DNA from: an uncultured Candidatus Peregrinibacteria bacterium
GTDB lineage: Bacteria > Patescibacteriota > Gracilibacteria > Peribacterales > Peribacteraceae
Direction of reading: 5' to 3'
DNA: 64,000 bases
Assembly: GCA_903825315.1 (NCBI GenBank)
Contig: CAIKAD010000001.1
Location: forward strand, 124,001-188,000
Shown here: positions 1 through 64,000 of the stretch, piece after piece
Position numbering within the stretch: the stretch's first letter is position 1
Layout: every line of letters begins with the position of its first letter
The notes under the pieces: model-generated
The model's database searches: none
Told to the model about the DNA's origin: nothing
What the model saw: the letters and a program-made list of their open reading frames with translations, nothing else
Program-made: the position numbers and the translations under genes

Positions 1-35
1 TCTGCTTCCTTTCTCCTTGTGCCACACTGTGCTCC

Positions 36-1073
36 ATGGCCACCTTCCAAGACATCCTCGGCCTCTACGATTACACGGTCCCGCGCGAGCAGGTGGCACA
101 GGCGCCAGTTAATCCGCGGGACAGTGCGCGGCTGCTCGTCTACCGGCGGTCAACCGGCGAGATGACGGATGCCGTGTTCCGCGATATCGGGCAATTCCTG
201 CCGCCGCGGTCCGTCCTGGTCCTCAACGAGACGAAAGTCGTTCCCGCAAAGATGACGCTCTGGCGCGTGTCCGGCGGCATGGTTTCCATCCTCATTCTCG
301 GACGGTCCGGAAACCTTCTCCGCGTGCTTGCAGACAAGAAGCTGCGCATTGGCGAGACGCTTTCGCTTCCCGCGGGACATTCCCTCACGGTGGATGCATC
401 GGACGGCAAGGAGTGGCTCCTCCTCCCCACGTTTCCCGCGGAGCGTTGGATGGAGGCGTGCGATGAGATCGGGGAAATGCCGCTGCCTCCCTATATAAAG
501 GAGACGCCCCTCACTCCGGCCGAGCAACGCCGCGAGTACCAGTCCGTCTTTGCGCGGGAGGAAGGATCCGTTGCGGCGCCTACCGCGTCCCTGCACTTTA
601 CGGAGCGGCTTCTCCAAAAGCTCCAGAAGGCAGGGCACGATGTCACGTTCGTTACACTGCATGTGCACCTGGGGACGTTTGCGCCGCTCACGGAGGATCA
701 ATGGAAAAAAGGCGCGTTGCATCGCGAGGAGTACCACATCCATCCGGGGACCGTGCAGCTCATCGAACGTGCCAAGCGCGAACAGCGTCCCGTCATCGCC
801 GTGGGGACCACGGTCGTCCGCACGCTGGAATCGTCTGCGGACGCATCCGGCCATATCATCAAGCCATCGGGACACACGAATCTCTTCATCAAGGAGGGAT
901 ACCAGTTTAGGCTTGTGGACGGGCTGATCACGAACTTCCATGTTCCCAAGTCCAGCCTGCTCATGCTGGTCTCGGCCTTTACCGGACGTTCAAAGTTATT
1001 GGAGTTGTATCGGAAGGCGGTGGATCAGAACTATCGGTTCTTTTCGTTTGGGGATGGGATGTTGATTGTGTAA
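36..1073 (+). CDS. queA: S-adenosylmethionine:tRNA ribosyltransferase-isomerase QueA
   Basis: QueA transfers and isomerises the ribosyl part of SAM onto 7-aminomethyl-7-deazaguanine in tRNA, giving epoxyqueuosine at wobble position 34 in the cytoplasm. The 345-residue length is normal for the family. Family stretches are visible: the N-terminal DYxxPxxxxAQxPxxPRDxARLLVY, a VLNETKVVPAKM strand, the TASLHFT segment after the central insert, HVHLGTF, VGTTVVRTLES and the C-terminal TNFHVPKSSLLMLVSAF. The ATG at 36 gives a start matching the family N-terminus; no Shine-Dalgarno lies in front. The gene stands alone here; other queuosine genes are not in the window. Very sure. Confidence 0.97.
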   Translation: MATFQDILGLYDYTVPREQVAQAPVNPRDSARLLVYRRSTGEMTDAVFRDIGQFLPPRSVLVLNETKVVPAKMTLWRVSGGMVSILILGRSGNLLRVLADKKLRIGETLSLPAGHSLTVDASDGKEWLLLPTFPAERWMEACDEIGEMPLPPYIKETPLTPAEQRREYQSVFAREEGSVAAPTASLHFTERLLQKLQKAGHDVTFVTLHVHLGTFAPLTEDQWKKGALHREEYHIHPGTVQLIERAKREQRPVIAVGTTVVRTLESSADASGHIIKPSGHTNLFIKEGYQFRLVDGLITNFHVPKSSLLMLVSAFTGRSKLLELYRKAVDQNYRFFSFGDGMLIV

Positions 1074-1079
1074 CGACCA

Positions 1080-1155
1080 ATGATCAATGTTCAATGAACA
1101 ATGATCAAAACGCTTTTCGTTTCCCGGACCGTGTTGATCATTGAAAATTGATCAT
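1080..1155. repeat. Inverted pair of 7-nt tandem arrays
   Basis: Four head-to-tail 7-mers (ATGATCA, ATGTTCA, ATGAACA, ATGATCA, 1080-1107) are followed after 27 nt by three 7-mers in inverse complement (TGATCAT, TGAAAAT, TGATCAT, 1135-1155). Transcribed, this can fold into a long imperfect hairpin just after queA. It has no terminal T-run. Confidence 0.75.
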
Positions 1156-1227
1156 TCGTCAAAAACTCATCCATTTCCTCGCGTCCCATCCCGAAAGTCG
1201 TACGCTGTAGATCAAGACCCTGCGCCC

Positions 1228-2235
1228 ATGCCCCCCCGCACACACTTTCTCCGCGCCCGCATTTCTCTCAACGAGAGTCAGCCAACGTCTTCCGTATCCG
1301 ACATTAACCGGGAACGGGAAGCGCTGGATGCGTATTCAAACGTGGTGGCCACTGTTGCAGAGGAGGTGCGTCCGGCGGTGGTCAACCTTTCCGTTGCCAA
1401 GAAGAAGGGTCATGGTTCCGGTTCCGGCGTCCTCTTTGCGCCGGACGGGTTCCTGCTCACCAACCATCACGTCGTCGATCAGGCGGAGGAGGTGCGTGTA
1501 CGGTTGTCGGATGGGCGGGAACTGGAAGGCCGCGTCATCGGGGCGGATCCCTGGAACGATATCGCGGTGGTGCAAGCGGAGGCGCAGGATTTTCCCTCCG
1601 CGCGGCTGGGGGATTCATCAGCATTGCGGGTGGGTCAGCTCGTTGTCGCCGTGGGGAGCCCGCTCGGGTTTGAATCCACCGTCACGGCCGGCATCGTGAG
1701 CGCGACCGGACGCGCGATGCGGACGGCCACGGGATACCTTCTCGATAACATCATTCAGACCGATGCGGCGCTCAATCCGGGCAGCAGCGGCGGGGCATTG
1801 TGCGACAGTCGCGGCCGCGTCGTGGGCATCAACACGGCTATCATCCTTCCGGCGCAGGGGTTGTGTTTTGCCATTCCCGTTAACGTCGTCAAAGAGATCC
1901 TCAGCCAGCTCATGAAGCACGGCCGCGTAGTGCGTGCCTATCTGGGACTGCACGGGCGGACGGTGCCGTTGCCGCGGTACGTGCTCCGCATGCACGGGCT
2001 GGAGCAGGAAGGAGGGATTGAGGTGGTGGCGGTGGAGGAGGGGAGCCCCGCAGAGTACGCCGGTCTCCGGCAGGGCGACGTGATTCTTTCCGTATGCGAG
2101 CGGGTTCTGCGGGGGATGGATGATCTCCAGCATCAGTTGGGGCTGTTGCATCCGCATCAGGAAGTGGAGGTGACGGTGTTGCGGGAGGGGGAGGTTCTCC
2201 GGCGGCCGTTGGTGCCGAGGGAGCGGGTGGGGTGA
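1228..2235 (+). CDS. HtrA/DegP-type trypsin-like serine protease with C-terminal PDZ domain
   Basis: A chymotrypsin-fold serine protease of the HtrA/DegP family, which degrades damaged proteins. With the ATG at 1228 the protein has 335 residues. The triad is visible as His81 (TNHHVV), Asp111 (DPWNDIAVV) and Ser187 (NPGSSGGAL), followed by a PDZ domain from about residue 235 (GIEVVAVEEGSPAEYAGLRQGD). A longer frame opens with TTG at 1141, but that start sits inside the upstream inverted array and adds an unconserved leader. Most HtrA proteins are exported, yet no signal peptide or membrane anchor is visible with either start, so it may act in the cytoplasm or the true N-terminus may differ. 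Family sure, location open. Confidence 0.93.
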   Translation: MPPRTHFLRARISLNESQPTSSVSDINREREALDAYSNVVATVAEEVRPAVVNLSVAKKKGHGSGSGVLFAPDGFLLTNHHVVDQAEEVRVRLSDGRELEGRVIGADPWNDIAVVQAEAQDFPSARLGDSSALRVGQLVVAVGSPLGFESTVTAGIVSATGRAMRTATGYLLDNIIQTDAALNPGSSGGALCDSRGRVVGINTAIILPAQGLCFAIPVNVVKEILSQLMKHGRVVRAYLGLHGRTVPLPRYVLRMHGLEQEGGIEVVAVEEGSPAEYAGLRQGDVILSVCERVLRGMDDLQHQLGLLHPHQEVEVTVLREGEVLRRPLVPRERVG

Positions 2236-2243
2236 GGAGGAAG

Positions 2244-2354
2244 GAATACGAAGAAACCGAAGAATCCGAAGAAACCGAGGAAACCGAAGAATCCGAGGGA
2301 TGGGCTTTCTGAGCAGGGTATCCTTTGGGCTGTCCCCTCGGTTTCCTCGGATTC
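2244..2354. repeat. Inverted pair of 9-nt tandem arrays (GAAWCCGAR family)
   Basis: Six contiguous 9-mers of the form GAAWCCGAR (2244-2297, the first being GAATACGAA) are followed by two inverse-complement 9-mers, CTCGGTTTC and CTCGGATTC (2337-2354). They can pair into a hairpin between the protease gene and the next promoter. The same 9-mer family recurs at 12887-12983. Confidence 0.75.
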
Positions 2355-2379
2355 ATCAATCCCCTGCGGAAAGGTCCTA

Positions 2380-2409
2380 TTGACACTTTAGTGCCGTTTT
2401 CTTCATAGT
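2380..2409 (+). promoter_or_regulatory. Likely sigma70-type promoter
   Basis: A perfect TTGACA -35 box (2380-2385) lies 18 nt before CATAGT (2404-2409), giving a start about 20 nt before the ATG at 2435. It is the best -35/-10 pair in the window. Confidence 0.6.
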
Positions 2410-2434
2410 ATATCCCTTTTAACAATCCCCACTT

Positions 2435-3658
2435 ATGGAGTCTCCCATTCGGTCCCGTGCCGCAAGGCGCATCCTCGCTATTGCCGCGCTCGCGGCGTTG
2501 GCGCTCCCCTCCCTCGCTCTCGCCCAGTCCAGTGCGGGCGGTTACACGGCGGACCTCGGTATTTCCGCAAAGGGGCCGAGCGACGCGGACCGCGGAAAAG
2601 CCTTTACCTACATGTTGACGCTTTCCAATGCCGGCCCGGCGATTGCCCAGGATGTGGAAGTGACGGTGCCGCTCTTTGCGGGACTCTCATTTGAAAAGAA
2701 GGGCTCCGATGCCTCCTGCCGTCAGGAGCAGGGGAAAGTGGTCTGCGCCTTCCCGTATGTCATGCCCTCCAAGCCGCTCTCATTCGCCGTCAATTTCCGT
2801 ACGTCGTACCAGGATGGCTGCTCATACAGAACGTATGACTTCACGTTCGACGCGACGGCGTACCAGCACGACCCTGTCACTGCCAATAACACCACGCTCA
2901 CACAGCGCACGGGGATCCGTTGCACGCCGCGCCCGCCCGAGTGTTCCGATGAAATCGACAATGACAACGACGGCTTCATCGACATGGACGATGCAGGCTG
3001 TGCCTCCGCCACGGGGGATTACGAGCGCCAGGACCAGGTGTCGTACTACCGTCGCCCTTCCACTATCCGCTCCTACTCCTCTTCGTCCTCTTCCTCCCGC
3101 TCATTCCGCTCCAGCTCCCGCTCAAGCGTGAAGCCCGTGGGACAGGATGTCCGTATCAATATGACCACGGATGTAAGTACGGCGCGCCCGGGCGAGACGT
3201 TCTCCATCCGCATCGCGGTGTACAACCCCACGCTCGACGTCAAACGTGGCACGGCCATCCGTTTCTCCTACGACCCCACGCAAATCGGGGTGGAGGGCGG
3301 TGACCGCGGTCAGGACACGGGTGCCAGTTACCGCTGGCAGTTCGATCTCCTTCCCCGGCAGACGCGCATTCTCCGCCTGACGGCCACGGTCCTTCCGTCC
3401 GTCCAACCCGGTACGCTCATGACGGCGACGGCCAAGGTGGAAGATGCCGCCATCACCCGCGTTTCGGCGCTCAATGTTCCGGTGAGCGTCACCATGCCGC
3501 AGACGGGCGCTTCGCCCTTTACCTCCGCACTCGAGTCCTCGTTCCTCTCGCCCCTTTCGCACGGTGGGAACGGGATGCTCCTCCTCTTCGTCCTCATTCC
3601 GCTCGGCCTCATCGCCGGCGGCGCGGGGATGCGGAAGATGCAGAAGGAGAGGATGTAA
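2435..3658 (+). CDS. Exported surface protein with DUF11-like domain and LPxTG-like C-terminal anchor
   Basis: The 407-residue protein has a classical signal peptide (cleavage likely after ALALA, residue 30). Next comes a DUF11-like immunoglobulin-type domain (about 35-165) resembling those of bacterial outer-surface proteins, and an Asp/Asn-rich CSDEIDNDNDGFIDMDDAGC segment that looks like a calcium-binding loop. A Ser-rich linker (about 210-230) and a second beta-sandwich region follow. The tail has MPQTG (354-358), a hydrophobic segment (about 381-400) and a basic end. This order matches sortase substrates (LPxTG-membrane-tail) except for Met in place of Leu. No sortase gene is in the window, so it may simply be membrane-anchored. 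A structural cell-surface role is inferred. Confidence 0.8.
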   Translation: MESPIRSRAARRILAIAALAALALPSLALAQSSAGGYTADLGISAKGPSDADRGKAFTYMLTLSNAGPAIAQDVEVTVPLFAGLSFEKKGSDASCRQEQGKVVCAFPYVMPSKPLSFAVNFRTSYQDGCSYRTYDFTFDATAYQHDPVTANNTTLTQRTGIRCTPRPPECSDEIDNDNDGFIDMDDAGCASATGDYERQDQVSYYRRPSTIRSYSSSSSSSRSFRSSSRSSVKPVGQDVRINMTTDVSTARPGETFSIRIAVYNPTLDVKRGTAIRFSYDPTQIGVEGGDRGQDTGASYRWQFDLLPRQTRILRLTATVLPSVQPGTLMTATAKVEDAAITRVSALNVPVSVTMPQTGASPFTSALESSFLSPLSHGGNGMLLLFVLIPLGLIAGGAGMRKMQKERM

Positions 3659-3803
3659 TGGAATCAGGAATACTGAATCAGGAATCAAGAATGCCCTTCT
3701 TGGTTCCTTTTTTTTGATGCAATCTTCTTCCGCTGGGAATGTTTCTGATGCCAATGCCAGTCGCCCTTCGCGGTTACGTCCGCAGACCGCGTTCCTCGAG
3801 GGG

Positions 3804-3918
3804 GTAACGGAATACTAGAATAACAGAGTAACGGAGTAACAGAGTTACGAATTTGGATCATTGCTGAGATGCTGTCTCCCCAGAATACTGTTACCCCGAT
3901 ATTCTGTTATTCCATTAC
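3804..3918. repeat. Inverted pair of 8-nt tandem arrays
   Basis: Six contiguous 8-mers (GTAACGGA, ATACTAGA, ATAACAGA, GTAACGGA, GTAACAGA, GTTACGAA; 3804-3851) are followed by inverse-complement 8-mers (ACTGTTAC, CCCGATAT, TCTGTTAT, TCCATTAC; 3887-3918). This is the same layout as the 7-nt and 9-nt arrays nearby but with another unit and period. It fills most of the 278-nt gap before the gene at 3937. Confidence 0.75.
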
Positions 3919-3936
3919 TCGAACAGGTTCCTGCAA

Positions 3937-5490
3937 GTGTTTTCGCACACACGTCGCGGTACGCTCAACGGAAGTCCCCCCGCTTTTGTGCGCCGCCTCT
4001 CCGCTTTGGTTTTTCTCTCCACTATCGTTGCCGTCGTGGCGTTTGTCACGGTCAGCCTGCCGCGGCGTCCTTCTTCCCTTACGGGAGATGTGACGGGTGG
4101 CGGTTTTAAAGATCAGGTTCCGGAATGGGCGTTGCCATCCGCACTGCAAATGCAACAGATGGGTATTGTGCGCGGATATGAGGACGGGCGCTTTGGCGCG
4201 GCCGATCCGGTCACACGCGGTCAGCTCGTCACCGTACTGGTACGGGCGTTCCTTCCCGCCTCAACGGTGCCGGCGCCATCCGTCGCCGCATTTACCGACG
4301 TTCCCGCCAGCCACTTTGCGTACAGTCCGGCGGCGCGCGCCAGGGAGGCAGGGTGGCTCAACGGTTTTGCCAACGATCTCCTCTATCCCGACGTGCCCGC
4401 CGCCCGTGCGGAAATCGCCTTCCTCCTTGCCCGCGCGATGAGCGCCACTGTTCCGGCCGCCGTCCCTTCCGGAGACGCTCTCTTCCCCGACGTCACGGCA
4501 CAGACGCCCTACGTCACGTCCATCGTCGCTCTGCGTGACCGCGGTATCATGCGCGGTAATCCCGACGGCACCTACGGTCCGTATTCCCCCGTCAACCGCG
4601 CCACGCTTGTCACGGTGCTGGCGCGTTCCTTGGGCGGAGGCGCGGCGGTGTCATCCATCACTGCTCCGCCTGTCGCATCCTCAGCTGCCCCATCTGTCAC
4701 ATCTTCCGCGGCATCATCCGCAGTTCCCTGTCCCGTCTGTTCGCTTCAGCATGCGAATGCCACCTGCGCGAGCGGCACCTGCGCCATCCTCAATTGCACG
4801 AGTGGGTGGGGCGATGCCGACAAGCAGCCCGGTAATGGCTGCGAAGTATCCCTCTCCAGCGATAGCCGCAACTGCGGGACGGTGGGCACAGTGTGCACCT
4901 TTCCGCATACGGGTACCGCTGTGTGCGTGGGCGGACTCTGCTCCATCCAGTCCTGCACGGCGGGGTGGATGGATGTCAACGGTCTCAAGCAGGACGGATG
5001 CGAGATGGACGTGTACACCGATGCTCTCAACTGCGGACTTCCCGGCCGACACTGTCCCGTTCCGCCCCAGGCAACAAGCGCCACGTGCGCGTCCGGCGTG
5101 TGCGGCTACCAGTGCGAGACGGGTTGGGAAGATGTGAACAAAGCCCCGAGCGACGGGTGCGAGGTGGACCTGATGAACGACCTTAAGAACTGCGGAACGG
5201 CGGGCACGGTCTGCGCGCTGCCAGCCCATGCCATCCAGAAGACGTGCATTAAGGGATCGTGCAGTTTCGTTTCCTGTGAGACCAACTGGATCAATGCCAA
5301 CGGCACTCTTTCGGACGGGTGCGAGGTGGACACCCTCACGGACGTATCCCATTGCGGAGGGAAGGGAGTGGTCTGCTCCTCGTGGCCGCACGCGTCGGCC
5401 CTTTGCGTCAACGGGACATGCGAGTATGTCTGCGCCAGCGGATATTATGACTTGGATGGCAGCCCGTACAACGGATGCGAAAGCCAATGA
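3937..5490 (+). CDS. SLH-domain surface protein with Cys-rich DGCE repeats
   Basis: A 517-residue protein with a GTG start and an uncleaved-looking hydrophobic N-terminus (about 21-41). Three S-layer-homology domains follow (about 57-105, 119-168, 183-231), which normally bind pyruvylated wall polymers. After a Ser/Ala/Pro linker (232-266) come about five 40-50-residue Cys-rich repeats with the pattern GWxDxN...DGCEVD...NCG...C. Similar DGCE/NCG repeats are known from surface proteins of myxobacteria and other predatory or surface-attached bacteria. The regularly spaced cysteines suggest disulfides outside the cell. SLH domains are N-terminal here, unlike the C-terminal ones of the giant protein at 46123. 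The start is uncertain because the only upstream signal is the 8-nt array. Confidence 0.82.
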   Translation: MFSHTRRGTLNGSPPAFVRRLSALVFLSTIVAVVAFVTVSLPRRPSSLTGDVTGGGFKDQVPEWALPSALQMQQMGIVRGYEDGRFGAADPVTRGQLVTVLVRAFLPASTVPAPSVAAFTDVPASHFAYSPAARAREAGWLNGFANDLLYPDVPAARAEIAFLLARAMSATVPAAVPSGDALFPDVTAQTPYVTSIVALRDRGIMRGNPDGTYGPYSPVNRATLVTVLARSLGGGAAVSSITAPPVASSAAPSVTSSAASSAVPCPVCSLQHANATCASGTCAILNCTSGWGDADKQPGNGCEVSLSSDSRNCGTVGTVCTFPHTGTAVCVGGLCSIQSCTAGWMDVNGLKQDGCEMDVYTDALNCGLPGRHCPVPPQATSATCASGVCGYQCETGWEDVNKAPSDGCEVDLMNDLKNCGTAGTVCALPAHAIQKTCIKGSCSFVSCETNWINANGTLSDGCEVDTLTDVSHCGGKGVVCSSWPHASALCVNGTCEYVCASGYYDLDGSPYNGCESQ

Positions 5491-5711
5491 TCGGAGCGGG
5501 AACTGTATTGCTCCGCGTCCGAAGGTGTTGCCGGGAGGTGATCATTCGCTTGCGTTTTCGGTGCGGGGTTTCGCTCGACAGTGCCCCGAGATGTCTGGGC
5601 GGTTCATGGCATTTCTATAGCGATGAACTTTATGCGGTCATAGGTCCACATCCCTGCAAGTGCATTTCCGGCACCGTCGGGTAGTGTATGAGGAGCTACC
5701 CCTGTGTTTCT

Positions 5712-6113
5712 ATGGCTCAACGCCAGAACATGCTTGTGCTTTTTGGCACGATTCTTGCGGTCCTTGTCCTTGGCATGACCAGCATGATCACCAATTCGCA
5801 TCAGCTTGGGCAAATCATCGAAGGCCTGCGCAACGTTACAATCATGCCCACCCAGAACCTTACGTTTGGGCTGGAGGATCCCATCACTCTCACGGCGCAG
5901 GGGGACTTTGGGATACGCACCATCCCCATCAAGGCCCGGTGGATGTACCGGCGGGCGAGCGAAACCACTGCTGATCCTACTTCGATTGCCAACTGTAGCA
6001 ACGTAACGTCGTGCACCTTCTCCTTCCGCAACGCCGATGATGCAGGGACGTATCGTATTTTCGCGGAGGCATCCGGGTACCGTGCCACGGCGACCATGGT
6101 CATCGAAGAATAG
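5712..6113 (+). CDS. Membrane-anchored protein with predicted beta-sandwich ectodomain
   Basis: The 133-residue product starts at the ATG at 5712; an earlier in-frame ATG at 5688 lies right on a TAGTGT -10-like hexamer (5682-5687), so 5712 fits better. One N-terminal transmembrane helix (about 7-25) is followed by an ectodomain ending in SFRNADDAGTYRIFAEASGY, the kind of strand pattern seen in immunoglobulin-like folds. I do not recognise a specific family. It sits between the two SLH/A2M surface-protein genes, which suggests a cell-envelope role, but that is inference only. Confidence 0.6.
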   Translation: MAQRQNMLVLFGTILAVLVLGMTSMITNSHQLGQIIEGLRNVTIMPTQNLTFGLEDPITLTAQGDFGIRTIPIKARWMYRRASETTADPTSIANCSNVTSCTFSFRNADDAGTYRIFAEASGYRATATMVIEE

Positions 6114-6177
6114 CGGATCAATCCTTTCGAAGACCCGGCGCTGGAAGCCGTTGTTCACATGAGCAGGGCCGGCAGCA

Positions 6178-6300
6178 TCAATGGTACGACAAAGGTATGC
6201 CCGCCTCACCCGCAACCGTGCGTGCGAGGAGCATCTTGCCCGTGCCCCGCGAGCCCACGAAGATCACACCTTTGGGCATCTTTCCACCGCTTTGCGCTTC
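6178..6300 (-). pseudogene. Fossil of an FtsH-type AAA protease (Walker A segment)
   Basis: Read on the minus strand this stretch gives about 40 codons matching the Walker A region of Fts[13 protein letters not shown], then SRGTGKM, then [13 protein letters not shown], ending in a stop right after LSYH. FtsH normally reads GPPGTGKT here, so the P-loop is already degraded (SRGTGKM), and no flanking FtsH sequence is visible. It is a relic of a translocated or decayed ftsH copy in a gap between two plus-strand genes. Confidence 0.6.
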
Positions 6301-6325
6301 CCTCCGGCGGGCGTAGGCTGTCCGT

Positions 6326-6562
6326 ATGCCTCATGATTCCTCTGCCGGTTCGGCACCATCCCAGCCGGTACAGTCACAGCTCGACCAGATCCTCGCCGTG
6401 GTTACGCACCTTCAGGAGATGGAGGAACAGCGGGTGCGCAGAGAAAAGAATTCGATCCGCTTCCGCCTCATCCTCTTTAGTCTCCTCTTCGTCATTTCCA
6501 TTGCGGGGGCGTTGGAGTACGCACGTATCCTGATGTCCATCCTGTCGCAGATCCCTACATAA
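6326..6562 (+). CDS. Small single-pass membrane protein
   Basis: A 78-residue frame with a Pro/Ser-rich N-terminus, an amphipathic stretch rich in Glu/Gln/Arg (about 18-44, coiled-coil-like) and one C-terminal transmembrane helix (about 47-70). No family is recognised. It lies 115 nt before the alpha-2-macroglobulin gene on the same strand and could be part of its transcript. Composition and third-position GC match the neighbours, which favours a real gene. Confidence 0.5.
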
Positions 6563-6677
6563 AAGAGGATTGTTGATCCGCCGGTCCGCTGAACAGTGTA
6601 ACCAATGGCTGGGGAATCCGTATTTGTCCCCGAAGGGCCTCTCCCCTAGAATTCCCTCTACTTCCTCTTCCTTCTCT

Positions 6678-9600
6678 ATGGCTCGTACATCCTCGGCAGG
6701 TTTCCTGTTTCAGCGTTACCGCTGGCCGCTTTTTGCAGGTGCCCTCGCGGTGCTGGTCCTCTGCGCCGCCGCTTTCCTCTTTTGGGGGAACCGGCACGGG
6801 CCGGATGTGCGCTTTGCACAGCGGCAGAAGGTCTCCACCAATAGCGCGCTCTACATGAGTTTCCCGGAGCCGATGGACCACAAGAGTGTGCAGGAATCAC
6901 TCAGCATGGTGGAGAAGGTGGAGGGAACGTACGATTGGAAGGACGAGGTGCTCGTTTTTACGCCATCAGCTCCTCTGAAGGCTGCTGCTACCTACACGTT
7001 CGTGCTGGCATCCACGGCTAAGACTGCGGAAGGGTTGCCGCTGGGGCGTAATCTGGAATTCGTCTTCACCGTTGCGGGCCCGCCTGTCGTGGCGGCGCAG
7101 ATTCCGCTGCCGGACGCCGTGCGTGTAAGTTCCGGTTCCAGAATCACCATCATATTTGACCGGCCGATGATTCCGCTCATGCAGGTCCAAGGAGATGTTA
7201 CCAAGGACACCATTCGTGACTGGCCGGTGACCATCGTTCCCGACACACCCGGACGGTGGCGCTGGATCAGCACGGTGGCGCGGGAGTTCATTCCCGCAAA
7301 GCCGCTCCAGGAAGGTACCACGTACACGGTCACGGTGCCCAAGGGCATCACGTCTGTCATCGGCGATGCCACGGCACAAGACTTTCGCTGGAGCTTTGAG
7401 ACGCTGCGGCCGGAGCTTCTCTCTACAGATCCTCAGAGCGGGAGCATTGCGTCCGGGCCCACGACCCTCATCACGCTCACCTTTAACCGGCGGATGGACC
7501 TGCAGAGCGCGAAGGACCTGATTGCGCTCTACCGTGTGCCGCAGACGCCGGCGCCCGTTCCGTCCGTCAACCAGAAGAAAGGGACGGAGACGGTGCCGTT
7601 CAAGGGCCAGGGAATTTCGCCGTCCCTCCCCACATCCAAACCCCCTTCCGGTGACAAGCTCACCCTTACAGACATCCGCTATGGAACCATCAGGGATGAG
7701 AAAGCGCAGAAGAATCTTCCGGTTTTTGAGCAGCTTGTCCTCGTTCCCGCTGAGCCTCTGGCGTTCAATACGGCGTACACCGTCTACGGCGCGCCCGGTG
7801 TCCGCGGGACCATGGGCAGCCTGGGGACGCAGAGCGGGTTCCTCCTCAACTTTCAGACAGTGGGGGATCTGAAGGCAGTGAAGGGGGAATACCTCAAAGA
7901 CGAGCTCTCTATCAGCATCCAGTTCAATAACCCGATGGACGGGGACACTCTCGATAAGGGCATTGCCATCAGCCCAAAGGTCACGCCTCCGGAAGGGAAT
8001 GCTGCGCTCTGGACGGTGACGGACTGGAACGGGGCGATGCAGGTGCGCGCGTATCCGCAACTCCAACCGAGCACCACGTACACGGTCACGGTGGGGACAA
8101 GCGCGAAAGACAAGTACGGCCAGTCACTCAAGGAGCCTTTTGTCTTTTCGTTTACGACGCCCTCGGAGACGCCGCGGGTGTTCATTAACAGCAGGGGCGG
8201 AAGCGAGTTCGGGATCTTCGAACAGGGCAAGCCTCCCGTGTACTACCTCAACGCGATGAATGTGAGCCGGTTAAACCTGGAGTTTGCCAGGCTCACACTT
8301 CCGGATTTCCTCAGTATCCGTTCCCAGGCGCAGGCCAGTTACGATTTCGTTCCCAATCTTGCGGGGAAGGAGATGTACCGGACGTGGAACCTTACGCCCA
8401 CGGCGAAGAAGGACCAATGGGGCGTGACAGAGTTTGATATGGCGAAGCAAGTAGGTTCTTCCCGTTCAGGGCCTGAGAGCCCATCAGGGCCTCGAACGGC
8501 GGGTTCCGGCGGGACGTCCCTTCGACCTGGCATATACGCGCTCTTCCTGCGCGCGCCAGAGTATGTCAACGCATGGAACAATACGCCGGGAGTGAGTAGA
8601 CAGTATTTTGCCATTACCAACCTTGCCGTTACGCTCAAGTATTCCGGGAGCCGCGCGCTCGTGTGGGTCACAAACATGCAGACAGGCGATGCCGTAAAGA
8701 GCGCCCGCGTGGTGGTCCACTCCCTCGATGGCCGCGAGGTACGGTCCGGAACGACGGACGCGCAGGGTTTTTTTGAGACGGAACTTCCGAGCCAGGAGCT
8801 CATCTCCGGATCGAACACCTGGGAGCCGGAGTTCTGGGTGACGGCGGAGACTGCCGATGACTTTGCGTTCGTGAGCAACAGCTGGAACGAAGGCATCCGG
8901 CCGTACAACTTCGATTTCATCCAGGATTTCCGCTACGCGTCGGCGCCTACGTACAAGCTGGATTCCTACATCTACACGGAACGGCCGGTGTACCGTGCCG
9001 GCGATACCGTGCACTTTAAGGGTATTTTGAGGCAGCGAGATTGGGAGGGAACGTATTCGATCCCTTCCGATAAGAAAGTGCTGGTGACGATGAACGATGC
9101 GAACGGGAATGAGGTCTACAAGAAGACGCTCGACATTTCACCATTCGGGTCGTTTACGGGGGACTTCCCCACGGATGCCAAGGCCGTGCTGGGAGAGTAC
9201 GGCATAATGGTCGCGCTGGTGCCGGACGCGGACGTGATGGGCGGCGCCTACGGTCGTTTCTCCTTGCTCGCGTACCGCAAGCCGGAATACAAGGTCACCG
9301 TCACGCCGGAGGCGACGGATTACTTTGACCGGCAGACGGTGAAGGCCACCATCACCGGTGAGTACTACTTCGGCGCGCCGATGAGCAATGCCAAGGTGGC
9401 GTGGCGCGCGACAACCACCGACTACTACTTTAACAAGTACACGGACGGATGGTATGCGTTCTCCACGGAGGACACGTGGTGCTGGTGGGAATGCCAGCGC
9501 AACACGGCGATGCTTACGGAAGGGGAGGGGACGCTGGACGCGGCGGGGCGGCTCGATATTTCCATTCCCGTCAATCTGGAGGACAAGGCGCTGAGCCAGG

Positions 9601-12600
9601 TCCTCACGATCGAGGCGGACATTACGGATGCCAACAACCAGGTAGTGAGCAACCGCGAGTCCGTGTACGTCCACAAGGCAAACGCGTACGTGGGCATCCG
9701 CACGGATGACTACGTAGTGCAGCCGGGCGCACAAGCCTCCGTGCAACTGGTTACGGTGAAGCCCGACGGCACCGCCCTTTCCAGTCAGAATGTGAAGCTT
9801 TCGGTCTACTCCCGCACATGGAACACCATCAAGAAGAAGGGCGTGGACGGCGAGTACTACGAGGAGAACGAGCCCAAGGACACCTTCGTCAAGCAGTACA
9901 CAGCGACCACCGCGGAGGACGGCAAGGGCAGGGCATCCGTCACCATACCGAGCGGCGGCGAGTACCGCATCGTGGCGGAAGTGAGCGACGGACAGGGGCG
10001 CGTGGCCAAGGCAGGTGCGAGCGTGTACGGCTGGTCCAGCAGTTACGTCAACTGGCCGCGTTCCAACAACGACCGTATGGATGTGATTGCGGACAAGCCG
10101 GAGTACAAGGTGGGGGACACGGCAAAAATTCTCGTCAAATCCCCGTACCAGGGGAAGGGCGTCAAAGCGCTCGTTACCGTGGAGCGGGAGGGGATCATCA
10201 GCAAACAGGTGGTGGACATCACAAGCAATGCGCAGTCGTTCTCCATCCCGATCACGGAACACTTTGTGCCCAACGCGTACATTTCCGTGGTAGTGCTCAA
10301 ACCGCGTGTCGGTGAGACGTTCAATGAGAACGGGCTGGATACGGGGTCGCCTGCATTTAAAGTCGGTTATGCCAAGCTCCTTGTGGATATCGCGAGCAAA
10401 AAGTTAGATGTGGCGATTGCCACGGACAAGACGCAGTACGGTCCCGGAGAAAAAGTGACCGTAACCCTCACGACCAAGGACGCCTCAGGCAAGCCCGTGC
10501 CGGCGGAACTCTCGCTCGGTGTGGTGGATATGAGCGTGCTCGCGCTGAGCAGCTTTGAGACGCCGGACCTGGCGCGGCTCTTCTACGCGGAGCGGGGGCT
10601 GGGCGTATACACCTCGCAGATGCTCAGTATGCTCCTCGAGCGGTTTAAGCCGGGGTCCAAGGGAGGCGGTGGCGGGAATCCCGAAACCCGCGCGCGCGGG
10701 AACTTCCTCGATACCGCGTACTGGAATCCTGGGATTGTCACAGACAAGAACGGCCGCGCTACCGTCAGTTTTTCGCTGCCGGACAACCTTACCACGTGGC
10801 AGCTTCTGGCGGTGGGATCCACCAAGCAGCATACGTTCGGTTCCTTTGCCGCCACCACGCTCGAAACCAAGAAGGTCATTGTGCGTCCGGTGCGCCCGCG
10901 TTTTGCGGTGCAGGGCGACAGTGTGACCATCGGCGCCATCGTCCATAACTTCCTGCCGGACACCAAAACATTCACGGTCACGCTGGCCGGCTCTGGATTT
11001 ACGGCAGCGAAGCTGTCCCAGAAGGTGGAAGTGAAGGCCGGAGCGCAGGCAAAGCTCAACTTTCCGGTCACGATCCGCATGGGCAATCAGGTTGTTCTGC
11101 GTCTCACGGCACAAACCGATGGTGCGTTGGATGAGGTTGTGGAATCGTTCCCCGCCTACGCGTACACCGCGCCCCAGTCCGTCGCCACGACCGGTGTCAC
11201 AGACAAAGTGGCGCTGGAGAAAGTGATCGTCCCGTCTCTCAAAGATGCGCCGGATGGCACGCTGTCCGTTGCTGTATCACCGTCACTTGCCGCATACCTT
11301 CCCAAGGCTCTCAACTACCTCGTCCAAGATCCCTACGGTTGTGCGGAGCAGACGATGTCGAGCTTCCTTCCGAGTGTCGTCCTTGCGCGCTTGCAGGCGC
11401 AGGGCGCAGTCACCCTAAGCAAGGCAGAACTGGATGACGTGGTCACCACGGGCCTCCAGCGCATCTACACGTTCCAGCGGAGTGACGGGGGCTTTGGCTA
11501 CTTCGACAGCAGCGACCGGAGCTATCCGCCGCTAACGGCATACATCCTCGAGGGCCTCGCCATTACGAAGCAGAGCGGCTACGCCGTGGACCAGGGCGTG
11601 ATGGATCGCGCGGCAAAGTACCTGGATGGCGTCCTCCGGATGCAGGACCAGAAGAATCCGATGGACCTTACGGAGCGGGCGGGCATCCTGCTGGCGCTGT
11701 CGGAAGCGGGACGCGGGGATGTGAGTTTGCTCAACAACCTTGCGGAGAAGCGGACGCTGCTGCCCATCTTCGCACGCTCGCAACTTGCTCTCGCCTATGC
11801 CAAAACGGCACCCAAGTCCGGCAAGGCGTCGGAGATCACCAAGGAGCTCATCAATTTTGCGCGCGTCGACAGCCGTGGAACGCACTTTGAGGAGGATGAT
11901 GATGCGCAGTGGGGTTCCTTTATGAACACGACGCAGCGCACTACGGCGCTTGTACTGCGTGCGCTCCTGCAGACGGATGCAGATAATGCGTTGCTGCCCA
12001 ACGTCACCCGTTACCTGCTTGCGGTCCGCAGCGACGGGCACTGGGACACCACGCAATCCACCGTTGCCGCGCTCTTCGCACTCTCCGATTATCTTGACCA
12101 CACCGGCGAGCTCAATGCTTCCTACAACGCGGGTGTCTTTATCAACGGCATGCGCGGGCTCGATTGGGACGTGGCCAAAGGACAGGTGCGCGACCGCAAG
12201 GAAGTGGTGATAGCGCTGGACCAGCTCAACCGCAGCAAAGAAAATGAAGTCAAAGTGGGCCTGGAGGGTACGGGCCGCCTCTACTATGACCTGCTCCTAC
12301 ATTACCAGTACGCGGGCGAGACCATTGAGCCGGCGGAGGAGGGGATCAGCGTTACGCGGAATATCAGGCCCTTCAACGGCAAGGGCGATGCATCCAGGCC
12401 GAAACTTGGCGAGACGTACGTGGTCACTCTCACCATCACGGTCCCGCAGGAGCGGCACTTTGTGGCTGTGGAAAGCCCGGTGCCTGCAGGGATGGAAATC
12501 GTGGACCTTGCGCTGGAAACTTCGCAGAAGAATCTCCTCTCGCAGGCCCTGAACCGAAGCGAAGCGCCTGGTTCAGGGCAGGCGGATGACAGTGCGGGCG

Positions 12601-12845
12601 ACCGCTGGTGGTGGGATCCTGCGTACTGGGCAAGCGGACTGTGGCGCTTCTCGCACCATGAAGTGCGCGACGACCAGTACTTCCTCTTCGCGGAGTCACT
12701 GCCTGCTGGGGTTTATCAGTACCAATACGTTGTCCGTGCAACTACGCCCGGTACGTTCCATCAGCGGCCGACGCGGGCGTATGAGATGTATTTCCCGGAG
12801 ACGTTTGGACAGACGGAAGGGAGGCTCGTTACCATCGGAGAATGA
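6678..12845 (+). CDS. Bacterial alpha-2-macroglobulin family protein (thioester type)
   Basis: Starting at the ATG at 6678 the protein has 2055 residues and a signal anchor (about 14-36); the frame opens earlier at 6570 but those 36 codons look like leader sequence. N-terminal Ig-like (Big_5-type) repeats are followed by macroglobulin domains and a C-terminal alpha-toroid region. The reactive thioester motif is intact: Cys1555-Ala-Glu-Gln1558 in PYGCAEQTM. Bacterial A2Ms trap attacking proteases and act with PBP1C as a repair and defence pair; the gene for PBP1C follows directly, the same neighbour order as yfhM-pbpC in Escherichia coli. A Gly-rich patch (about 1330) may be the bait region. 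Very sure of family. Confidence 0.95.
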   Translation: MARTSSAGFLFQRYRWPLFAGALAVLVLCAAAFLFWGNRHGPDVRFAQRQKVSTNSALYMSFPEPMDHKSVQESLSMVEKVEGTYDWKDEVLVFTPSAPLKAAATYTFVLASTAKTAEGLPLGRNLEFVFTVAGPPVVAAQIPLPDAVRVSSGSRITIIFDRPMIPLMQVQGDVTKDTIRDWPVTIVPDTPGRWRWISTVAREFIPAKPLQEGTTYTVTVPKGITSVIGDATAQDFRWSFETLRPELLSTDPQSGSIASGPTTLITLTFNRRMDLQSAKDLIALYRVPQTPAPVPSVNQKKGTETVPFKGQGISPSLPTSKPPSGDKLTLTDIRYGTIRDEKAQKNLPVFEQLVLVPAEPLAFNTAYTVYGAPGVRGTMGSLGTQSGFLLNFQTVGDLKAVKGEYLKDELSISIQFNNPMDGDTLDKGIAISPKVTPPEGNAALWTVTDWNGAMQVRAYPQLQPSTTYTVTVGTSAKDKYGQSLKEPFVFSFTTPSETPRVFINSRGGSEFGIFEQGKPPVYYLNAMNVSRLNLEFARLTLPDFLSIRSQAQASYDFVPNLAGKEMYRTWNLTPTAKKDQWGVTEFDMAKQVGSSRSGPESPSGPRTAGSGGTSLRPGIYALFLRAPEYVNAWNNTPGVSRQYFAITNLAVTLKYSGSRALVWVTNMQTGDAVKSARVVVHSLDGREVRSGTTDAQGFFETELPSQELISGSNTWEPEFWVTAETADDFAFVSNSWNEGIRPYNFDFIQDFRYASAPTYKLDSYIYTERPVYRAGDTVHFKGILRQRDWEGTYSIPSDKKVLVTMNDANGNEVYKKTLDISPFGSFTGDFPTDAKAVLGEYGIMVALVPDADVMGGAYGRFSLLAYRKPEYKVTVTPEATDYFDRQTVKATITGEYYFGAPMSNAKVAWRATTTDYYFNKYTDGWYAFSTEDTWCWWECQRNTAMLTEGEGTLDAAGRLDISIPVNLEDKALSQVLTIEADITDANNQVVSNRESVYVHKANAYVGIRTDDYVVQPGAQASVQLVTVKPDGTALSSQNVKLSVYSRTWNTIKKKGVDGEYYEENEPKDTFVKQYTATTAEDGKGRASVTIPSGGEYRIVAEVSDGQGRVAKAGASVYGWSSSYVNWPRSNNDRMDVIADKPEYKVGDTAKILVKSPYQGKGVKALVTVEREGIISKQVVDITSNAQSFSIPITEHFVPNAYISVVVLKPRVGETFNENGLDTGSPAFKVGYAKLLVDIASKKLDVAIATDKTQYGPGEKVTVTLTTKDASGKPVPAELSLGVVDMSVLALSSFETPDLARLFYAERGLGVYTSQMLSMLLERFKPGSKGGGGGNPETRARGNFLDTAYWNPGIVTDKNGRATVSFSLPDNLTTWQLLAVGSTKQHTFGSFAATTLETKKVIVRPVRPRFAVQGDSVTIGAIVHNFLPDTKTFTVTLAGSGFTAAKLSQKVEVKAGAQAKLNFPVTIRMGNQVVLRLTAQTDGALDEVVESFPAYAYTAPQSVATTGVTDKVALEKVIVPSLKDAPDGTLSVAVSPSLAAYLPKALNYLVQDPYGCAEQTMSSFLPSVVLARLQAQGAVTLSKAELDDVVTTGLQRIYTFQRSDGGFGYFDSSDRSYPPLTAYILEGLAITKQSGYAVDQGVMDRAAKYLDGVLRMQDQKNPMDLTERAGILLALSEAGRGDVSLLNNLAEKRTLLPIFARSQLALAYAKTAPKSGKASEITKELINFARVDSRGTHFEEDDDAQWGSFMNTTQRTTALVLRALLQTDADNALLPNVTRYLLAVRSDGHWDTTQSTVAALFALSDYLDHTGELNASYNAGVFINGMRGLDWDVAKGQVRDRKEVVIALDQLNRSKENEVKVGLEGTGRLYYDLLLHYQYAGETIEPAEEGISVTRNIRPFNGKGDASRPKLGETYVVTLTITVPQERHFVAVESPVPAGMEIVDLALETSQKNLLSQALNRSEAPGSGQADDSAGDRWWWDPAYWASGLWRFSHHEVRDDQYFLFAESLPAGVYQYQYVVRATTPGTFHQRPTRAYEMYFPETFGQTEGRLVTIGE

Positions 12846-12886
12846 AGGGACGCTGGATGTCAGTCGTGGGTCGGATTGGTCGGAAG

Positions 12887-12983
12887 GAATCCGAAGAATC
12901 CGAAGAATCCGAAGAAACCGAAGGTACGTTGCCCTCAGTTTCCTTCCCTCGGATTCCTCGGTTGCGTCGGTTTCTTCGGTTTC
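12887..12983. repeat. Second inverted pair of 9-nt tandem arrays (GAAWCCGAR family)
   Basis: Four 9-mers (GAATCCGAA three times, then GAAACCGAA; 12887-12922) face four inverse-complement 9-mers (CTCGGATTC, CTCGGTTGC, GTCGGTTTC, TTCGGTTTC; 12948-12983). The unit is the same as at 2244-2354, 10.6 kb away. It occupies the gap between the A2M gene and pbpC and happens to be open in the pbpC frame. Confidence 0.75.
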
Positions 12984-12994
12984 CTCATTCGATC

Positions 12995-15331
12995 ATGTAC
13001 GGTTTGGTGCTTTGTGTAATCGTCATAGCGATGGGAACTGTCTTGTGGCCTCTCCCATCGTCCCTCACGCACCCTCAGCCACTCCACTCCGTGCACATTC
13101 TCGACCGCAACGGGCAGTTGCTCTACGAAGCGCGCGGGGAAGAAAGCGGATCGTTCCAGTTCGTACGGCTCGCGGACATTCCCTCATCCCTCACATCCGC
13201 GTTCATTGCGATGGAGGACAGGGACTTTTACCTGCATGGCGGCGTGGATGTGTTGGCCATTGTTCGTGCAGCCTGGCAGAACCTTACCGCGGGCCGCGTT
13301 GTCTCGGGCGGGAGCACGCTTACGCAACAGCTCGTTCGCAACCGTCTGCATCCGCCACGACGGACGTTCCTTTATAAGATCCGCGAAGCGGTCCTCGCGT
13401 GGAAGCTGGATCAGTGGCTCTCCAAAGACCAGATTCTGGAGGCCTACCTCAACACCGTTCCCTTTGGGCACCAGGCGTACGGCGTCGCCGCGGCGACGCG
13501 CATCTATTTTGATAAGGCGCCGGCAGAACTTTCGCTGGCCGAGAGCGCACTCCTCGCTGGGCTCGTTCAGTCTCCCAGTGTTCTCGATCCCTACCGCAAT
13601 CCCAAAGGGGCGAAGGAACGGCAACAACGGGTACTGGATGCCATGCGCGAGACGGGAAAGATCACCAGTGCGTCGTACAAAGAGGCAGTGGTCGAACCGC
13701 TCCACTATGCCAAGGGATCCATTCCCATCCATGCGCCGCACTTCGTTCTCTGGCTGCAGAGTGAACGTCCGGAGGCATTCGACAGTGCTGCGGTTCGGAC
13801 GACGCTCGACCTTCCGCTCCAGCAGGAAGTGGAAGCCATCGTCCAGCGCAAACTGGAGGATCTCCAAGACCGCAATGTGACCTCGGCAGCGGTCGTGGTG
13901 CTGGACGCGCATACCGGTGACATACGCGCTATGGTGGGGTCTGCCGATTACTTTGACGAAACCCATGACGGCGCGGTCAACGTAGCCCTCGCGCCCCGCC
14001 AGCCAGGCTCCGCGCTCAAGCCGTTCACGTACGCGCTGGCCTTATCCCGTGGCGATACGGCAGCTACCACGGTTCCTGATATCGAGACGCAGTTCTTTAC
14101 GCAGGACGGCAATCCTTACGTGCCGCGCAACTATGACTACGGCTATCACGGCCTCGTGCGGTACCGCGAGGCGCTCGCCAACTCCTACAACATCGCCGCG
14201 GTGCGCGTGCTGGAGAAAGTGGGCGTGTCTTCTCTCATCGATTTCCTCCGTTCGGCGGGGATTTCCACCCTTACGGAAAGGCCGGAATATTACGGTCTTG
14301 CCCTCACGCTGGGCGATGCGGAAGTTCCTCTCCTGGAACTCACCTCCGCGTACGGCATGTTTGCGCGCGGCGGTGTAACGCTTCTGCCGCGGGTTCTTGT
14401 TACGGATCCCGTGCAACCGGGCACGCGCCTGCTCGATTCCAAGGTTGCCTGGCTCATCACAGACATCCTAAGTGACGACACGGCGCGTCTTCCGGAATTC
14501 GGCGAAAACACGCCGCTCGCGTTCAACTTTCCCGTGGCGGTCAAAACGGGGACGACCCGCAATTCCCGGGACAACTGGACGGTGGGGTACACGCCGGATG
14601 TGGTTGTGGGCGTATGGGTGGGCAATGCGAATAACTCTCCCATGCGCGAAACGTCGGGGGTCACGGGAGCAGGGCCGATCTTCCACGACGTGATGCTCGC
14701 ATCTGTGAATACAAATTTAGTACAAGAATTTATGCAGCCACAAGGGATAATTCAAAAAAAGATCTGTATGTTATCCGGCAAGATTCCGCGCGAGGATTGC
14801 CCCCATACTATGGAGGAATGGTTCATTGCGGGGACAGAACCGACGGAACAGGATGATGTGTACCGCCGCATCCGGATAGACCGCCGGAACGGTTTGCTGG
14901 CGTCAGATGCATGCAGTCCCGCAGACGTCGAATCCCGTCTCTTTACAGTATTCCCTGCAGAGCTCACCACGTGGGCGCGCGAAAACGGTTACGCGCAACC
15001 GCCCACGGAACTTTCCCCGTTCTGTGGCCAGAGTGGAGCGGCAGCTTCCGTCCGATCTTCCGGCGCTCCCTGGCTCAGTATTCTCAAGCCGCAACAGAAT
15101 GACAGCTTTAAGCTGGATCCGCTCGTGCCCGACGCTGACGAACGCGTGATCTTCCAGGCACAGGCGGATCCCACGATTCGGACGATAGACTGGTACGTGG
15201 ACGGGAAGAATGTAGGCCAGGGGAAGGCGCCGGCATTTCGGTTGGAGTGGCAGCCACAGGTTGGTCATTTTCTCGTCGAAGCACGGGCTAGAGAGATCAG
15301 TGAAAAAAGAAGGATTGAGGTGGTGGAATGA
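12995..15331 (+). CDS. pbpC: Penicillin-binding protein 1C (glycosyltransferase/transpeptidase)
   Basis: A bifunctional peptidoglycan synthase anchored in the membrane. From the ATG at 12995 it has 778 residues: transmembrane anchor (about 2-22), GT51 glycosyltransferase with the catalytic Glu near 74 (AMEDRDFYLHGGVD) and GGSTLTQQLVRN, then a transpeptidase with SxxK Ser339/Lys342 (PGSALKPF), SYN and KTGT (Lys517). The C-terminal domain (about 690-778) looks like the BiPBP_C domain of PBP1C. The frame is open back to 12842, but that stretch is only the 9-nt inverted array (Glu/Ser repeats) and is unlikely to be translated. The A2M gene lies immediately upstream, as expected for the PBP1C-A2M pair. 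Confidence 0.94.
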   Translation: MYGLVLCVIVIAMGTVLWPLPSSLTHPQPLHSVHILDRNGQLLYEARGEESGSFQFVRLADIPSSLTSAFIAMEDRDFYLHGGVDVLAIVRAAWQNLTAGRVVSGGSTLTQQLVRNRLHPPRRTFLYKIREAVLAWKLDQWLSKDQILEAYLNTVPFGHQAYGVAAATRIYFDKAPAELSLAESALLAGLVQSPSVLDPYRNPKGAKERQQRVLDAMRETGKITSASYKEAVVEPLHYAKGSIPIHAPHFVLWLQSERPEAFDSAAVRTTLDLPLQQEVEAIVQRKLEDLQDRNVTSAAVVVLDAHTGDIRAMVGSADYFDETHDGAVNVALAPRQPGSALKPFTYALALSRGDTAATTVPDIETQFFTQDGNPYVPRNYDYGYHGLVRYREALANSYNIAAVRVLEKVGVSSLIDFLRSAGISTLTERPEYYGLALTLGDAEVPLLELTSAYGMFARGGVTLLPRVLVTDPVQPGTRLLDSKVAWLITDILSDDTARLPEFGENTPLAFNFPVAVKTGTTRNSRDNWTVGYTPDVVVGVWVGNANNSPMRETSGVTGAGPIFHDVMLASVNTNLVQEFMQPQGIIQKKICMLSGKIPREDCPHTMEEWFIAGTEPTEQDDVYRRIRIDRRNGLLASDACSPADVESRLFTVFPAELTTWARENGYAQPPTELSPFCGQSGAAASVRSSGAPWLSILKPQQNDSFKLDPLVPDADERVIFQAQADPTIRTIDWYVDGKNVGQGKAPAFRLEWQPQVGHFLVEARAREISEKRRIEVVE

Positions 15332-15426
15332 GCAATGCCTCCCAAAGCTGCGGCGGACGCCCCTCCGCCTGGTGCATGGCTAAAGGTGTCGCGAGGAACG
15401 AAAGAAGGCAGAAACCTTTATGCATT

Positions 15427-15435
15427 TAGTATATC
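15427..15435 (+). promoter_or_regulatory. Probable -10 region of the cation ATPase gene
   Basis: TTTAGTATATCC overlaps two -10-like hexamers, TAGTAT (15427-15432) and TATATC (15430-15435), 9-12 nt before the ATG at 15445. The same AGTATATCC string lies in the promoter region before 2435. No clear -35 box. Confidence 0.45.
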
Positions 15436-15444
15436 CTTTCTTCC

Positions 15445-18141
15445 ATGCCCAACACTCCCCCTTCAACGCCCTCTGCTTCCTGGCACATCCTCCCTGCCGA
15501 TGAGGTAGTGAAGCTGTTCATGACGCACGCCAAGGAGGGGCTCAGGAAATCCGAAGCGGAACGACGGCTGCGGCAGTACGGTCCCAACAGGCTGCGCGAA
15601 AAGTCGCGAGCGCCCGCATGGATGCTGTTTCTCGCGCAGTTTAAGGACGTGCTCATGGTCATCCTGCTCGTGGCGGCAGCCATATCCGCCGGTCTGGGGC
15701 ACGAGGTGGAGGCCGCGACTATCGGCGTGATTGTGCTTTTTTCCACAATCCTCGGGTTCGTGCAGGAGTACCGCGCGGGCCGCGCGATTGAAGCGCTGCG
15801 TTCCCTCGCTGCGCCCACGGCCACCGTGCTCCGTGACGGCGAAGAGACAGAAATCCCGGCTGCAGATGTGGTACCCGGCGACATCATCCTTCTGGCCGCA
15901 GGCGACCGCGTTGCCGCCGACGGGCGCGTAGTGGAATCGGTGAGCATGCATGCCGACGAGGCGGTGCTCACGGGGGAGTCGCTGCCGGTGGGGAAGATTA
16001 CCGTTGCCCTCCAGCAGGAAGCGTTGCCCGTGGGCGACCGGCGCAACATGGTCTTTGCGGGGACAGCCGTGACGTACGGGCGCGGTGCGGCCGTGGTCAC
16101 GGGCACCGGTATGCAGACGCAGTTTGGGGAGATTGCGGGGATGCTCGAGGGCGTGGAGGAAGAAGAGACGCCGCTCCAGCTCCAGCTCAAGAAGGTTGGC
16201 CACATACTCGCCATTGCGGCGTTTGCCATTGTGATCGCCATCAGCATTCTGGGATTATTCCGCGGCCAGCCGCTTCTGGAAGTGTTCATCTTCGGCATTG
16301 CGCTCGCGGTAGCCGTGGTCCCCGAGGCGCTGCCGGCGGTGGTCACGATTTCGCTCGCCATCGGCGTGCAGCGCATGGTCAAGCGCCACGCGCTCGTGCG
16401 ACGGCTTCCGGCAGTGGAGACACTCGGTTCCACTACCGTGATTTGTTCGGATAAGACGGGGACGCTCACCAAGGATCAGATGACCGTCCGTCGTATTGTG
16501 GCGGGCGATATCCTCTACGGCGTCACAGGCGAAGGGTACGCTCCCGTCGGCATTTTTACGTGTGAAGGGAAAGAGCTGGAGCCTTCTTCCGTTCTTAAGG
16601 AACTGCTGCGGGCGGCCGCGCTCTCCTCGGACGCGCACCTCGTGCACGAGGAGGGGGACGGCTGGATGATCAAGGGTGACCCCACAGAAGGAGCGCTGGT
16701 GGTGGCGGCGGAGAAGGGTGGGATGCGGAAGGGCGCTCTGGAAGAGGAAGCCCCCCGCATTGCCGAGATTCCCTTTACGTCCGAAACCAAACGCATGACC
16801 ACGTTGCATCGGACCCCGGAGGGGGCGCTTGCGTATGCCAAGGGCGCGCCGGAGGTGATCCTTCCCGCCTGCGCGTTTGTGCGTACTTCCGCGGGCGATG
16901 TTCCACTCGACGACGCCAGGCGCCAGGCGCTCCTCCACCATGCCCAGCAGATGGCGCAGGACGCACTGCGAGTGCTTGCCGTTGCGGAGAAGCGGACGGA
17001 TTCCGTGGAACAGGCGACCGACGGCCTTACCCTCCTCGGTCTTCTGGGCATGATCGACCCTCCGCGGCCGGAAGCCCGGGACGCTGTGGCCCGCTGTCGC
17101 CAGGCGGGGATTCGCCCGGTAATGATTACGGGGGACCATCCCCTCACCGCCACGGCCATCGCGTGGGAGCTGGGCATCCTCACGGACGGCGAGACGCGCA
17201 CCGGTGCCGAGCTGGATGACATGGAGGAGGGTGATCTCCTCCGCCACGCTGACCGCATTGATGTGTACGCGCGCGTCTCTCCCGCGCATAAGCTCCAGAT
17301 TGTCTCCGCACTGCAGGAGCGCGGCAATGTGGTGGCCATGACGGGCGACGGCGCCAACGATGCGCCCGCGCTCAAGAAGGCGGACATCGGCATCGCCATG
17401 GGCATAACGGGGACGGACGTGGCGCGCGAAGCCGCGGCTATGACGCTTCTCGATGATAACTTCGCTTCCATCGTGGCTGCGGTGGAGGAAGGCCGGGGCA
17501 TCTTTGGCAACATCAAGAAGTATTTGATGTACCTGCTCTCTTCCAACATCGGGGAGATTGCGCTCATGGGCGGCGCCAGCCTCCTTGGCATGCCGCTGCC
17601 GCTCTCCGCGGTGCAGATTCTCTACGTCAACCTTGCCACGGACGGGTTGCCTGCGCTCGCCCTCGCGTTCGATCCCCCCGAACGCGATTTGATGAAGCGT
17701 CCTCCCCGGGATCCGCGCGCTGGTATCTTTTCGCGGCCCGTTGTGCTCCTCATGATCGTGGGCGGCCTCTGGTCCATGCTCGTCAACCTGTCACTCTTCT
17801 CCTGGGCGCTCTCCTCCGGACGCAGCCTCTCCGAGGCCATGAGCATGGCATTCGTTTCGCTCGTGCTTATCCAGTTCTTTAAAGCGTATAACTTCCGCTC
17901 GGACCATCTCTCCATCATCCGCGGTATGTTCCGGAACCCGTGGCTCAACGCGTCCATCGCGTGGGAGCTGCTCCTTCTCTTCGTCGTCCTCTACGTGCCG
18001 TTCTTTGAGCAGGTCTTCGGTACGTTCGCACTCACCGGCATCGACTGGCTCATTATCGGCGTGGGGGCGTTTACCGTTGTGCCGGTTCTGGAATTGATGA
18101 AGATGCTCGTGCGGCACGGGGTGTTAGGGGAGCTGCGATGA
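15445..18141 (+). CDS. P-type cation-transporting ATPase (calcium-type, P2)
   Basis: An 898-residue P-type ATPase pumping cations across the membrane, closest in layout to bacterial PacL/PMA1-like P2 ATPases (Ca2+ or Na+ export). The parts appear in order: N-terminal cation_ATPase_N segment (LRKSEAERRLRQYGPN), TGES actuator loop, PEALPAVVTISLAIG in M4, phosphorylation site Asp336 in CSDKTGTLTKDQ, KGAPE nucleotide-binding loop, MITGDHPLTA, TGDGANDAPALKKADIGIAMG hinge, and four to six C-terminal helices. PEALP in M4 suits calcium-type pumps, but the ion cannot be assigned with certainty. Length is standard. It converges with otsB. Confidence 0.93.
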   Translation: MPNTPPSTPSASWHILPADEVVKLFMTHAKEGLRKSEAERRLRQYGPNRLREKSRAPAWMLFLAQFKDVLMVILLVAAAISAGLGHEVEAATIGVIVLFSTILGFVQEYRAGRAIEALRSLAAPTATVLRDGEETEIPAADVVPGDIILLAAGDRVAADGRVVESVSMHADEAVLTGESLPVGKITVALQQEALPVGDRRNMVFAGTAVTYGRGAAVVTGTGMQTQFGEIAGMLEGVEEEETPLQLQLKKVGHILAIAAFAIVIAISILGLFRGQPLLEVFIFGIALAVAVVPEALPAVVTISLAIGVQRMVKRHALVRRLPAVETLGSTTVICSDKTGTLTKDQMTVRRIVAGDILYGVTGEGYAPVGIFTCEGKELEPSSVLKELLRAAALSSDAHLVHEEGDGWMIKGDPTEGALVVAAEKGGMRKGALEEEAPRIAEIPFTSETKRMTTLHRTPEGALAYAKGAPEVILPACAFVRTSAGDVPLDDARRQALLHHAQQMAQDALRVLAVAEKRTDSVEQATDGLTLLGLLGMIDPPRPEARDAVARCRQAGIRPVMITGDHPLTATAIAWELGILTDGETRTGAELDDMEEGDLLRHADRIDVYARVSPAHKLQIVSALQERGNVVAMTGDGANDAPALKKADIGIAMGITGTDVAREAAAMTLLDDNFASIVAAVEEGRGIFGNIKKYLMYLLSSNIGEIALMGGASLLGMPLPLSAVQILYVNLATDGLPALALAFDPPERDLMKRPPRDPRAGIFSRPVVLLMIVGGLWSMLVNLSLFSWALSSGRSLSEAMSMAFVSLVLIQFFKAYNFRSDHLSIIRGMFRNPWLNASIAWELLLLFVVLYVPFFEQVFGTFALTGIDWLIIGVGAFTVVPVLELMKMLVRHGVLGELR

Positions 18142-18206
18142 GCGTTACGCCAGGATTTGGTCTTTTTTCGGTATAATTGACAATACGAAAATAATTTTCA
18201 ATACCA

Positions 18207-18944
18207 TCAACTGTTTGGCATCTCCCTCAGTGTCTTGAGCAGCTCCTCAATTTTCTCCTGCTCCTCCAGCACATACGTTGCCTGTGACGGTCTTTGTCCG
18301 ACATGAATCGTCAGGATGCGCGGATCCTTAAGAGCGAACACGTCCTCGTCCGTTTCGTCATCACCGATGTACAGTGCGCGGGAGCAGCCCGTCTCCCGCA
18401 ACAGCCGCATCAGAGTGTCCGCTTTGGACGGAGTCCCCTGAGGGATGATGTTGATGCAATGAATGCCGGGGAGGATGCGGATGGGCGGAAGCGTGGCAAG
18501 AGCCTGGTCGACCGCAGTGTAGAGTTCGTCGAGGATGTCTTTGGTGCGGCTGTGGACCGAGAGGGTGATCGCCTTGTCCTCGATCCACGCGTCGCCGTGG
18601 AGAAGGGGAGTGAGGTACGCCTTCCAGGCGCGGGCGACGGCGGTTTCGTCGGGCTCGTCCTCATCCCTGTCGGACCATTCCGCCCCGTGGTTTCCGATCA
18701 CGAAAGAAAGCGGTTTAGGGAAGTAGCGGAGGATATCGGTACGCGCGCGGCCCGAAACAATGGCGACGGGCGTCCGTTCGTTCAATTGTTCAAGTATCTG
18801 ACGCACGTTCGGCAGCAATTGCACTTTTTCCGGATGCGGTTGGAGCGGCGCGAGCGTCCCGTCAAAATCGAACGCAAGGAGCGGCCGCTTTTCCATAAGT
18901 GACCGCAGGGCAGATAGTCCGTCGTTGGATAGGATGGGAATCAT
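18207..18944 (-). CDS. otsB: Trehalose-6-phosphate phosphatase OtsB
   Basis: OtsB dephosphorylates trehalose-6-phosphate to trehalose, the second step of the OtsA-OtsB route. The start at 18944 gives 245 residues, normal for a HAD-type trehalose-phosphatase: DFDGTLAPL (nucleophile Asp26 and Asp28), VSGR, GNHGAEW and the late GDDETDEDVFAL motif. The start codon overlaps the otsA stop as ATGA, so the two genes are probably translationally coupled. The frame is open for another 68 codons upstream, but that part is only the shadow of otsA. The product (trehalose) is an osmoprotectant or envelope sugar. Confidence 0.94.
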   Translation of the reverse strand: MIPILSNDGLSALRSLMEKRPLLAFDFDGTLAPLQPHPEKVQLLPNVRQILEQLNERTPVAIVSGRARTDILRYFPKPLSFVIGNHGAEWSDRDEDEPDETAVARAWKAYLTPLLHGDAWIEDKAITLSVHSRTKDILDELYTAVDQALATLPPIRILPGIHCINIIPQGTPSKADTLMRLLRETGCSRALYIGDDETDEDVFALKDPRILTIHVGQRPSQATYVLEEQEKIEELLKTLREMPNS

Positions 18945-21193
18945 GTCGATTTGGGCAGCGGTGAGAACAAGGTACGGGAGACATTGTGCACTACCCTGGC
19001 ACGTTGGCGCATGCGCGCGGCGTCCAGGAGCATCCGGCCCGCCCAGCGGTAGACGTTGAAGTCGTGGAGAATGCCGCGCATGTTGCGCATGCGGTCGCGC
19101 TGTTCGGTGGCGGGCATGGAAAGGGCGGCGTGGAGCGCGTTCGCGCACTGGTCGGTGTAGTAGGGATTGACGATGAGCGCTTCCGGCAGTTCGCGCGCGG
19201 CGCCCGTGAACTGGCTCAACACAAGTACGCCTTGCTCGTCATCACGTGCCGCAACAAATTCCTTGGCCACCAGGTTCATGCCATCGTGGAGGCTTCCCAC
19301 AAAGCAGAGGTCCGCCGCGCGGTACAGGTCCACCACTTCCTGCTGCTCCGCATGTTCGGTGTACAGGATAATCGGTTCGTAGCCGTTGCGCCCGTAGCGG
19401 CGGTTGATGCGGTTGGCGAGGACAGCTGCTTCTTCCCGGAAGCGCTGGTACTGCTCGATCTTGCTCCGCGTGGGCGCGGCAATCTGGAGGAGCGTAAACT
19501 TGCCGATCCATTCCGGATGCATTTCCAGGAGCCGCTCCACGGCGCGGAACTTTTCCAGAATGCCTTTGGTGTAGTCAAAACGGTCCACGCCCACGCCGAG
19601 CATCCGGTCCGGCGGCAGGTTGTACCTGGCGCGGACAATTTTGCGGGCTTCTGCTATTGGCTTGGCCTGGCGGAGCAGGCGGCCGGGGTACTCGATGGAG
19701 ATGGGATAGCGCTGCACGCCGGTGATGCCGCCGCCGTACGACACGTTCCAGTGCTCGCGGTCGATACGGCATTCGAGGAAGCGTTCAAGCGTGTCGATGA
19801 AGTTGTTGCAATGCGAGCGGGTATGGAAGCCCATGATGCTGCTGCCGAGGAGGCCGTGGAGTATTTCCTCCGTCCAGGGGCAAATACCGAATGCTTCGGG
19901 GTTGGGCCACGGGATGTGCCAGAACGTGATCACCGAAGCCTTGGGGAGGCGCTCCCGCAGCAGGCGCGGGACGAGGGCGAGGAGGTAATCCTGCACCAGG
20001 ATTACGGGGTCCTCTGTCTTGGCTTCCTGCACTACCGCGTCCGCAAACTTCTCGTTGACGCGCTTATACTGTTCCCAGTCGGCACTGCGGAATGTCGGAC
20101 GCACATGCGCAATGTGGCACAGTGGCCACAATCCCTCATTCGCGAAGCCGTAGTAGTAACCGTCCTCCTCTTCCTTGGTAAGCCACACGCGGCGAAGCCG
20201 ATACTGCGGGTGGCCGGGTGGCACATCCACGTGGTCTGCACTGTCGACGACGTCCCGGTCCGCATCACCGGACCCGTGCGCCACCCATGTGCCGGAGCAC
20301 GCTCGCATCACCGGCTCCAGTGCGGTTACGAGACCGCTGGCAGGAGTCTTTACGGTCACCTTTCCGTCACGCTTGATGTGGATGTAGGGCTCGCGGTTGG
20401 AAACGACGATCACCTCGTCGCCTGCAAGTTCTTTTTGCAGGAGTTCCTTGAGCGTGCGCGGCGTCCATGCGGTTTGGATATCATCACGCAGCCGGCGGTC
20501 CGTCTCCAGATCCCGCAGGAGATTGCGCAGGTCGCGCACGACGGGCTGCAGTTCCGGCGGCGCGGAAGATGAACCGCGTGGCCCTTTATGGAGAAGTCCC
20601 CGCATACCTTGTACCCATCCCCGCCAGCTCAACTGCGCGATGACCACAGTGATAAAGGCAATGACGGCGCCCACCGCTGCAATAAAGGCCATGATGGTAC
20701 GTTTGGTCTCCTCACTGCGGTTTAACACAAAGCTCATGTCGTGTACCAATATCATGTCACCGAGTACCCGTCCCGATCCCTGCACCATGTGGTACGCCAC
20801 GTGCACCGGTCCCTTGGGCAGTTCCACGACGTCGCTGAGTGGTTCTAGGCTCTCGTCCGTTGCGGGCATGGGCGGGCATATCACTGTCTCCGGGAATTTG
20901 TCCGTTTGGTACGTGAGCTTACCGTCCACATTGCAGAATCCCAGCGCAAAGAGACGCTCATCCTGCATCATGCGGTCGAAGAACTGCTGCACCTTCTTCT
21001 TGGTCTTGGTGCGGTCGTTGTCGATTACCTCAAAGAGCGAGTCATCCACCGTGTTGCCGATAAGCTTGGCCCGCAAGTCCAAGTCCTTCACGAACCATTG
21101 CACCATCAGCCTGTCCACCACAGGGACCACCGCGTAGGCGAAGAGTCCCAGGATGACGACCAGCGGGACGAGGAATCGGAGCGTGAGACGCAC
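18941..21193 (-). CDS. otsA: Trehalose-6-phosphate synthase with N-terminal membrane sensor-like module
   Basis: The C-terminal 490 residues are a GT20 trehalose-6-phosphate synthase (UDP-/ADP-glucose plus glucose-6-phosphate): VVSNREPY (264-270), [18 protein letters not shown]-type [53 protein letters not shown]. Ahead of this is a module not found in ordinary OtsA: a transmembrane helix (about 7-25), an extracytoplasmic domain of about 135 residues, a second helix (164-188) and a juxtamembrane helical stretch (215-255). The layout copies a transmembrane receptor (Cache/PAS-like sensor plus HAMP-like linker). Usual OtsA is about 450-500 residues and soluble; this is 750. Sensing of an outside signal is inferred. 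Upstream partner of otsB (ATGA overlap). Confidence 0.92.
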
Positions 21194-21321
21194 GGGGGTA
21201 TTTTACTCCTTCGTACTCTTCGGTTCCTCTCCAGACAAGGGGTGAGGTGTGGAGGAGGTCATACCGGGTTTTTGGCTCGGGATTGCGGTGAGAAACACAT
21301 AACAATCCTCCTCTTGCCCGA

Positions 21322-21912
21322 CTATCCCTTTACAGTCTCCAACTTATTTCCGCTCATGAGCACGAGGAGCGACGTCAATCCGTTCATCAAAAATGCTGTT
21401 GCTGCCATGAGCGGGATGGTCACATATCCGAACGCGAACTTTATCTCCGTTCCCGCGCACGACACTCCGCTTGCGTCACAGGGCTTGAGCGATCCGCCGA
21501 GAGGAAGTGGATTGAGATGCGCTTGCACCTGCTCACCGTAATTTACGATGGAGAAGATGATACCGATGATGCTCAAGGCGAGGATATACCATGCGATGCT
21601 TCGTTCTTTCCTCCACAGTGCAACGGCAAGGAGGATCACTTGCGGGTACATGAAAATTCGTTGGAGCCAGCACAGCTTGCATGGCGTCCACCCCGCGATT
21701 TCCGAAAAGAACAGGCTCCCCCCTGTGGCAACGAGCGCAACGATGAGCATCAGGAGCACGCTGTGCCGCACGATCCAGTTCGAGATCGATTGCTCCACCC
21801 GGGAACTTCGCTGGAGGACCAGTGCAAGAAGACCCAGGGCAATCACCTGACCCACGATGGTAAGTGCGGAGAGCAACGTGACGACTTGCGGGGTGTAATC
21901 GGAGAGGAACAT
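21322..21912 (-). CDS. DsbB/BdbC-like disulfide bond formation membrane protein
   Basis: A four-helix quinone-linked thiol oxidase that re-oxidises a DsbA-type partner, supporting disulfides in exported proteins. From the ATG at 21912 the product has 196 residues. The first redox pair is CKLC at the start of helix 2 (GWTPCKLCWLQRIFMYPQ), and the second pair lies in the outer loop (LKPCDASGVSC). Both are needed for activity. The frame extends upstream to 21987, but those 25 codons are not family-like. Nearby Cys-rich surface proteins are plausible clients; no DsbA was seen in the window. Confidence 0.88.
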   Translation of the reverse strand: MFLSDYTPQVVTLLSALTIVGQVIALGLLALVLQRSSRVEQSISNWIVRHSVLLMLIVALVATGGSLFFSEIAGWTPCKLCWLQRIFMYPQVILLAVALWRKERSIAWYILALSIIGIIFSIVNYGEQVQAHLNPLPLGGSLKPCDASGVSCAGTEIKFAFGYVTIPLMAATAFLMNGLTSLLVLMSGNKLETVKG

Positions 21913-22075
21913 GTGGGTGATTGTAACATGGGGTGGAGACGTTGTGCGTACACGATCCTTTCTCCGTTCCATGATGCCGTGGAACATCCGTCCTTCGCAT
22001 CCTTAAGGGCAGATCACGCAGTGCCACACCACAATCCGGTTCCCGCGCACTAGTCATGGATGGGTGTACCACCGT

Positions 22076-22081
22076 TACAAT
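22076..22081 (+). promoter_or_regulatory. -10 element of a probably leaderless transcript
   Basis: TACAAT lies 8 nt before the ATG at 22090, so transcription would begin at or next to the start codon. This decides the start at 22090 over the in-frame ATG at 22060, which lies upstream of the -10 element. Confidence 0.5.
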
Positions 22082-22089
22082 CCGATCCC

Positions 22090-23751
22090 ATGGTTACCAT
22101 TGCGTCATCGGCCAAAGAACTGACAAGTTGCCAGAAGCACGCATGGGACATTTTGCAGCGGGAGGGGAACGTGTTCCTCACGGGCGCTGCGGGCACAGGC
22201 AAGAGCTACCTGCTCGGGCAGTATCTCAAGGACAAGATGCCAGATGCTTTTCCGGTTGTCGCCAGTACCGGAGCTGCCGCCGTGATCGTGGGGGGCCGCA
22301 CATTCCATAGCTTCTTTGGGCTTGGCATATTGGAAGGCGGCTTGCAGGCTTCCGTTGCGCGGGCGCTGCGGAGCCGACGGGTCCTGCTCCGGCTGCAGCG
22401 AGCGTACTGCGTCGTCATTGACGAAGTGTCCATGCTCTCCGGCACGCTCCTCAAAGCCGCGGAGACAGTTGCCCGCCGCGCGCGGGGTATCGATGAGCCA
22501 TGGGGCGGGCTGCGCATTATTGCTGTCGGAGATTTTGCCCAGCTCCCGCCGGTTACGCGCGGAAACGAGGACAAGGACTGGGCATTCCTCCATCCCGTAT
22601 GGGAAGAGAGCGACTTTCAACCCGCCCTCCTCTCCACCGTCGTCCGCACGCAGGAGACGGACTTCCTGGAGATCCTTAACTTTGTGCGCGAAGGCACGGT
22701 GAACGAACGCGTGGAACGTTTCCTCGAGGAGCGGAGCAATGTCCCCACGTCGGAGCACGTGGAAGCCACGCGCCTCTACCCGCACCGCGCGCAGGCGGAG
22801 AGCTACAACCTGCGCCGCCTGGAATCCCTCCCCGGACTTGAACGCGCATTCCAAACGCACTATGAAGGCGACGAGCGGTACATGGACTCCGCGCGGCGCG
22901 TAGTCCCCATCCCCGATACTCTCCAGCTAAAAGAGGGTGCGCTCATCATGATGCGGAAGAACGATATGCAGGAGCCGCAACTCTACGTCAACGGCAGCCT
23001 TGGCTGGGTGCGGCGCATTGGTGACGAAACGTTGACGATTGATCTTCTCAGCGGCGAGACGATTGAGGTTACTCCCCAGAAGTTTGCGGTTCTCGACGGC
23101 GACGGCCAGGAAGTGGTGGGTGCCTTCAACTTTCCCGTCACGCTCGCGTGGGCCGCAACGATTCACAAGGCGCAGGGCGCTTCTCTGGATCGCATGATCG
23201 TCGACCTCGCTTCCCTCTGGGAACCCGGCCAGGCGTATGTGGCGCTGAGCCGCGTACGTTCCGCATCCGGTCTTGCCATCGAACGCTGGCATCCCTCCTC
23301 CATCCGCGCCGAGCCGCTCGTCACGACGTTCTATAACAATCTCGCCGATGCCACGCAGAAGTACGTCCCGCGCCCGCTCTTCGTGACGCCCGTGGGTATT
23401 CCCAAGCACCCCATCGTGAAGAAGAAATCAAAAGGGAAGCGGGAGCAGCGCGCCGAGCTGATCCGTGAACTCATCAACAAGCAGACCTCTCTCGCCAAGA
23501 TATCCGGTGTGGTGGGCATCAAACAGGACCGTATCCTCCTTACTATAGAGAAGCTGGTTGCCAAAGGACATACGCTCGATCTCTCCTACCTCACCGAAGG
23601 TATCCGTGAGCTCTCCCGCATTCGCAGTGCCTTCGAAGAGCTGGGGCTGGAGCGTCTTAAGCCGGTCTATGAGCAGCTCGACGAAGCCGTTTCCTATGAA
23701 ACGTTGAAGGTGGTGCGGTGTGTGATGGCTTCGGCAGGGACGGATGTGTAG
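22090..23751 (+). CDS. Pif1-type DNA helicase
   Basis: A 553-residue superfamily 1B helicase related to Pif1/RecD, acting 5' to 3' on DNA during replication or recombination. Walker A is GAAGTGKSYL (near residue 31), Walker B is VIDEVSMLS, followed by GDFAQLPPV and a C-terminal UvrD-like half with TLAWAATIHKAQGASLD and YVALSRVRS. The last 130 residues (after a Lys-rich linker, KKKSKGKREQR) look like a helix-turn-helix/HTH_40-type tail that is common in bacterial Pif1 proteins. The gene stands alone just before tRNA-Asn and the tRNA-associated island. Confidence 0.9.
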   Translation: MVTIASSAKELTSCQKHAWDILQREGNVFLTGAAGTGKSYLLGQYLKDKMPDAFPVVASTGAAAVIVGGRTFHSFFGLGILEGGLQASVARALRSRRVLLRLQRAYCVVIDEVSMLSGTLLKAAETVARRARGIDEPWGGLRIIAVGDFAQLPPVTRGNEDKDWAFLHPVWEESDFQPALLSTVVRTQETDFLEILNFVREGTVNERVERFLEERSNVPTSEHVEATRLYPHRAQAESYNLRRLESLPGLERAFQTHYEGDERYMDSARRVVPIPDTLQLKEGALIMMRKNDMQEPQLYVNGSLGWVRRIGDETLTIDLLSGETIEVTPQKFAVLDGDGQEVVGAFNFPVTLAWAATIHKAQGASLDRMIVDLASLWEPGQAYVALSRVRSASGLAIERWHPSSIRAEPLVTTFYNNLADATQKYVPRPLFVTPVGIPKHPIVKKKSKGKREQRAELIRELINKQTSLAKISGVVGIKQDRILLTIEKLVAKGHTLDLSYLTEGIRELSRIRSAFEELGLERLKPVYEQLDEAVSYETLKVVRCVMASAGTDV

Positions 23752-23936
23752 GGGGTACGTGTTTCTGCTTCCGAAAGAAACGCCACAGGAAGCCGTCTTC
23801 TGCACTAGCCAGAGAGCAAATTTTGGATATACTTTCACAGCTACATTCCCCTGCTTGCCCGGCGTAGTCCCGAGCGTAGCGAGGGACGAAGTCGGGTAGC
23901 TCAGTTTTCCTTCACATCATCAATTTCCACTCCCAT

Positions 23937-24011
23937 TCCCCTGTAGCTCAGCGGTAGAGCAGGGCGCTGTTAACGCCAAGGTCGCTGGTTCGAATCCAGC
24001 CGGGGGAGCCA
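23937..24011 (+). tRNA. tRNA-Asn (anticodon GTT)
   Basis: A 75-nt cloverleaf with encoded CCA. The acceptor TCCCCTG (23937-23943) pairs with CGGGGGA (24001-24007, one T-G wobble). The D arm is GCTC/GAGC, the anticodon loop CTGTTAA gives anticodon GTT, and the T arm is GCTGG-TTCGAAT-CCAGC. Discriminator G and CCA end at 24011. A TATACT -10-like box at 23827-23832 could be the promoter. The 3' end is the integration site of the island that follows. asnS lies 18 kb downstream. Confidence 0.95.
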
Positions 24012-24140
24012 GAATATGCAAACCCAAAAAACAGGACCCAGAATAAAAAAGCCGCCACCGAGGCCCCGTGCAATAGGGTCGTTCTTCAATTGCAGTAGAT
24101 CGGCCTAGTCAAGAATCTTTCTACGGGGCCGGGGGAGCCA
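23987..24140. repeat. Left copy of the 154-bp direct repeat (attL-like, tRNA 3' end plus trailer)
   Basis: It begins in the T arm of tRNA-Asn and continues 129 nt beyond the CCA. It matches 26566-26720 with about eight mismatches and one indel. Inside, GGCCCCGT (24063-24070) pairs with ACGGGGCC (24123-24130) around an inner stem TGCAAT/ATTGCA, so the trailer is a folded RNA candidate. The copy ends in GGGGGAGCCA, the same ten bases as the tRNA 3' end. Confidence 0.85.
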
Positions 24141-24516
24141 ATTCTTCGTTTTGTTGCTTCAGACAATACCCTCGAACACGGATTTCTTAGCTTGGGGTAG
24201 AGTATTTGCTCTTCATGGAACTGTAGGAACACGAAATGAAGAATGCCTCGTCGGCCTCGTGGTGGGATTTGAGTACTTCCAATAAATCTGTTTCCTAAGC
24301 CAACAGGAGGGCAGTAATGAAAGAGTTGATGGACTTTGCGGTGTTGCCATTGATAGTCAAACGATTACATTCTTGTGATAGAGCCAAGAAGTATACCTCC
24401 TGTCGATTGAACACGCGGATATCCGACTGCCTTTGCTGTTCTGGTACTGAAAGCATAGGGAAAACCCCTAGCGCTCACGCGCCAGGGGTTAGGTGGCTCC
24501 TACACAAGGCAGAAAC
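24141..24516. other. Intergenic part of the element, with a weak possible small ORF
   Basis: No convincing gene. An ATG at 24317 is preceded by a strong AGGAGG, but its frame (126 codons) runs into the 3' end of the opposite gene and matches nothing known. It may be the truncated start of a lost gene: only about the first 30 codons look protein-like. Confidence 0.35.
24463..24490 (-). terminator. Terminator-like hairpin after the J-domain gene
   Basis: AACCCCT (24463-24469) pairs with AGGGGTT (24484-24490), with further GCGC pairing inside. Read on the minus strand it follows the stop at 24517 by 26 nt and is followed by a short TT run, so it may end the two-gene transcript. Confidence 0.55.
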
Positions 24517-25530
24517 CTATTTTACTTCGGCGGTTGCCGGTTGCCCCGCCTTCAAGGGCAGTATCTTCCTCACGCATCCGAGTATTTTGTACCTCAACTC
24601 GTTGTCGCTTTCTTTCTCTGCGGAGACAACGAATGCGGAATTCACCACACGCGGTTGGATGAAGCGCAAGAACTTCTCGAACTCGTTGAGCGTATAGCCG
24701 TAGTTCACATGTTTGAAGTCACTCGCTCTCACATCCGTCGGGATGAGACCAGCGATTTGCCGGTCTTGCTCTCGCATTTTCTTTTCTGTCAGGTACTCCT
24801 TTGGCAGTGAGCCGAGTAGGGTGCCTACGAGCGCTACTGGTTCGCCTTCGGCCTTCCAGTAGTAGCTCCTGGATGTGGGGGCATCACGCAGTTCAATCAG
24901 CTCTTTACGTACCTTCGGCATCGGATCGCACTGCGGGTCGAAGTGCACCTTGACGAGCAATTGCCTCGTCATGACGCCCTCGGGCGAGATGCGTAGCTCG
25001 AAATGTTCGCCAGGGTCGGCCTGTAGCCAGGTATCCCTTTTTTTCGCTGCCACAATGTTCATGAGGACTTCGAAACTGTCTATCATGATTATGCTGACAG
25101 GAGGCGGATTGAATACCGAGAATCCCGCGATGTACTTCTTCTTCGTGGACTTTCCGAGCAAGAACGACCAGTCGTCGTAGAACAGCGCCCTGCCCGTGCA
25201 GAAGGCTTGCCAGAAAGCGATAAGGCTTTGCTGCACTTCACTGGCCTCAGTGTCGAGACGGTGGTTGGCCTTTTCCAGCTCCACGAGCCGGTCTTTGCGT
25301 GTCCGCAGGAACCTGTTCTTCCAGTACTGGAATTCGGAGTCCTCATCGATCTTGTCCATGGCGTCCTGAACTTCTTTGAAGCACTCCGGCTTCCCTCCTT
25401 TGTCTGGATGGTGAATTGCCGAGAGCGCACGATACTGTGACTTCACCAAGCTCAGAATCTGTTCATCCGTCAGGCCGTTAAAGACACTGGGGACGAACCC
25501 GAGCGTGGTGAACGGGTTTTTCTCTGCCAT
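24517..25530 (-). CDS. J-domain (DnaJ-like) protein of unknown function, element cargo
   Basis: A 337-residue protein whose first 65 residues form a J-domain: helix II-III with the His-Pro-Asp motif in SAIHHPDKGG (about 40-46). J-domains recruit and stimulate DnaK. No G/F region, zinc finger or DnaJ C-terminal substrate domain follows. Instead there is a coiled-coil-like helix (about 85-120) and a mixed alpha/beta region that I do not recognise. A Shine-Dalgarno sequence (AAAGGA) precedes the ATG. It lies 15 nt after the upstream gene of the pair (25546-26187), so they are co-transcribed. Coupling of a mobile element to host Hsp70 is inferred. Confidence 0.72.
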   Translation of the reverse strand: MAEKNPFTTLGFVPSVFNGLTDEQILSLVKSQYRALSAIHHPDKGGKPECFKEVQDAMDKIDEDSEFQYWKNRFLRTRKDRLVELEKANHRLDTEASEVQQSLIAFWQAFCTGRALFYDDWSFLLGKSTKKKYIAGFSVFNPPPVSIIMIDSFEVLMNIVAAKKRDTWLQADPGEHFELRISPEGVMTRQLLVKVHFDPQCDPMPKVRKELIELRDAPTSRSYYWKAEGEPVALVGTLLGSLPKEYLTEKKMREQDRQIAGLIPTDVRASDFKHVNYGYTLNEFEKFLRFIQPRVVNSAFVVSAEKESDNELRYKILGCVRKILPLKAGQPATAEVK

Positions 25531-25545
25531 TCGTTTTCCTTTGTG

Positions 25546-26187
25546 TCAAAGGTGCCGTTCGCGCCGTTCCTCATAGTCGCGGCGCTGCCGTTCCACTTCG
25601 TCCTCCTCGTCATCGTTGACCACGCCGTCCCATTTCGGCTGACGGCTCTCGATCATCGAGATCGCCGCCTCGATGGTGGTGCACTCGTTCCTTTCCGCGA
25701 CGGCGCACAGGATGCTGATTGTCTGGTCAACGTAATGCACCCAGAAGTACCGCTTACTCACGGCGTCGTGCGCCTCGCAAATTGCCTCCGCGAGGTACTT
25801 GTCGCTGGGGTCCGCTTCAGCGAATCTGCGGACAAGCTTGGCGATTTTCGTGATCGACGCGTTGAACTGTTTGCCGTAGTACGCGAGCTCACGTTGCGTA
25901 CGGTAACAGCCGTGTACGTCCTCGGCCGTGAGTCCCTGGTACAGGAACTTCACCGCGTGAGGCAGCAGGCCGCCGTAATCCGTCCGCACCGCGACAAGCG
26001 TCTCGACCTGGTCCTGATCCAGCCCGAGCTTCTCGACGTGCTGGATGAGCCAATTGCGCGAAACACCGAGGTGCTTGCCCGTGCCAGTGAGCGCATTACG
26101 CACGGCACTGACGACGATTGCTTTCGTAACGGACTTCGTTGCTGGGACAAGTGCCCGGTTCTGCTCAATCCCCTTTTTCTCTACCAT
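25546..26187 (-). CDS. Unknown protein, first gene of the element operon
   Basis: The ATG at 26187 is chosen because AAAGGAGGT lies 8 nt before it, the strongest Shine-Dalgarno in the window; a longer frame reaches 26247. The 213-residue product has a possible DNA-binding helix-turn-helix near the start (GKHLGVSRNWLIQHVEKLG, about 37-55), a helical middle and a very acidic-basic tail (NDDEEDEVERQRRDYEERRERHL-like). I do not recognise a family. The HTH-like stretch and first place in the operon would fit a regulator or replication/maintenance protein, but this is a guess. Confidence 0.65.
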   Translation of the reverse strand: MVEKKGIEQNRALVPATKSVTKAIVVSAVRNALTGTGKHLGVSRNWLIQHVEKLGLDQDQVETLVAVRTDYGGLLPHAVKFLYQGLTAEDVHGCYRTQRELAYYGKQFNASITKIAKLVRRFAEADPSDKYLAEAICEAHDAVSKRYFWVHYVDQTISILCAVAERNECTTIEAAISMIESRQPKWDGVVNDDEEDEVERQRRDYEERRERHL

Positions 26188-26565
26188 CGTACAAACCTCC
26201 TTTGTTGTGAATGGAACATGATCGCTCATTGAAGTCCTCTGCCGCATATTGCGGTTTGCAGGTAGACACTACCCGCTCAGAGGCATTGTTTCAGTTGGCA
26301 ACCTGTGAAGTAAAAGATCACAGATCAGGAAACCGAATGAATTTTCGGTTCTCTGTCTGTAGTATATAAAATGATACAAAATAGACAAAATGTCAATCTT
26401 TAACGAATTTCTCGAAGAAATCGCGAGAAATGCAATTTTCCTTGATTAAAACGATATTCAGTCCTGCAATATGGATACTAAACACAACCGTCCTCGCGCT
26501 AGCGACGGTGGGTTTATTCTTGTGACGGAAGAAGCGCTGCGACGTACTCGCGGCGCACGGTAGAT
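26188..26565. other. Promoter side of the element, AT-rich, no gene
   Basis: This AT-rich gap holds the putative minus-strand promoter (26361-26388). The 91-codon minus-strand ORF at 26393-26668 runs into the tRNA-derived repeat and is judged spurious. Nothing else is recognised. Confidence 0.5.
26361..26388 (-). promoter_or_regulatory. Putative promoter of the element operon
   Basis: On the minus strand TTGTCT (26383-26388) is followed after 16 nt by TATACT (26361-26366). It lies about 175 nt before the ATG at 26187, leaving a long leader. Confidence 0.45.
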
Positions 26566-26720
26566 GGTTCGAATCCAGCCGGGGAAGCCAGAATATGCAA
26601 ACCCAGAAAACAGGACCCCGAATAAAAAAGCCGCCACCGAGGCCCCGTGCAATTGGGTCGTTCTTCAATTGCAGTAGATCGACCTGGTCAAGAAATTTTT
26701 CTACGGGGCCGGGGGAGCCA
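26566..26720. repeat. Right copy of the 154-bp direct repeat (attR-like)
   Basis: It matches 23987-24140 from the T loop of the tRNA to the final GGGGGAGCCA. The 5' part of the tRNA is absent and the T-arm 5' strand is degenerate, so this copy cannot make a tRNA. The inner hairpin is perfect here (TGCAATTG with CAATTGCA), whereas the left copy has one mismatch. Confidence 0.85.
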
Positions 26721-26791
26721 TATCTTCAGTCTCGTCAAAACCTACAAAAATCACGGCAAATTGATCACTAAACCATTGATGTATTTTCCTC

Positions 26792-26823
26792 TTGCATATA
26801 TAGGGTAGGGGGTATAGTATATA
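26792..26823 (+). promoter_or_regulatory. Promoter with overlapping CsoR-like operator
   Basis: TTGCAT (26792-26797) and TATAGT (26813-26818) form a -35/-10 pair with a short 15-nt spacer. The spacer and -10 region contain TATAGGGTAGGGGGTATAG, a G-tract between TATA ends. This strongly resembles operators of CsoR/CstR-family repressors, so autoregulation of the csoR-like operon is likely. Confidence 0.55.
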
Positions 26824-26842
26824 GGTACTTTCCACTCTTCCT

Positions 26843-27094
26843 ATGCAGAAGGACAACTGCGCTCAAATCATCAAACATTTGAATCGCATCCAGGGGCAAA
26901 TAGAAGCCCTCAAGGGCTATATCGAGGCCAAACGATCATGCGGAGACGTCTCCCATTTAACAAAGTCGATCCTCACGTCGTTCAACTCGGTTCGCGCAAA
27001 CATCATAGAACAAATGCTTACGGACGAGTTCACCGACAAAATGAGTCCCACGGAAATTGATCGTCTTCACAGTGTTCTTGCTCTCTATAAGTAA
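26843..27094 (+). CDS. CsoR/FrmR-family (DUF156) transcriptional repressor, atypical sensing site
   Basis: An 83-residue all-helical repressor of the CsoR/RcnR/FrmR/CstR family, which binds G-tract operators. HLNRIQGQIEALKGYIE is the conserved first helix. Cys33 corresponds to the family's first ligand Cys. By position the usual His and second Cys (H-x3-C in helix 2) are Met and Glu here, so copper binding of the CsoR type is unlikely. An N-terminal Cys6 could pair with Cys33 as a redox or persulfide switch. It is first gene of csoR-trxA-DUF2892, which supports a thiol or sulfur signal. Family sure, inducer inferred. Confidence 0.85.
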   Translation: MQKDNCAQIIKHLNRIQGQIEALKGYIEAKRSCGDVSHLTKSILTSFNSVRANIIEQMLTDEFTDKMSPTEIDRLHSVLALYK

Positions 27095-27118
27095 TTTGTA
27101 TTTCTTATCCTTCTTTCT

Positions 27119-27439
27119 ATGCCTACAGCAGTAACCAATGACACGTTTGAGGCAGAAGTTCTCAAATCCCCCGTCCCAGTCCTTGTGGATTTCTTCGCAC
27201 CTTGGTGTGGACCATGCAAAATCATGCATCCTGTTATGGAAGATCTTGCCAAGGACTACGAAGGTAAAGCAAAGGTGGTAAAGGTGAACGTGGATGAAGA
27301 AAGCCAAATCGCAGGCATGTTCAATATCATGAGCATTCCCACCTTCATCATCTTCAAGGATGGCAAACCCGTGAAAGGTTTCATGGGTGCTCAGCCCAAG
27401 GAAAGCGTCAAGCAACTTCTCGACGCGGTGATTCTATAA
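27119..27439 (+). CDS. trxA: Thioredoxin
   Basis: A 106-residue thioredoxin with the active site WCGPCK (FFAPWCGPCKIM), the cis-proline loop SIPTFIIFKDGK and the typical C-terminal GAQPKESVKQLLDAV helix. It reduces protein disulfides or persulfides in the cytoplasm, as no signal peptide is present. It lies 24 nt after the csoR-like gene and 20 nt before the DUF2892 gene, so all three probably form one transcript controlled by the repressor. That makes it an inducible rather than housekeeping thioredoxin. Confidence 0.95.
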   Translation: MPTAVTNDTFEAEVLKSPVPVLVDFFAPWCGPCKIMHPVMEDLAKDYEGKAKVVKVNVDEESQIAGMFNIMSIPTFIIFKDGKPVKGFMGAQPKESVKQLLDAVIL

Positions 27440-27459
27440 TTACGTTTTCCCTCTGCTCC

Positions 27460-28353
27460 ATGTTTGCCTGCCCTCGAGCCAATGAAGGTTCTCTCGACCG
27501 CCTTCTGCGGGTTCTCCTTTCTGTCATCATTGTTTCCGGAGCGTATTACTGGCTCTCCGGAACGCTGCAGATCGTACTCTACGTTCTGGGGGTTATCCTG
27601 CTCGGGACCGCGTTCACTGGATATTGCGCTCTCTATACGCTGGCCGGAATAGACACGTTACAAAAGCGGAGCGGTCGAGTGCTCACGATCCTGCTCCTCG
27701 CACTCATTGGCATAACTGCCGTGGCCCTGCCCGTCGCGTCTGCGTTCTTCACAAAAAAGCTTTTCTTAGAAGATTACAACGCGATGTACTCTCCGTATAA
27801 GCAGGCGCTCTTTGCAACAGGCAACACGCCAACAGAAGGGCCTGCCGCATTCGAGACGTTCACCGCCGCCTTTCAAAAGTTCCAGACCCGCTACGCTGCG
27901 TATCGTCCGTCATTCCTCAAAGGAGATGAAGCTCTCGCAACTGATCTTACGCATATCCAGCAGATCATCCAAGTCACGAAGCCAATGATCCAGGAAGGAC
28001 AAATGTCTTCCGCTCACACTTCTCTGGAGCAGATCCGACCGATTGTGAATGAACTGCTGCGTCGCAATAATCTTTCTCCTTTGTCGGTTGCTCTCGTCGA
28101 TTTCCACGATGCCATGGAACAGGTGTACAACCCTGCGGTTGCGAGCGATCTTGCGGGTGTACTCCAGGCCCTCCCTAACACAGAGGAAAAGCTGCGGGAA
28201 GTGGAAGCACTCAGCCAAGAGGCAGGAATCAAAACGATCCGAGATGCCCTGGATCGTGTGCGAGAAGCAGCAAACAAAGGAGATGCGTCTGCGACAGCGG
28301 AGAACGCCAAGGCGCTCAAGAGCGCCTATGTTCAAGTGTATATTCAGCAGTGA
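27460..28353 (+). CDS. DUF2892-type membrane protein with helical C-terminal domain
   Basis: A 297-residue protein. The N-terminal about 70 residues match DUF2892 (YgaP-like inner-membrane domain): ANEGSLDRLLRVLLSVIIVSG, then a second helix and the GTAFTGYCALYTLAGIDT end typical of the domain. A further transmembrane helix (about 75-98) leads to a 190-residue, mostly helical domain that I do not recognise. DUF2892 often goes with rhodanese or persulfide genes, in line with the csoR-trx context. The C-terminal domain lies outside or inside depending on an uncertain topology (three helices predicted by eye). Confidence 0.8.
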   Translation: MFACPRANEGSLDRLLRVLLSVIIVSGAYYWLSGTLQIVLYVLGVILLGTAFTGYCALYTLAGIDTLQKRSGRVLTILLLALIGITAVALPVASAFFTKKLFLEDYNAMYSPYKQALFATGNTPTEGPAAFETFTAAFQKFQTRYAAYRPSFLKGDEALATDLTHIQQIIQVTKPMIQEGQMSSAHTSLEQIRPIVNELLRRNNLSPLSVALVDFHDAMEQVYNPAVASDLAGVLQALPNTEEKLREVEALSQEAGIKTIRDALDRVREAANKGDASATAENAKALKSAYVQVYIQQ

Positions 28354-28381
28354 TTTTTTAGCGGAAACGCTCTCTTGCTGC

Positions 28382-28774
28382 TTGGCCCTCACGTTCCCAC
28401 TATCATTTCTTGAAGCAGAACATAGAGTAGGTAATGCTCTTGCAGATGAGAGCTTCGGCATCATCAGTGAGATATACGTTCGTGAGAAACCCAAAGAGTA
28501 ACGTGGCATCGATCATCCACGTCACAAAATTCTCGGAGCCTGTAATCCGAAACTTGCGTACGATGCACTGCAAGACAACAGAGATGTTGCCTTGAGTCTT
28601 CCATGCAATATTGTGCTGCAGGAGACTGATACAGGAACAATTATCACAGCACTTCTCCCTTCCATTGCGCTGCAACCGTTCCAAGGGAATAAGGTGCGTG
28701 CAACCGAGCGCACAGCAACGGAGGCTCTCCACAGAGTGTTTGATACGCTTATGCCAATAGGCCACAAATCTTAG
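28382..28774 (+). pseudogene. DUF302 protein gene interrupted by an in-frame TAA
   Basis: One continuous frame gives a near full-length DUF302 protein (about 130 codons): LADESFGIISEIYV, then the stop, then HKILGACNPKLAYDALQ, SLPCNIVLQETDTGTIITAL and a C-terminal helix. The only break is TAA at 28499-28501. In the alignment to the family this codon falls where a Lys is usual (LKEKLGID-like segment), so a single AAA to TAA change explains it. It follows the DUF2892 gene by 29 nt and probably belonged to the same operon. Recent inactivation or readthrough are both possible; no normal start with SD is visible (TTG at 28382 is a guess). Confidence 0.72.
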
Positions 28775-28915
28775 GAGATAGCCGGTCTCTTCCGTCCGGC
28801 TTGCCGGCCCAGACGAAATTATTCGCGTGCCGTACAATGACTTCGTACGGTTCTTTCATTTCCAGATCAGCTTATTGTCCTTCCGCTGCATATTCTGGAA
28901 AACAGAAAATACTTT

Positions 28916-29392
28916 CTACGCTTCCGCAGCCTCAATTTCCCGAAACCACGCTCTCGCCCTCTCCGCACTGAGTGCTTCGCCGCGAGGATGGCGGATGATC
29001 TCGCGCGCCGTGCGCGACTTTTGGATATCCGGATGCTGCAAATGTACGAGGCACATGCCCATATCCCTGTGCGTGGTCGCATGGATTTTGCTTACCGCAT
29101 GCAAGGCGGGAGAGAGTGGAAAGTGATGCCGTCTCTCCATGATGGTGTACATCTCGATAAATTCGCGCTCACTGCACACCAGCCCCGCGCTTTCCTCGAT
29201 GCGGCGCTCTTCCGCCAATGACTCCGCAAGATATTCATCCAACAGCCGGAATTGTTCCCGGATGAAGTGTAAAACCTGCAGTATGACGATCGTGCGGTTT
29301 ATCTGTAGTTTGGGATCAAGCCGCGCAACACCCTTGAACGACTCAAGGTCATTCCTTTTCAGGAGATTGCAGCAGTGTTCGACGAGGTTCAT
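28916..29392 (-). CDS. Unknown 158-residue soluble protein
   Basis: The ATG at 29392 has a TATGAT -10-like box about 11 nt upstream on the minus strand, which fits the short-leader style of this genome. The product is helical and charged, with several His/Cys residues (HCCNLL at the start, HATTHRDMGMCLVHLQHPDI in the second half). No family is recognised. Codon use matches the core genes rather than the AT-rich inserts. It stands alone on its strand between the redox operon and the accessory zone. Confidence 0.55.
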   Translation of the reverse strand: MNLVEHCCNLLKRNDLESFKGVARLDPKLQINRTIVILQVLHFIREQFRLLDEYLAESLAEERRIEESAGLVCSEREFIEMYTIMERRHHFPLSPALHAVSKIHATTHRDMGMCLVHLQHPDIQKSRTAREIIRHPRGEALSAERARAWFREIEAAEA

Positions 29393-29693
29393 AAAAGGAA
29401 TCGATCATAAGTTCATGGGCTCCTGCGTGTAAATAGTTTTTGTAGCGCCCTATCCGCACAGGCGCGGATTTTGGCTTGCCGTACCAGCCAAATTCTTAAT
29501 GCCCTTCTCATTTTTGGCATTCATTTACTTCAATCTTCTGCACATATTCATACCGTGAAGGACGTGGAAGAATTCCACGTAGTGATCGATTTGTTCCTGT
29601 GTGAACTTTAGAGCAGGTGCGTCCATTGGGGGGAGCCATTATTTTGAACATTCATTCCATAACTCATTGCCCGGACTGTTAGTATTCTTTCCT
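29393..29693. other. Intergenic region with two hairpins and a palindrome
   Basis: No gene. Hairpins: TCCGC/GCGGA (29452-29467) and TTTGGCT/AGCCAAA (29469-29491). A perfect palindrome ACGTGGAA-GAA-TTCCACGT lies at 29562-29580 and could be an operator. A lone GGGGGAGCCA at 29629-29638 repeats the tRNA-Asn 3' end, and TAGTAT at 29680-29685 is a likely -10. Confidence 0.55.
29629..29638. repeat. Further copy of the tRNA-Asn 3'-end decamer
   Basis: GGGGGAGCCA is identical to the last ten bases of tRNA-Asn (24002-24011) and to the ends of both 154-bp repeats (24131-24140, 26711-26720). It may be an outer or secondary attachment site that bounds a composite island. Confidence 0.45.
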
Positions 29694-29876
29694 ATGTTCA
29701 CGAATGAAGAATTGGAAGAGGCGCTCAGAGCCATAGACTCGACAATCAGCAAGTGTGAGAAGGTGCAGCCGAAGCTACGGAAAGGAACGTCGCAACGAAC
29801 GTTGCTTATACGCAGGATCAAGGCGCTCCACATCGCATCGTCATTGATCAAACAAGAGATGGAACGTCATGCTTAA
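29694..29876 (+). CDS. Small conserved-looking helical protein
   Basis: A 60-residue protein (MFTNEELEEALRAIDST...). The frame extends upstream to 29601, but TAGTAT (29680-29685) lies 8 nt before the ATG at 29694, pointing to a leaderless start there. It is predicted as two long helices with a Lys/Arg-rich turn (KLRKGTSQRTLLIRRIKAL). I recall similar short proteins annotated as hypothetical in distant bacteria, often near mobile elements, but no function is known to me. It overlaps no other supported gene. Confidence 0.6.
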   Translation: MFTNEELEEALRAIDSTISKCEKVQPKLRKGTSQRTLLIRRIKALHIASSLIKQEMERHA

Positions 29877-29955
29877 CAGGGGAGTCGTCTACACCCAGCC
29901 ATGTCTACTATCCCCATCCCGTGATAATCTAGATGCGCTTTTCCCTCATTTCCGT

Positions 29956-30405
29956 ATGAAACACTCCCTGCCCCTCCTCGCTGCCAGTACGCTCCTTTTT
30001 CTGGGATGCCAAAAGGCTCCGGTGAATCCCATGGAAGGTCAACCGGCTGCGGGCCTCGCCAACCCGGCATCTGTGAATTGTATGGAGAAAGGCGGAAAGC
30101 TGGAGATGCGCACCGCGAAGCTGGGCCAATACGGCGTGTGCATTTTTGAGGACAACCGGCAGTGCGAAGAGTGGGCGCTCCTGCGCGGCCAGTGCCCCGT
30201 GGGCGGCATGAAGGTGACGGGGTACCAAACTGAGGCAGAAGTATTCTGCGCTATCACGGGCGGCGAAGTGATCAATCCGGGATCCGCAACCCCCCTGTGC
30301 AAGCGGGTGGATGGGACGCAGTGCACGGCGCAGGCGAACCTGGATGGCGAGTGTCCGAATCCCAACGATCTCAACCCTTCGGCAGGCAACACGGAAGCGC
30401 CCTGA
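29956..30405 (+). CDS. DUF333-type lipoprotein
   Basis: The start at 29956 gives a lipoprotein signal peptide with lipobox LFLGC (Cys near residue 18); a longer frame from 29869 would bury it. The 149-residue product holds a DUF333 domain (NPASVNCMEKGGKLEMRT...GVCIFEDNRQCEEWALLRGQCP, about 37-84) and a second, weaker copy (VFCAITGGEV...CKRVDGTQC...GECP). The paired cysteines suggest disulfides. DUF333 proteins are envelope lipoproteins of unknown role, sometimes called hemolysin-like. A GATAAT box lies at 29923-29928, 27 nt before the ATG. Confidence 0.82.
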   Translation: MKHSLPLLAASTLLFLGCQKAPVNPMEGQPAAGLANPASVNCMEKGGKLEMRTAKLGQYGVCIFEDNRQCEEWALLRGQCPVGGMKVTGYQTEAEVFCAITGGEVINPGSATPLCKRVDGTQCTAQANLDGECPNPNDLNPSAGNTEAP

Positions 30406-30413
30406 GCGAACAC

Positions 30414-31433
30414 TCATGCTTCCTGCGGCGAGAGGAAGTGCAGAATGAGACGGAGCATCGTCTCCTTTTCCTGTGGTTTGCTCTCCGCAATGAGAAGGGC
30501 CAGGGCAACCAAGGTTGCATCGTGCATCCGCGTGCTCCCGCCCTTCGTCCCGAGGATGCCGTTGGCATCCAAAAATGTGAGGAAGAGGAGCGCGCCGATG
30601 CGCTTGTTGCCGTCCGTGAACGGATGGTCCTTGATGACGAAGTACAGCAGGTGCGCCGCCTTCTCTTCTACCGTCCGGTAGAGTTCCTTGCGGTCGAAGG
30701 TCTGGTAGAGATTGCCGATAATCGACTCCAGCATATGGCTGCGCTCTATTCCGAAGAGATTCGATGCCTCCTTCCTCTCCAAAAGATTCGCCCTGAGTGC
30801 CTCAATAGATGTGCGCGCAGCATCGGACGTCAATCGGTACCGCGGCGTGCGCATGCGCTTGGGCGCTTCCAGCTGGCCGTCATCGTACTTGCGGAGGAGG
30901 AGCCACGTCTGCGTGTACTCCGTCACAATGCCGAGGAGCCCTTTGGCTTCGTCTGTAGAAAGCTCGGCCTGCTTGCCCGTCCGTTCGATGAGCGCAATAG
31001 CATCATGCAGTTCACGGACTCCCCGCTCCTGCAAACGGTGCCGGTGGAGCGTGAAACCTTCCACCAGGTGACGGCGCAACACATCGGTGGCCCAGATGCG
31101 GAACTGCGTGCCGCGCTTGGAATTGACTCGATACCCCACCGAAATGATCATATCGAGGTTGTAGTACTCGATATCGCGTTTTACAGCTTTTGCTCCCTCT
31201 TTTTGAACTGTTGCAAATTTTGCAACAGTTGAAATTCCAAGTTCCCCGGTTGCAAAGATGTTACGGATATGCCGGGAGATGGCGGACTTGTCCCTTCCGA
31301 AAAGTTGCGCAATTTGATTGAGATTGAGCCATATCGTCTCGTCTTGCAGCCGGACATCAACCTGCGCAGAGCCATCCTTCGCCTTGTAGAGGATGACCTG
31401 CTTCTCGCCGTTTGTGGGAGGAATGTTCTTCAT
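30414..31433 (-). CDS. RhuM-family protein with C-terminal Fic/Doc domain
   Basis: A 339-residue protein with two parts. The N-terminal half is a RhuM-type domain: a winged-helix-like start (DETIWLNLNQIAQLFGRDKSAISRHI) and the signature YNLDMIISVGYRVNSKRGTQFRIWA. The C-terminal half carries a Fic/Doc-type motif HPFTDGNKRIG near residue 271. Canonical Fic is HPFxxGNGR and Doc is HPFxxGNKR, so it is closer to Doc, which phosphorylates EF-Tu. Such RhuM-Fic proteins occur in genomic islands and defence regions. No separate antitoxin gene is adjacent. Biochemical activity is inferred only. It ends 9 nt from the lipoprotein gene (convergent). Confidence 0.88.
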   Translation of the reverse strand: MKNIPPTNGEKQVILYKAKDGSAQVDVRLQDETIWLNLNQIAQLFGRDKSAISRHIRNIFATGELGISTVAKFATVQKEGAKAVKRDIEYYNLDMIISVGYRVNSKRGTQFRIWATDVLRRHLVEGFTLHRHRLQERGVRELHDAIALIERTGKQAELSTDEAKGLLGIVTEYTQTWLLLRKYDDGQLEAPKRMRTPRYRLTSDAARTSIEALRANLLERKEASNLFGIERSHMLESIIGNLYQTFDRKELYRTVEEKAAHLLYFVIKDHPFTDGNKRIGALLFLTFLDANGILGTKGGSTRMHDATLVALALLIAESKPQEKETMLRLILHFLSPQEA

Positions 31434-31488
31434 AGGTGAACAAATGTACACCTGTCTTGCTCGTTGGCAAGAGCATTCATTTCAACGG

Positions 31489-31626
31489 CTACCTCTGTTC
31501 AACAGGCAGTAGCCCCTTCGCTGCCTCCGTGCAGAGCCGGTCTTTTTTGGGGATGATGCCCACGCGCGGGAGATCGAGCCGGTCGGCATCCCAGCAGGTT
31601 TTGCCGAAGCTGTTACGGCAGGAAAA
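31489..31626 (-). pseudogene. C-terminal fossil of an HD-superfamily hydrolase
   Basis: The minus strand gives a C-terminal tail with GKTCWDADRLDLPRVGIIP and LCTEAAKG, the end of a family of small HD-domain phosphohydrolases that reads CWDADRLDLGRVGI. The HD-containing N-terminal part is absent: upstream sequence is unrelated and AT-rich. The rest of the gene was probably lost by insertion or deletion next to the RhuM gene. Confidence 0.55.
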
Positions 31627-31751
31627 CACGTTCTTGTGTGGCAGCAGAAACATTGACAAACAAAACAAATAAAGTTTAAATAGAATTAGAGAACTCCGCA
31701 GTGGAGTTTTCGCCTTTCGAATCTGTTCTTTGTCATGAAAGGAGTTCACAT

Positions 31752-31997
31752 GTGTCGGATACCGATGTGATTTGTGCAACAGTGCAGAAAGTTGTCCTCA
31801 GAGGTCGGCATGGGCCGTATGCCATTGCCACATCGAAGGACATCGAGGGTTCCATCACTTTTTCCCTTCAAGATTCGGTATGGAAGGAGAAGCGGTTACC
31901 CGAATCAGGTGTTGTTGTTGTGCTTTCTGACGTCATACGAAAAACAGCAGGTTGGCGGGCGATGAGTGCGCGTGCATTCAGGCCATCCGACCAATAG
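31752..31997 (+). CDS. Small beta-rich protein, first gene of a ParB-like operon
   Basis: Start GTG at 31752 is chosen because AAAGGAG lies 7 nt upstream; the frame is open from a GTG at 31701. The 81-residue product is beta-rich (ATVQKVVLRGRHGPYAIATS, SITFSLQDSVWKEKRLPESGVVVVLSDVIRKTAGWRA), an OB-fold or KOW-like pattern. I think similar short proteins occur in other CPR genomes, but have no function for them. It ends 24 nt before the ParB-like gene, also with an SD. A nucleic-acid-binding role would fit but is inference. Confidence 0.6.
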   Translation: MSDTDVICATVQKVVLRGRHGPYAIATSKDIEGSITFSLQDSVWKEKRLPESGVVVVLSDVIRKTAGWRAMSARAFRPSDQ

Positions 31998-32021
31998 CAA
32001 ACTAGCAATGAGGTATAAGCA

Positions 32022-32822
32022 ATGGGCCCCAAGAAATCCATTCGTATGAGAATTGACCAGATCCAGGAGACTTTCTGTGTCCGCAAGGACCTCAATCAGG
32101 ATCGTGTCCTCATGTTTATGCAGGTCATGGAAGACGGCGGCATCATCGAGCCTATTGAGGTTTCTGAAGATTCGCTTGAGCTCGTTGATGGACGCCACCG
32201 TCTTCAGGCGCATCGGGAATGTGGATGCCATGAGATTGAATGTGTCCTTATTGCACAGCGTCCGCGCTCCGAGTTGATCGCCCGTGCCTTTATGGCTAAC
32301 TCGGATGCCCCGTTGCCCATGACGGCCGGAGACATCCTTACAACCATGAAACTGCTCATTGGCGAAGGACTGATTCGCAGGCAAGTCGTACAGCTCCTCG
32401 AGAGTACGAAGTATCCACTTCCTACCTTGCGCCGCTATTACGATGATGCCAAGAAACAGCTCCAAGAGCAGTTGTTGCGCAAGGCGGCCCACGCTGTCAG
32501 CGAAGATGAACTCACGACTGCCCAGGCTGCAGAAAAGTACAAGGTCGATCTGGAAAAACTCAGGGAGTTCCTGTCCGGGAAACGCCGTAAAGCAAAGGCG
32601 GGAGTATCTGGAATTAAGGGTAACTTGAGTTCGCAATTCAACAGCCATGCACACAGTGTTTCCATGACCTTGGGAAAACTCGGTGAGAAATTCCAGGATG
32701 GCGAGTTGACTGTGAAGCAGGGGCGGGAAATCCTGGACCATGCTGAACGCCTCATGAAACGCTCGTTGAAGATGTGTGAGACGAAGCGGAAGAGGTTCGA
32801 AATGATTGTGAAGGATGAGTAG
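32022..32822 (+). CDS. ParB/Srx-fold nuclease-domain protein
   Basis: A 266-residue protein with an N-terminal ParB-like domain (about 8-95): VRKDLNQDRVLMFMQVMEDGGIIEPIEV, then the LVDGRHRLQAHRE box that corresponds to ParB box II. A helical middle (about 100-160) could be the HTH part and a basic C-terminal helical region follows. It lacks the length and layout of chromosomal ParB with ParA, so it is likelier a plasmid or island ParB-like regulator or nuclease. GAGGT precedes the ATG, so it belongs to the SD-carrying accessory genes. A strong terminator follows. Confidence 0.82.
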   Translation: MGPKKSIRMRIDQIQETFCVRKDLNQDRVLMFMQVMEDGGIIEPIEVSEDSLELVDGRHRLQAHRECGCHEIECVLIAQRPRSELIARAFMANSDAPLPMTAGDILTTMKLLIGEGLIRRQVVQLLESTKYPLPTLRRYYDDAKKQLQEQLLRKAAHAVSEDELTTAQAAEKYKVDLEKLREFLSGKRRKAKAGVSGIKGNLSSQFNSHAHSVSMTLGKLGEKFQDGELTVKQGREILDHAERLMKRSLKMCETKRKRFEMIVKDE

Positions 32823-32864
32823 CAACTCAACTTCTCTTCACAATCAATACTACCCTCAGGGGTA

Positions 32865-32895
32865 CCCCGGCTGTCGTCAGCCGGGGATTTTTTTT
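32865..32895 (+). terminator. Rho-independent terminator after the ParB-like gene
   Basis: CCCCGGCT (32865-32872) pairs with AGCCGGGG (32879-32886) around a 6-nt loop, followed directly by a run of eight T. It is the clearest intrinsic terminator in the window. Confidence 0.9.
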
Positions 32896-32921
32896 ACATA
32901 CTGCTGCCGCAGAGTTATTTG

Positions 32922-33026
32922 CTATAGCCCCTCCCTCACCTTCCCCAACGCCTCCTTCGTATCTTCCAGCATCCCGTCTTCCATTTCTTGCTCCGTGATA
33001 CGGCTTCGCAGTTGAAAGACAACCAT
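32922..33026 (-). CDS. Possible 34-residue small protein or gene remnant
   Basis: The minus-strand frame from an ATG at 33026 to TAG at 32922 encodes a hydrophobic start (MVVFQLRSRI) and an acidic helix (TEQEMEDGMLEDTKEALGKVREGL). The frame is also open upstream of the ATG, so it may be the C-terminus of a decayed gene. Composition looks coding. Too short for a family call. Confidence 0.35.
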   Translation of the reverse strand: MVVFQLRSRITEQEMEDGMLEDTKEALGKVREGL

Positions 33027-33062
33027 ACCGACTTCACGTTTTTGAAGTGTTGAGAGTAGCTA

Positions 33063-33081
33063 CGCCGGTATCATACCGGCG
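33063..33081. repeat. Perfect 9-bp palindrome
   Basis: CGCCGGTAT, a single C, then ATACCGGCG. It lies 48 nt after the stop of the minus-strand HD gene and may be its transcript end or an operator; no T-run follows. Confidence 0.6.
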
Positions 33082-33128
33082 AAGCCCCGTATGACTCTCG
33101 GGAAATCCGCACAAGCATTGGTCATGTA

Positions 33129-33818
33129 TTAATAGCGGAGCCGTATGAGCATGCAGTGGTTCCAAAACTCCTGGTACAACGGATCCATGATGAGCATTCC
33201 GCCCTCTCCTGCCATGCCCACAAGGTATTCCGGTGGCAGCGGCTGCGAGAGGAGGCGATCCATTTCTGCCGCATACATGTCCAATTCCTGTGTGTACTTT
33301 GCATCTAATCTTTCCTTGAGGATCTCCTGCCTCCGGTCGATAAACCACACCTTCCACTGCTTGTTGGCGTTAAAGCGTTTCCAAAACTCTTCACCCTCCT
33401 TCTTATACCCTTCCACGAGGCTGATGAGGTTGTGGGTCATGTCTGCGCAGCTTACGAGGAGGCACGGCTGGGAGGCTCCCTTGAGGTGCTCCAGGTAGTG
33501 CTTCTTCCGTTCCTTCCAGGGCAACGTCTTATCTTGCTCCGTCACCCCTTCCACAATGTCCAGCACAGCCTCCCCGAATGTGAGTTTGATTTCTTCCCGG
33601 AGCGGACCCTTTTGATCTTCCGGCACGTCTTCGATGACGTCATGCAGCAGCCCCGCAATGCACGTGTCTTCGTTTGCGCCCCAGTGCGTGAGCAAACCGA
33701 AGACGGCGATGGGATGGGTGATGTAGGGCAAACCGTCACCCTTGCGTGTCATGTTGCTGTGGATGCGGACAGCAAGAAAAATGGCATCCCGTATGCGTGG
33801 AGTGAGAAATATTGCCAT
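33129..33818 (-). CDS. HD-domain protein, (p)ppGpp-hydrolase-like
   Basis: A 229-residue protein resembling the HD hydrolase domain of RelA/SpoT and small alarmone hydrolases: IRDAIFLAVRIHSNMTRKGDGLPYITHPIAV, the HD motif in AGLLHDVIEDV, then EEIKLTFGEAVLDIVEGVTE and SCADMTHNL. No synthetase, TGS or ACT domain is present. Size and motifs fit single-domain Mesh1-like hydrolases that cleave ppGpp or NADPH-type substrates, though phage-associated HD proteins look similar. Its place beside defence genes leaves both a housekeeping and a toxin-antidote role open. Confidence 0.85.
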   Translation of the reverse strand: MAIFLTPRIRDAIFLAVRIHSNMTRKGDGLPYITHPIAVFGLLTHWGANEDTCIAGLLHDVIEDVPEDQKGPLREEIKLTFGEAVLDIVEGVTEQDKTLPWKERKKHYLEHLKGASQPCLLVSCADMTHNLISLVEGYKKEGEEFWKRFNANKQWKVWFIDRRQEILKERLDAKYTQELDMYAAEMDRLLSQPLPPEYLVGMAGEGGMLIMDPLYQEFWNHCMLIRLRY

Positions 33819-33881
33819 AAGTGATACAAAGTAGGAATTACAAAGAGATCAATACGAGAGAGCGAGTACTCCCTCCTCTCG

Positions 33882-33960
33882 TAGCGCCGAAGCGATATCG
33901 CCGCGTCCCCAGAGGGATAGCCGGAGAGTGATTGGAAAGATTCTTCTCGCGAAGGCGTAT
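33882..33960. repeat. REP/MITE-like repeat, copy 1
   Basis: It shares TAGCGCCGNAGCGATATCGC at the left and GATTCTT(C/A)TCGCGAAGG at the right with copy 2; the middle has diverged. The two ends are themselves imperfect inverted repeats. Confidence 0.65.
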
Positions 33961-34123
33961 AGAATGGGGGAAAAGAGGTACAAACCGCATCGCTCAAAGC
34001 TGCGGCGGCGCCCTCTTGTTCCTCTTCTTGTACGGCGAAGGATGTGCGCGGTCTTCCATCCGGCAACGTGAAGCTCTTTGTATGTGTAACATGGCTGACC
34101 GTTCCATTATGACCTTTCTCCAA

Positions 34124-34203
34124 TAGCGCCGTAGCGATATCGCCACGTTCCCAAGGGAAACAATGGAGTAACACTTTGTTAGATTCTTATCGCGAAGGCG
34201 TAT
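34124..34203. repeat. REP/MITE-like repeat, copy 2
   Basis: Direct repeat of 33882-33960 with conserved ends and a diverged centre, 242 nt further along, just before the restriction/defence operon. Confidence 0.65.
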
Positions 34204-34383
34204 TGGTGTTTCGGATTGCCAATGGGTTATTGGCTTTTGCATCCACCTCTATAGTAGCAGAAAGGGGAGGGGATTACACTCGACGTTATCCAAATAATCT
34301 AAGAGATCGCTTGCAATAGCCAAACTTTGGTATTAGAAATTGGTTTCGATCTATGGCTTCACTTTGGTGTACTCTAAAGGGCA

Positions 34384-37300
34384 ATGACAACTCAGTTTAT
34401 TACAAATCAACAACGGCTTCTTGCGGAAGTTGTGAACAACATGCTCCCCAATGCCAAGGCGCTGCACTTCCTCGTTGGGTTCTTCTACTTTTCCGGTTTT
34501 GAGGAGATTTACACGAACGTAAAGGACAAGCGGATGCGCGTACTCATCGGCTTGGAAACGGAACAGAATATCGCGAACGTCATTCAGGAGGTGGCAGTGA
34601 TCCACCCTGCCGAACATGCAGAATCCAACAATGAGCTCATTATGAGCTGCTACCGCTCCATGGTTCACATGTTCGGCGAAACGGACTATTTCGACAGCAA
34701 GGAGCGTCAGGAGGCATTTCTGCTATTCGTTGAGAAGATCGCGAACGGGACGCTGGAGATCAAGAAAACAATCGAACCGAACCATGCCAAGCTCTACATC
34801 TTCGAGACGAAGGATGAAGTGAGCGAAGGGGGAGAGTACCCGGGAGCGGTCATCACGGGATCAAGCAACTTGTCCCGTGCGGGCCTGCGGGACCGCCACG
34901 AGATCAATGTTGTCTCACGCGAGAAGGCACACTATCAGGAGGCAAAGAAGCTCTTCGACGAGCTGTGGAACCTCGCTATTACTGTGGCAGCTCAGAGGAG
35001 CTTCCCCGATTTCGAGCGGGAAGTGATTAACCGCATTTGGGTCAACAAGCTCCCGAGTCCGTACCTCATGTTCCTTCGGGTACTGGAGGAATACTTCTCC
35101 TTCGAGCGGAAACGCATGGTGAAGTTGCCCCAAGAGATTACGGATAACCGCTACTTCAACCTCAAGTACCAGACCGATGCCATCCAGCAGGCGCTCGATA
35201 TTTTGGAGAAGCACGACGGAGTGATCATCGCCGACGTGGTGGGACTCGGGAAAAGCATCATCGCTTCCGTCATCGCCAACAATATCGGCCTGCGTACCGT
35301 CATCATCGCTCCTCCCCATCTCATCGATCAGTGGAAGGAATACAAGCGGGAGTTTGACTTCAACGCGGACGTCTACGGCAGCGGCTCCATCGAGAAGGCG
35401 CTCAATGAGATCAATGACAGCCATGAGCGGCTCATCATCGTCGACGAGGCGCACAAATACAGGAGCGAAGGTACGAAGGACTACGCCAATCTCCACAAGC
35501 TTTGTCAGGGGAACAAGGTCATTCTCCTTTCTGCTACACCCTTCAATAACCGCCCGGGCGACATCTTCTCGCTCATTAAGCTCTTCCAAATTCCCGCACG
35601 GAGCAGCATCCAGACCGTAGAAAACCTCAGTTATCGTTTCTACACGCTCATGAAGCAGGAGGAGGCTATCCGCAAGGCACAGAGGTCAAAAAAGGACACG
35701 CCAGACGAGACGATGAAGAAGCTCGCGGAGCTTGCCGAACAGATACGCGACATCCTCGATCCGATCCTCATCCGCCGTTCGCGCCTCGACCTCACCGAGA
35801 TCGACGAGTACCGCAAAGACCTTGAGCTGCAAGGTATCCAGTTCCCTGTCGTGAAGCCGCCAATGGCGATGGAGTATCCGCTCCCCGACGACCTCGCCGG
35901 TCGTTACATCACCACATTGGACAGGATCAGTGATGAACAAGGAGGATTTATCGGAGCAAAGTATAAGCCTGCTACCTACATCACGAATGAGAAGAAGCGG
36001 CAGGAACTGGAGGAAGAGTTCGGCGGTGAAAACCTCCTGAAACGCGGGCAGGAGAACTTGGCGAAGTTCATGCGTCGCCTCCTCGTGCGGCGCTATGAAA
36101 GTTCCGAACGGGCGTTCCAGAAGACGCTTTATGCCATGATTGCAGCATCCGAGCTCATTCATCGCTGGTATACCGAGGTGGGCAAAGTTCCCGTTTTCAA
36201 GAAAGGCAGCGTTCCCGACCCCGATCTTCTCCTCGACCAGAACATCGAAGGCGAGGATCAAATGGAGTTACTTTCTGAGTTGGATGAAGATAAGGATTTT
36301 TCCTCTCTCAAACAGAAGGGATACCAGCTTCTGGACGTGAAGGACTTGGATGAGAAGTTCATCGCCGAGCTGGAGCATGACATCTCCCTTCTCACCTCCA
36401 TTCGTGACGAATGGTTTGCACAGGGAATCCGACAAGACGTGAAGCTCGGCCATTTTGCCGAGGAGTTGGAACACCAGCTTCAAGCAGAGCCAGAGCGGAA
36501 AATCATCGTCTTCACCGAGTTCGCGGATACCGCCGACTACCTCTCCGAGCATTTGAAAGACCGGCTTCCCGCCTTCTGTTATCACTCCGGCCACGCAAGC
36601 GCACAAAACAAGGAGACGATTAAAGCGAACTTCGATGCCAGCTACCCCCAAGCCAAACAGCGGGATGATTACAAGGTGCTCATCGCCACTGATGCCATTT
36701 CGGAAGGCTACAACCTCAATCGTTCGGGCACGGTGATCAACTACGACATTCCGTACAACCCCATGCGCGTCGTGCAGCGCGTCGGGCGCATCAATCGCGT
36801 CAATATAAAGGTATTCGACGAACTCTTCATCTACAACTACTTCCCCACGGCCATCGGGGAAGACGAGACGCGAACGAAGGAAATCTCCACCTTCAAGATC
36901 AAGATGCACAACGCGATCATGGGCGACGATACGCAGTTCCTGTCCGAGGACGAAGTGCTGGAGGCGTTCTATTCCAAAAGGTTCGAGGAGGCGCAGGAAC
37001 AGAGCGAGGAGCGGTCATGGAAGACGGACTTTGAAAATCTCTTGAATAGCGTCAAGCGCACGAAACCCGAATTGCTCTCCCAAGCGAAGGAGATCCCCAA
37101 ACGCGCCCGCATTCGCAGGGAAGGGAAGCACCCGCGAAACGGCGTGATTGTCTTCGGACGCAAAGGCGAGGAGTACACGTTCAAGATCGGCATTTCGGGC
37201 ACGGAACACGAGCTCCTCACCGCAAAGGAAGCACTGGAGCTCTTCAAAGCAGAGGCAAAGGAGAAAGCCCATCCCGTGAGCGGTTCCTTTGATCCCGTCT

Positions 37301-37635
37301 ACTTGCACGTAAAGGATCATCTTTTTCGCGGCACGAAGGAGACGCCCAATACGACAAAGCTCCGCGATACCATCTCCAAGCTGGAATGGCTACAGGAGAA
37401 CGTCACGGAGGAATGTCAGTACCTGAATGATCTCTGCAAAGTCGTCAAAGAACTCGATGCCCTCTCCGAACACCATCTCAAACGCATCCGTAAAATCCGC
37501 CGCGACCATCTTCAGGAGGACATTGCAGCGATGAAGGAGGAAATCACCCCCCATTATCTCCAAGCGATCCTCCGTAAGGCTCATAGGATCGAAGAGGGAG
37601 AGGAAACCCTCATTCTCGCTGAGGAACTCACCTGA
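34384..37635 (+). CDS. PLD-nuclease/SNF2-type helicase fusion of a defence system
   Basis: A 1083-residue protein. The N-terminal 200 residues are phospholipase-D-like: H134-A-K136 (NHAKLYIFE) followed by GSSNLSRAGL, a single HxK half-site that would act as a dimer. Then comes an SNF2/SF2 helicase: Walker A GLGKS (Lys290), DEAH box VDEAHKYR (Asp354), SATPFNNRPGD, and helicase C with TDAISEGYNLNRSGTVINYD and VQRVGRINRV. A charged helical C-terminus ends the protein. The methylase gene follows after 4 nt. PLD, SNF2 and adenine methylase are all components of DISARM class 1 (DrmC, DrmD, DrmMI), here reduced to two genes with PLD and helicase fused. Anti-phage restriction is inferred. Confidence 0.88.
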   Translation: MTTQFITNQQRLLAEVVNNMLPNAKALHFLVGFFYFSGFEEIYTNVKDKRMRVLIGLETEQNIANVIQEVAVIHPAEHAESNNELIMSCYRSMVHMFGETDYFDSKERQEAFLLFVEKIANGTLEIKKTIEPNHAKLYIFETKDEVSEGGEYPGAVITGSSNLSRAGLRDRHEINVVSREKAHYQEAKKLFDELWNLAITVAAQRSFPDFEREVINRIWVNKLPSPYLMFLRVLEEYFSFERKRMVKLPQEITDNRYFNLKYQTDAIQQALDILEKHDGVIIADVVGLGKSIIASVIANNIGLRTVIIAPPHLIDQWKEYKREFDFNADVYGSGSIEKALNEINDSHERLIIVDEAHKYRSEGTKDYANLHKLCQGNKVILLSATPFNNRPGDIFSLIKLFQIPARSSIQTVENLSYRFYTLMKQEEAIRKAQRSKKDTPDETMKKLAELAEQIRDILDPILIRRSRLDLTEIDEYRKDLELQGIQFPVVKPPMAMEYPLPDDLAGRYITTLDRISDEQGGFIGAKYKPATYITNEKKRQELEEEFGGENLLKRGQENLAKFMRRLLVRRYESSERAFQKTLYAMIAASELIHRWYTEVGKVPVFKKGSVPDPDLLLDQNIEGEDQMELLSELDEDKDFSSLKQKGYQLLDVKDLDEKFIAELEHDISLLTSIRDEWFAQGIRQDVKLGHFAEELEHQLQAEPERKIIVFTEFADTADYLSEHLKDRLPAFCYHSGHASAQNKETIKANFDASYPQAKQRDDYKVLIATDAISEGYNLNRSGTVINYDIPYNPMRVVQRVGRINRVNIKVFDELFIYNYFPTAIGEDETRTKEISTFKIKMHNAIMGDDTQFLSEDEVLEAFYSKRFEEAQEQSEERSWKTDFENLLNSVKRTKPELLSQAKEIPKRARIRREGKHPRNGVIVFGRKGEEYTFKIGISGTEHELLTAKEALELFKAEAKEKAHPVSGSFDPVYLHVKDHLFRGTKETPNTTKLRDTISKLEWLQENVTEECQYLNDLCKVVKELDALSEHHLKRIRKIRRDHLQEDIAAMKEEITPHYLQAILRKAHRIEEGEETLILAEELT

Positions 37636-37639
37636 ACCC

Positions 37640-40600
37640 ATGGACTTTTCTGCGCCCTATACCCGATCAACGGCACTGGAATTTCTTCGCAACTTTCTGC
37701 CGAATGACTTCTCGGCTTCTTCCGGTGACGCCGTGGAAATTGGTTTCACGCCTCAGCTTATCCAGAATGTTACGCTCCTCGGCACGGTACCATCGCTCAA
37801 TAATTTGAAGGTGTATGAAGTACAGCACTCTTCTGAGAATGATCCGCGTGTGACAATCTCCCGCGAATCGTTCCGTCTACTCGCCAAACACAGCGCCAGG
37901 AAGGCTCTGATCTTCTTCGTCACGGATTCATCGCAGAATTTCCGCTTCTCCCTCGTGACGGTAGAGCTGGACTGGAAAGAGAGCGGAAGAATCAAGCGCG
38001 AGTACAGCAATCCGCGGCGCCAGTCGTTCCTCCTGGGTCCGAAAGCGAAGGTACGCACGCCGCAGAGCTTTTTGGAGACACGAGGGAGGGTGAGCGACGC
38101 CAAAGATCTTGCTGACCGCTTCTCCGTGGAGGTCGTTAACAAGGAGTTCTATAAGCAGATTGCTAAGCTATTCGTTAAGCTAACAGGCGGTAAACTCAAA
38201 CTCGGCAACCGCACGGAAACATTCGATACCTTGCTGGAACTGCCTTCTATCAATAAACCCAATCCCGAAACACTGGATTCCTTCTTACCGTTTCAAGAGT
38301 TTGCCGTCCGGCTCATCGGTCGCTGTATTTTCTGCTGGTTCCTCAAGCAAAAGAAGACATCCAACGGCAAGCCATTGATACCTGAATCCATGCTCTCGGT
38401 TCAGGCGGTAAGTGAAACACCGAGTTATTATCATCTACAACTGGAAAAGCTCTTCTTCGAGATGCTCAACAAGCCAAAGGAGCAACGTTCGGCGGACATA
38501 CCCGATGGCTCTGATGATGTGCCATTCCTCAATGGAGGCCTATTCGATCCTCACCACCAGGATTTCTACAGAGACGGCGAGTGGAATGGAGCCCTCAAAG
38601 TACCGGATGAATGGCTGCGCGAACTCTTTGAACTGCTGGAAACGTACAATTTCACCATTGACGAAAATACGCCCGTGGACACAGAACTCTCTGTTGACCC
38701 CGAAATGCTCGGACGCATCTTCGAGAACCTCCTCGCGGAGATTAACCCGGAAACGGGGGAGAGCGCACGCAAGCACACAGGCAGCTACTACACCCCGCGT
38801 GAAATTGTCGAATATATGGTGGATGAGAGTCTCAAATTGTACTTGGAGGAGAAAACCAGCATTGACGAAGAACGGCTCACCTCACTCCTCTCCTACGGTG
38901 AGGAAGATGGAGAGCTGAGTGCCAGTGAGAAACAGGCAGTGATAGCAGCACTGGAGCACCTGAAAATCATTGATCCCGCCTGTGGCTCCGGCGCGTTTCC
39001 GCTCGGCATACTGCACAAGATGGTGCTCGTTCTCCAAAAAGTAGACCCTGAAGCGGAGCAGTGGCTCCAGTCGCTCCTCGACTCTATCCCCGATACCACC
39101 GCCCGCGAGGTCATGCGGAGAAAGCTGGAAGACGATAAAGACCTTTGGAACTACACCCGCAAGCTTGGCGTGATACGCCGTTCCATCTATGGCGTGGACA
39201 TTCAAGCGATCGGCGTGGAAATTACCAAGCTGAGGTGCTTCCTCTCGCTCGTAGTGGACGAGAAAATCAACGACCGGAAAAAGAATCGCGGCATAGAGCC
39301 GCTCCCAAATCTTGAGTTCAAATTCGTCTGTGCAAACTCACTATTTTCTCTGCCACCGCCTCCTGCAAATCAGCAGCCACAGCTCTTTGAGGATGATACT
39401 CAAATCAGGGAACTGAAGAACCTGAGAGAAAGGTATTTCGTAAGCAATGGGAAAGAAAAAATCATTACCGAGAATAATTTCCGAAAGGCTCAACAGGCCT
39501 TGTTTGAACGGGTATTGCAGAGCTGGAGAAGTGCACAGGCAGAAGATACCCGGGCCGCCAAGCTTGCTGAATGGAAGCCGTTTTCCAACGAGCGGTCGGA
39601 GTGGTTCGATCCCGAATGGATGTTTGGCATCAAGGATGGCTTCGATATTGTCATCGCCAACCCGCCCTATGTCCGGCAGGAGCATATTGCTTACAAAGAA
39701 GTCATCAAGGATATATACGAAGTAGGCAGCGGCACCGCTGATCTCTACTGCTACTTCTATGAATTGGGGTGGGAATTGTTGAAGGAGAACGGAATCCTCA
39801 CGTACATAACTTCGAACAAATATCTGCGTGCAGCATACGGAAAGAAGCTCAAGGACTTCTTGAAGCAAACAATGATGATTCGTTCACTCATAGATTTTGG
39901 TGATAGTCCCGTGTTTGAGGTGACTGCATATCCCAGTATTATGGTTGCCCAAAAAGGGCACGTAGAGGGGAATCATTTCAACGGTTGTACTATTGAGACG
40001 GAGGAAGAACTGAACAATTTTATTCATACTCTAAATGAGAAAAATATATCAATGGACCAAGATGAACTGCCGGACGATGATGTTTGGTCTCTTCTTTCAA
40101 AAGAAGAACACGACGTGATGGTTACAATCAAAGGTGATCAGAAGAATACAAAAAGTATTACTGAATATGTGAATAGTGATTTCTTCGCGGGTATAAAAAC
40201 AGGCTTTAATCCTGCCTTCATAATATCCCCGAAGCAGAGAGACGATCTCATTGGTGCAGACCCGAAATCTGTGGAAATCATCAGGCCATTTCTGCGTGGA
40301 AAGGATATTAAGCGATTCATCATAACGAATCCTGACTTATACATCATTTTTGCAAAGCAAGGCACTGATATCAGTACTTACAAAGCCATCAAAGCTCACC
40401 TCAATAAATACCGAAAAGAACTGGAACCCAAGCCTGACAATTGGGATGATTCAAAAAAGTGGAATGGCCGAAAATCTGGCACTTATAAGTGGTATGAATT
40501 ACAGGATTCAGTTGCCTTTTTTCCTCATTTTGAAAATCCAAAAATCGTTTATCCCGACATATCAGATAAGTGCAATTTTGCGTTTGATACTTCCAACTAC

Positions 40601-40936
40601 TACCCAGACATGACAGCATTTGTGATCCCAAGTGATGATCTCTATCTGCTGGGTATTCTCAATTCTTCAATTACCTTTTTCTACCTTTCAAGAAAAACTT
40701 CACAGGTGAGAGGAAACTTTTTGCGGTTCAAGAAGCAATATGTCAGCAAAATGCCTATTCGTATCCCTCGCAACAAACAGAAGACTGAGATCGAAAAGCG
40801 TGTGAAGCAGATCTTGAAAAATAAGGAGGCCGGAAAGGATACTGCCAATCTGGAGAAGGAAATCGATCAGCTTGTGTATGAGGTGTATGGGTTAAACAAG
40901 GAAGAGATACAGCTGATCGAATCATTAACGCAGTAA
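37640..40936 (+). CDS. N6-adenine DNA methyltransferase with nuclease-like N-terminus and TaqI-type specificity domain
   Basis: A 1098-residue type IIG/DrmMI/PglX-like enzyme. The N-terminal about 180 residues (KVYEVQHSSE...SARKALIFFVTDSS) look like a degenerate nuclease fold. Methylase motif I is DPACGSGAFPLG (Asp445) and motif IV is NPPYVRQE (Asn674), the NPPY form of N6-adenine enzymes. The C-terminal half (about 830-1060) fits a TaqI-like target-recognition domain. No Shine-Dalgarno is seen. From about 39880 the DNA becomes clearly AT-richer, so the recognition domain may have been exchanged. It presumably marks self DNA for the upstream helicase-nuclease, or cuts itself. Confidence 0.9.
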   Translation: MDFSAPYTRSTALEFLRNFLPNDFSASSGDAVEIGFTPQLIQNVTLLGTVPSLNNLKVYEVQHSSENDPRVTISRESFRLLAKHSARKALIFFVTDSSQNFRFSLVTVELDWKESGRIKREYSNPRRQSFLLGPKAKVRTPQSFLETRGRVSDAKDLADRFSVEVVNKEFYKQIAKLFVKLTGGKLKLGNRTETFDTLLELPSINKPNPETLDSFLPFQEFAVRLIGRCIFCWFLKQKKTSNGKPLIPESMLSVQAVSETPSYYHLQLEKLFFEMLNKPKEQRSADIPDGSDDVPFLNGGLFDPHHQDFYRDGEWNGALKVPDEWLRELFELLETYNFTIDENTPVDTELSVDPEMLGRIFENLLAEINPETGESARKHTGSYYTPREIVEYMVDESLKLYLEEKTSIDEERLTSLLSYGEEDGELSASEKQAVIAALEHLKIIDPACGSGAFPLGILHKMVLVLQKVDPEAEQWLQSLLDSIPDTTAREVMRRKLEDDKDLWNYTRKLGVIRRSIYGVDIQAIGVEITKLRCFLSLVVDEKINDRKKNRGIEPLPNLEFKFVCANSLFSLPPPPANQQPQLFEDDTQIRELKNLRERYFVSNGKEKIITENNFRKAQQALFERVLQSWRSAQAEDTRAAKLAEWKPFSNERSEWFDPEWMFGIKDGFDIVIANPPYVRQEHIAYKEVIKDIYEVGSGTADLYCYFYELGWELLKENGILTYITSNKYLRAAYGKKLKDFLKQTMMIRSLIDFGDSPVFEVTAYPSIMVAQKGHVEGNHFNGCTIETEEELNNFIHTLNEKNISMDQDELPDDDVWSLLSKEEHDVMVTIKGDQKNTKSITEYVNSDFFAGIKTGFNPAFIISPKQRDDLIGADPKSVEIIRPFLRGKDIKRFIITNPDLYIIFAKQGTDISTYKAIKAHLNKYRKELEPKPDNWDDSKKWNGRKSGTYKWYELQDSVAFFPHFENPKIVYPDISDKCNFAFDTSNYYPDMTAFVIPSDDLYLLGILNSSITFFYLSRKTSQVRGNFLRFKKQYVSKMPIRIPRNKQKTEIEKRVKQILKNKEAGKDTANLEKEIDQLVYEVYGLNKEEIQLIESLTQ

Positions 40937-41122
40937 AGTAATGGGTGCCAAAGTCACAGAAATTAGTTTGTTCTTTGTATATTATGCACAAAATCTGATT
41001 TGCCGAGGTAGTAAAGAAACGTCAATACGGTTGATTTATTATGAGATTATGAGTGTTTTTGTATGGATAAGGAACACTTTTTTTGGTATGATAGGGTTGT
41101 ATTTAACGTCAAAACAAATACT

Positions 41123-41497
41123 ATGAAAAAGCCCCGTTCTCACGCTCGTATGTCTCCAGTAATTAAAGCTTATACTGGCTCCTCCTTCGTCGGCAGAGAA
41201 ATATTTCCTCGACTTCCCCGGTCAATACCTATTGAATTTAGTTTGGAATTTAATGGGAAAGGAGAAACATTCATTGCAATTTCATCTCCTGAGTATTCAG
41301 GCATTATTAGTGAAGCTCGTACCATGGATGAGGCATATGAAAATGTGCACGATGCTATTTTGACTTATTTTGAGGTGCCAAAAGAATGTGCCAAAGCCAT
41401 TAAATTTAAATTGGTGAATCAGCCAAAGGAAAAGAGTAAAGATGGCAGCAGTGTACTATTGCGAAGAATTGAGATAAAACAGTTGGCGCATGCCTGA
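41123..41497 (+). CDS. HicB-like antitoxin
   Basis: Start ATG at 41123 (the frame opens at 41063) gives 124 residues. The middle resembles the HicB partial RNase H fold (IEFSLEFNGKGETFIAISSPEYSGIISEARTMDEAYENVHDAILTYFE), which binds and blocks HicA. An extended -10 (TGG then TATGAT, 41084-41092) lies about 30 nt upstream. The gene is AT-rich and overlaps the toxin gene by 8 nt. Antitoxin first is the reverse of the classic hicA-hicB order. Confidence 0.72.
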   Translation: MKKPRSHARMSPVIKAYTGSSFVGREIFPRLPRSIPIEFSLEFNGKGETFIAISSPEYSGIISEARTMDEAYENVHDAILTYFEVPKECAKAIKFKLVNQPKEKSKDGSSVLLRRIEIKQLAHA

Positions 41498-41723
41498 ATT
41501 ACCACCTTCAACGCGTAGATCAAGATTTATTCGTGTTGCTCCGAGAATGGGCTTTCCAATTTCTAAAGCCTTCGGAAAGGGTGATCACTATATGATGTTC
41601 AGTCCTGATAAGAGTGACAAGATTACAGTTCCAAAATCTTTTGAAACTCACAAGGTCAGGCAATCTCTCGCGAAATTCATTCAAAAATACGGTGATCTAC
41701 CAAGCTTTCTACAGGAGTTGTGA
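41490..41723 (+). CDS. HicA-like mRNA interferase toxin
   Basis: A 77-residue basic protein with a HicA-type dsRBD fold. The catalytic His would be in GKGDHYMMF (HicA usually reads GSHxxF), followed by KITVPKSFETHKVRQSLAKFIQKYG, matching the VP-KGxLxxILK end of the family. HicA cleaves mRNA when free of HicB. AT content and coupled overlap with the upstream gene support a mobile TA pair next to the restriction system. Confidence 0.72.
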   Translation: MPELPPSTRRSRFIRVAPRMGFPISKAFGKGDHYMMFSPDKSDKITVPKSFETHKVRQSLAKFIQKYGDLPSFLQEL

Positions 41724-41786
41724 TGCGGGTTGGAAATTAATCCTTCCCCATATCCACTCCCCTCTTTGCCATGCTAGGCTTTAACC

Positions 41787-43181
41787 ATGCCAACCAAACT
41801 ACCCGTCTCCTCCGCCCGCAAAGCCGAATCCATCGGCACCCATGCGCTCATCCAGGGCTGGGTCCGCACACGGCGCGACAGTAAAGGAGGCTTTAGCTTT
41901 TTGGACATCAACGACGGGTCCTCGCTCCACGGGCTGCAGGTGATTGCGGATACGTCCCTCCCTAATTACGAGAGCGAGGTGCTCAAGATCAACACAGGGT
42001 GCAGCGTGAGCGTGGAGGGAACCATCACGGCCTCGCAGGGAGGCGGTCAGGCGACGGAACTCAAGGCGGAAAAGCTCACGGTCCATGGGTGGGCGGACGA
42101 GACGTATCCCATGCAAAAGAAGCGCCATAGTTTTGAGGTGTTGCGCGAGTGGGCGCACCTGCGTCCACGGACCAACACCTTCGGCGCGCTGCTCCGGGTG
42201 CGTAACTGCGTGTGCCGGTCTATCCACAACTTTTTCCAGGAGGAGGGGTTCCTGTATGTCAACACGCCCATCATCACGGCGAGCGACTGCGAGGGGGCGG
42301 GGGCGATGTTCCGGGTTACCACGCTGGATGTCGAGAAGCCGCCCCGCACACCGGACGGAAAAGTCGACAATGCTCAAGACTTCTTTGGGAAGGCCGCGTA
42401 CCTCACGGTGAGCGGACAATTGGAAGGGGAGACGTGCGCCACTGCCATGGGAAAGATCTACACATTCGGCCCCACGTTCCGCGCGGAAAACAGCAACACT
42501 ACGCGGCATCTGGCGGAATTCTGGATGATCGAACCGGAGATGTCGTTCTGCGATCTGGAAGGGGACATGGACCTGGCCGAGCGCTTTTTGCGCCGGGTGT
42601 GCGGCGATGTGCTTAAGGACTGTCCGGATGACGTGGCGTTCTTCAATGATCGCATCGATAACACCGTGGCGGCCACGCTCACCGCCATGAGCCAGTCTTC
42701 CTTTGCGCGGATGTCGTACACGGAGGCGGTGGAGGTGCTCAAACAATGCGGCAAGACGTTCGAGTTCCCGGTGGAGTGGGGGATCGATTTGCAGAGCGAG
42801 CACGAGCGCTACCTCGCCGAGGAGCACTGCAAGAAGCCCGTGATCCTCTACGATTACCCGCGCGCCCTCAAGGCGTTCTACATGCGCCTCAATGAAGACG
42901 GCAAGACGGTACGGGCGATGGACGTCCTTGCTCCGAAAGTCGGTGAGATCATCGGAGGGAGCCAGCGCGAGGAGCGGCTGGATGTTCTCGAAAAGCGGAT
43001 GGTGGAATCGGGTCTTAACCCCAAGGACTACTGGTGGTACTTGGACCTGCGGCGGTATGGCACCGTCCCCCACGCGGGGTTCGGCCTCGGCCTCGAGCGT
43101 CTCATTCAATTCATCACCGGCATGGGCAACATTAGGGATGTGATACCGTTCCCGCGCACGCCGGGGAGTGCGGAGTTTTAA
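41787..43181 (+). CDS. asnS: Asparaginyl-tRNA synthetase
   Basis: A class II aminoacyl-tRNA synthetase of 464 residues that charges tRNA-Asn. The N-terminal OB-fold anticodon domain ([24 protein letters not shown]) precedes the catalytic core: motif 2 [21 protein letters not shown] and motif 3 [16 protein letters not shown]. HxRxR-like motif 1 ([17 protein letters not shown]) is visible. Length and motifs are those of AsnRS rather than AspRS. TAGGCT, 7 nt before the ATG, may be the -10 of a leaderless transcript. The tRNA-Asn it serves is at 23937. Confidence 0.95.
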
Positions 43182-43204
43182 CGGCCGCAAAATTTTGGGG
43201 CCGT
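43181..43204 (+). terminator. Hairpin after asnS
   Basis: ACGGCC (43181-43186) pairs with GGCCGT (43199-43204), beginning at the last base of the stop codon. No T-run follows, so termination is uncertain. A further GCACAA/TTGTGC hairpin lies close by. Confidence 0.45.
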
Positions 43205-43399
43205 ACGATGGGAATTGCCATGGGCAGGGGCACAAAATATTGTGCGTCTCTATCGAGTTATTTGTATAAATTTAGTGATCAACAATATGCTCTTATGGAA
43301 GAGCTCTATTCATATAAGCTGTTTTAAAAAATGAAACGGACGCACGGGTCTTCTGCGTTCGGATCCTGCCTCCCGTATCACATGCCGGGATGAGCAGCT

Positions 43400-44251
43400 T
43401 TACCGGTTCTCCAGGCGCCGATAGACAATCTCTACCCCGTTGTCCGTGTAATCGTAAATGTCGTAGCCGTTCTCCGACATCATCGTCCTCAGCCACGAGA
43501 TGAATGCGGGAGGTATTTCGTCCGTATCCTCCCGGAAGGCGGGGAAGCGATCGAGGATCTGTTCATACTGCAGGTACTGTCGGACGGCACTGTTATCGGC
43601 AAGCATTCCTTTCATGAGGCTGAGGCGATGCTTGAAGATGAGATGGTTGAGGCGCAGCTCCAGCGCATACGTTCCCACCTCGTTCGTCTGAATGATCTTC
43701 TTACCTCCGTCCAGCACCCCCTTTCCATTGAGGAAGTTTTTGTAGTTCTGCATGGCCTGGGGATTGTTCCGCCACTGTGTGCGCACATCGTTATCCTGCT
43801 CCACGTGGCGTACTTCGTGGATCGCATACAGCATGTCCATCGGCCGCACTCCCGGGTCCATGCCCTGCCCCATGTCAATCGTTCTCGTGGCAGGTGTGTA
43901 CGAGGCTATGAGATTTCTGCGGAACACCTGCGGCACGTCGTAGTGAAAGTGCGGCGGGGGAAGGGGCGGCACGGAAGAAGTTTTTCCTTCCTTCGCACGG
44001 AGCACATTACGGTTCGGCTGTGTGCTGTTCTGCGCGACGAGGTCGAAGGGGGAGAGGACCGCACGCTTGAGTCCCTCGCTCCGGTATCCCTCCAGACACT
44101 CGGCAAGTTCCGCGCGGACCTGGGCGCACCGGGCCTCGAAACGGCAGATGTATTGCTCCATCCCGTCGATTTTCTGAAAGCATGATGGGGACGTGGAGAG
44201 CGCACCGAAACGTTCGGGGTCGGAGGGACGGCGGGATGACTTTTTGGGCAT
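43400..44251 (-). CDS. Putative zinc metallopeptidase (HExxH), unknown family
   Basis: With the start at 44251 the protein has 283 residues. HEVRH (145-149) within LYAIHEVRHVEQD is an HExxH zinc motif, and a Glu at about 191 (TNEVGTYALELRLN) is well placed as the third ligand, as in gluzincins. No signal peptide is seen. The N-terminal third is basic and may be disordered (Pro-rich PPLPPPHFH near 100). I do not recognise the family, so substrate and place are unknown. It is the second gene in a minus-strand pair after the coiled-coil protein gene (123 nt gap). Confidence 0.6.
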   Translation of the reverse strand: MPKKSSRRPSDPERFGALSTSPSCFQKIDGMEQYICRFEARCAQVRAELAECLEGYRSEGLKRAVLSPFDLVAQNSTQPNRNVLRAKEGKTSSVPPLPPPHFHYDVPQVFRRNLIASYTPATRTIDMGQGMDPGVRPMDMLYAIHEVRHVEQDNDVRTQWRNNPQAMQNYKNFLNGKGVLDGGKKIIQTNEVGTYALELRLNHLIFKHRLSLMKGMLADNSAVRQYLQYEQILDRFPAFREDTDEIPPAFISWLRTMMSENGYDIYDYTDNGVEIVYRRLENR

Positions 44252-44374
44252 ACGGAGAAGAAAAAGGGCGCCCATGGTGATCGATGGCGGGGGGCCTGTC
44301 AAATTATCTCAGCCTAATCTGCGGGCCGTTCCGGTCAAATTTCAGCGTCCGCTGGAAGGTCACCAAGGCATTTG

Positions 44375-45946
44375 TTATCGCTCCGGTTGCCGGGGGGTGT
44401 TTTCCGGTGACGGTGTAGGATTTGTAGCAGTTGCTTCGGAATCGGGCAGCCCCGCTTTCTGCTTCCAGCGGTCCAGATGGGAGTAGGTGAGGCGGTACTG
44501 CCTGAGGAAGGTACTGAGGGGTTTTCTTTCGCGCTCCAGCGCGGCGGCGATGGCGAGAATGCGCTGCCGTTGCGTTGCGTCAAAGGGGCGGCGTCCTCCC
44601 TTTCCCGTTTCGGGCATGTCCAAGCCGGCGATGAGTTCATCGGATGTGGGCAAAGGCGATGCCGACACAGGCTCCGCTGTCTCCTCCTTTATAGGCACCT
44701 TGCCGGCAAGCGTGTCCGCTGGAGCAGTTGTGCCCTGGACGTGCGGCATATCCATGACGGGGTCCGGCATGGGGATGGTCGCGGGTGGTTCCGGTTGCTC
44801 AAGCAGAAGATATTTCTTTGCCCATTGTTCCAGGATATCTGCCGGGAATCTGAAGGCTGTACAGAAATATGCCTGTCCGCCAGGCAGTTGTGCCAGCTGG
44901 AGGTACAGTGATGCAATCTCCTTCTTTATGGCAGGTCGGAATCTTTGGATGTATGTGCGGTCCACGCTTGCGTAGAATCTGCGCCTGTTGAATTTCGCTG
45001 CATCCGTGATGACATCAGACCACTGGAGGAATGCTTCTATAAACTGGTCAATCCTGTCCTCGTTCACCGGAGGCTCAGATTTCCGATGTGTAGTTGCCTG
45101 CGACAACGGTGTGTGCGTCTTCGAAGACTGTACCTGTGCAGAAAGAGGGGAGGAGGGGAGAGGTACAGGGCGTCGAACAGGCGGCTGGGAGTCGGTTTTC
45201 GGTTCGGGGTTTGTAGCACCTTTCGCGCCGTTTCCCGATGATGCGGTGGGCTTGCCGTTCCCTTCCTTGCAACGTAGCGCCTTCAGCGCAGCTTCCAGTT
45301 GCTGGCGCAGCTCTGCGCGTTCCGTCTGCAATGTCCGGATCTGCGCCTCCTGTGCGGTTTGGTTCTCTGCCTGCCGAAGTTCGAGTGCCTCCAGAACATC
45401 TCCAATGGATGCAGTGGCATCGTAAGCGATACCCAATGCCTCCAAAATCTTGGACGTTTTCTCCGTGATCGTTTCAATGTGGGCGGAGAGAGGCTCTTGG
45501 GAAAGCTCTTTGAGGCGCGCCGCACGGTCGGAAATGAATTGCTGTTGCAGCGTTTCCGCAGTTTGCGTTTTCTCCGCCGTGAGTGGGACGAGGTTGGAGG
45601 GGGGAGTGGCAGGGGGGGTGGGCGGCACAACCGTCACGTTGGGTGCCGGAGGTTTGGACGGCGAAGCAGAAAGAATGGCGTGCTGCTGGAGCAGTGCGCG
45701 GTTCCTCTGAATAACGCTCATTGCTTCACGGGAATACCCTACTGGCACGTGATGGTCTTGCTCAAAACTCACAAGAGCGGCAAGTGCATCCTGGGGAGAT
45801 ACTTTTGCCCTAAGGTGCCCTTCTTCCCGTATGTCATTCTGGAATCTTTCCAGTGGTGACAAGGCTGCGAGGGCTGCGGCCCGTTCCCTGTTCCGTTCCT
45901 CCTGTGTGCGAAGGAGACGTTCCTGTGAACCGTGGCGGTTGGACAT
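44375..45946 (-). CDS. Unknown 523-residue coiled-coil and HTH-like protein
   Basis: Regions seen in order: charged N-terminus (1-80), Pro-rich linker (about 95-120), a long heptad-like helix (about 185-225, EIRTLQTERAELRQQL-type), another low-complexity linker (230-300), a compact helical domain of about 110 residues (NEDRIDQFIEAFLQWSDVI...YLLLEQ), a Pro/Met linker and a C-terminal domain of about 60 residues (RRPFDATQRQRILAIAAALERERKP). The last looks like the HTH of transposases (LDRWKQKAG). I do not recognise a family. A scaffold or regulator is possible. No export signal. Confidence 0.6.
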   Translation of the reverse strand: MSNRHGSQERLLRTQEERNRERAAALAALSPLERFQNDIREEGHLRAKVSPQDALAALVSFEQDHHVPVGYSREAMSVIQRNRALLQQHAILSASPSKPPAPNVTVVPPTPPATPPSNLVPLTAEKTQTAETLQQQFISDRAARLKELSQEPLSAHIETITEKTSKILEALGIAYDATASIGDVLEALELRQAENQTAQEAQIRTLQTERAELRQQLEAALKALRCKEGNGKPTASSGNGAKGATNPEPKTDSQPPVRRPVPLPSSPLSAQVQSSKTHTPLSQATTHRKSEPPVNEDRIDQFIEAFLQWSDVITDAAKFNRRRFYASVDRTYIQRFRPAIKKEIASLYLQLAQLPGGQAYFCTAFRFPADILEQWAKKYLLLEQPEPPATIPMPDPVMDMPHVQGTTAPADTLAGKVPIKEETAEPVSASPLPTSDELIAGLDMPETGKGGRRPFDATQRQRILAIAAALERERKPLSTFLRQYRLTYSHLDRWKQKAGLPDSEATATNPTPSPENTPRQPER

Positions 45947-46103
45947 TGGTAGCGGAAGCTAATCCTTTTTCCGGATGAATTCAAATCAGTTTTTTTGTGA
46001 TGGATGCAAGGCTTCTGAAAGAGGAACACGAATGTGATACCTGTCGGGATAGGGAACCACGGGTCCGGGAGGCATGATGGCCGTGACAGGGAATCGTTGC
46101 GAA

Positions 46104-46112
46104 TGCTACGAT
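46104..46112 (+). promoter_or_regulatory. Extended -10 element before the giant surface protein
   Basis: TG-C-TACGAT (TGn plus -10) ends 10 nt before the ATG at 46123, giving a leader of only a few nucleotides. Confidence 0.45.
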
Positions 46113-46122
46113 CTCCGACCGG

Positions 46123-49100
46123 ATGCACGGGATTCCCACCCGCCTTCGGTTTGTCCTTACATTGGTTGTGCTTCTTGCGCTTGCGGGGGCGCTTCTTCAT
46201 TCTGTTCAGCGTGCCCAGGCGGATTCCACCGGGTGGGTGACGGGATGGAATTACCGCAAACAGATCACCATCGACCGCACCAACGTGGATGCGGCGCTCA
46301 CGGATTTCCCGTTCTACGTAAAGATCAACCAGGATACGGATCTGGGAGCAAAAGGGCAGAACGACGGCGACGATATCCGCTTCGCGTCTTCCACGGGTGC
46401 GCTCCTCAAATTTGAACAGGAGGATTACCGCGTCCGCGCGGGATCCGGGTCCGGGAACTTTTGGGTCAAAGTGCCGAGGATTTCCAACACGGAGAATACC
46501 GTGATCTATCTGTACTATGGAAATAGTGTCGCTACGAACGGTCAGGATGCAGCCAACGCGTGGGATGCGAGCTTTAAGAGCGTGTGGCACCTCTCGGGTT
46601 CCACATTGCACGCGCTCGATTCCACGTCCAACAAGAAAAACGGGACCATCAGCAATGCCACCGCCACGACGGGCAACGTGGGCGGCGCGGCGAACTTGAA
46701 TGGCAGCAATGCCCAAATCAACAACATTGCGGGTATCAGCCTGAACAATGCGAGTTTTTCTCTCAGCGCATGGGCGAAGCGCGGCTCCACCGGCTCCTTC
46801 GATCCCATCTTCGCACAGGGGACGAATTCCGCCAACGTAGGGCTGCACTTTACCTTCCGGCCAGCCGATACGTTCACCTGCGCATTCTGGGGTAACGACC
46901 TGGATTCCACTGTCACCTATACCGATAGCGGCTGGCACTTCTTCGAATGCACCTATGACGCGTCCACCAACGCGCGCGTGTTGTACGTGGACGGCGTGCA
47001 GCAGAACAGCGACACGGCATCGGCGGATTACCAGGGGACGGGCAACGTCGAGATCGGGTACAGCACCGCGCTTACTGCAGGTCTCAACGACGCCTGGTAT
47101 TCTGGCACGCTCGACGAGCTTCGTATTTCGACGAGCGTCCGTTCCGCTCCCTGGGTCAAATTCGAGTACAACAATATCAATCAGGCGGACAATGAGTTTG
47201 CGTGGGGTGCGGAGACGGGGACTGTGGGGGGTTGGTCCTACCGCAAGAAGATCACCATCGACCGCACGAACGTGAGCAGCGCGCTCACCGATTTCCCTCT
47301 CCTCGTACGGATCAATCAGGATACGGATATTGGAGCAGCAGCGCAGGCGGATGGCGACGATATCCGTTTCACCACGTCTACGGGTGTGGTTCTTCCCTTT
47401 GAAGAGGAGGACTGGCGGGTGCGGGCGGGGTCCGGCTCCGGGAACTTCTGGGTCAAAGTCCCGTCCATTTCCAGCACCGCCAACACTGTCATCTATCTGT
47501 ACTACGGATCGGCAAGCGCTACGGACGGGCAGGCAGCGACGAGCGTATGGGACAGCAACTTCAAGGGCGTGTGGCATTTGGGCGAAGCCTCGACCGATGA
47601 GGCCTCGGTCGACGGCCTGTATCAGGACACAACTGCCAATAACAACGACGGGAACCAGCGTGGGAACGCGAGCGCGGTGGGGAAGATTGCTACCGGCCAG
47701 CAGTTCGACGGGACCAACGATTACATTTCCATCGCCGACAGCGCGAGCTGGGATTTTGGCACGGGACCTTTCTCCATCGCGATGTGGTTCAAAAAGACAG
47801 GGGATGCGCGGGGGGATATCTTTAATAAGAAGAGCAGCGACGATACGGATGACTTCGGCCTCCTTCTCGAGGACAACGAGGAGATGACGGCGTACTTCAA
47901 GATCGACAGCGTCGGCACGTATGCCGTCGACAACGGCGGCGTGTTCACCCTCAACAATTGGCACTACGCCACGTTCGTTCGGGACAACAGCGGCAATATC
48001 ACTACATACATCGACGGGTCGCCGGACGGTTCCGGCACGAGCAATCTTAATATGAACAACAACGGCGCAGATATCTGGCTGGGATCCAACCACGACAACT
48101 CCATGGTTCCCACTTTGCCGTTGAACGGTCTCATCGACGAAGTGCGCATCAGCAACACCAACCGTTCTGCATCCTGGGTCAAATTCGAGTACTACAACAT
48201 GGATCAGGCAGATAATGAACTCGCCTGGAGCGCGCAACAGAATGCCTCCACGGGCCTCACGGATACCACAACCGTCCTCACGACCGCCGATTCCACGACC
48301 GGCTTCGGCCAGTCCGTTACCCTCACGGCAACCGTTACGCCCTCATCGGCAACGGGGACCGTCACCTTCAAGAATGGCGGGACGAGCATTGGCACCGCAA
48401 CGCTCGGGCATGGGAGCGGCTCCCTCGTTATCACCACTCTCGCCGAAGGGGTGCACAGCCTCACGGCGGTGTATGCCGGCAACGCGGAGTGCGGCACTTC
48501 CACATCATCCGGCGTTACCCAGACAGTCTCGGGAATCAACAAGTGGCCGTACCGCAAGCGGCTCACCATCGACCGCACGAATGTGGACGCCGTCCTCTCC
48601 AACTTCCCGCTTCTCGTCAGCGTCAGCCAGGATACGGATATCGGTGCACAGGGCCAGAGCGACGGGGATGACATCCGCTTTGCAACCTCAACGGGTGTGA
48701 TCCTTCCCTTTGAAGAAGAGGACTACCGCGTGCGTGCGGGATCGGGCTCCGGGAATTTCTGGGTCAAAGTCCCCGCCGTTCTTTCCGCCTCGGACACAAC
48801 CATCTACCTCTACTATGGAAGCGGCGCTGCGGCGGACGGACAGGATGCGGTCAATGTGTGGGACAGCAACTTCAAGGGTGTGTGGCATTTGGACGAAACG
48901 GTGACGGACGAAGCGACGACAGCTGATGCGATCCAGGATTCCACGGGCAATAACAATGACGGTACGCAGTACAACAACGATGATGCCACGGCCAAGGTTG
49001 GCAAGGGGCAGGAATTCGACAAGAGCGGCGACTACATTCTGGTGGATGATGATAATTCCCTCGACCTCACCACGCTCACCGTTTCGTTCTGGGCGTATCC

Positions 49101-50982
49101 GCACACGCCCAACAGCGGGGTTCAGGGGCTGGTGGTAAAAGGCTACGATGCGGCGGAGAATTTCGAGGTGCTCATTCCCGGCGGAACGCCTGCGGTCTTC
49201 CATACGCCCATAAACTCCACTGGCGGCAGGACAACTCACGATTCCGCGACGAACCCCTCCGCCAACACATGGTACTACATTACGTTGGAGTACACGGGGA
49301 CGCAGGCGCGGTTCCTCGTCGACGGCGCAGAAGACGGCAATTCGCCGTGGGCGAACAATGCGCCGGTTCCCAGCAGCCAGGGTCTGTACTTTGGAACGGA
49401 ATACCGGGACCCGGACGGGTTCCGCCCTTTCGATGGACTTCTCGACGAAATCCGCGTGAGCAACGTCGCCCGCTCCACCGCATGGGTCAAGTTCGAGTAC
49501 TACAACATGAACCAGTCGGACAACGAAATTGCCTGGAGTACGCAACAGGATGTGGCTACGGGCATCTTCAATTCCAGAGTGACGCTCACATCCTCAGACA
49601 CATCCACGTCCTACAGCGACAGCATCACCCTCACGGCTACGGTCACGCCTTCAGCCGCGACGGGCACGGTCACCTTTAAGAAAGGAGGCGTGTCCATCGG
49701 CACGGCCACGCTCGGCCACGGGAGCGGCTCATTGACGGTCACCACTCTCCCCGTGGGAAGCCTGTCCCTCACGGCGGAGTACGGCGGCAACCATGCGTAC
49801 GCCACGTCCTCGTCCAGCACCCTCACGCAGATCGTAAGCAAGGCGGCCTCCACCGTCTCGCTGGCATCGTCCGATACTCTCATTGCCGCTGGCGACACTG
49901 TCATCCTCACGGCAACCGTCACCCCCTCAACCGCGACGGGCACCCTCACCTTTAAGGATGCTCTGGTAAGCATCGGCACGGTCACACTCAGCCACGGGAG
50001 CGGAGCCATATCCACCACAACCCTTACGGCCGGCACCCACATTCTCACGGCGGAGTACGGCGGCAACCAGAACTACCTCACATCCACTTCTGCTTCCCTC
50101 TCACAGACCGTCACCGCCGCTCCGTCCGAGGATGCACAGACGGGAGGCGGAGGCGGAGGCGGCGGGCAGCGTCGTGGAAGCACAACGCAGATGGGAACAA
50201 AAATCCAGCATGCCCATGCGGTGATTGAGTTGAAGTTCACCACGCTGCAGCGCAAGACCGCCCGGAATGCGCCGGACACCTCATCGGCGCCCGCTATCGT
50301 CCGGAGTCCGGGCAATTCCGGCGGAGGCAGCGGCTCCATCGTCCAGCATCAGGGTTCCTCCTCTTCCACAAAAATCGTCCGCAACCGCAACCGCCTCATT
50401 GCCAACGTGGACAACCAGGACATCCTCTACCGCGATGTCCCGCTCAACGCGTGGTTCACGCCCTACGTCTCCTACGTCATCGAGGAGCAGATTGCACAGG
50501 GCTACCGTGATGGCACCGGAAAACCCAAAGGGGAATTCGGCGTTGAACAACCCATTACCTATGCGGAAGTCCTCAAAATGGCGCTCGAAGCGGCGAACGT
50601 CGATCTCAAAGGCGCACCTCCCTCCCGCAACCTCTCCGTGCGCGATTCGTGGGCAGCCCCGTACGTAGCCACAGCCGAGGCTCTCCAGCTCTCCGTCTTC
50701 CGTCCCGATCTCGACGTCAACCAGCCGGCAACCCGCGGTGCCGTGATTCAGACGATCCTGGAGGTGCTCAAGATACCCGTTGCCAAACAACAGCCCTCGT
50801 TCACCGACGTCCCGCAGGATCATCCCTTCGCCCATGCCATTGCCACGGCGGCTTTTTACGGATTTGTTGAGGGCGATAAGGGTCCCGATGGCAACCCGCT
50901 CAACCGCTTCCGCCCCGATGATCCCATCAACCGGGCCGAAGTGGCAAAGATTATTGCATTGGCCGTGGAGGTGATGAATTGA
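46123..50982 (+). CDS. Giant modular surface protein: DUF2341/LamG repeats, Ig-like repeats, SLH domains
   Basis: A 1619-residue exported protein. Signal peptide 1-33 (cleavage after AQA). Three large units follow (about 38-350, 365-700, 800-1140), each a DUF2341 domain (YRKQITIDRTNVDAALTDFP..., DGDDIRFASSTG, GSGNFWVKVP) plus a LamG/concanavalin-like lectin domain. After units 2 and 3 come Ig-like Big_3-type repeats (SxxxTTVLTTADSTTGFG, ATVTPSSATGTVTFK), three in all, then a Gly/Ser-rich linker and C-terminal SLH domains (from about 1430). Carbohydrate binding and attachment at the wall are inferred from known roles of LamG and SLH. The gene stands alone. Confidence 0.9.
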   Translation: MHGIPTRLRFVLTLVVLLALAGALLHSVQRAQADSTGWVTGWNYRKQITIDRTNVDAALTDFPFYVKINQDTDLGAKGQNDGDDIRFASSTGALLKFEQEDYRVRAGSGSGNFWVKVPRISNTENTVIYLYYGNSVATNGQDAANAWDASFKSVWHLSGSTLHALDSTSNKKNGTISNATATTGNVGGAANLNGSNAQINNIAGISLNNASFSLSAWAKRGSTGSFDPIFAQGTNSANVGLHFTFRPADTFTCAFWGNDLDSTVTYTDSGWHFFECTYDASTNARVLYVDGVQQNSDTASADYQGTGNVEIGYSTALTAGLNDAWYSGTLDELRISTSVRSAPWVKFEYNNINQADNEFAWGAETGTVGGWSYRKKITIDRTNVSSALTDFPLLVRINQDTDIGAAAQADGDDIRFTTSTGVVLPFEEEDWRVRAGSGSGNFWVKVPSISSTANTVIYLYYGSASATDGQAATSVWDSNFKGVWHLGEASTDEASVDGLYQDTTANNNDGNQRGNASAVGKIATGQQFDGTNDYISIADSASWDFGTGPFSIAMWFKKTGDARGDIFNKKSSDDTDDFGLLLEDNEEMTAYFKIDSVGTYAVDNGGVFTLNNWHYATFVRDNSGNITTYIDGSPDGSGTSNLNMNNNGADIWLGSNHDNSMVPTLPLNGLIDEVRISNTNRSASWVKFEYYNMDQADNELAWSAQQNASTGLTDTTTVLTTADSTTGFGQSVTLTATVTPSSATGTVTFKNGGTSIGTATLGHGSGSLVITTLAEGVHSLTAVYAGNAECGTSTSSGVTQTVSGINKWPYRKRLTIDRTNVDAVLSNFPLLVSVSQDTDIGAQGQSDGDDIRFATSTGVILPFEEEDYRVRAGSGSGNFWVKVPAVLSASDTTIYLYYGSGAAADGQDAVNVWDSNFKGVWHLDETVTDEATTADAIQDSTGNNNDGTQYNNDDATAKVGKGQEFDKSGDYILVDDDNSLDLTTLTVSFWAYPHTPNSGVQGLVVKGYDAAENFEVLIPGGTPAVFHTPINSTGGRTTHDSATNPSANTWYYITLEYTGTQARFLVDGAEDGNSPWANNAPVPSSQGLYFGTEYRDPDGFRPFDGLLDEIRVSNVARSTAWVKFEYYNMNQSDNEIAWSTQQDVATGIFNSRVTLTSSDTSTSYSDSITLTATVTPSAATGTVTFKKGGVSIGTATLGHGSGSLTVTTLPVGSLSLTAEYGGNHAYATSSSSTLTQIVSKAASTVSLASSDTLIAAGDTVILTATVTPSTATGTLTFKDALVSIGTVTLSHGSGAISTTTLTAGTHILTAEYGGNQNYLTSTSASLSQTVTAAPSEDAQTGGGGGGGGQRRGSTTQMGTKIQHAHAVIELKFTTLQRKTARNAPDTSSAPAIVRSPGNSGGGSGSIVQHQGSSSSTKIVRNRNRLIANVDNQDILYRDVPLNAWFTPYVSYVIEEQIAQGYRDGTGKPKGEFGVEQPITYAEVLKMALEAANVDLKGAPPSRNLSVRDSWAAPYVATAEALQLSVFRPDLDVNQPATRGAVIQTILEVLKIPVAKQQPSFTDVPQDHPFAHAIATAAFYGFVEGDKGPDGNPLNRFRPDDPINRAEVAKIIALAVEVMN
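46249..49545 (+). repeat. Three DNA-level intragenic DUF2341-LamG repeats
   Basis: Segments starting near 46249, 47234 and 48550 share near-identical DNA (ATCACCATCGACCGCAC, and again GGGAACTTCTGGGTCAAAGT near 46455, 47440 and 48750). Conservation at third positions points to recent duplication or gene conversion rather than old divergence. Confidence 0.65.
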
Positions 50983-51022
50983 GAATAGAGAAGAGCAGCT
51001 CGCTTCGAGGGGAAACCATCCG

Positions 51023-51028
51023 TACAAT
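51023..51028 (+). promoter_or_regulatory. -10 element of a leaderless transcript
   Basis: TACAAT ends 6 nt before the ATG at 51035, so a start 7 nt downstream falls on the A of the ATG. No clear -35 box. Confidence 0.5.
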
Positions 51029-51034
51029 CTGGAT

Positions 51035-51883
51035 ATGACGAACGGGACGATCATCAATCCTCTCATCAACCTCAACGACGGTTCCGTGATGCCGCGGATC
51101 GGCCTGGGCGTATGGAAGCTTGGATCCGGGGCAGAGACAGTGAACGCTGTCCGGTGGGCGCTGGAGGCAGGCTACCGCCTTATCGATACGGCGCGGATTT
51201 ACGAGAACGAGGCGGAGGTGGGGGAGGGGATCCGCGCGAGCGGTATTCCGCGTGAAGAAATATCTGTGACAACAAAGCTCTGGAATGACGATCAGGGATA
51301 TGAGCCGGCGCTTGCTGCCGTTGATGCATCGCTGGAGCGTCTCGGGCTGGACTACGTGGATCTCTACCTCATTCACTGGCCGTCGGCATTGTTCCGAAAG
51401 GACAATCCCGATAGTCCCGCGTTGCGGCGCGAGACGTGGCGGGCGATGGAGGAGATCCAACAGAGCGGCAGGGCGAAGGCGATCGGTGTGAGTAACTATG
51501 CGATTAATCATCTCCAGGAAATGGACACGTACGCGCGTATTCCGCCTGCAGTGAACCAGATAGAACTGCACCCGTTCTGGTTCCGGAGGGACCTCATGGA
51601 GTTCTGTCAGGAACGCGGGATCGTTGTGGAGAGCTACAGCCCACTCGCACGCGCGCGGATGCTTGCCGACCCGCGCATCACTGCGATTGCGGAGAAAGTT
51701 GGAAAGACACCGGCACAGGTTCTGCTCCGGTGGAACCTGCAGCACGGCAACGTGGTCATCCCCAAATCCGCGCATAAGGAACGTATCGAAGAGAACGCCC
51801 GCATCTTCGAATTCACGTTGCAGGACGAAGACATGCGCGTGCTCGATGCGCTGGATGAGGGGAAGAGTGTATTGAGCGTGTAA
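51035..51883 (+). CDS. Aldo/keto reductase (AKR family)
   Basis: A 282-residue NAD(P)H-dependent reductase like 2,5-diketo-D-gluconate reductase. The catalytic tetrad is visible: Asp51 and Tyr56 (LIDTARIYENE), Lys81 (TTKLW) and His114 (LIHWP). Cofactor-binding stretches GVSNY, PAVNQIELHPF and the late PKSAHKERIEENARIF are all present, in the right order. Cytoplasmic, no signal peptide. It stands alone after the giant surface protein gene. Confidence 0.95.
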   Translation: MTNGTIINPLINLNDGSVMPRIGLGVWKLGSGAETVNAVRWALEAGYRLIDTARIYENEAEVGEGIRASGIPREEISVTTKLWNDDQGYEPALAAVDASLERLGLDYVDLYLIHWPSALFRKDNPDSPALRRETWRAMEEIQQSGRAKAIGVSNYAINHLQEMDTYARIPPAVNQIELHPFWFRRDLMEFCQERGIVVESYSPLARARMLADPRITAIAEKVGKTPAQVLLRWNLQHGNVVIPKSAHKERIEENARIFEFTLQDEDMRVLDALDEGKSVLSV

Positions 51884-51952
51884 AGGAAAAAATGTTCCCT
51901 ATTGCTTCCGGGAGTGAATACTTTGGAAGTGGATAATAATTCAAAAATAGTA

Positions 51953-51958
51953 TATAAT
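51953..51958 (+). promoter_or_regulatory. Consensus -10 box of the PAS kinase gene
   Basis: A perfect TATAAT, about 26 nt before the ATG at 51985, in a strongly AT-rich stretch (AAATAGTATATAATACTAG). No -35 consensus. Confidence 0.6.
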
Positions 51959-51984
51959 ACTAGTTACTACCCAAACCCTTTCCG

Positions 51985-54240
51985 ATGCCGAACGAGAACG
52001 GCCAACCGCTGAGCATCGAGGATGCCTTCCGGCTCCAGGCCATCGTGGAGGCCATTGCCGACCCGGTCTTTGTGAAAGATAGGGAGCATTGCTGGATCTA
52101 CCTCAACGACGCTTTTTGCGAGTTCATGGGGCATCGTCGCGAGGAATTGCTCGGTAAATCGGATTACGACTTTTTCCCGTCCTTACAGGCCGATGTGTTC
52201 TGGACGAAAGACGAAGCGGTGTTTGAGAGCGGCAAGGAGAATAGCAACGAAGAAAAATTCACGGATGCGAAGGGGAGAGAGCACACCATCGTCACCAAGA
52301 AAACGGTTTTTCGGGACAGGGATGGTTCCCTGATTCTTGTGGGCGTGATACGGGACATCACGGAAACAAAGAACATTGAGGAGGATCTCAAGCATCAGCA
52401 GGAACAGCAGAGGCTCCTGCTGGATTCTACTGCGGAGGCCATTTACGGCATTGATTTGCAGGGGAACTGCACCTTTTGCAATGCGGCATTCCTGAAGAAG
52501 ATGGGATACGCATCCGAGCGCGATGTTCTTGGAAAGAACATGCACAAGGCCATCCACCATACCTATGCCGATGGCAAAGAGTACCCGGTGGAGCGGTGCC
52601 GGATTTTCCAAGCGTTCAAGAACGGCGCAGGTTCCCATGTGGATAACGAGGTGCTGTGGAGGGCGGACGGGACAAGTATTGCCGCGGAGTATTGGTCGTA
52701 TCCGCAGTGGAAGGACGGGAAAGTGGTCGGCGCCGTGGTCACGTTTATCGACATCACGGCACGCAAGAAGGCAGAGGAGGCGGACCGCATCCAGAGTGCG
52801 ATCTACCGGAACCTGTCGGAAGGGGTGTACATGATACGGTTACAGGACGGGCTCATTGTGGAAGCGAACAGGAAATTCGAGTCCATGTTCGGTTACGCTC
52901 CAGGAGAATTGACAGGCAAGCCAGTGGCCATCGTCAACGCGCCGGCGGAACATTCTCCGCAGAAGACCGCGGAAGATATTACTGCCATCCTGCGGGAGAA
53001 AGGAGAATGGCACGGTGAGGTGTTGAATGTGAAGAAGGACGGGACGAGGTTCTGGTGTAATGCGAATGCGTCCCTCTTCAATCATCCCGAGTATGGGGAG
53101 GTGATTGTCGCCGTGCACACGGACATCACCGAACTCAAGCAGATACGCGATAAGCTTGCGCTGGAAGCGGCGAATGCCCGCAAGTTCCTTCAGGCCGTCG
53201 AGGCTTCCCCCATTGCCACCATCATCACCACAACGGAACCCGCAATCATTTACATAAACCCCGCATGGGAAAAATTGACGGGCTACAGTAAGGAGGAGGC
53301 GATGGGGAAGAATCCGCGTATCCTCCAAAGCGGCAAGACTCCACGGGATCTGTATCCCGTTCTTTGGAAGACGATCCTCGGAAACGAGACGTTCCATGCG
53401 GACACCATTATCAATAGACGTAAGAACGGCACGGAATTCAATGCGGATCTCAGTATTTATCCTCTCTTGGAAAACGGGAAGGTGCAGTTTTTCGTGGGCA
53501 TGCAGTTTGATATAACGGAGCAGAAACGCACCGACCGCTCAAAGGCGGAGTTCGTGTCGCTCGCGTCCCACCAGCTGCGCACGCCGCTCACCGGCATCCG
53601 CTGGGGCATTACGATGCTGGGGAAGAAGGGGCAGCTCAACCCTATCCAGGCAGACATCCTCACGGAAATGGACAAAGCGGCGGGTCACATGGCCGAGAGC
53701 ATCGACGTCATGCTCCATCTCTCGCGCATCGAGTCCGGCAAGATGATAGTGAAGAACGAGATGGTCGACATCGATGCGTTCATCGCGGAACTGTGTTCAC
53801 AGTTCCATCCGCTTGCGGAAGCCAAGCACATGGTTTGCGCATTGCATCCCGACCCCGGTATCCGCATAAAGACGGATCCGGCCCTCCTTCGCGAAATCTT
53901 AGGCAACCTCATTACGAATGCCATCAAGTACTCCCCGGACGGTCGCACTGTCTCCCTGTCGGCGAAGATCATTGGTAACACGCTGCGCATTTCCCTTGCG
54001 GACGCTGGGTATGGCATTCCCGCCGATCAGCAGCATCTCGTCTTCTCCCGATTCTTCCGGGGGATGAACGTGGTGGCCAAGATCCCCGACGGAACTGGAC
54101 TGGGTCTTTACCTCGTGTATGCTCTCGTTGGCCTCTTGGGCGGTACGATTACGTTCGTCTCGGCCGAGAACCAGGGCACCACGTTCACGCTCACTCTGCC
54201 CCTCTCTCCTCCTGCTCCCTCTCTCCCCATCCTTCCATGA
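51985..54240 (+). CDS. Multi-PAS sensor histidine kinase
   Basis: A soluble 751-residue kinase with four PAS/PAC units (about 15-135, 145-268, 275-390, 400-515; the pattern FVKDREHCWIYLNDAF...GVIRDITE repeats), a HisKA dimerisation domain with His529 (LASHQLRTPLTGIRW) and a HATPase with N-box NAIKYSPDG, G1 DAGYGIPADQQ and G2 GTGLGLYLVYALV. No transmembrane segment, so it senses internal or diffusible signals. The stop overlaps the receiver gene start (ATGA), so the two form a two-component pair. H-box SHQLRTPLTGIRW recurs closely in the kinase at 61528. Confidence 0.93.
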   Translation: MPNENGQPLSIEDAFRLQAIVEAIADPVFVKDREHCWIYLNDAFCEFMGHRREELLGKSDYDFFPSLQADVFWTKDEAVFESGKENSNEEKFTDAKGREHTIVTKKTVFRDRDGSLILVGVIRDITETKNIEEDLKHQQEQQRLLLDSTAEAIYGIDLQGNCTFCNAAFLKKMGYASERDVLGKNMHKAIHHTYADGKEYPVERCRIFQAFKNGAGSHVDNEVLWRADGTSIAAEYWSYPQWKDGKVVGAVVTFIDITARKKAEEADRIQSAIYRNLSEGVYMIRLQDGLIVEANRKFESMFGYAPGELTGKPVAIVNAPAEHSPQKTAEDITAILREKGEWHGEVLNVKKDGTRFWCNANASLFNHPEYGEVIVAVHTDITELKQIRDKLALEAANARKFLQAVEASPIATIITTTEPAIIYINPAWEKLTGYSKEEAMGKNPRILQSGKTPRDLYPVLWKTILGNETFHADTIINRRKNGTEFNADLSIYPLLENGKVQFFVGMQFDITEQKRTDRSKAEFVSLASHQLRTPLTGIRWGITMLGKKGQLNPIQADILTEMDKAAGHMAESIDVMLHLSRIESGKMIVKNEMVDIDAFIAELCSQFHPLAEAKHMVCALHPDPGIRIKTDPALLREILGNLITNAIKYSPDGRTVSLSAKIIGNTLRISLADAGYGIPADQQHLVFSRFFRGMNVVAKIPDGTGLGLYLVYALVGLLGGTITFVSAENQGTTFTLTLPLSPPAPSLPILP

Positions 54241-54596
54241 GTAAAAGTATTCTCATTGCCGAGGACGATGCTTTTCTCGTCAAGATGTACAAGCTGCAGC
54301 TGGAGGGCGCGGGATACGATATTACGATCGCAACGAACGGCAAGGAAGCCCTGGAGAGCGTGGCAAAAAAGAAGCCGGATCTTCTGCTGCTCGATCTCCT
54401 CATGCCCGAGATGGACGGTTTTGAGGTGCTCAAAAAGCTTAAGGCAAGTGGAGCCAAATTCCCCATTGTCGTCCTCTCCAACCTCAGCCAGGAAATTGAC
54501 AAAGAAAAGTGTGTAGAGCTGGGTGCAAAGGATTTCTTCGTCAAGAGCGACACCGGCATCGAGAGCCTGCCCGGCATCATCGCACAGTACGTTTGA
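54237..54596 (+). CDS. Single-domain response regulator (receiver only)
   Basis: A 119-residue receiver with acidic pocket EDD (9-11), phosphorylation site Asp53 (LLLLDLLMPEMDG), switch Ser/Thr in VVLSNL and a Lys in DFFVKSD. No output domain. Its ATG overlaps the kinase stop (ATGA). It probably acts by protein contact or phosphate relay, possibly to the Hpt protein at 55035. It converges with the gene at 54597 with no gap between stop codons. Confidence 0.92.
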   Translation: MSKSILIAEDDAFLVKMYKLQLEGAGYDITIATNGKEALESVAKKKPDLLLLDLLMPEMDGFEVLKKLKASGAKFPIVVLSNLSQEIDKEKCVELGAKDFFVKSDTGIESLPGIIAQYV

Positions 54597-54980
54597 TCAC
54601 GTCGTCTTGTGTTCCACGTGCCACCGGACGACTTTTACGAGGTCGCCTTCCTTGATATCGCTCTTACTTAAGAACTCCTTGGCCCCGAGGTTCTGCGCGC
54701 GTTCCACCTCTACTTTCTGTTTGAGGTTTGTGAGAATGATGACGGGAATCGAAGTAAAGGAAGGCAACTTCCGCAATTCCTCCAGTACGTCGTAGCCGTC
54801 CTTACCCGGAAGGACAATATCAAGAATGATCACATCGGGCTGCGCCTCGGGCTTCGCAAGCATATCCAGCGCCTGTTCCCCGCTGGAAGCGACATGCACA
54901 TGTATGCCCGCTTCTTCGAGCTCTTTGCGGTAGATCTTTTGGAGGAGCGCGTCATCCTCCACGACGAGTACGGTTGCCAT
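54597..54980 (-). CDS. Second single-domain response regulator
   Basis: A 127-residue receiver with EDD (8-10), Asp54 (VIILDIVLPGKDG), IILTNL and KEFLSKSD. It has no output domain and is on the opposite strand, stop codon to stop codon with 54596. The ATG is 7 nt after TAGGAT (minus strand), one arm of the palindrome at 54988-55008. The partner kinase is unknown; nearest kinases are 51985 and 61528. Confidence 0.92.
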   Translation of the reverse strand: MATVLVVEDDALLQKIYRKELEEAGIHVHVASSGEQALDMLAKPEAQPDVIILDIVLPGKDGYDVLEELRKLPSFTSIPVIILTNLKQKVEVERAQNLGAKEFLSKSDIKEGDLVKVVRWHVEHKTT

Positions 54981-54987
54981 GGCGGGT

Positions 54988-55008
54988 ATCCTACAGGTTC
55001 TGTAGGAT
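54988..55008. promoter_or_regulatory. Palindrome in the divergent receiver/Hpt promoter region
   Basis: ATCCTACAG, GTT, CTGTAGGAT: perfect 9-bp arms. Each arm provides a TAGGAT -10-like hexamer, one for each diverging gene (7 nt before the ATG at 54980 and 26 nt before the one at 55035). It may act as a bidirectional promoter or as an operator. Confidence 0.5.
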
Positions 55009-55034
55009 TGCAGCTAATCTTTCCTCTGCTTTGC

Positions 55035-55355
55035 ATGGATCTTCACCAGTATCGAGATGCTTTTATTGCCGATGCGCGTGAGCAGCTTGCGCTGCTGAGC
55101 ACTTCGCTGCAGATACTCCACACCCGCCTTGCCGACGGTGCGGCACTGGAAGGAGTGCGGCGGGCGTTCCACACCCTCAAGGGCACGTCCGGGACCATGC
55201 AGTATGCGGCACTCTCTGCTTTTTGCGGGGAGCGGGAGACGGAAGTAAAAACTCTCCTGGATTCCAAGGGAACGCCTTCCCCGGAGAACCTCACAGCTTG
55301 GGATTCGTCTTTAGCCCATCTGCAAAAGGAAATCGACGCTATCGCGGGAGGATGA
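55035..55355 (+). CDS. Histidine phosphotransfer (Hpt) protein
   Basis: A 106-residue four-helix Hpt domain with phosphoacceptor His46 in AFHTLKGTSG. The longer frame from 54894 is rejected because it runs back over the divergent promoter and the opposite gene. Hpt proteins carry phosphate between receivers and kinases, so it may link the two lone receivers with the PAS kinase or the chemosensory system. It resembles the P1 domain of the CheA at 58859 (LSHSTKG), and might even complement the broken cheA. Confidence 0.88.
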   Translation: MDLHQYRDAFIADAREQLALLSTSLQILHTRLADGAALEGVRRAFHTLKGTSGTMQYAALSAFCGERETEVKTLLDSKGTPSPENLTAWDSSLAHLQKEIDAIAGG

Positions 55356-55448
55356 GAGGCGGTTCTTCCTCTCCTGCAAATAGGATATAAGATACTGATT
55401 TATAGAATTTATCAACATCCGGAGCCTGCAGGAAACGCGTTTTTTCGC

Positions 55449-55454
55449 TATAAT
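55449..55454 (+). promoter_or_regulatory. Consensus -10 box of the chemosensory operon
   Basis: A perfect TATAAT, 21 nt before the cheW ATG at 55476. No -35 consensus and no sigma28-type (flagellar) box. It is the only obvious promoter before the run of genes from 55476 to 62307. Confidence 0.6.
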
Positions 55455-55475
55455 ACTTGGAAAACCAAACCTCCT

Positions 55476-55970
55476 ATGCCCGTTTTCCAAAAGGACCCAT
55501 CGTCCCCGGCGGAGCCGCAAGCGGCTGCGCAGTTTCTCGTCTTCACGCTGCGTGGAGAGGAGTACGCACTTCCCCTCACGGACATTCGTGAGATTGTGGC
55601 GGTTCCGGAAACCACTCCCGTTCCCAATATGCCGCCCGCCGTGCGCGGCGTGGCGAATTTGCGGGGAAGGGTGGTGACCGTGATCGATCTCGCCGCGCAT
55701 CTCGCGCTTCCTGCTTCGGAAGAGACCCAGCCGCTTATCATTGTCGCGGAGAAGGGCAACGAACTCTTCGGCCTCCTTGCGCACGAAGCCAGGGAAGTCC
55801 TTCGCATCGAACCCTCCGAACAACAGGAGACACCGGAGACGCTGCGCTCGCACCCGGGCGCCCACGCCCTTAAGGGCGTCATTGTCCACAAGGGGGCAAC
55901 CGAGCGGCTCATTCTCTCCCTCGATCTCCCGCACATTCTCGGCGCGTTCGGCGCCGCCCATTCTTCGTAA
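55476..55970 (+). CDS. cheW: Chemotaxis coupling protein CheW
   Basis: A 164-residue CheW-fold protein that links receptors to Che[52 protein letters not shown] is the characteristic sequence, with the conserved PxxxxGVxNLRG loop. First gene of the cluster; mcp follows 31 nt later. Confidence 0.93.
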
Positions 55971-56001
55971 TTTTTGTTTCCATCCCTTTCCCCCCGCCTG
56001 T

Positions 56002-57855
56002 ATGGCGCATCCGTTCTCCCGCATCACCGGCTCCCTCACGGGACGCTTCGTGCTGTGGTTCCTTGTTGTTGCGATCGTGCCCATGGCACTGGTCGGGTAC
56101 CTTAGCTACCGCAATGCGGCAGTTGCACTCGAGGAGCGCGCGCATGATCGCATCGATGGTATTGCTGCCCAGCGCGAGAAGACGATTGTGGAGAATATCA
56201 AAGGGCAGGAACAGACGTTGTTCGCATTTTCGGAAAGTGACCTCTATCACGCATGTACGGATGTGCAACAGATCCAGGGGGATCTGGAAGAAGCACTCGC
56301 GAAGATGCCATCGTTCTATGACCTGATGATTCTCGACCGGAACGGCAAAATCATAGCTGCTGCTCTCCGGTCCGAGATAGGGTTGGATAAATCGACGGAC
56401 GTCCTGTTCTCCGAGGCAAAGAAATCGCAGCAGACGTACCTTAAGGATGTGTACCTTTCGTCGACCACCAAGGAGATAGGATACAGCATCTCGGTGCCGC
56501 TTAATTGCGGCGGCGTGATGGTGGGGCGCGTGAAGCTGGATCAATTGAATTCGATTGTCAGTGACACAACCGGGCTCGGGACCACGGGGGAATCATATAT
56601 CGTCAACGGGAACGGCGTTCTCATTACGGCGTCGCGCTTCCTCGGCCCGGAGAATATCCTCAAGAAGACCGTTTCCACGGCCGGGGTACAGGATTGCATC
56701 AACGGCAAAGAGGGCGTCGGCCAGCAAACGGATTACCGCGGGGCGGAGGTGGTCGGTTCGTACCATTCGGAAAAGCTGCAGGCGGCTACAGGGCAGAAGT
56801 GGTGCCTGGTGACGGAGACAGACAGGTCGGAAGTTCTCGCGCCCGTTGTTGCGCTGCGTAACACGGTCCTCCTCATCGCCGCCGTTATCGCCGCCGTCGT
56901 TGCGTTGCTGTCGTGGTACGCTTCCCGCTCAGTGGGGGAATTCGTCCGCCGGCCCATTCGCGTTGCTGTGGAGCAGCTCAGCGCGTCTGCCATGGCGCTC
57001 TCCGCGTCTACCCAGCAGAGCGCAGCTGCAGCGCAGCAGAATTCGGCCATTGCCCAGCAGCTTGCGACAGGATCCACCAGCCAGTCCAAGCGCGCCGAGG
57101 AGGTGGCGCAAGCGGTGCATGATATGAACAATGTTGTTCAGCAGATGTCTTCCTCCGCGCAGGAGGCGGCTGCAAGCGGGACACAATCCTCCAAGATGGC
57201 GCAGAACACCGGTGAAAACTCCGAAAAGATCGGCAAGCTCGTGGAAGCCATTACGAATGTAGCGGAGCAGACGAACATGCTCGCGCTCAACGCCGCCATT
57301 GAGGCAGCGCGTGCCGGCGAGGCGGGACGCGGGTTTGCGGTGGTGGCCGAGGAAGTGCGCAAGCTCTCCGAGAACTCCGCCAGGAGCGCCGATGACATTA
57401 AGGGCGTCGTCGGCAACACGATTGGGAACATTGGGGAGACCGTGAAGGGCATCCAGGAATTTTCCAAGAGAGTGGAAACGCTCTCCGCTTCCATCCAGCA
57501 GCAATCGGGCAGCATCGCCCAGATTGCCAAGACCATGGAAGCCATTGCGAGCATCGCCCAGCAAAACGCCGCGGGTGCCCAACAGCTCTCGGCTTCGGTG
57601 CAGCAGCAGAGCGCGGCCAACCAGCAGATTTCTGCGGCGGTGCAGCAGATGGCCGCCATGACGCACGAGCTCAGCGCTCTTGCCGGCGAGCAGGCCGATA
57701 CCGTTGCGTTGCCGGTTCTTCACAAACATGACAACGCGGAACGGGAGGATGCGGCGGAACGACAGGCTCCCGCACGGCATTCGGAAACGCCGAAGCGGAT
57801 GAAAACGGCCAGGATCTTCCCCAAGCAACCGCCCGCAGAGCCGGCAGTCGCCTAA
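56002..57855 (+). CDS. Methyl-accepting chemotaxis receptor
   Basis: With the ATG at 56002 the protein has 617 residues; a longer frame from 55741 overlaps cheW out of phase. Two transmembrane helices (about 16-36 and 290-312) enclose an extracytoplasmic dCache-like domain ([35 protein letters not shown]). The cytoplasmic signalling hairpin is intact: [29 protein letters not shown] domain is reduced or hard to see. Gln/Glu-rich helices ([16 protein letters not shown]) could hold methylation sites for CheB and a CheR that is not in the window. The Arg/Pro tail is basic and lacks an NWETF-type pentapeptide. Confidence 0.93.
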
Positions 57856-57887
57856 TTTTCCCCTATCCTACCTTTCCCCCTCCACCC

Positions 57888-58244
57888 ATGGACATACTCA
57901 TCGTCGACGATTCGGAATTCATGCGCACGGTCCTCAAGGACCTCCTCGCCAAGGCGTTCCCCGGATGCACGATCAGCGAAGCGGCGGACGGCAACCAGGC
58001 CATTGCGCAGTATCGCGCCAAACGTCCTCAGCTCCTGCTACTGGACCTCATTATGCCGGAGAAGGACGGCATGGAAGTGCTCCGGGAGATCGGCCGCGAG
58101 TCCGGCAAGAAGATTGTGGTCGTGAGCTCTGTGGGCCAGGAGGAGATGATCGAGGAAGCACGCAAGCTGGGTGCGGATGCCTACGTGGTCAAGCCCTTCG
58201 ACGAGAGTGAGCTCAAGAGCACCGTTCAGGACGTCCTCAAGTAA
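57888..58244 (+). CDS. cheY: Chemotaxis receiver CheY
   Basis: A 118-residue receiver: VDD (6-8), Asp53 (LLLLDLIMPEKDGMEVL), Ser/Thr in VVVSSVGQ and Lys in YVVKPFDESEL. It lies between the receptor gene and cheB and may serve as classical CheY. Because the following CheB lacks its own receiver, the gene could also be the split-off receiver of CheB. The target would be the pilus motor rather than a flagellar switch, since no flagellar gene is present. Confidence 0.88.
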   Translation: MDILIVDDSEFMRTVLKDLLAKAFPGCTISEAADGNQAIAQYRAKRPQLLLLDLIMPEKDGMEVLREIGRESGKKIVVVSSVGQEEMIEEARKLGADAYVVKPFDESELKSTVQDVLK

Positions 58245-58260
58245 TCCCTCCTTCCGTCCC

Positions 58261-58857
58261 ATGGCGCCCCACGGCCAGAACCGGCCCGAGGAATTCCCCG
58301 TCGCCGTCATCGGCGCTTCCACGGGTGGGCCGCCGGTGGTGCAGGACATCCTTACGCGTCTCCCCGCCACCACACGTGCCTGCGTTCTTGTGGCGCAGCA
58401 CATGCCGGGCCATTTTACGCAGCACATGGCCGAGCGCCTGGCAAAACTTGTCTCCCTTCCCATCCACGAGGCGCGGGATGGCGAACCGCTAGTGTCCGGT
58501 ACCATTATTATTGCGCCGGGCGAACACTGTGCGGAAATCGTGCGTGACCGGCAGGGGATACCGCGCTTCCATCTCGAAGCTGCTCCCTGCAAGGGCGAAA
58601 CGTCGCCTTCCATCGATCTGCTCATGCGGAGCGCCGCCAAAATACTCGGCAGGCGCGTGACAGGGTTCCTCCTCACCGGCATGGGCAGGGATGGCGCGTT
58701 GGGCATGCAGTTCATCCATAGCCTGGGGCACCGCACGTACGTACAGGATCCTCCGACGTGCGTGGTGGACAGCATGGTGCAGCACGCTATCGGTTGCGAT
58801 GCCGTCCATGAAGTGATCAAACCCGAACGGATTCCCGCCATCATCTCCCATCTGTAA
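58261..58857 (+). CDS. cheB: Receiver-less CheB methylesterase/deamidase
   Basis: A 198-residue CheB catalytic domain that removes methyl groups from receptors. The triad is Ser20 (GASTGG), His47 (AQHMPGHF) and Asp144 (GMGRDGA). A normal CheB has an N-terminal receiver of about 130 residues that inhibits the esterase until phosphorylated; it is absent here. The gene begins 16 nt after cheY, so a split cheB (receiver then esterase) is plausible. cheA follows one base after the stop. Confidence 0.9.
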   Translation: MAPHGQNRPEEFPVAVIGASTGGPPVVQDILTRLPATTRACVLVAQHMPGHFTQHMAERLAKLVSLPIHEARDGEPLVSGTIIIAPGEHCAEIVRDRQGIPRFHLEAAPCKGETSPSIDLLMRSAAKILGRRVTGFLLTGMGRDGALGMQFIHSLGHRTYVQDPPTCVVDSMVQHAIGCDAVHEVIKPERIPAIISHL

Positions 58858-58858
58858 C

Positions 58859-59128
58859 ATGGATCTCACCAAGTACATCACCATGTTCCTGCAGGAGGCG
58901 CGCGAGTACGTCGATGCGCTGGGCAAGCACCTCGTGGAGCTCGAACGGGATCCCGCGAACCAGCCGCTCCTCCAGGAGATCATGCGGCTCAGCCATTCAA
59001 CCAAAGGTATCGCCGCTTCCATGGGATTCCCCTCCACGGCCGACCTGTTCCATGCGCTGGAGGACATTTTTGATGCTGCGCGAAAAGGGAAGCTCATACC
59101 AGCAAGGATTTGGTCACGCTCTGTCTGA
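58859..59128 (+). CDS. cheA: CheA, N-terminal part (P1/Hpt), frameshifted fragment
   Basis: An 89-residue frame carrying the P1 domain of CheA: phosphoacceptor His46 in RLSHSTKGIAASMGF and helices around it. The frame breaks after GKLIP (about 59099): the next family residues (SKDLVT) lie one base back in the frame that continues to 60471. Repairing a single lost base near 59101 joins the two. The last codons of this fragment (ARIWSRSV) are read in the wrong frame. Whether the shift is real, programmed or an assembly error is not decidable here. Confidence 0.8.
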   Translation: MDLTKYITMFLQEAREYVDALGKHLVELERDPANQPLLQEIMRLSHSTKGIAASMGFPSTADLFHALEDIFDAARKGKLIPARIWSRSV

Positions 59129-60471
59129 GCTCACTGGACCGCGCAGAGGCTTCCTTTGCTTCCATCACGAAGAACCGCAAGGAGTTGCCATGCGGCGATG
59201 TGGCCACCACGCTTCGTGCCGCCCTGTTGACCGCGGCGAAGACCCCGGCTGCAGCTGCCGCCGGTGCGCAGGCGCAGGCCGAAGACGACCCGTCGTTGAC
59301 GCAGGTGGATTTTATCCGGGTCAATACGGACACCGTGGACGCCCTCACAAACCTTGCGGGGGAGTTTGCGTTGTTCGCGCAGCGGCTCAAAACGCTGGCA
59401 CCGCCCGCGCTCGCCCCCCAGTGCGAGCAACTGCAGAAGCTGGTGAACGACCTCGCCTTCTTTACGGGGGAGGTTCGCCTCGTCCCGCTGGAGCAGGCCT
59501 TTGCCCGCTTTCCCCGGCTCGTGCGCGATCTTGCGCAGACGCAGAAGAAGGACATCCGGTTCGACATGAGCGGCACGGACGTGGAACTGGATAAGACGCT
59601 CGTAGACCACCTTGCGTCCCCTCTCATCCACCTTCTGCGCAATGCCGTGGACCACGGTATCGAGACGCCGGAGGAACGCGCAGCCAAACAGAAACCCAAA
59701 GAGGGATCAATCCGTCTTACCGTGGAGCGCCAACAGGGCTTTGTCCGTGTGACCGTGGCGGACGACGGTGCACCCCTTGATCTCGCCGCTCTCAAGAAGA
59801 TCGGGAAAGCGAAAGGATTCACGGACGAGCAGATGGCGCATATCACGCAAGAGAACATTCTCGATCTCCTCAGCCTGCCGGGCTTTTCCAGCTCCGCGAC
59901 GGTGAGCGATGTGTCCGGCAGGGGTGTGGGTCTTTCCGCCGTGCGGGAAGCCGCCAAGACGCTGGGCGGGCAGCTCACACTCGCGCAGGATGCGAACGGC
60001 AAACGTTTTACGCTCAGCCTACCCCTGCAACTCTCCATCATCCCCGCCATGATCATCGGCGTCGCCGGCGAATCGTACGCCCTGCCGCTCGTCCACGTCC
60101 GGCGCCTGCTCCTCCTGCCTCGTACCGAGATCAAAGGGGAGCTGGGCACGCCGGCGGTGATTGTGAGTGGTACGGATGTGCCGCTTCTGGATCTCCGTTC
60201 CCTCTTTGGTCTTCCTGCCGCAACGCCCTCTAGCCACGTTTCCATCGTCCTCACCGAGAGCGACCGCGGCACCACAGGCCTTCTGGTGGACCGCGTGGAA
60301 GGCAAAGCCGAGCTTGCCGTTAAACCCGTTCCCGAGGCGCTCCGTACCTGTCCCCTCTATACCGGTTCCGCCATTCTCGGGTCCGGGCGCGTGGCGCTCA
60401 TCCTGGATGCGGGCAATCTGGCCCGCGAGCAGGAACGCCGTTTTTCCCCTCCCTCCACATCCCATGCCTGA
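59110..60471 (+). CDS. cheA: CheA, P3-P4-P5 part, continuing after the frameshift
   Basis: The family signal begins upstream of the listed TTG start, at about 59101 (SKDLVTL). It contains P3 dimerisation (TDTVDALTNLAGEFALFAQRL), P4 kinase with N-box HLLRNAVDHGIETPEER, G1 VADDGAPLDL, G2 SGRGVGLSAVREAA, and P5, a CheW-like domain (about 305-450). P2 (CheY-binding) is absent between P1 and P3, a small linker replaces it. Joined with the P1 fragment the protein would have about 540 residues. The last 8 nt overlap cheC. Confidence 0.88.
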   Translation: MVTLCLSSLDRAEASFASITKNRKELPCGDVATTLRAALLTAAKTPAAAAAGAQAQAEDDPSLTQVDFIRVNTDTVDALTNLAGEFALFAQRLKTLAPPALAPQCEQLQKLVNDLAFFTGEVRLVPLEQAFARFPRLVRDLAQTQKKDIRFDMSGTDVELDKTLVDHLASPLIHLLRNAVDHGIETPEERAAKQKPKEGSIRLTVERQQGFVRVTVADDGAPLDLAALKKIGKAKGFTDEQMAHITQENILDLLSLPGFSSSATVSDVSGRGVGLSAVREAAKTLGGQLTLAQDANGKRFTLSLPLQLSIIPAMIIGVAGESYALPLVHVRRLLLLPRTEIKGELGTPAVIVSGTDVPLLDLRSLFGLPAATPSSHVSIVLTESDRGTTGLLVDRVEGKAELAVKPVPEALRTCPLYTGSAILGSGRVALILDAGNLAREQERRFSPPSTSHA

Positions 60472-61048
60472 GCGCCTCTCTTCCTGGCTGGCCGACATCC
60501 TCCGCGAAGTGATGAACATCGGCGGAGCGCACGCCGCAACGGCTCTTGCGACGCTCCGCAAGGAGCGGGTCACCATTGATGTGCCCAAGGTGGAGCTGCG
60601 GAGGATCGAGGATGTGCCTGCCGCATTGGGACATGCGGGCGACGTCCGCGCCATGACGCTTCACCGCATCCAGGGAGATGTGACGGGGATCGTGATGTTC
60701 TCGTTCGATGAACAAGACGGCTCAGCTATCTCAGGTCAACAGAAGGACGGCTTGGACGCGCTGGCGGAAACGGGGAACATTCTTGCGGGAGCCTGCCTCA
60801 AAGCTATCGGAAATTTTCTCGACCTGCGCATGCAGCACACCGAACCCCGTGCCATCACGGACTACGCAGGAGCGGTGCTCAACGCCGTGCTTGCGGACAT
60901 CGGGCAACACGCCGACGACACCCTCTTCACCCGCATATCCTTCCGCATGGAAACCTCACGTATCCCGGGCCAGATGGTGATCCTGTTCGATCCCGATTCC
61001 AGCCAGAACATCCTGCACGCCGCCCAGCTGAAGACCTCCCATCCATAA
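60464..61048 (+). CDS. cheC: CheC-type CheY-P phosphatase
   Basis: A 194-residue CheC/CheX/FliY-fold protein with two active-site helices: REVMNIGGAHAATAL (near 14-28) and ALAETGNILAGACLKAI (near 102-118), each with the Glu-x2-Asn pair. CheC removes phosphate from CheY-P and binds CheD. The start overlaps the cheA stop by 8 nt; a longer frame back to 60167 is inside cheA. The presence of CheC/CheD rather than CheZ places the system with Bacillus-, Thermotoga- and archaeal-type chemosensory systems. Confidence 0.9.
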   Translation: MPERLSSWLADILREVMNIGGAHAATALATLRKERVTIDVPKVELRRIEDVPAALGHAGDVRAMTLHRIQGDVTGIVMFSFDEQDGSAISGQQKDGLDALAETGNILAGACLKAIGNFLDLRMQHTEPRAITDYAGAVLNAVLADIGQHADDTLFTRISFRMETSRIPGQMVILFDPDSSQNILHAAQLKTSHP

Positions 61049-61063
61049 CCACTCCTCCTGCCC

Positions 61064-61531
61064 ATGGAAGCCATTACCGTCGGCATGGGCGAGGTGCGCG
61101 TGGGACGGAACAACGACGTCCTCCAGACGTTCGGTATAGGATCCTGCGTCGCCGTAGTGCTCTACGATCCTGCCTGCGGCATTGCGGGCATGGTGCATGC
61201 CATGCTCAGCGCGGAGGGGGCCGCAACGGTACAGCTCGCGGCCCATCCCTTACGGTTCGTGGAGCGCGCCATTCCGTCGTTGCTCGAAACGCTCCAGCGT
61301 GAAGGGGCGCAGCGCAGACGTCTTATCGCTTTCCTCGCGGGCGGCGCCCGCATGTTTGCGACGTATAGCGATCCGTCCAATGCCATCGGGCCCCGCAACG
61401 TGGAAGCAGCGCGGAAAACACTCCGGGACCTGGGCATTGCCATCCGGCAGGAGGACACCGGCGGAACGCGAGGGCGGAACCTCCTCTTTGCCATAGCTAC
61501 GGGGACACCGACTACCGAAACCAGACAATGA
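61064..61531 (+). CDS. cheD: Receptor deamidase CheD
   Basis: A 155-residue CheD with catalytic Cys28 (GIGSCVAVVLYD) and His45 (GMVHAML), plus a third residue likely in the AFLAGGARMF stretch. It converts Gln to Glu in receptors, tuning them before methylation, and is regulated by CheC. It starts 16 nt after cheC and its stop overlaps the next gene (ATGA). Confidence 0.92.
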   Translation: MEAITVGMGEVRVGRNNDVLQTFGIGSCVAVVLYDPACGIAGMVHAMLSAEGAATVQLAAHPLRFVERAIPSLLETLQREGAQRRRLIAFLAGGARMFATYSDPSNAIGPRNVEAARKTLRDLGIAIRQEDTGGTRGRNLLFAIATGTPTTETRQ

Positions 61532-62307
61532 CCGCCATTCTGCTCGCAGTCATCGGCATCATCTGCGTCATCGCTCTCGAAGCCCTGCGGTGGCGGCTGG
61601 CCGCCGTGCAGCGGGAGCAGAAAGCCTTTATCGCCATCCTTTCGCACCAGCTGCGTACGCATATGACGAGCATCCGCTGGTACGCCAACATGTTCCTCTC
61701 CGGCGATTTCGGTCCGCTGTCCATCGCCGCCTTGGAAGCGGCGCAGAAGATTCAGACCAGCGCTGAGCGCACGGCGCAGATCCTTACGAAGTTCCTGGAA
61801 ATCTCGCAACTTGAACGGGACGATGTGGTTACCTCTCCTACCGCCGTGGACATACCTGCGGAGGTACGGAAAATTCTCTCACCTCTCCAGGCTCTGGCTC
61901 AACAGAAGAAGATCACGTTGGATATGCCTCCCGACGGGTCTCATCTCTCGGTGTTCATCGACCCGCTCCTGCTTCATGCCATTATCGATCCGGTGGCCCA
62001 GAATGCCGTTGTCTACACTCCCGAAGGGGGAACGGTGACGGTTCGGGTGGAAGCTGAAGACAGCTATGTCGTGGTGCGTGTTGCGGATACGGGCGTAGGT
62101 ATCGCGCCCAAAGACCGCAAGCGTATCTTCGGCAAATTCTTCCGCGGCCCCGGTGCCGCGCTGCTTTCCCCGGATGGGAACGGGCTCGGTCTCTATCTCT
62201 CCCGCCAAATTCTCCGGAAACTCGGGGGTACCATCAGTTTTACATCGCAAGAGGGCAGAGGGACGACATTTACACTCAAGTTCCCCCGGTCATCGCCGAA
62301 GGCGTGA
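61528..62307 (+). CDS. Membrane-anchored sensor histidine kinase
   Basis: A 259-residue minimal kinase: one N-terminal transmembrane helix (about 4-22), HisKA with His40 (ILSHQLRTHMTSIRW), and HATPase with N-box DPVAQNAVVYTPEGG, G1 DTGVGIAPKDR and G2 GNGLGLYLSRQIL. No sensor domain is visible, so it may sense via the membrane or a partner. It is translationally coupled to cheD (ATGA), unusual for a histidine kinase, so it probably belongs to the chemosensory circuit (extra phosphate input). The N-box reads N-A-V-V-Y, a slight variant of NAxxY. Confidence 0.88.
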   Translation: MTAILLAVIGIICVIALEALRWRLAAVQREQKAFIAILSHQLRTHMTSIRWYANMFLSGDFGPLSIAALEAAQKIQTSAERTAQILTKFLEISQLERDDVVTSPTAVDIPAEVRKILSPLQALAQQKKITLDMPPDGSHLSVFIDPLLLHAIIDPVAQNAVVYTPEGGTVTVRVEAEDSYVVVRVADTGVGIAPKDRKRIFGKFFRGPGAALLSPDGNGLGLYLSRQILRKLGGTISFTSQEGRGTTFTLKFPRSSPKA

Positions 62308-62410
62308 ACCGCTATCACAAAAATGCTAATAATTGAAATATTTCAATGTTAATGGCGTTTTCATATAGCGAATACTTCGGGGAATACCCATAGAAAAATA
62401 ATAGTTATTA

Positions 62411-62419
62411 TGGTATAAT
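62411..62419 (+). promoter_or_regulatory. Extended -10 promoter of the pilus ATPase gene
   Basis: TG-G-TATAAT (62411-62419), 8 nt before the ATG at 62428, consistent with a leaderless or nearly leaderless transcript. The gap 62308-62410 is otherwise very AT-rich. Confidence 0.6.
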
Positions 62420-62427
62420 TATAAGAA

Positions 62428-64000
62428 ATGACACTCACACAAATGCCGCTGGATGAGAACCTCGTTACGCTCCTGCGTACGGCAAACATCGTGTCCGACG
62501 GTGCGCTGGAAACGCTCCGGGAACAAAGCCATGGTGACCAGGCTCAATTCGAGCGGCTCCTCGTGGAAGAGGGTCACGTGACGAGCGCTCAACTCGGCAT
62601 GGCGATTGCACAGGAACACGGTTGGCGCGCGGTGGATCTGGCCAAGGAAGTCATCCCCGACAACGCATCGAGCCTGTTGCCGGAGCCCTTCGCATTGCAC
62701 CATACCGTGGTGGTATTCCGTGTCGCGGACGGGCAGGTGGATGTGGCGACCATACATCCTGATGATGCTCCACTGCTGCGCGCACTCCGGAAGAAATTCG
62801 GACGTGACGTCCGTACGTCCTACGCGACGTCATCGGTGATTACGGATGCCATCCGGCGGATGTACGACCGGACGACGAACGATCGCATTCGCAATGCCAT
62901 CGCACCCGACCTGCTGAAGGATGAGAATTCTGCAGTGGAGCTCTTCGATGCTTTACTGCTCCACGCGGCCCGGCAGCATGCCTCGGATATCCACATTGAG
63001 CCCAATGCTGAAAACGTCCTCGTTCGCGAACGTGTGGACGGCATGCTTCATACCGTGACGACGTTCTCGCGCGCAGTCCATGAGCGCATGGCGCAACGCA
63101 TCAAAGTGCTCGCTAACCTTGCCTCGGATGAGCACGCCGTTTGCCAGGACGGGAAGTTCACGGTGCAAAATCTCGATGGGAAGCGGGCGGATGTGCGTGT
63201 CTCCATTGTCCCCACAACGCATGGCGAGGATTTTGTGCTCCGCCTGCTCATCTCCGAACGACAGGCCATGCCGCTCGATTCGCTGGGGTTTGATGCAGAA
63301 CAGCGTGCGGTCGTGGAGGAGGAGATCCAGAAATCCTGGGGCATGATCCTCGTAACGGGTCCGACGGGGTCGGGAAAGACCACTTCACTCTATGCCACCG
63401 TCCTCAAGATCCAGCGCGAGGAGATTAGCATTGCGAGCATCGAGGATCCGGTGGAGTACGATCTCCCCGGCACAAACCAGATCCAGGTGCACGAAAAGAT
63501 CGGCGTCACGTTCGCTACGGGGTTGCGATCGCTCGTCCGTCATGATCCCAACATCATTCTCGTCGGGGAAATCCGCGATCCGGATACCGCGGGCATCGCC
63601 GTCAACGCAGCGCTCACGGGGCACCTCGTGCTCTCGACGCTCCACACGAATGACGCCGCGGGAGCAATTCCCCGTCTGTGTGACATGGGCATCGAGCCAT
63701 TCCTCCTTTCCTCCACCGTCAACATCGTTATCGCCCAACGCCTTGTCCGCACCATCTGTGCGCGGTGCAAGGAGAGCTATGAGGTGCGTGTGGCAGACCT
63801 TCCCAAAGTCCTCACGCCCGCCGCGGTTTCTGCCCTCGTCGGGAAGGGGGATTCGGTGCGGTTGTTCCGGGGGAAGGGCTGCCCGCTCTGCAACCACACG
63901 GGATTCCGCGGGCGCACGGGCATCTTTGAGCTGCTTCGTGTGACAAATCCCATTCGTGCGCTCGTCATGAAGCGTGCCGACGCCGATACAATCCGCACGC
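62428..64000 (+). CDS. Type IV pilus assembly / type II secretion ATPase (PilB/GspE), partial
   Basis: The frame runs from 62428 off the window edge (about 524 codons seen). The N-terminal MshEN/T2SSE-N-type domain (1-150) is followed by the hexameric ATPase: Walker A GPTGSGKTTSLYA (about 310-322), Asp box SIEDPVEYDLP, Walker B RHDPNIILVGEIRDPDTA, His box STLHTNDAAGAIPRL and the CARCKESY...CPLCNHTGFRGRTGIFE zinc-binding tetracysteine segment typical of PilB/GspE. It powers extension of type IV pili or secretion. Its place right after the che cluster suggests that pili are the output. Confidence 0.93.
   Translation, partial: MTLTQMPLDENLVTLLRTANIVSDGALETLREQSHGDQAQFERLLVEEGHVTSAQLGMAIAQEHGWRAVDLAKEVIPDNASSLLPEPFALHHTVVVFRVADGQVDVATIHPDDAPLLRALRKKFGRDVRTSYATSSVITDAIRRMYDRTTNDRIRNAIAPDLLKDENSAVELFDALLLHAARQHASDIHIEPNAENVLVRERVDGMLHTVTTFSRAVHERMAQRIKVLANLASDEHAVCQDGKFTVQNLDGKRADVRVSIVPTTHGEDFVLRLLISERQAMPLDSLGFDAEQRAVVEEEIQKSWGMILVTGPTGSGKTTSLYATVLKIQREEISIASIEDPVEYDLPGTNQIQVHEKIGVTFATGLRSLVRHDPNIILVGEIRDPDTAGIAVNAALTGHLVLSTLHTNDAAGAIPRLCDMGIEPFLLSSTVNIVIAQRLVRTICARCKESYEVRVADLPKVLTPAAVSALVGKGDSVRLFRGKGCPLCNHTGFRGRTGIFELLRVTNPIRALVMKRADADTIRT

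Follow-up and report, generated by a model that had tools for sequence, protein, structure and literature searches.

Why should a trehalose-6-phosphate synthase carry, ahead of its catalytic domain, two transmembrane helices enclosing what looks like the input domain of a receptor? The question is raised by one gene in the window, by which we mean the whole 64,000-nucleotide stretch of DNA analysed here. Computation gave us its reading frame and family, its predicted fold and conserved residues, its gene neighbourhood and its distribution, and from these we arrive at a probability of roughly 60% that the protein is a receptor-enzyme, a trehalose-6-phosphate synthase controlled by its own sensor. 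The gene lies in a genome of 1.29 Mb and encodes a 750-residue membrane protein, as recognised from Pfam, hydropathy and full-length homologues. It occupies positions 18941-21193, exactly where the preliminary description had placed it; the strand, left unstated there, is the minus strand, with a GTG start at 21193. The frame runs through 750 codons with zero internal stops, an in-frame stop lies 9 nt 5' of the GTG, and an AAGGAG motif is found about 13-18 nt 5' of it. A frameshift or mis-start artefact is ruled out by this unbroken frame and by relatives with an identical N-terminus. A promoter scan gave matches at no more than chance level, and a terminator scan was likewise uninformative.

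The layout of the N-terminal part is that of a membrane sensor (all positions within the gene refer to the minus strand). Hydropathy peaks of 2.66 and 2.88 mark the cores of two transmembrane helices, TM1 at residues 8-26 (21116-21172), within a long modelled helix spanning residues 2-59, and TM2 at residues 167-185 (20639-20695). The segment between them, residues 31-163 (20705-21103), would lie outside the membrane and is predicted to form a PAS/Cache-like domain, conserved in relatives. Hydropathy and AlphaFold thus agree with the earlier proposal of two helices around an extracytoplasmic domain some 135 residues long. The AlphaFold model of residues 1-258, built with 32 relatives, has a mean pLDDT of 87.6, reaching about 90 at residues 81-160 with the exception of one loop. 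By DSSP it consists of helices at 2-59 and 64-75, five strands within 81-152, a helix at 154-202, a loop, and helices at 216-238 and 245-257, so that a long N-terminal helix leads to an antiparallel, PAS-like sheet set between the two transmembrane helices, as in extracytoplasmic PAS/Cache domains.

Foldseek matched this module to the modelled full-length WalK (E 2.7e-8) and to the WalK ectodomain (E 4.6e-6 to about 1e-5), and also to KinD and CitA. Because the solved structures closest to it belong to extracytoplasmic PAS/Cache sensors, the N-terminal part is, on the strength of the model, an extracytoplasmic PAS/Cache fold and more than a simple anchor. The preliminary description had called for a structure prediction here and had allowed for a frameshift artefact or an anchor without a folded ectodomain; the intact frame and, at the level of prediction, the confident fold point the other way. 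Its comparison to a chemoreceptor holds in part: a receptor-like module does precede the GT20 domain, but the best structural matches are sensors of histidine kinases, not chemoreceptors, and Pfam finds neither a methyl-accepting nor a CheA-CheW signalling domain in the protein, the linker leading only to GT20. WalK, KinD and CitA share with the fusion the order of transmembrane helix, long helix, PAS-like sheet, transmembrane helix and HAMP-like segment, whereas their output is a kinase instead of a sugar synthase and sequence identity is only about 15%. The module's sequence gave zero matches to PDB chains. In clade A, the group that includes the window's copy, no named Pfam sensor family scored above cut-off, and CHASE4 alone appeared, in 4 of 40 members, with a best E of 0.007.

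From TM2 the chain continues into a helix, a low-confidence loop and a second helix (residues 190-240; 20474-20626). By layout it is plausible that this segment is HAMP-like, and by profile comparison the case is weak: hhalign gives a collinear alignment with HAMP domains of E. coli, at a P of 0.0057 for a single comparison and a probability of 3%, Pfam HAMP has zero matches in clade A, and confidence in the AlphaFold model is lowest at the connector. It is followed by a conserved helix at residues 243-258 (20420-20467), in which W243, L248, L252 and G258 are invariant among relatives, and which we read as coupling to, or packing on, the enzyme. The AlphaFold helices and a Pfam GT20 match at residues 260-723 bear out the earlier view of a helical linker running into a complete GT20 enzyme.

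The fusion, which the preliminary description had proposed seeking in other genomes, proved to be widespread. A genome scan, using one genome per species, yielded at least 555 confirmed related loci, and the best 80 of these all align from residue 1 to about residue 740, through the N-terminus and the enzyme. Relatives occur in Nitrospira, Betaproteobacteria, Geobacter, Bdellovibrionota, Acidobacteriota, Gemmatimonadota and others. Among sampled genomes the module was present in 35 of 151 in the family of a Sulfurisoma genome and in 26 of 148 in the phylum of a Nitrospira genome, against just 6 of 380 in the phylum to which the window belongs. In each of the 12 whole genomes checked, the module was joined to GT20 alone. 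The idea of a shuffled receptor with varied outputs was accordingly rejected, and a seeming exception of 407 residues, the third sensor-GT20 copy in genome G546 (L115, G546:C1:284500-288500), turned out to be a GT20 gene split by a change of frame inside the GT20 domain, owing either to decay of the copy or to an error of assembly. The full-length fusion was found in 0 of 359 plasmid records. A GT20 protein with a single N-terminal anchor and no ectodomain is encoded on the Aminobacter plasmid pAA02 (L114, 3785-5602); it retains the coupling helix, and it indicates that the enzyme can also occur with no sensor attached.

It is on this Aminobacter variant, together with the constant association of the module with one output, that the first competing explanation draws. 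According to it, the N-terminus would be a structured membrane anchor or an oligomerisation scaffold that takes no part in signalling and keeps the synthase on the membrane, perhaps next to a protein that uses or exports trehalose. A module never seen with another output would also fit such a fixed structural role, and Pfam finds nothing in it above cut-off that would mark the ligand-binding motif of an established sensor family. Yet the ectodomain has the fold of known sensors, and a folded domain in which W33, D37, R41, R80, D152 and R159 are invariant across the alignment of relatives, along with two cysteines, exceeds what an anchor would need. Among relatives the mean pairwise identity falls from 70% in GT20 and 65% in TM1 to 51% in the linker and 44% in the ectodomain; a part that diverges faster than the enzyme while keeping invariant residues is what one expects of an input domain. 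We regard a purely anchoring or scaffolding role as rather unlikely.

The two cysteines, Cys87 (20933-20935) and Cys106 (20876-20878), occur in all 78 clade A sequences compared, always 19 residues apart, even in the divergent members L120-L125 and L131. With both placed by prediction in the domain outside the membrane, a disulfide between them is the natural reading and a probable one. The pair is a feature of the fusion family; the comparison with the WalK ectodomain was one of fold. Such constancy could also belong to a sensor of redox state or cell-envelope stress, in which the pair would open and close with outside redox conditions and so set trehalose synthesis. A gene for a DsbB-like disulfide oxidoreductase (21322-21987, minus strand; Pfam DsbB 2.2e-11), next to the synthase in the host genome, is compatible with this, but a purely structural disulfide would look equally invariant, the neighbour is not kept in relatives, and in a second clade the same layout occurs with zero cysteines. 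We find redox sensing by this pair improbable. The DsbB-like gene lies upstream of the synthase, separated by 128 nt, and its position beside an enzyme with a predicted ectodomain disulfide is suggestive, but the pairing is seen only here. DsbB was rejected as a conserved partner, having no recurrent presence in the relatives' loci, and for that reason we treat the linkage as probably incidental.

The second clade, clade B, comprises five Patescibacteria and four Nitrospirota proteins (L116-L119 and L126-L130) of about 750 residues. They share with clade A the order of transmembrane helix, ectodomain, transmembrane helix, HAMP-like segment and GT20, and differ from it in having another, cysteine-free ectodomain and a clearer HAMP-like linker. 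In a GT20 tree they form a separate group with supports of 90/92, and Pfam detects sCache_3_2, dCache and CHASE8 in them below cut-off only. A different ectodomain in the same arrangement we count in favour of the receptor-enzyme reading.

The catalytic domain itself (residues 260-723; 19025-20416) covers positions 2-469 of the 473 in Pfam PF00982, with 410 bits and E = 1.3e-122, and its best Foldseek matches are structures of trehalose-6-phosphate synthases, at a TM-score of about 0.9 by target length. Equivalents of the OtsA binding residues R9, G22, Y76, W85, D130, H154, R262, K267, R300, D361-V366 and E369 are kept; among these residues, which in E. coli OtsA bind UDP-glucose and glucose-6-phosphate, all those compared for UDP-glucose are retained, and so are the acceptor-side residues R9, Y76, W85 and R300. 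The GWSG loop of OtsA is replaced by AHGSG, and the loop tryptophan near the acceptor is missing, a correspondence that is approximate in that the published Trp40 was placed on a glycine. OtsA-type enzymes (E. coli, 1gz5/1uqu; Mycobacterium thermoresistibile, 5jio) thus share with the fusion the entire catalytic domain and, of the substrate residues compared, nearly all. OtsA, however, is soluble and begins at the equivalent of residue 261, whereas the fusion has 258 extra residues made up of the two transmembrane helices, the ectodomain, the HAMP-like linker and the coupling helix. The NCBIfam equivalog TIGR02400 for OtsA scored 419.8 bits, below its cut-off of 564.85, and the NCBIfam profile for glucosylglycerol-phosphate synthase scored 302 bits. 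By sequence, the domain is a GT20 of the trehalose-6-phosphate synthase kind outside that narrow equivalog, and the missed cut-off makes its product an inferred one. The host genome also encodes a second GT20, a soluble 735-residue bifunctional synthase-phosphatase (G000:C2:18763-20160; locus L010, 1480-3687), which shares about 34% identity with the window's enzyme.

The neighbouring genes speak for trehalose. In the sequence ATGA at 18941-18944, the synthase's stop codon overlaps with the start of a gene for a trehalose-6-phosphate phosphatase of about 245 residues (18207-18944, minus strand; Pfam and NCBIfam T6PP above cut-off). Of 73 loci in relatives, 49 have an adjoining trehalose-phosphatase gene, 45 have a trehalase-like GH15 gene in the vicinity, and 34 have both. 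A related genome (G030) has the order GH15, synthase, phosphatase; in the window the DsbB-like gene takes the place of GH15, and two GH15 genes are found elsewhere in the host genome. Further along the window is a gene for a PIF1-like helicase with a C-terminal HTH_40 domain (22060-23751, plus strand). At 6570-15331, on the plus strand, a large alpha-2-macroglobulin-like protein of 2091 residues is followed by an overlapping gene for a penicillin-binding protein with a BiPBP_C domain; alpha-2-macroglobulin with PBP1C is a usual gene pairing, occurring here in a Peribacteria genome.

A cluster of the same three enzyme types as those adjoining in many relatives, TPP-GH15-TPS, is annotated in Ramlibacter tataouinensis (Rta_36480-36500) as serving trehalose synthesis and breakdown (PMC3164672). 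The likeness lies in the enzyme types, the passages on this cluster in that account mentioning no sensor or membrane part of the synthase (PMC3164672). That the window's GT20 makes another product, from a different acceptor sugar phosphate, would suit the altered loop with its lost tryptophan, the shortfall against the equivalog cut-off (420 versus 565 bits) and a genome already supplied with a bifunctional enzyme, but this is the least probable reading of all, given the phosphatase directly downstream and the GH15 gene so often nearby, the lower score as a glucosylglycerol-phosphate synthase, the fold matches and the Ramlibacter annotation (PMC3164672).

The high-identity fusion was present in 3 of 60 near genomes, the window's own included, and in the GT20 tree the window's copy falls in a three-member Peribacteraceae branch within clade A (one member, L012, being apparently the G003 locus). 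Since so few near genomes carry it, and as one branch inside clade A, the window's copy was likely acquired horizontally from another phylum.

The receptor-enzyme reading is favoured by the intact frame, the complete GT20 with its kept OtsA residues and the confident sensor-like fold, by conservation of the module across the best 80 of at least 555 relatives and its exclusive union with GT20 in the 12 genomes, and by the phosphatase and GH15 neighbours. Counted against it are the weak HAMP similarity, the low-confidence connector and the anchor-only variant of Aminobacter. According to this model, the PAS/Cache-like domain, held outside the membrane by the two helices and probably stapled by the Cys87-Cys106 disulfide, would sense some chemical or physical state. 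The change would be relayed, presumably within a dimer, by way of TM2, a pair of helices resembling a degenerate HAMP, and the coupling helix to the cytoplasmic GT20, which would form trehalose-6-phosphate from nucleotide-glucose and glucose-6-phosphate; the phosphatase from the overlapping gene would then convert this to trehalose. Anatomy and conservation suggest that the ectodomain may switch the enzyme directly. Osmolarity as the signal, put forward in the preliminary description, would be a guess, if a reasonable one, from the general biology of trehalose and not from any feature of this gene.

If the ectodomain does control the enzyme, trehalose synthesis would be switched straight from an outside cue inside one protein. 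The open-licence papers covered by our literature search held no description or test of a sensor- or membrane-fused trehalose-6-phosphate synthase, nor of such a one-protein shortcut for trehalose; domain-architecture databases may already have an entry for this combination. Tentatively, at somewhat less than even odds, we see here a class of transmembrane receptors that is widespread and as yet undescribed. As their direct output its members would control a compatible-solute synthase allosterically, with no kinase, second messenger or transcriptional step in between; two ectodomain clades, disulfide-stapled and cysteine-free, would read different outside signals, and ultra-small Patescibacteria would have acquired the system. 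Members of the family are frequent in soil and groundwater bacteria and in nitrifiers, and several cultured carriers, Herbaspirillum, Noviherbaspirillum, Sulfurisoma, Geomobilimonas and Methylotetracoccus, make it testable. CPR bacteria have few signalling proteins. If the model is true, they would have gained, by gene transfer, a ready-made stress response.
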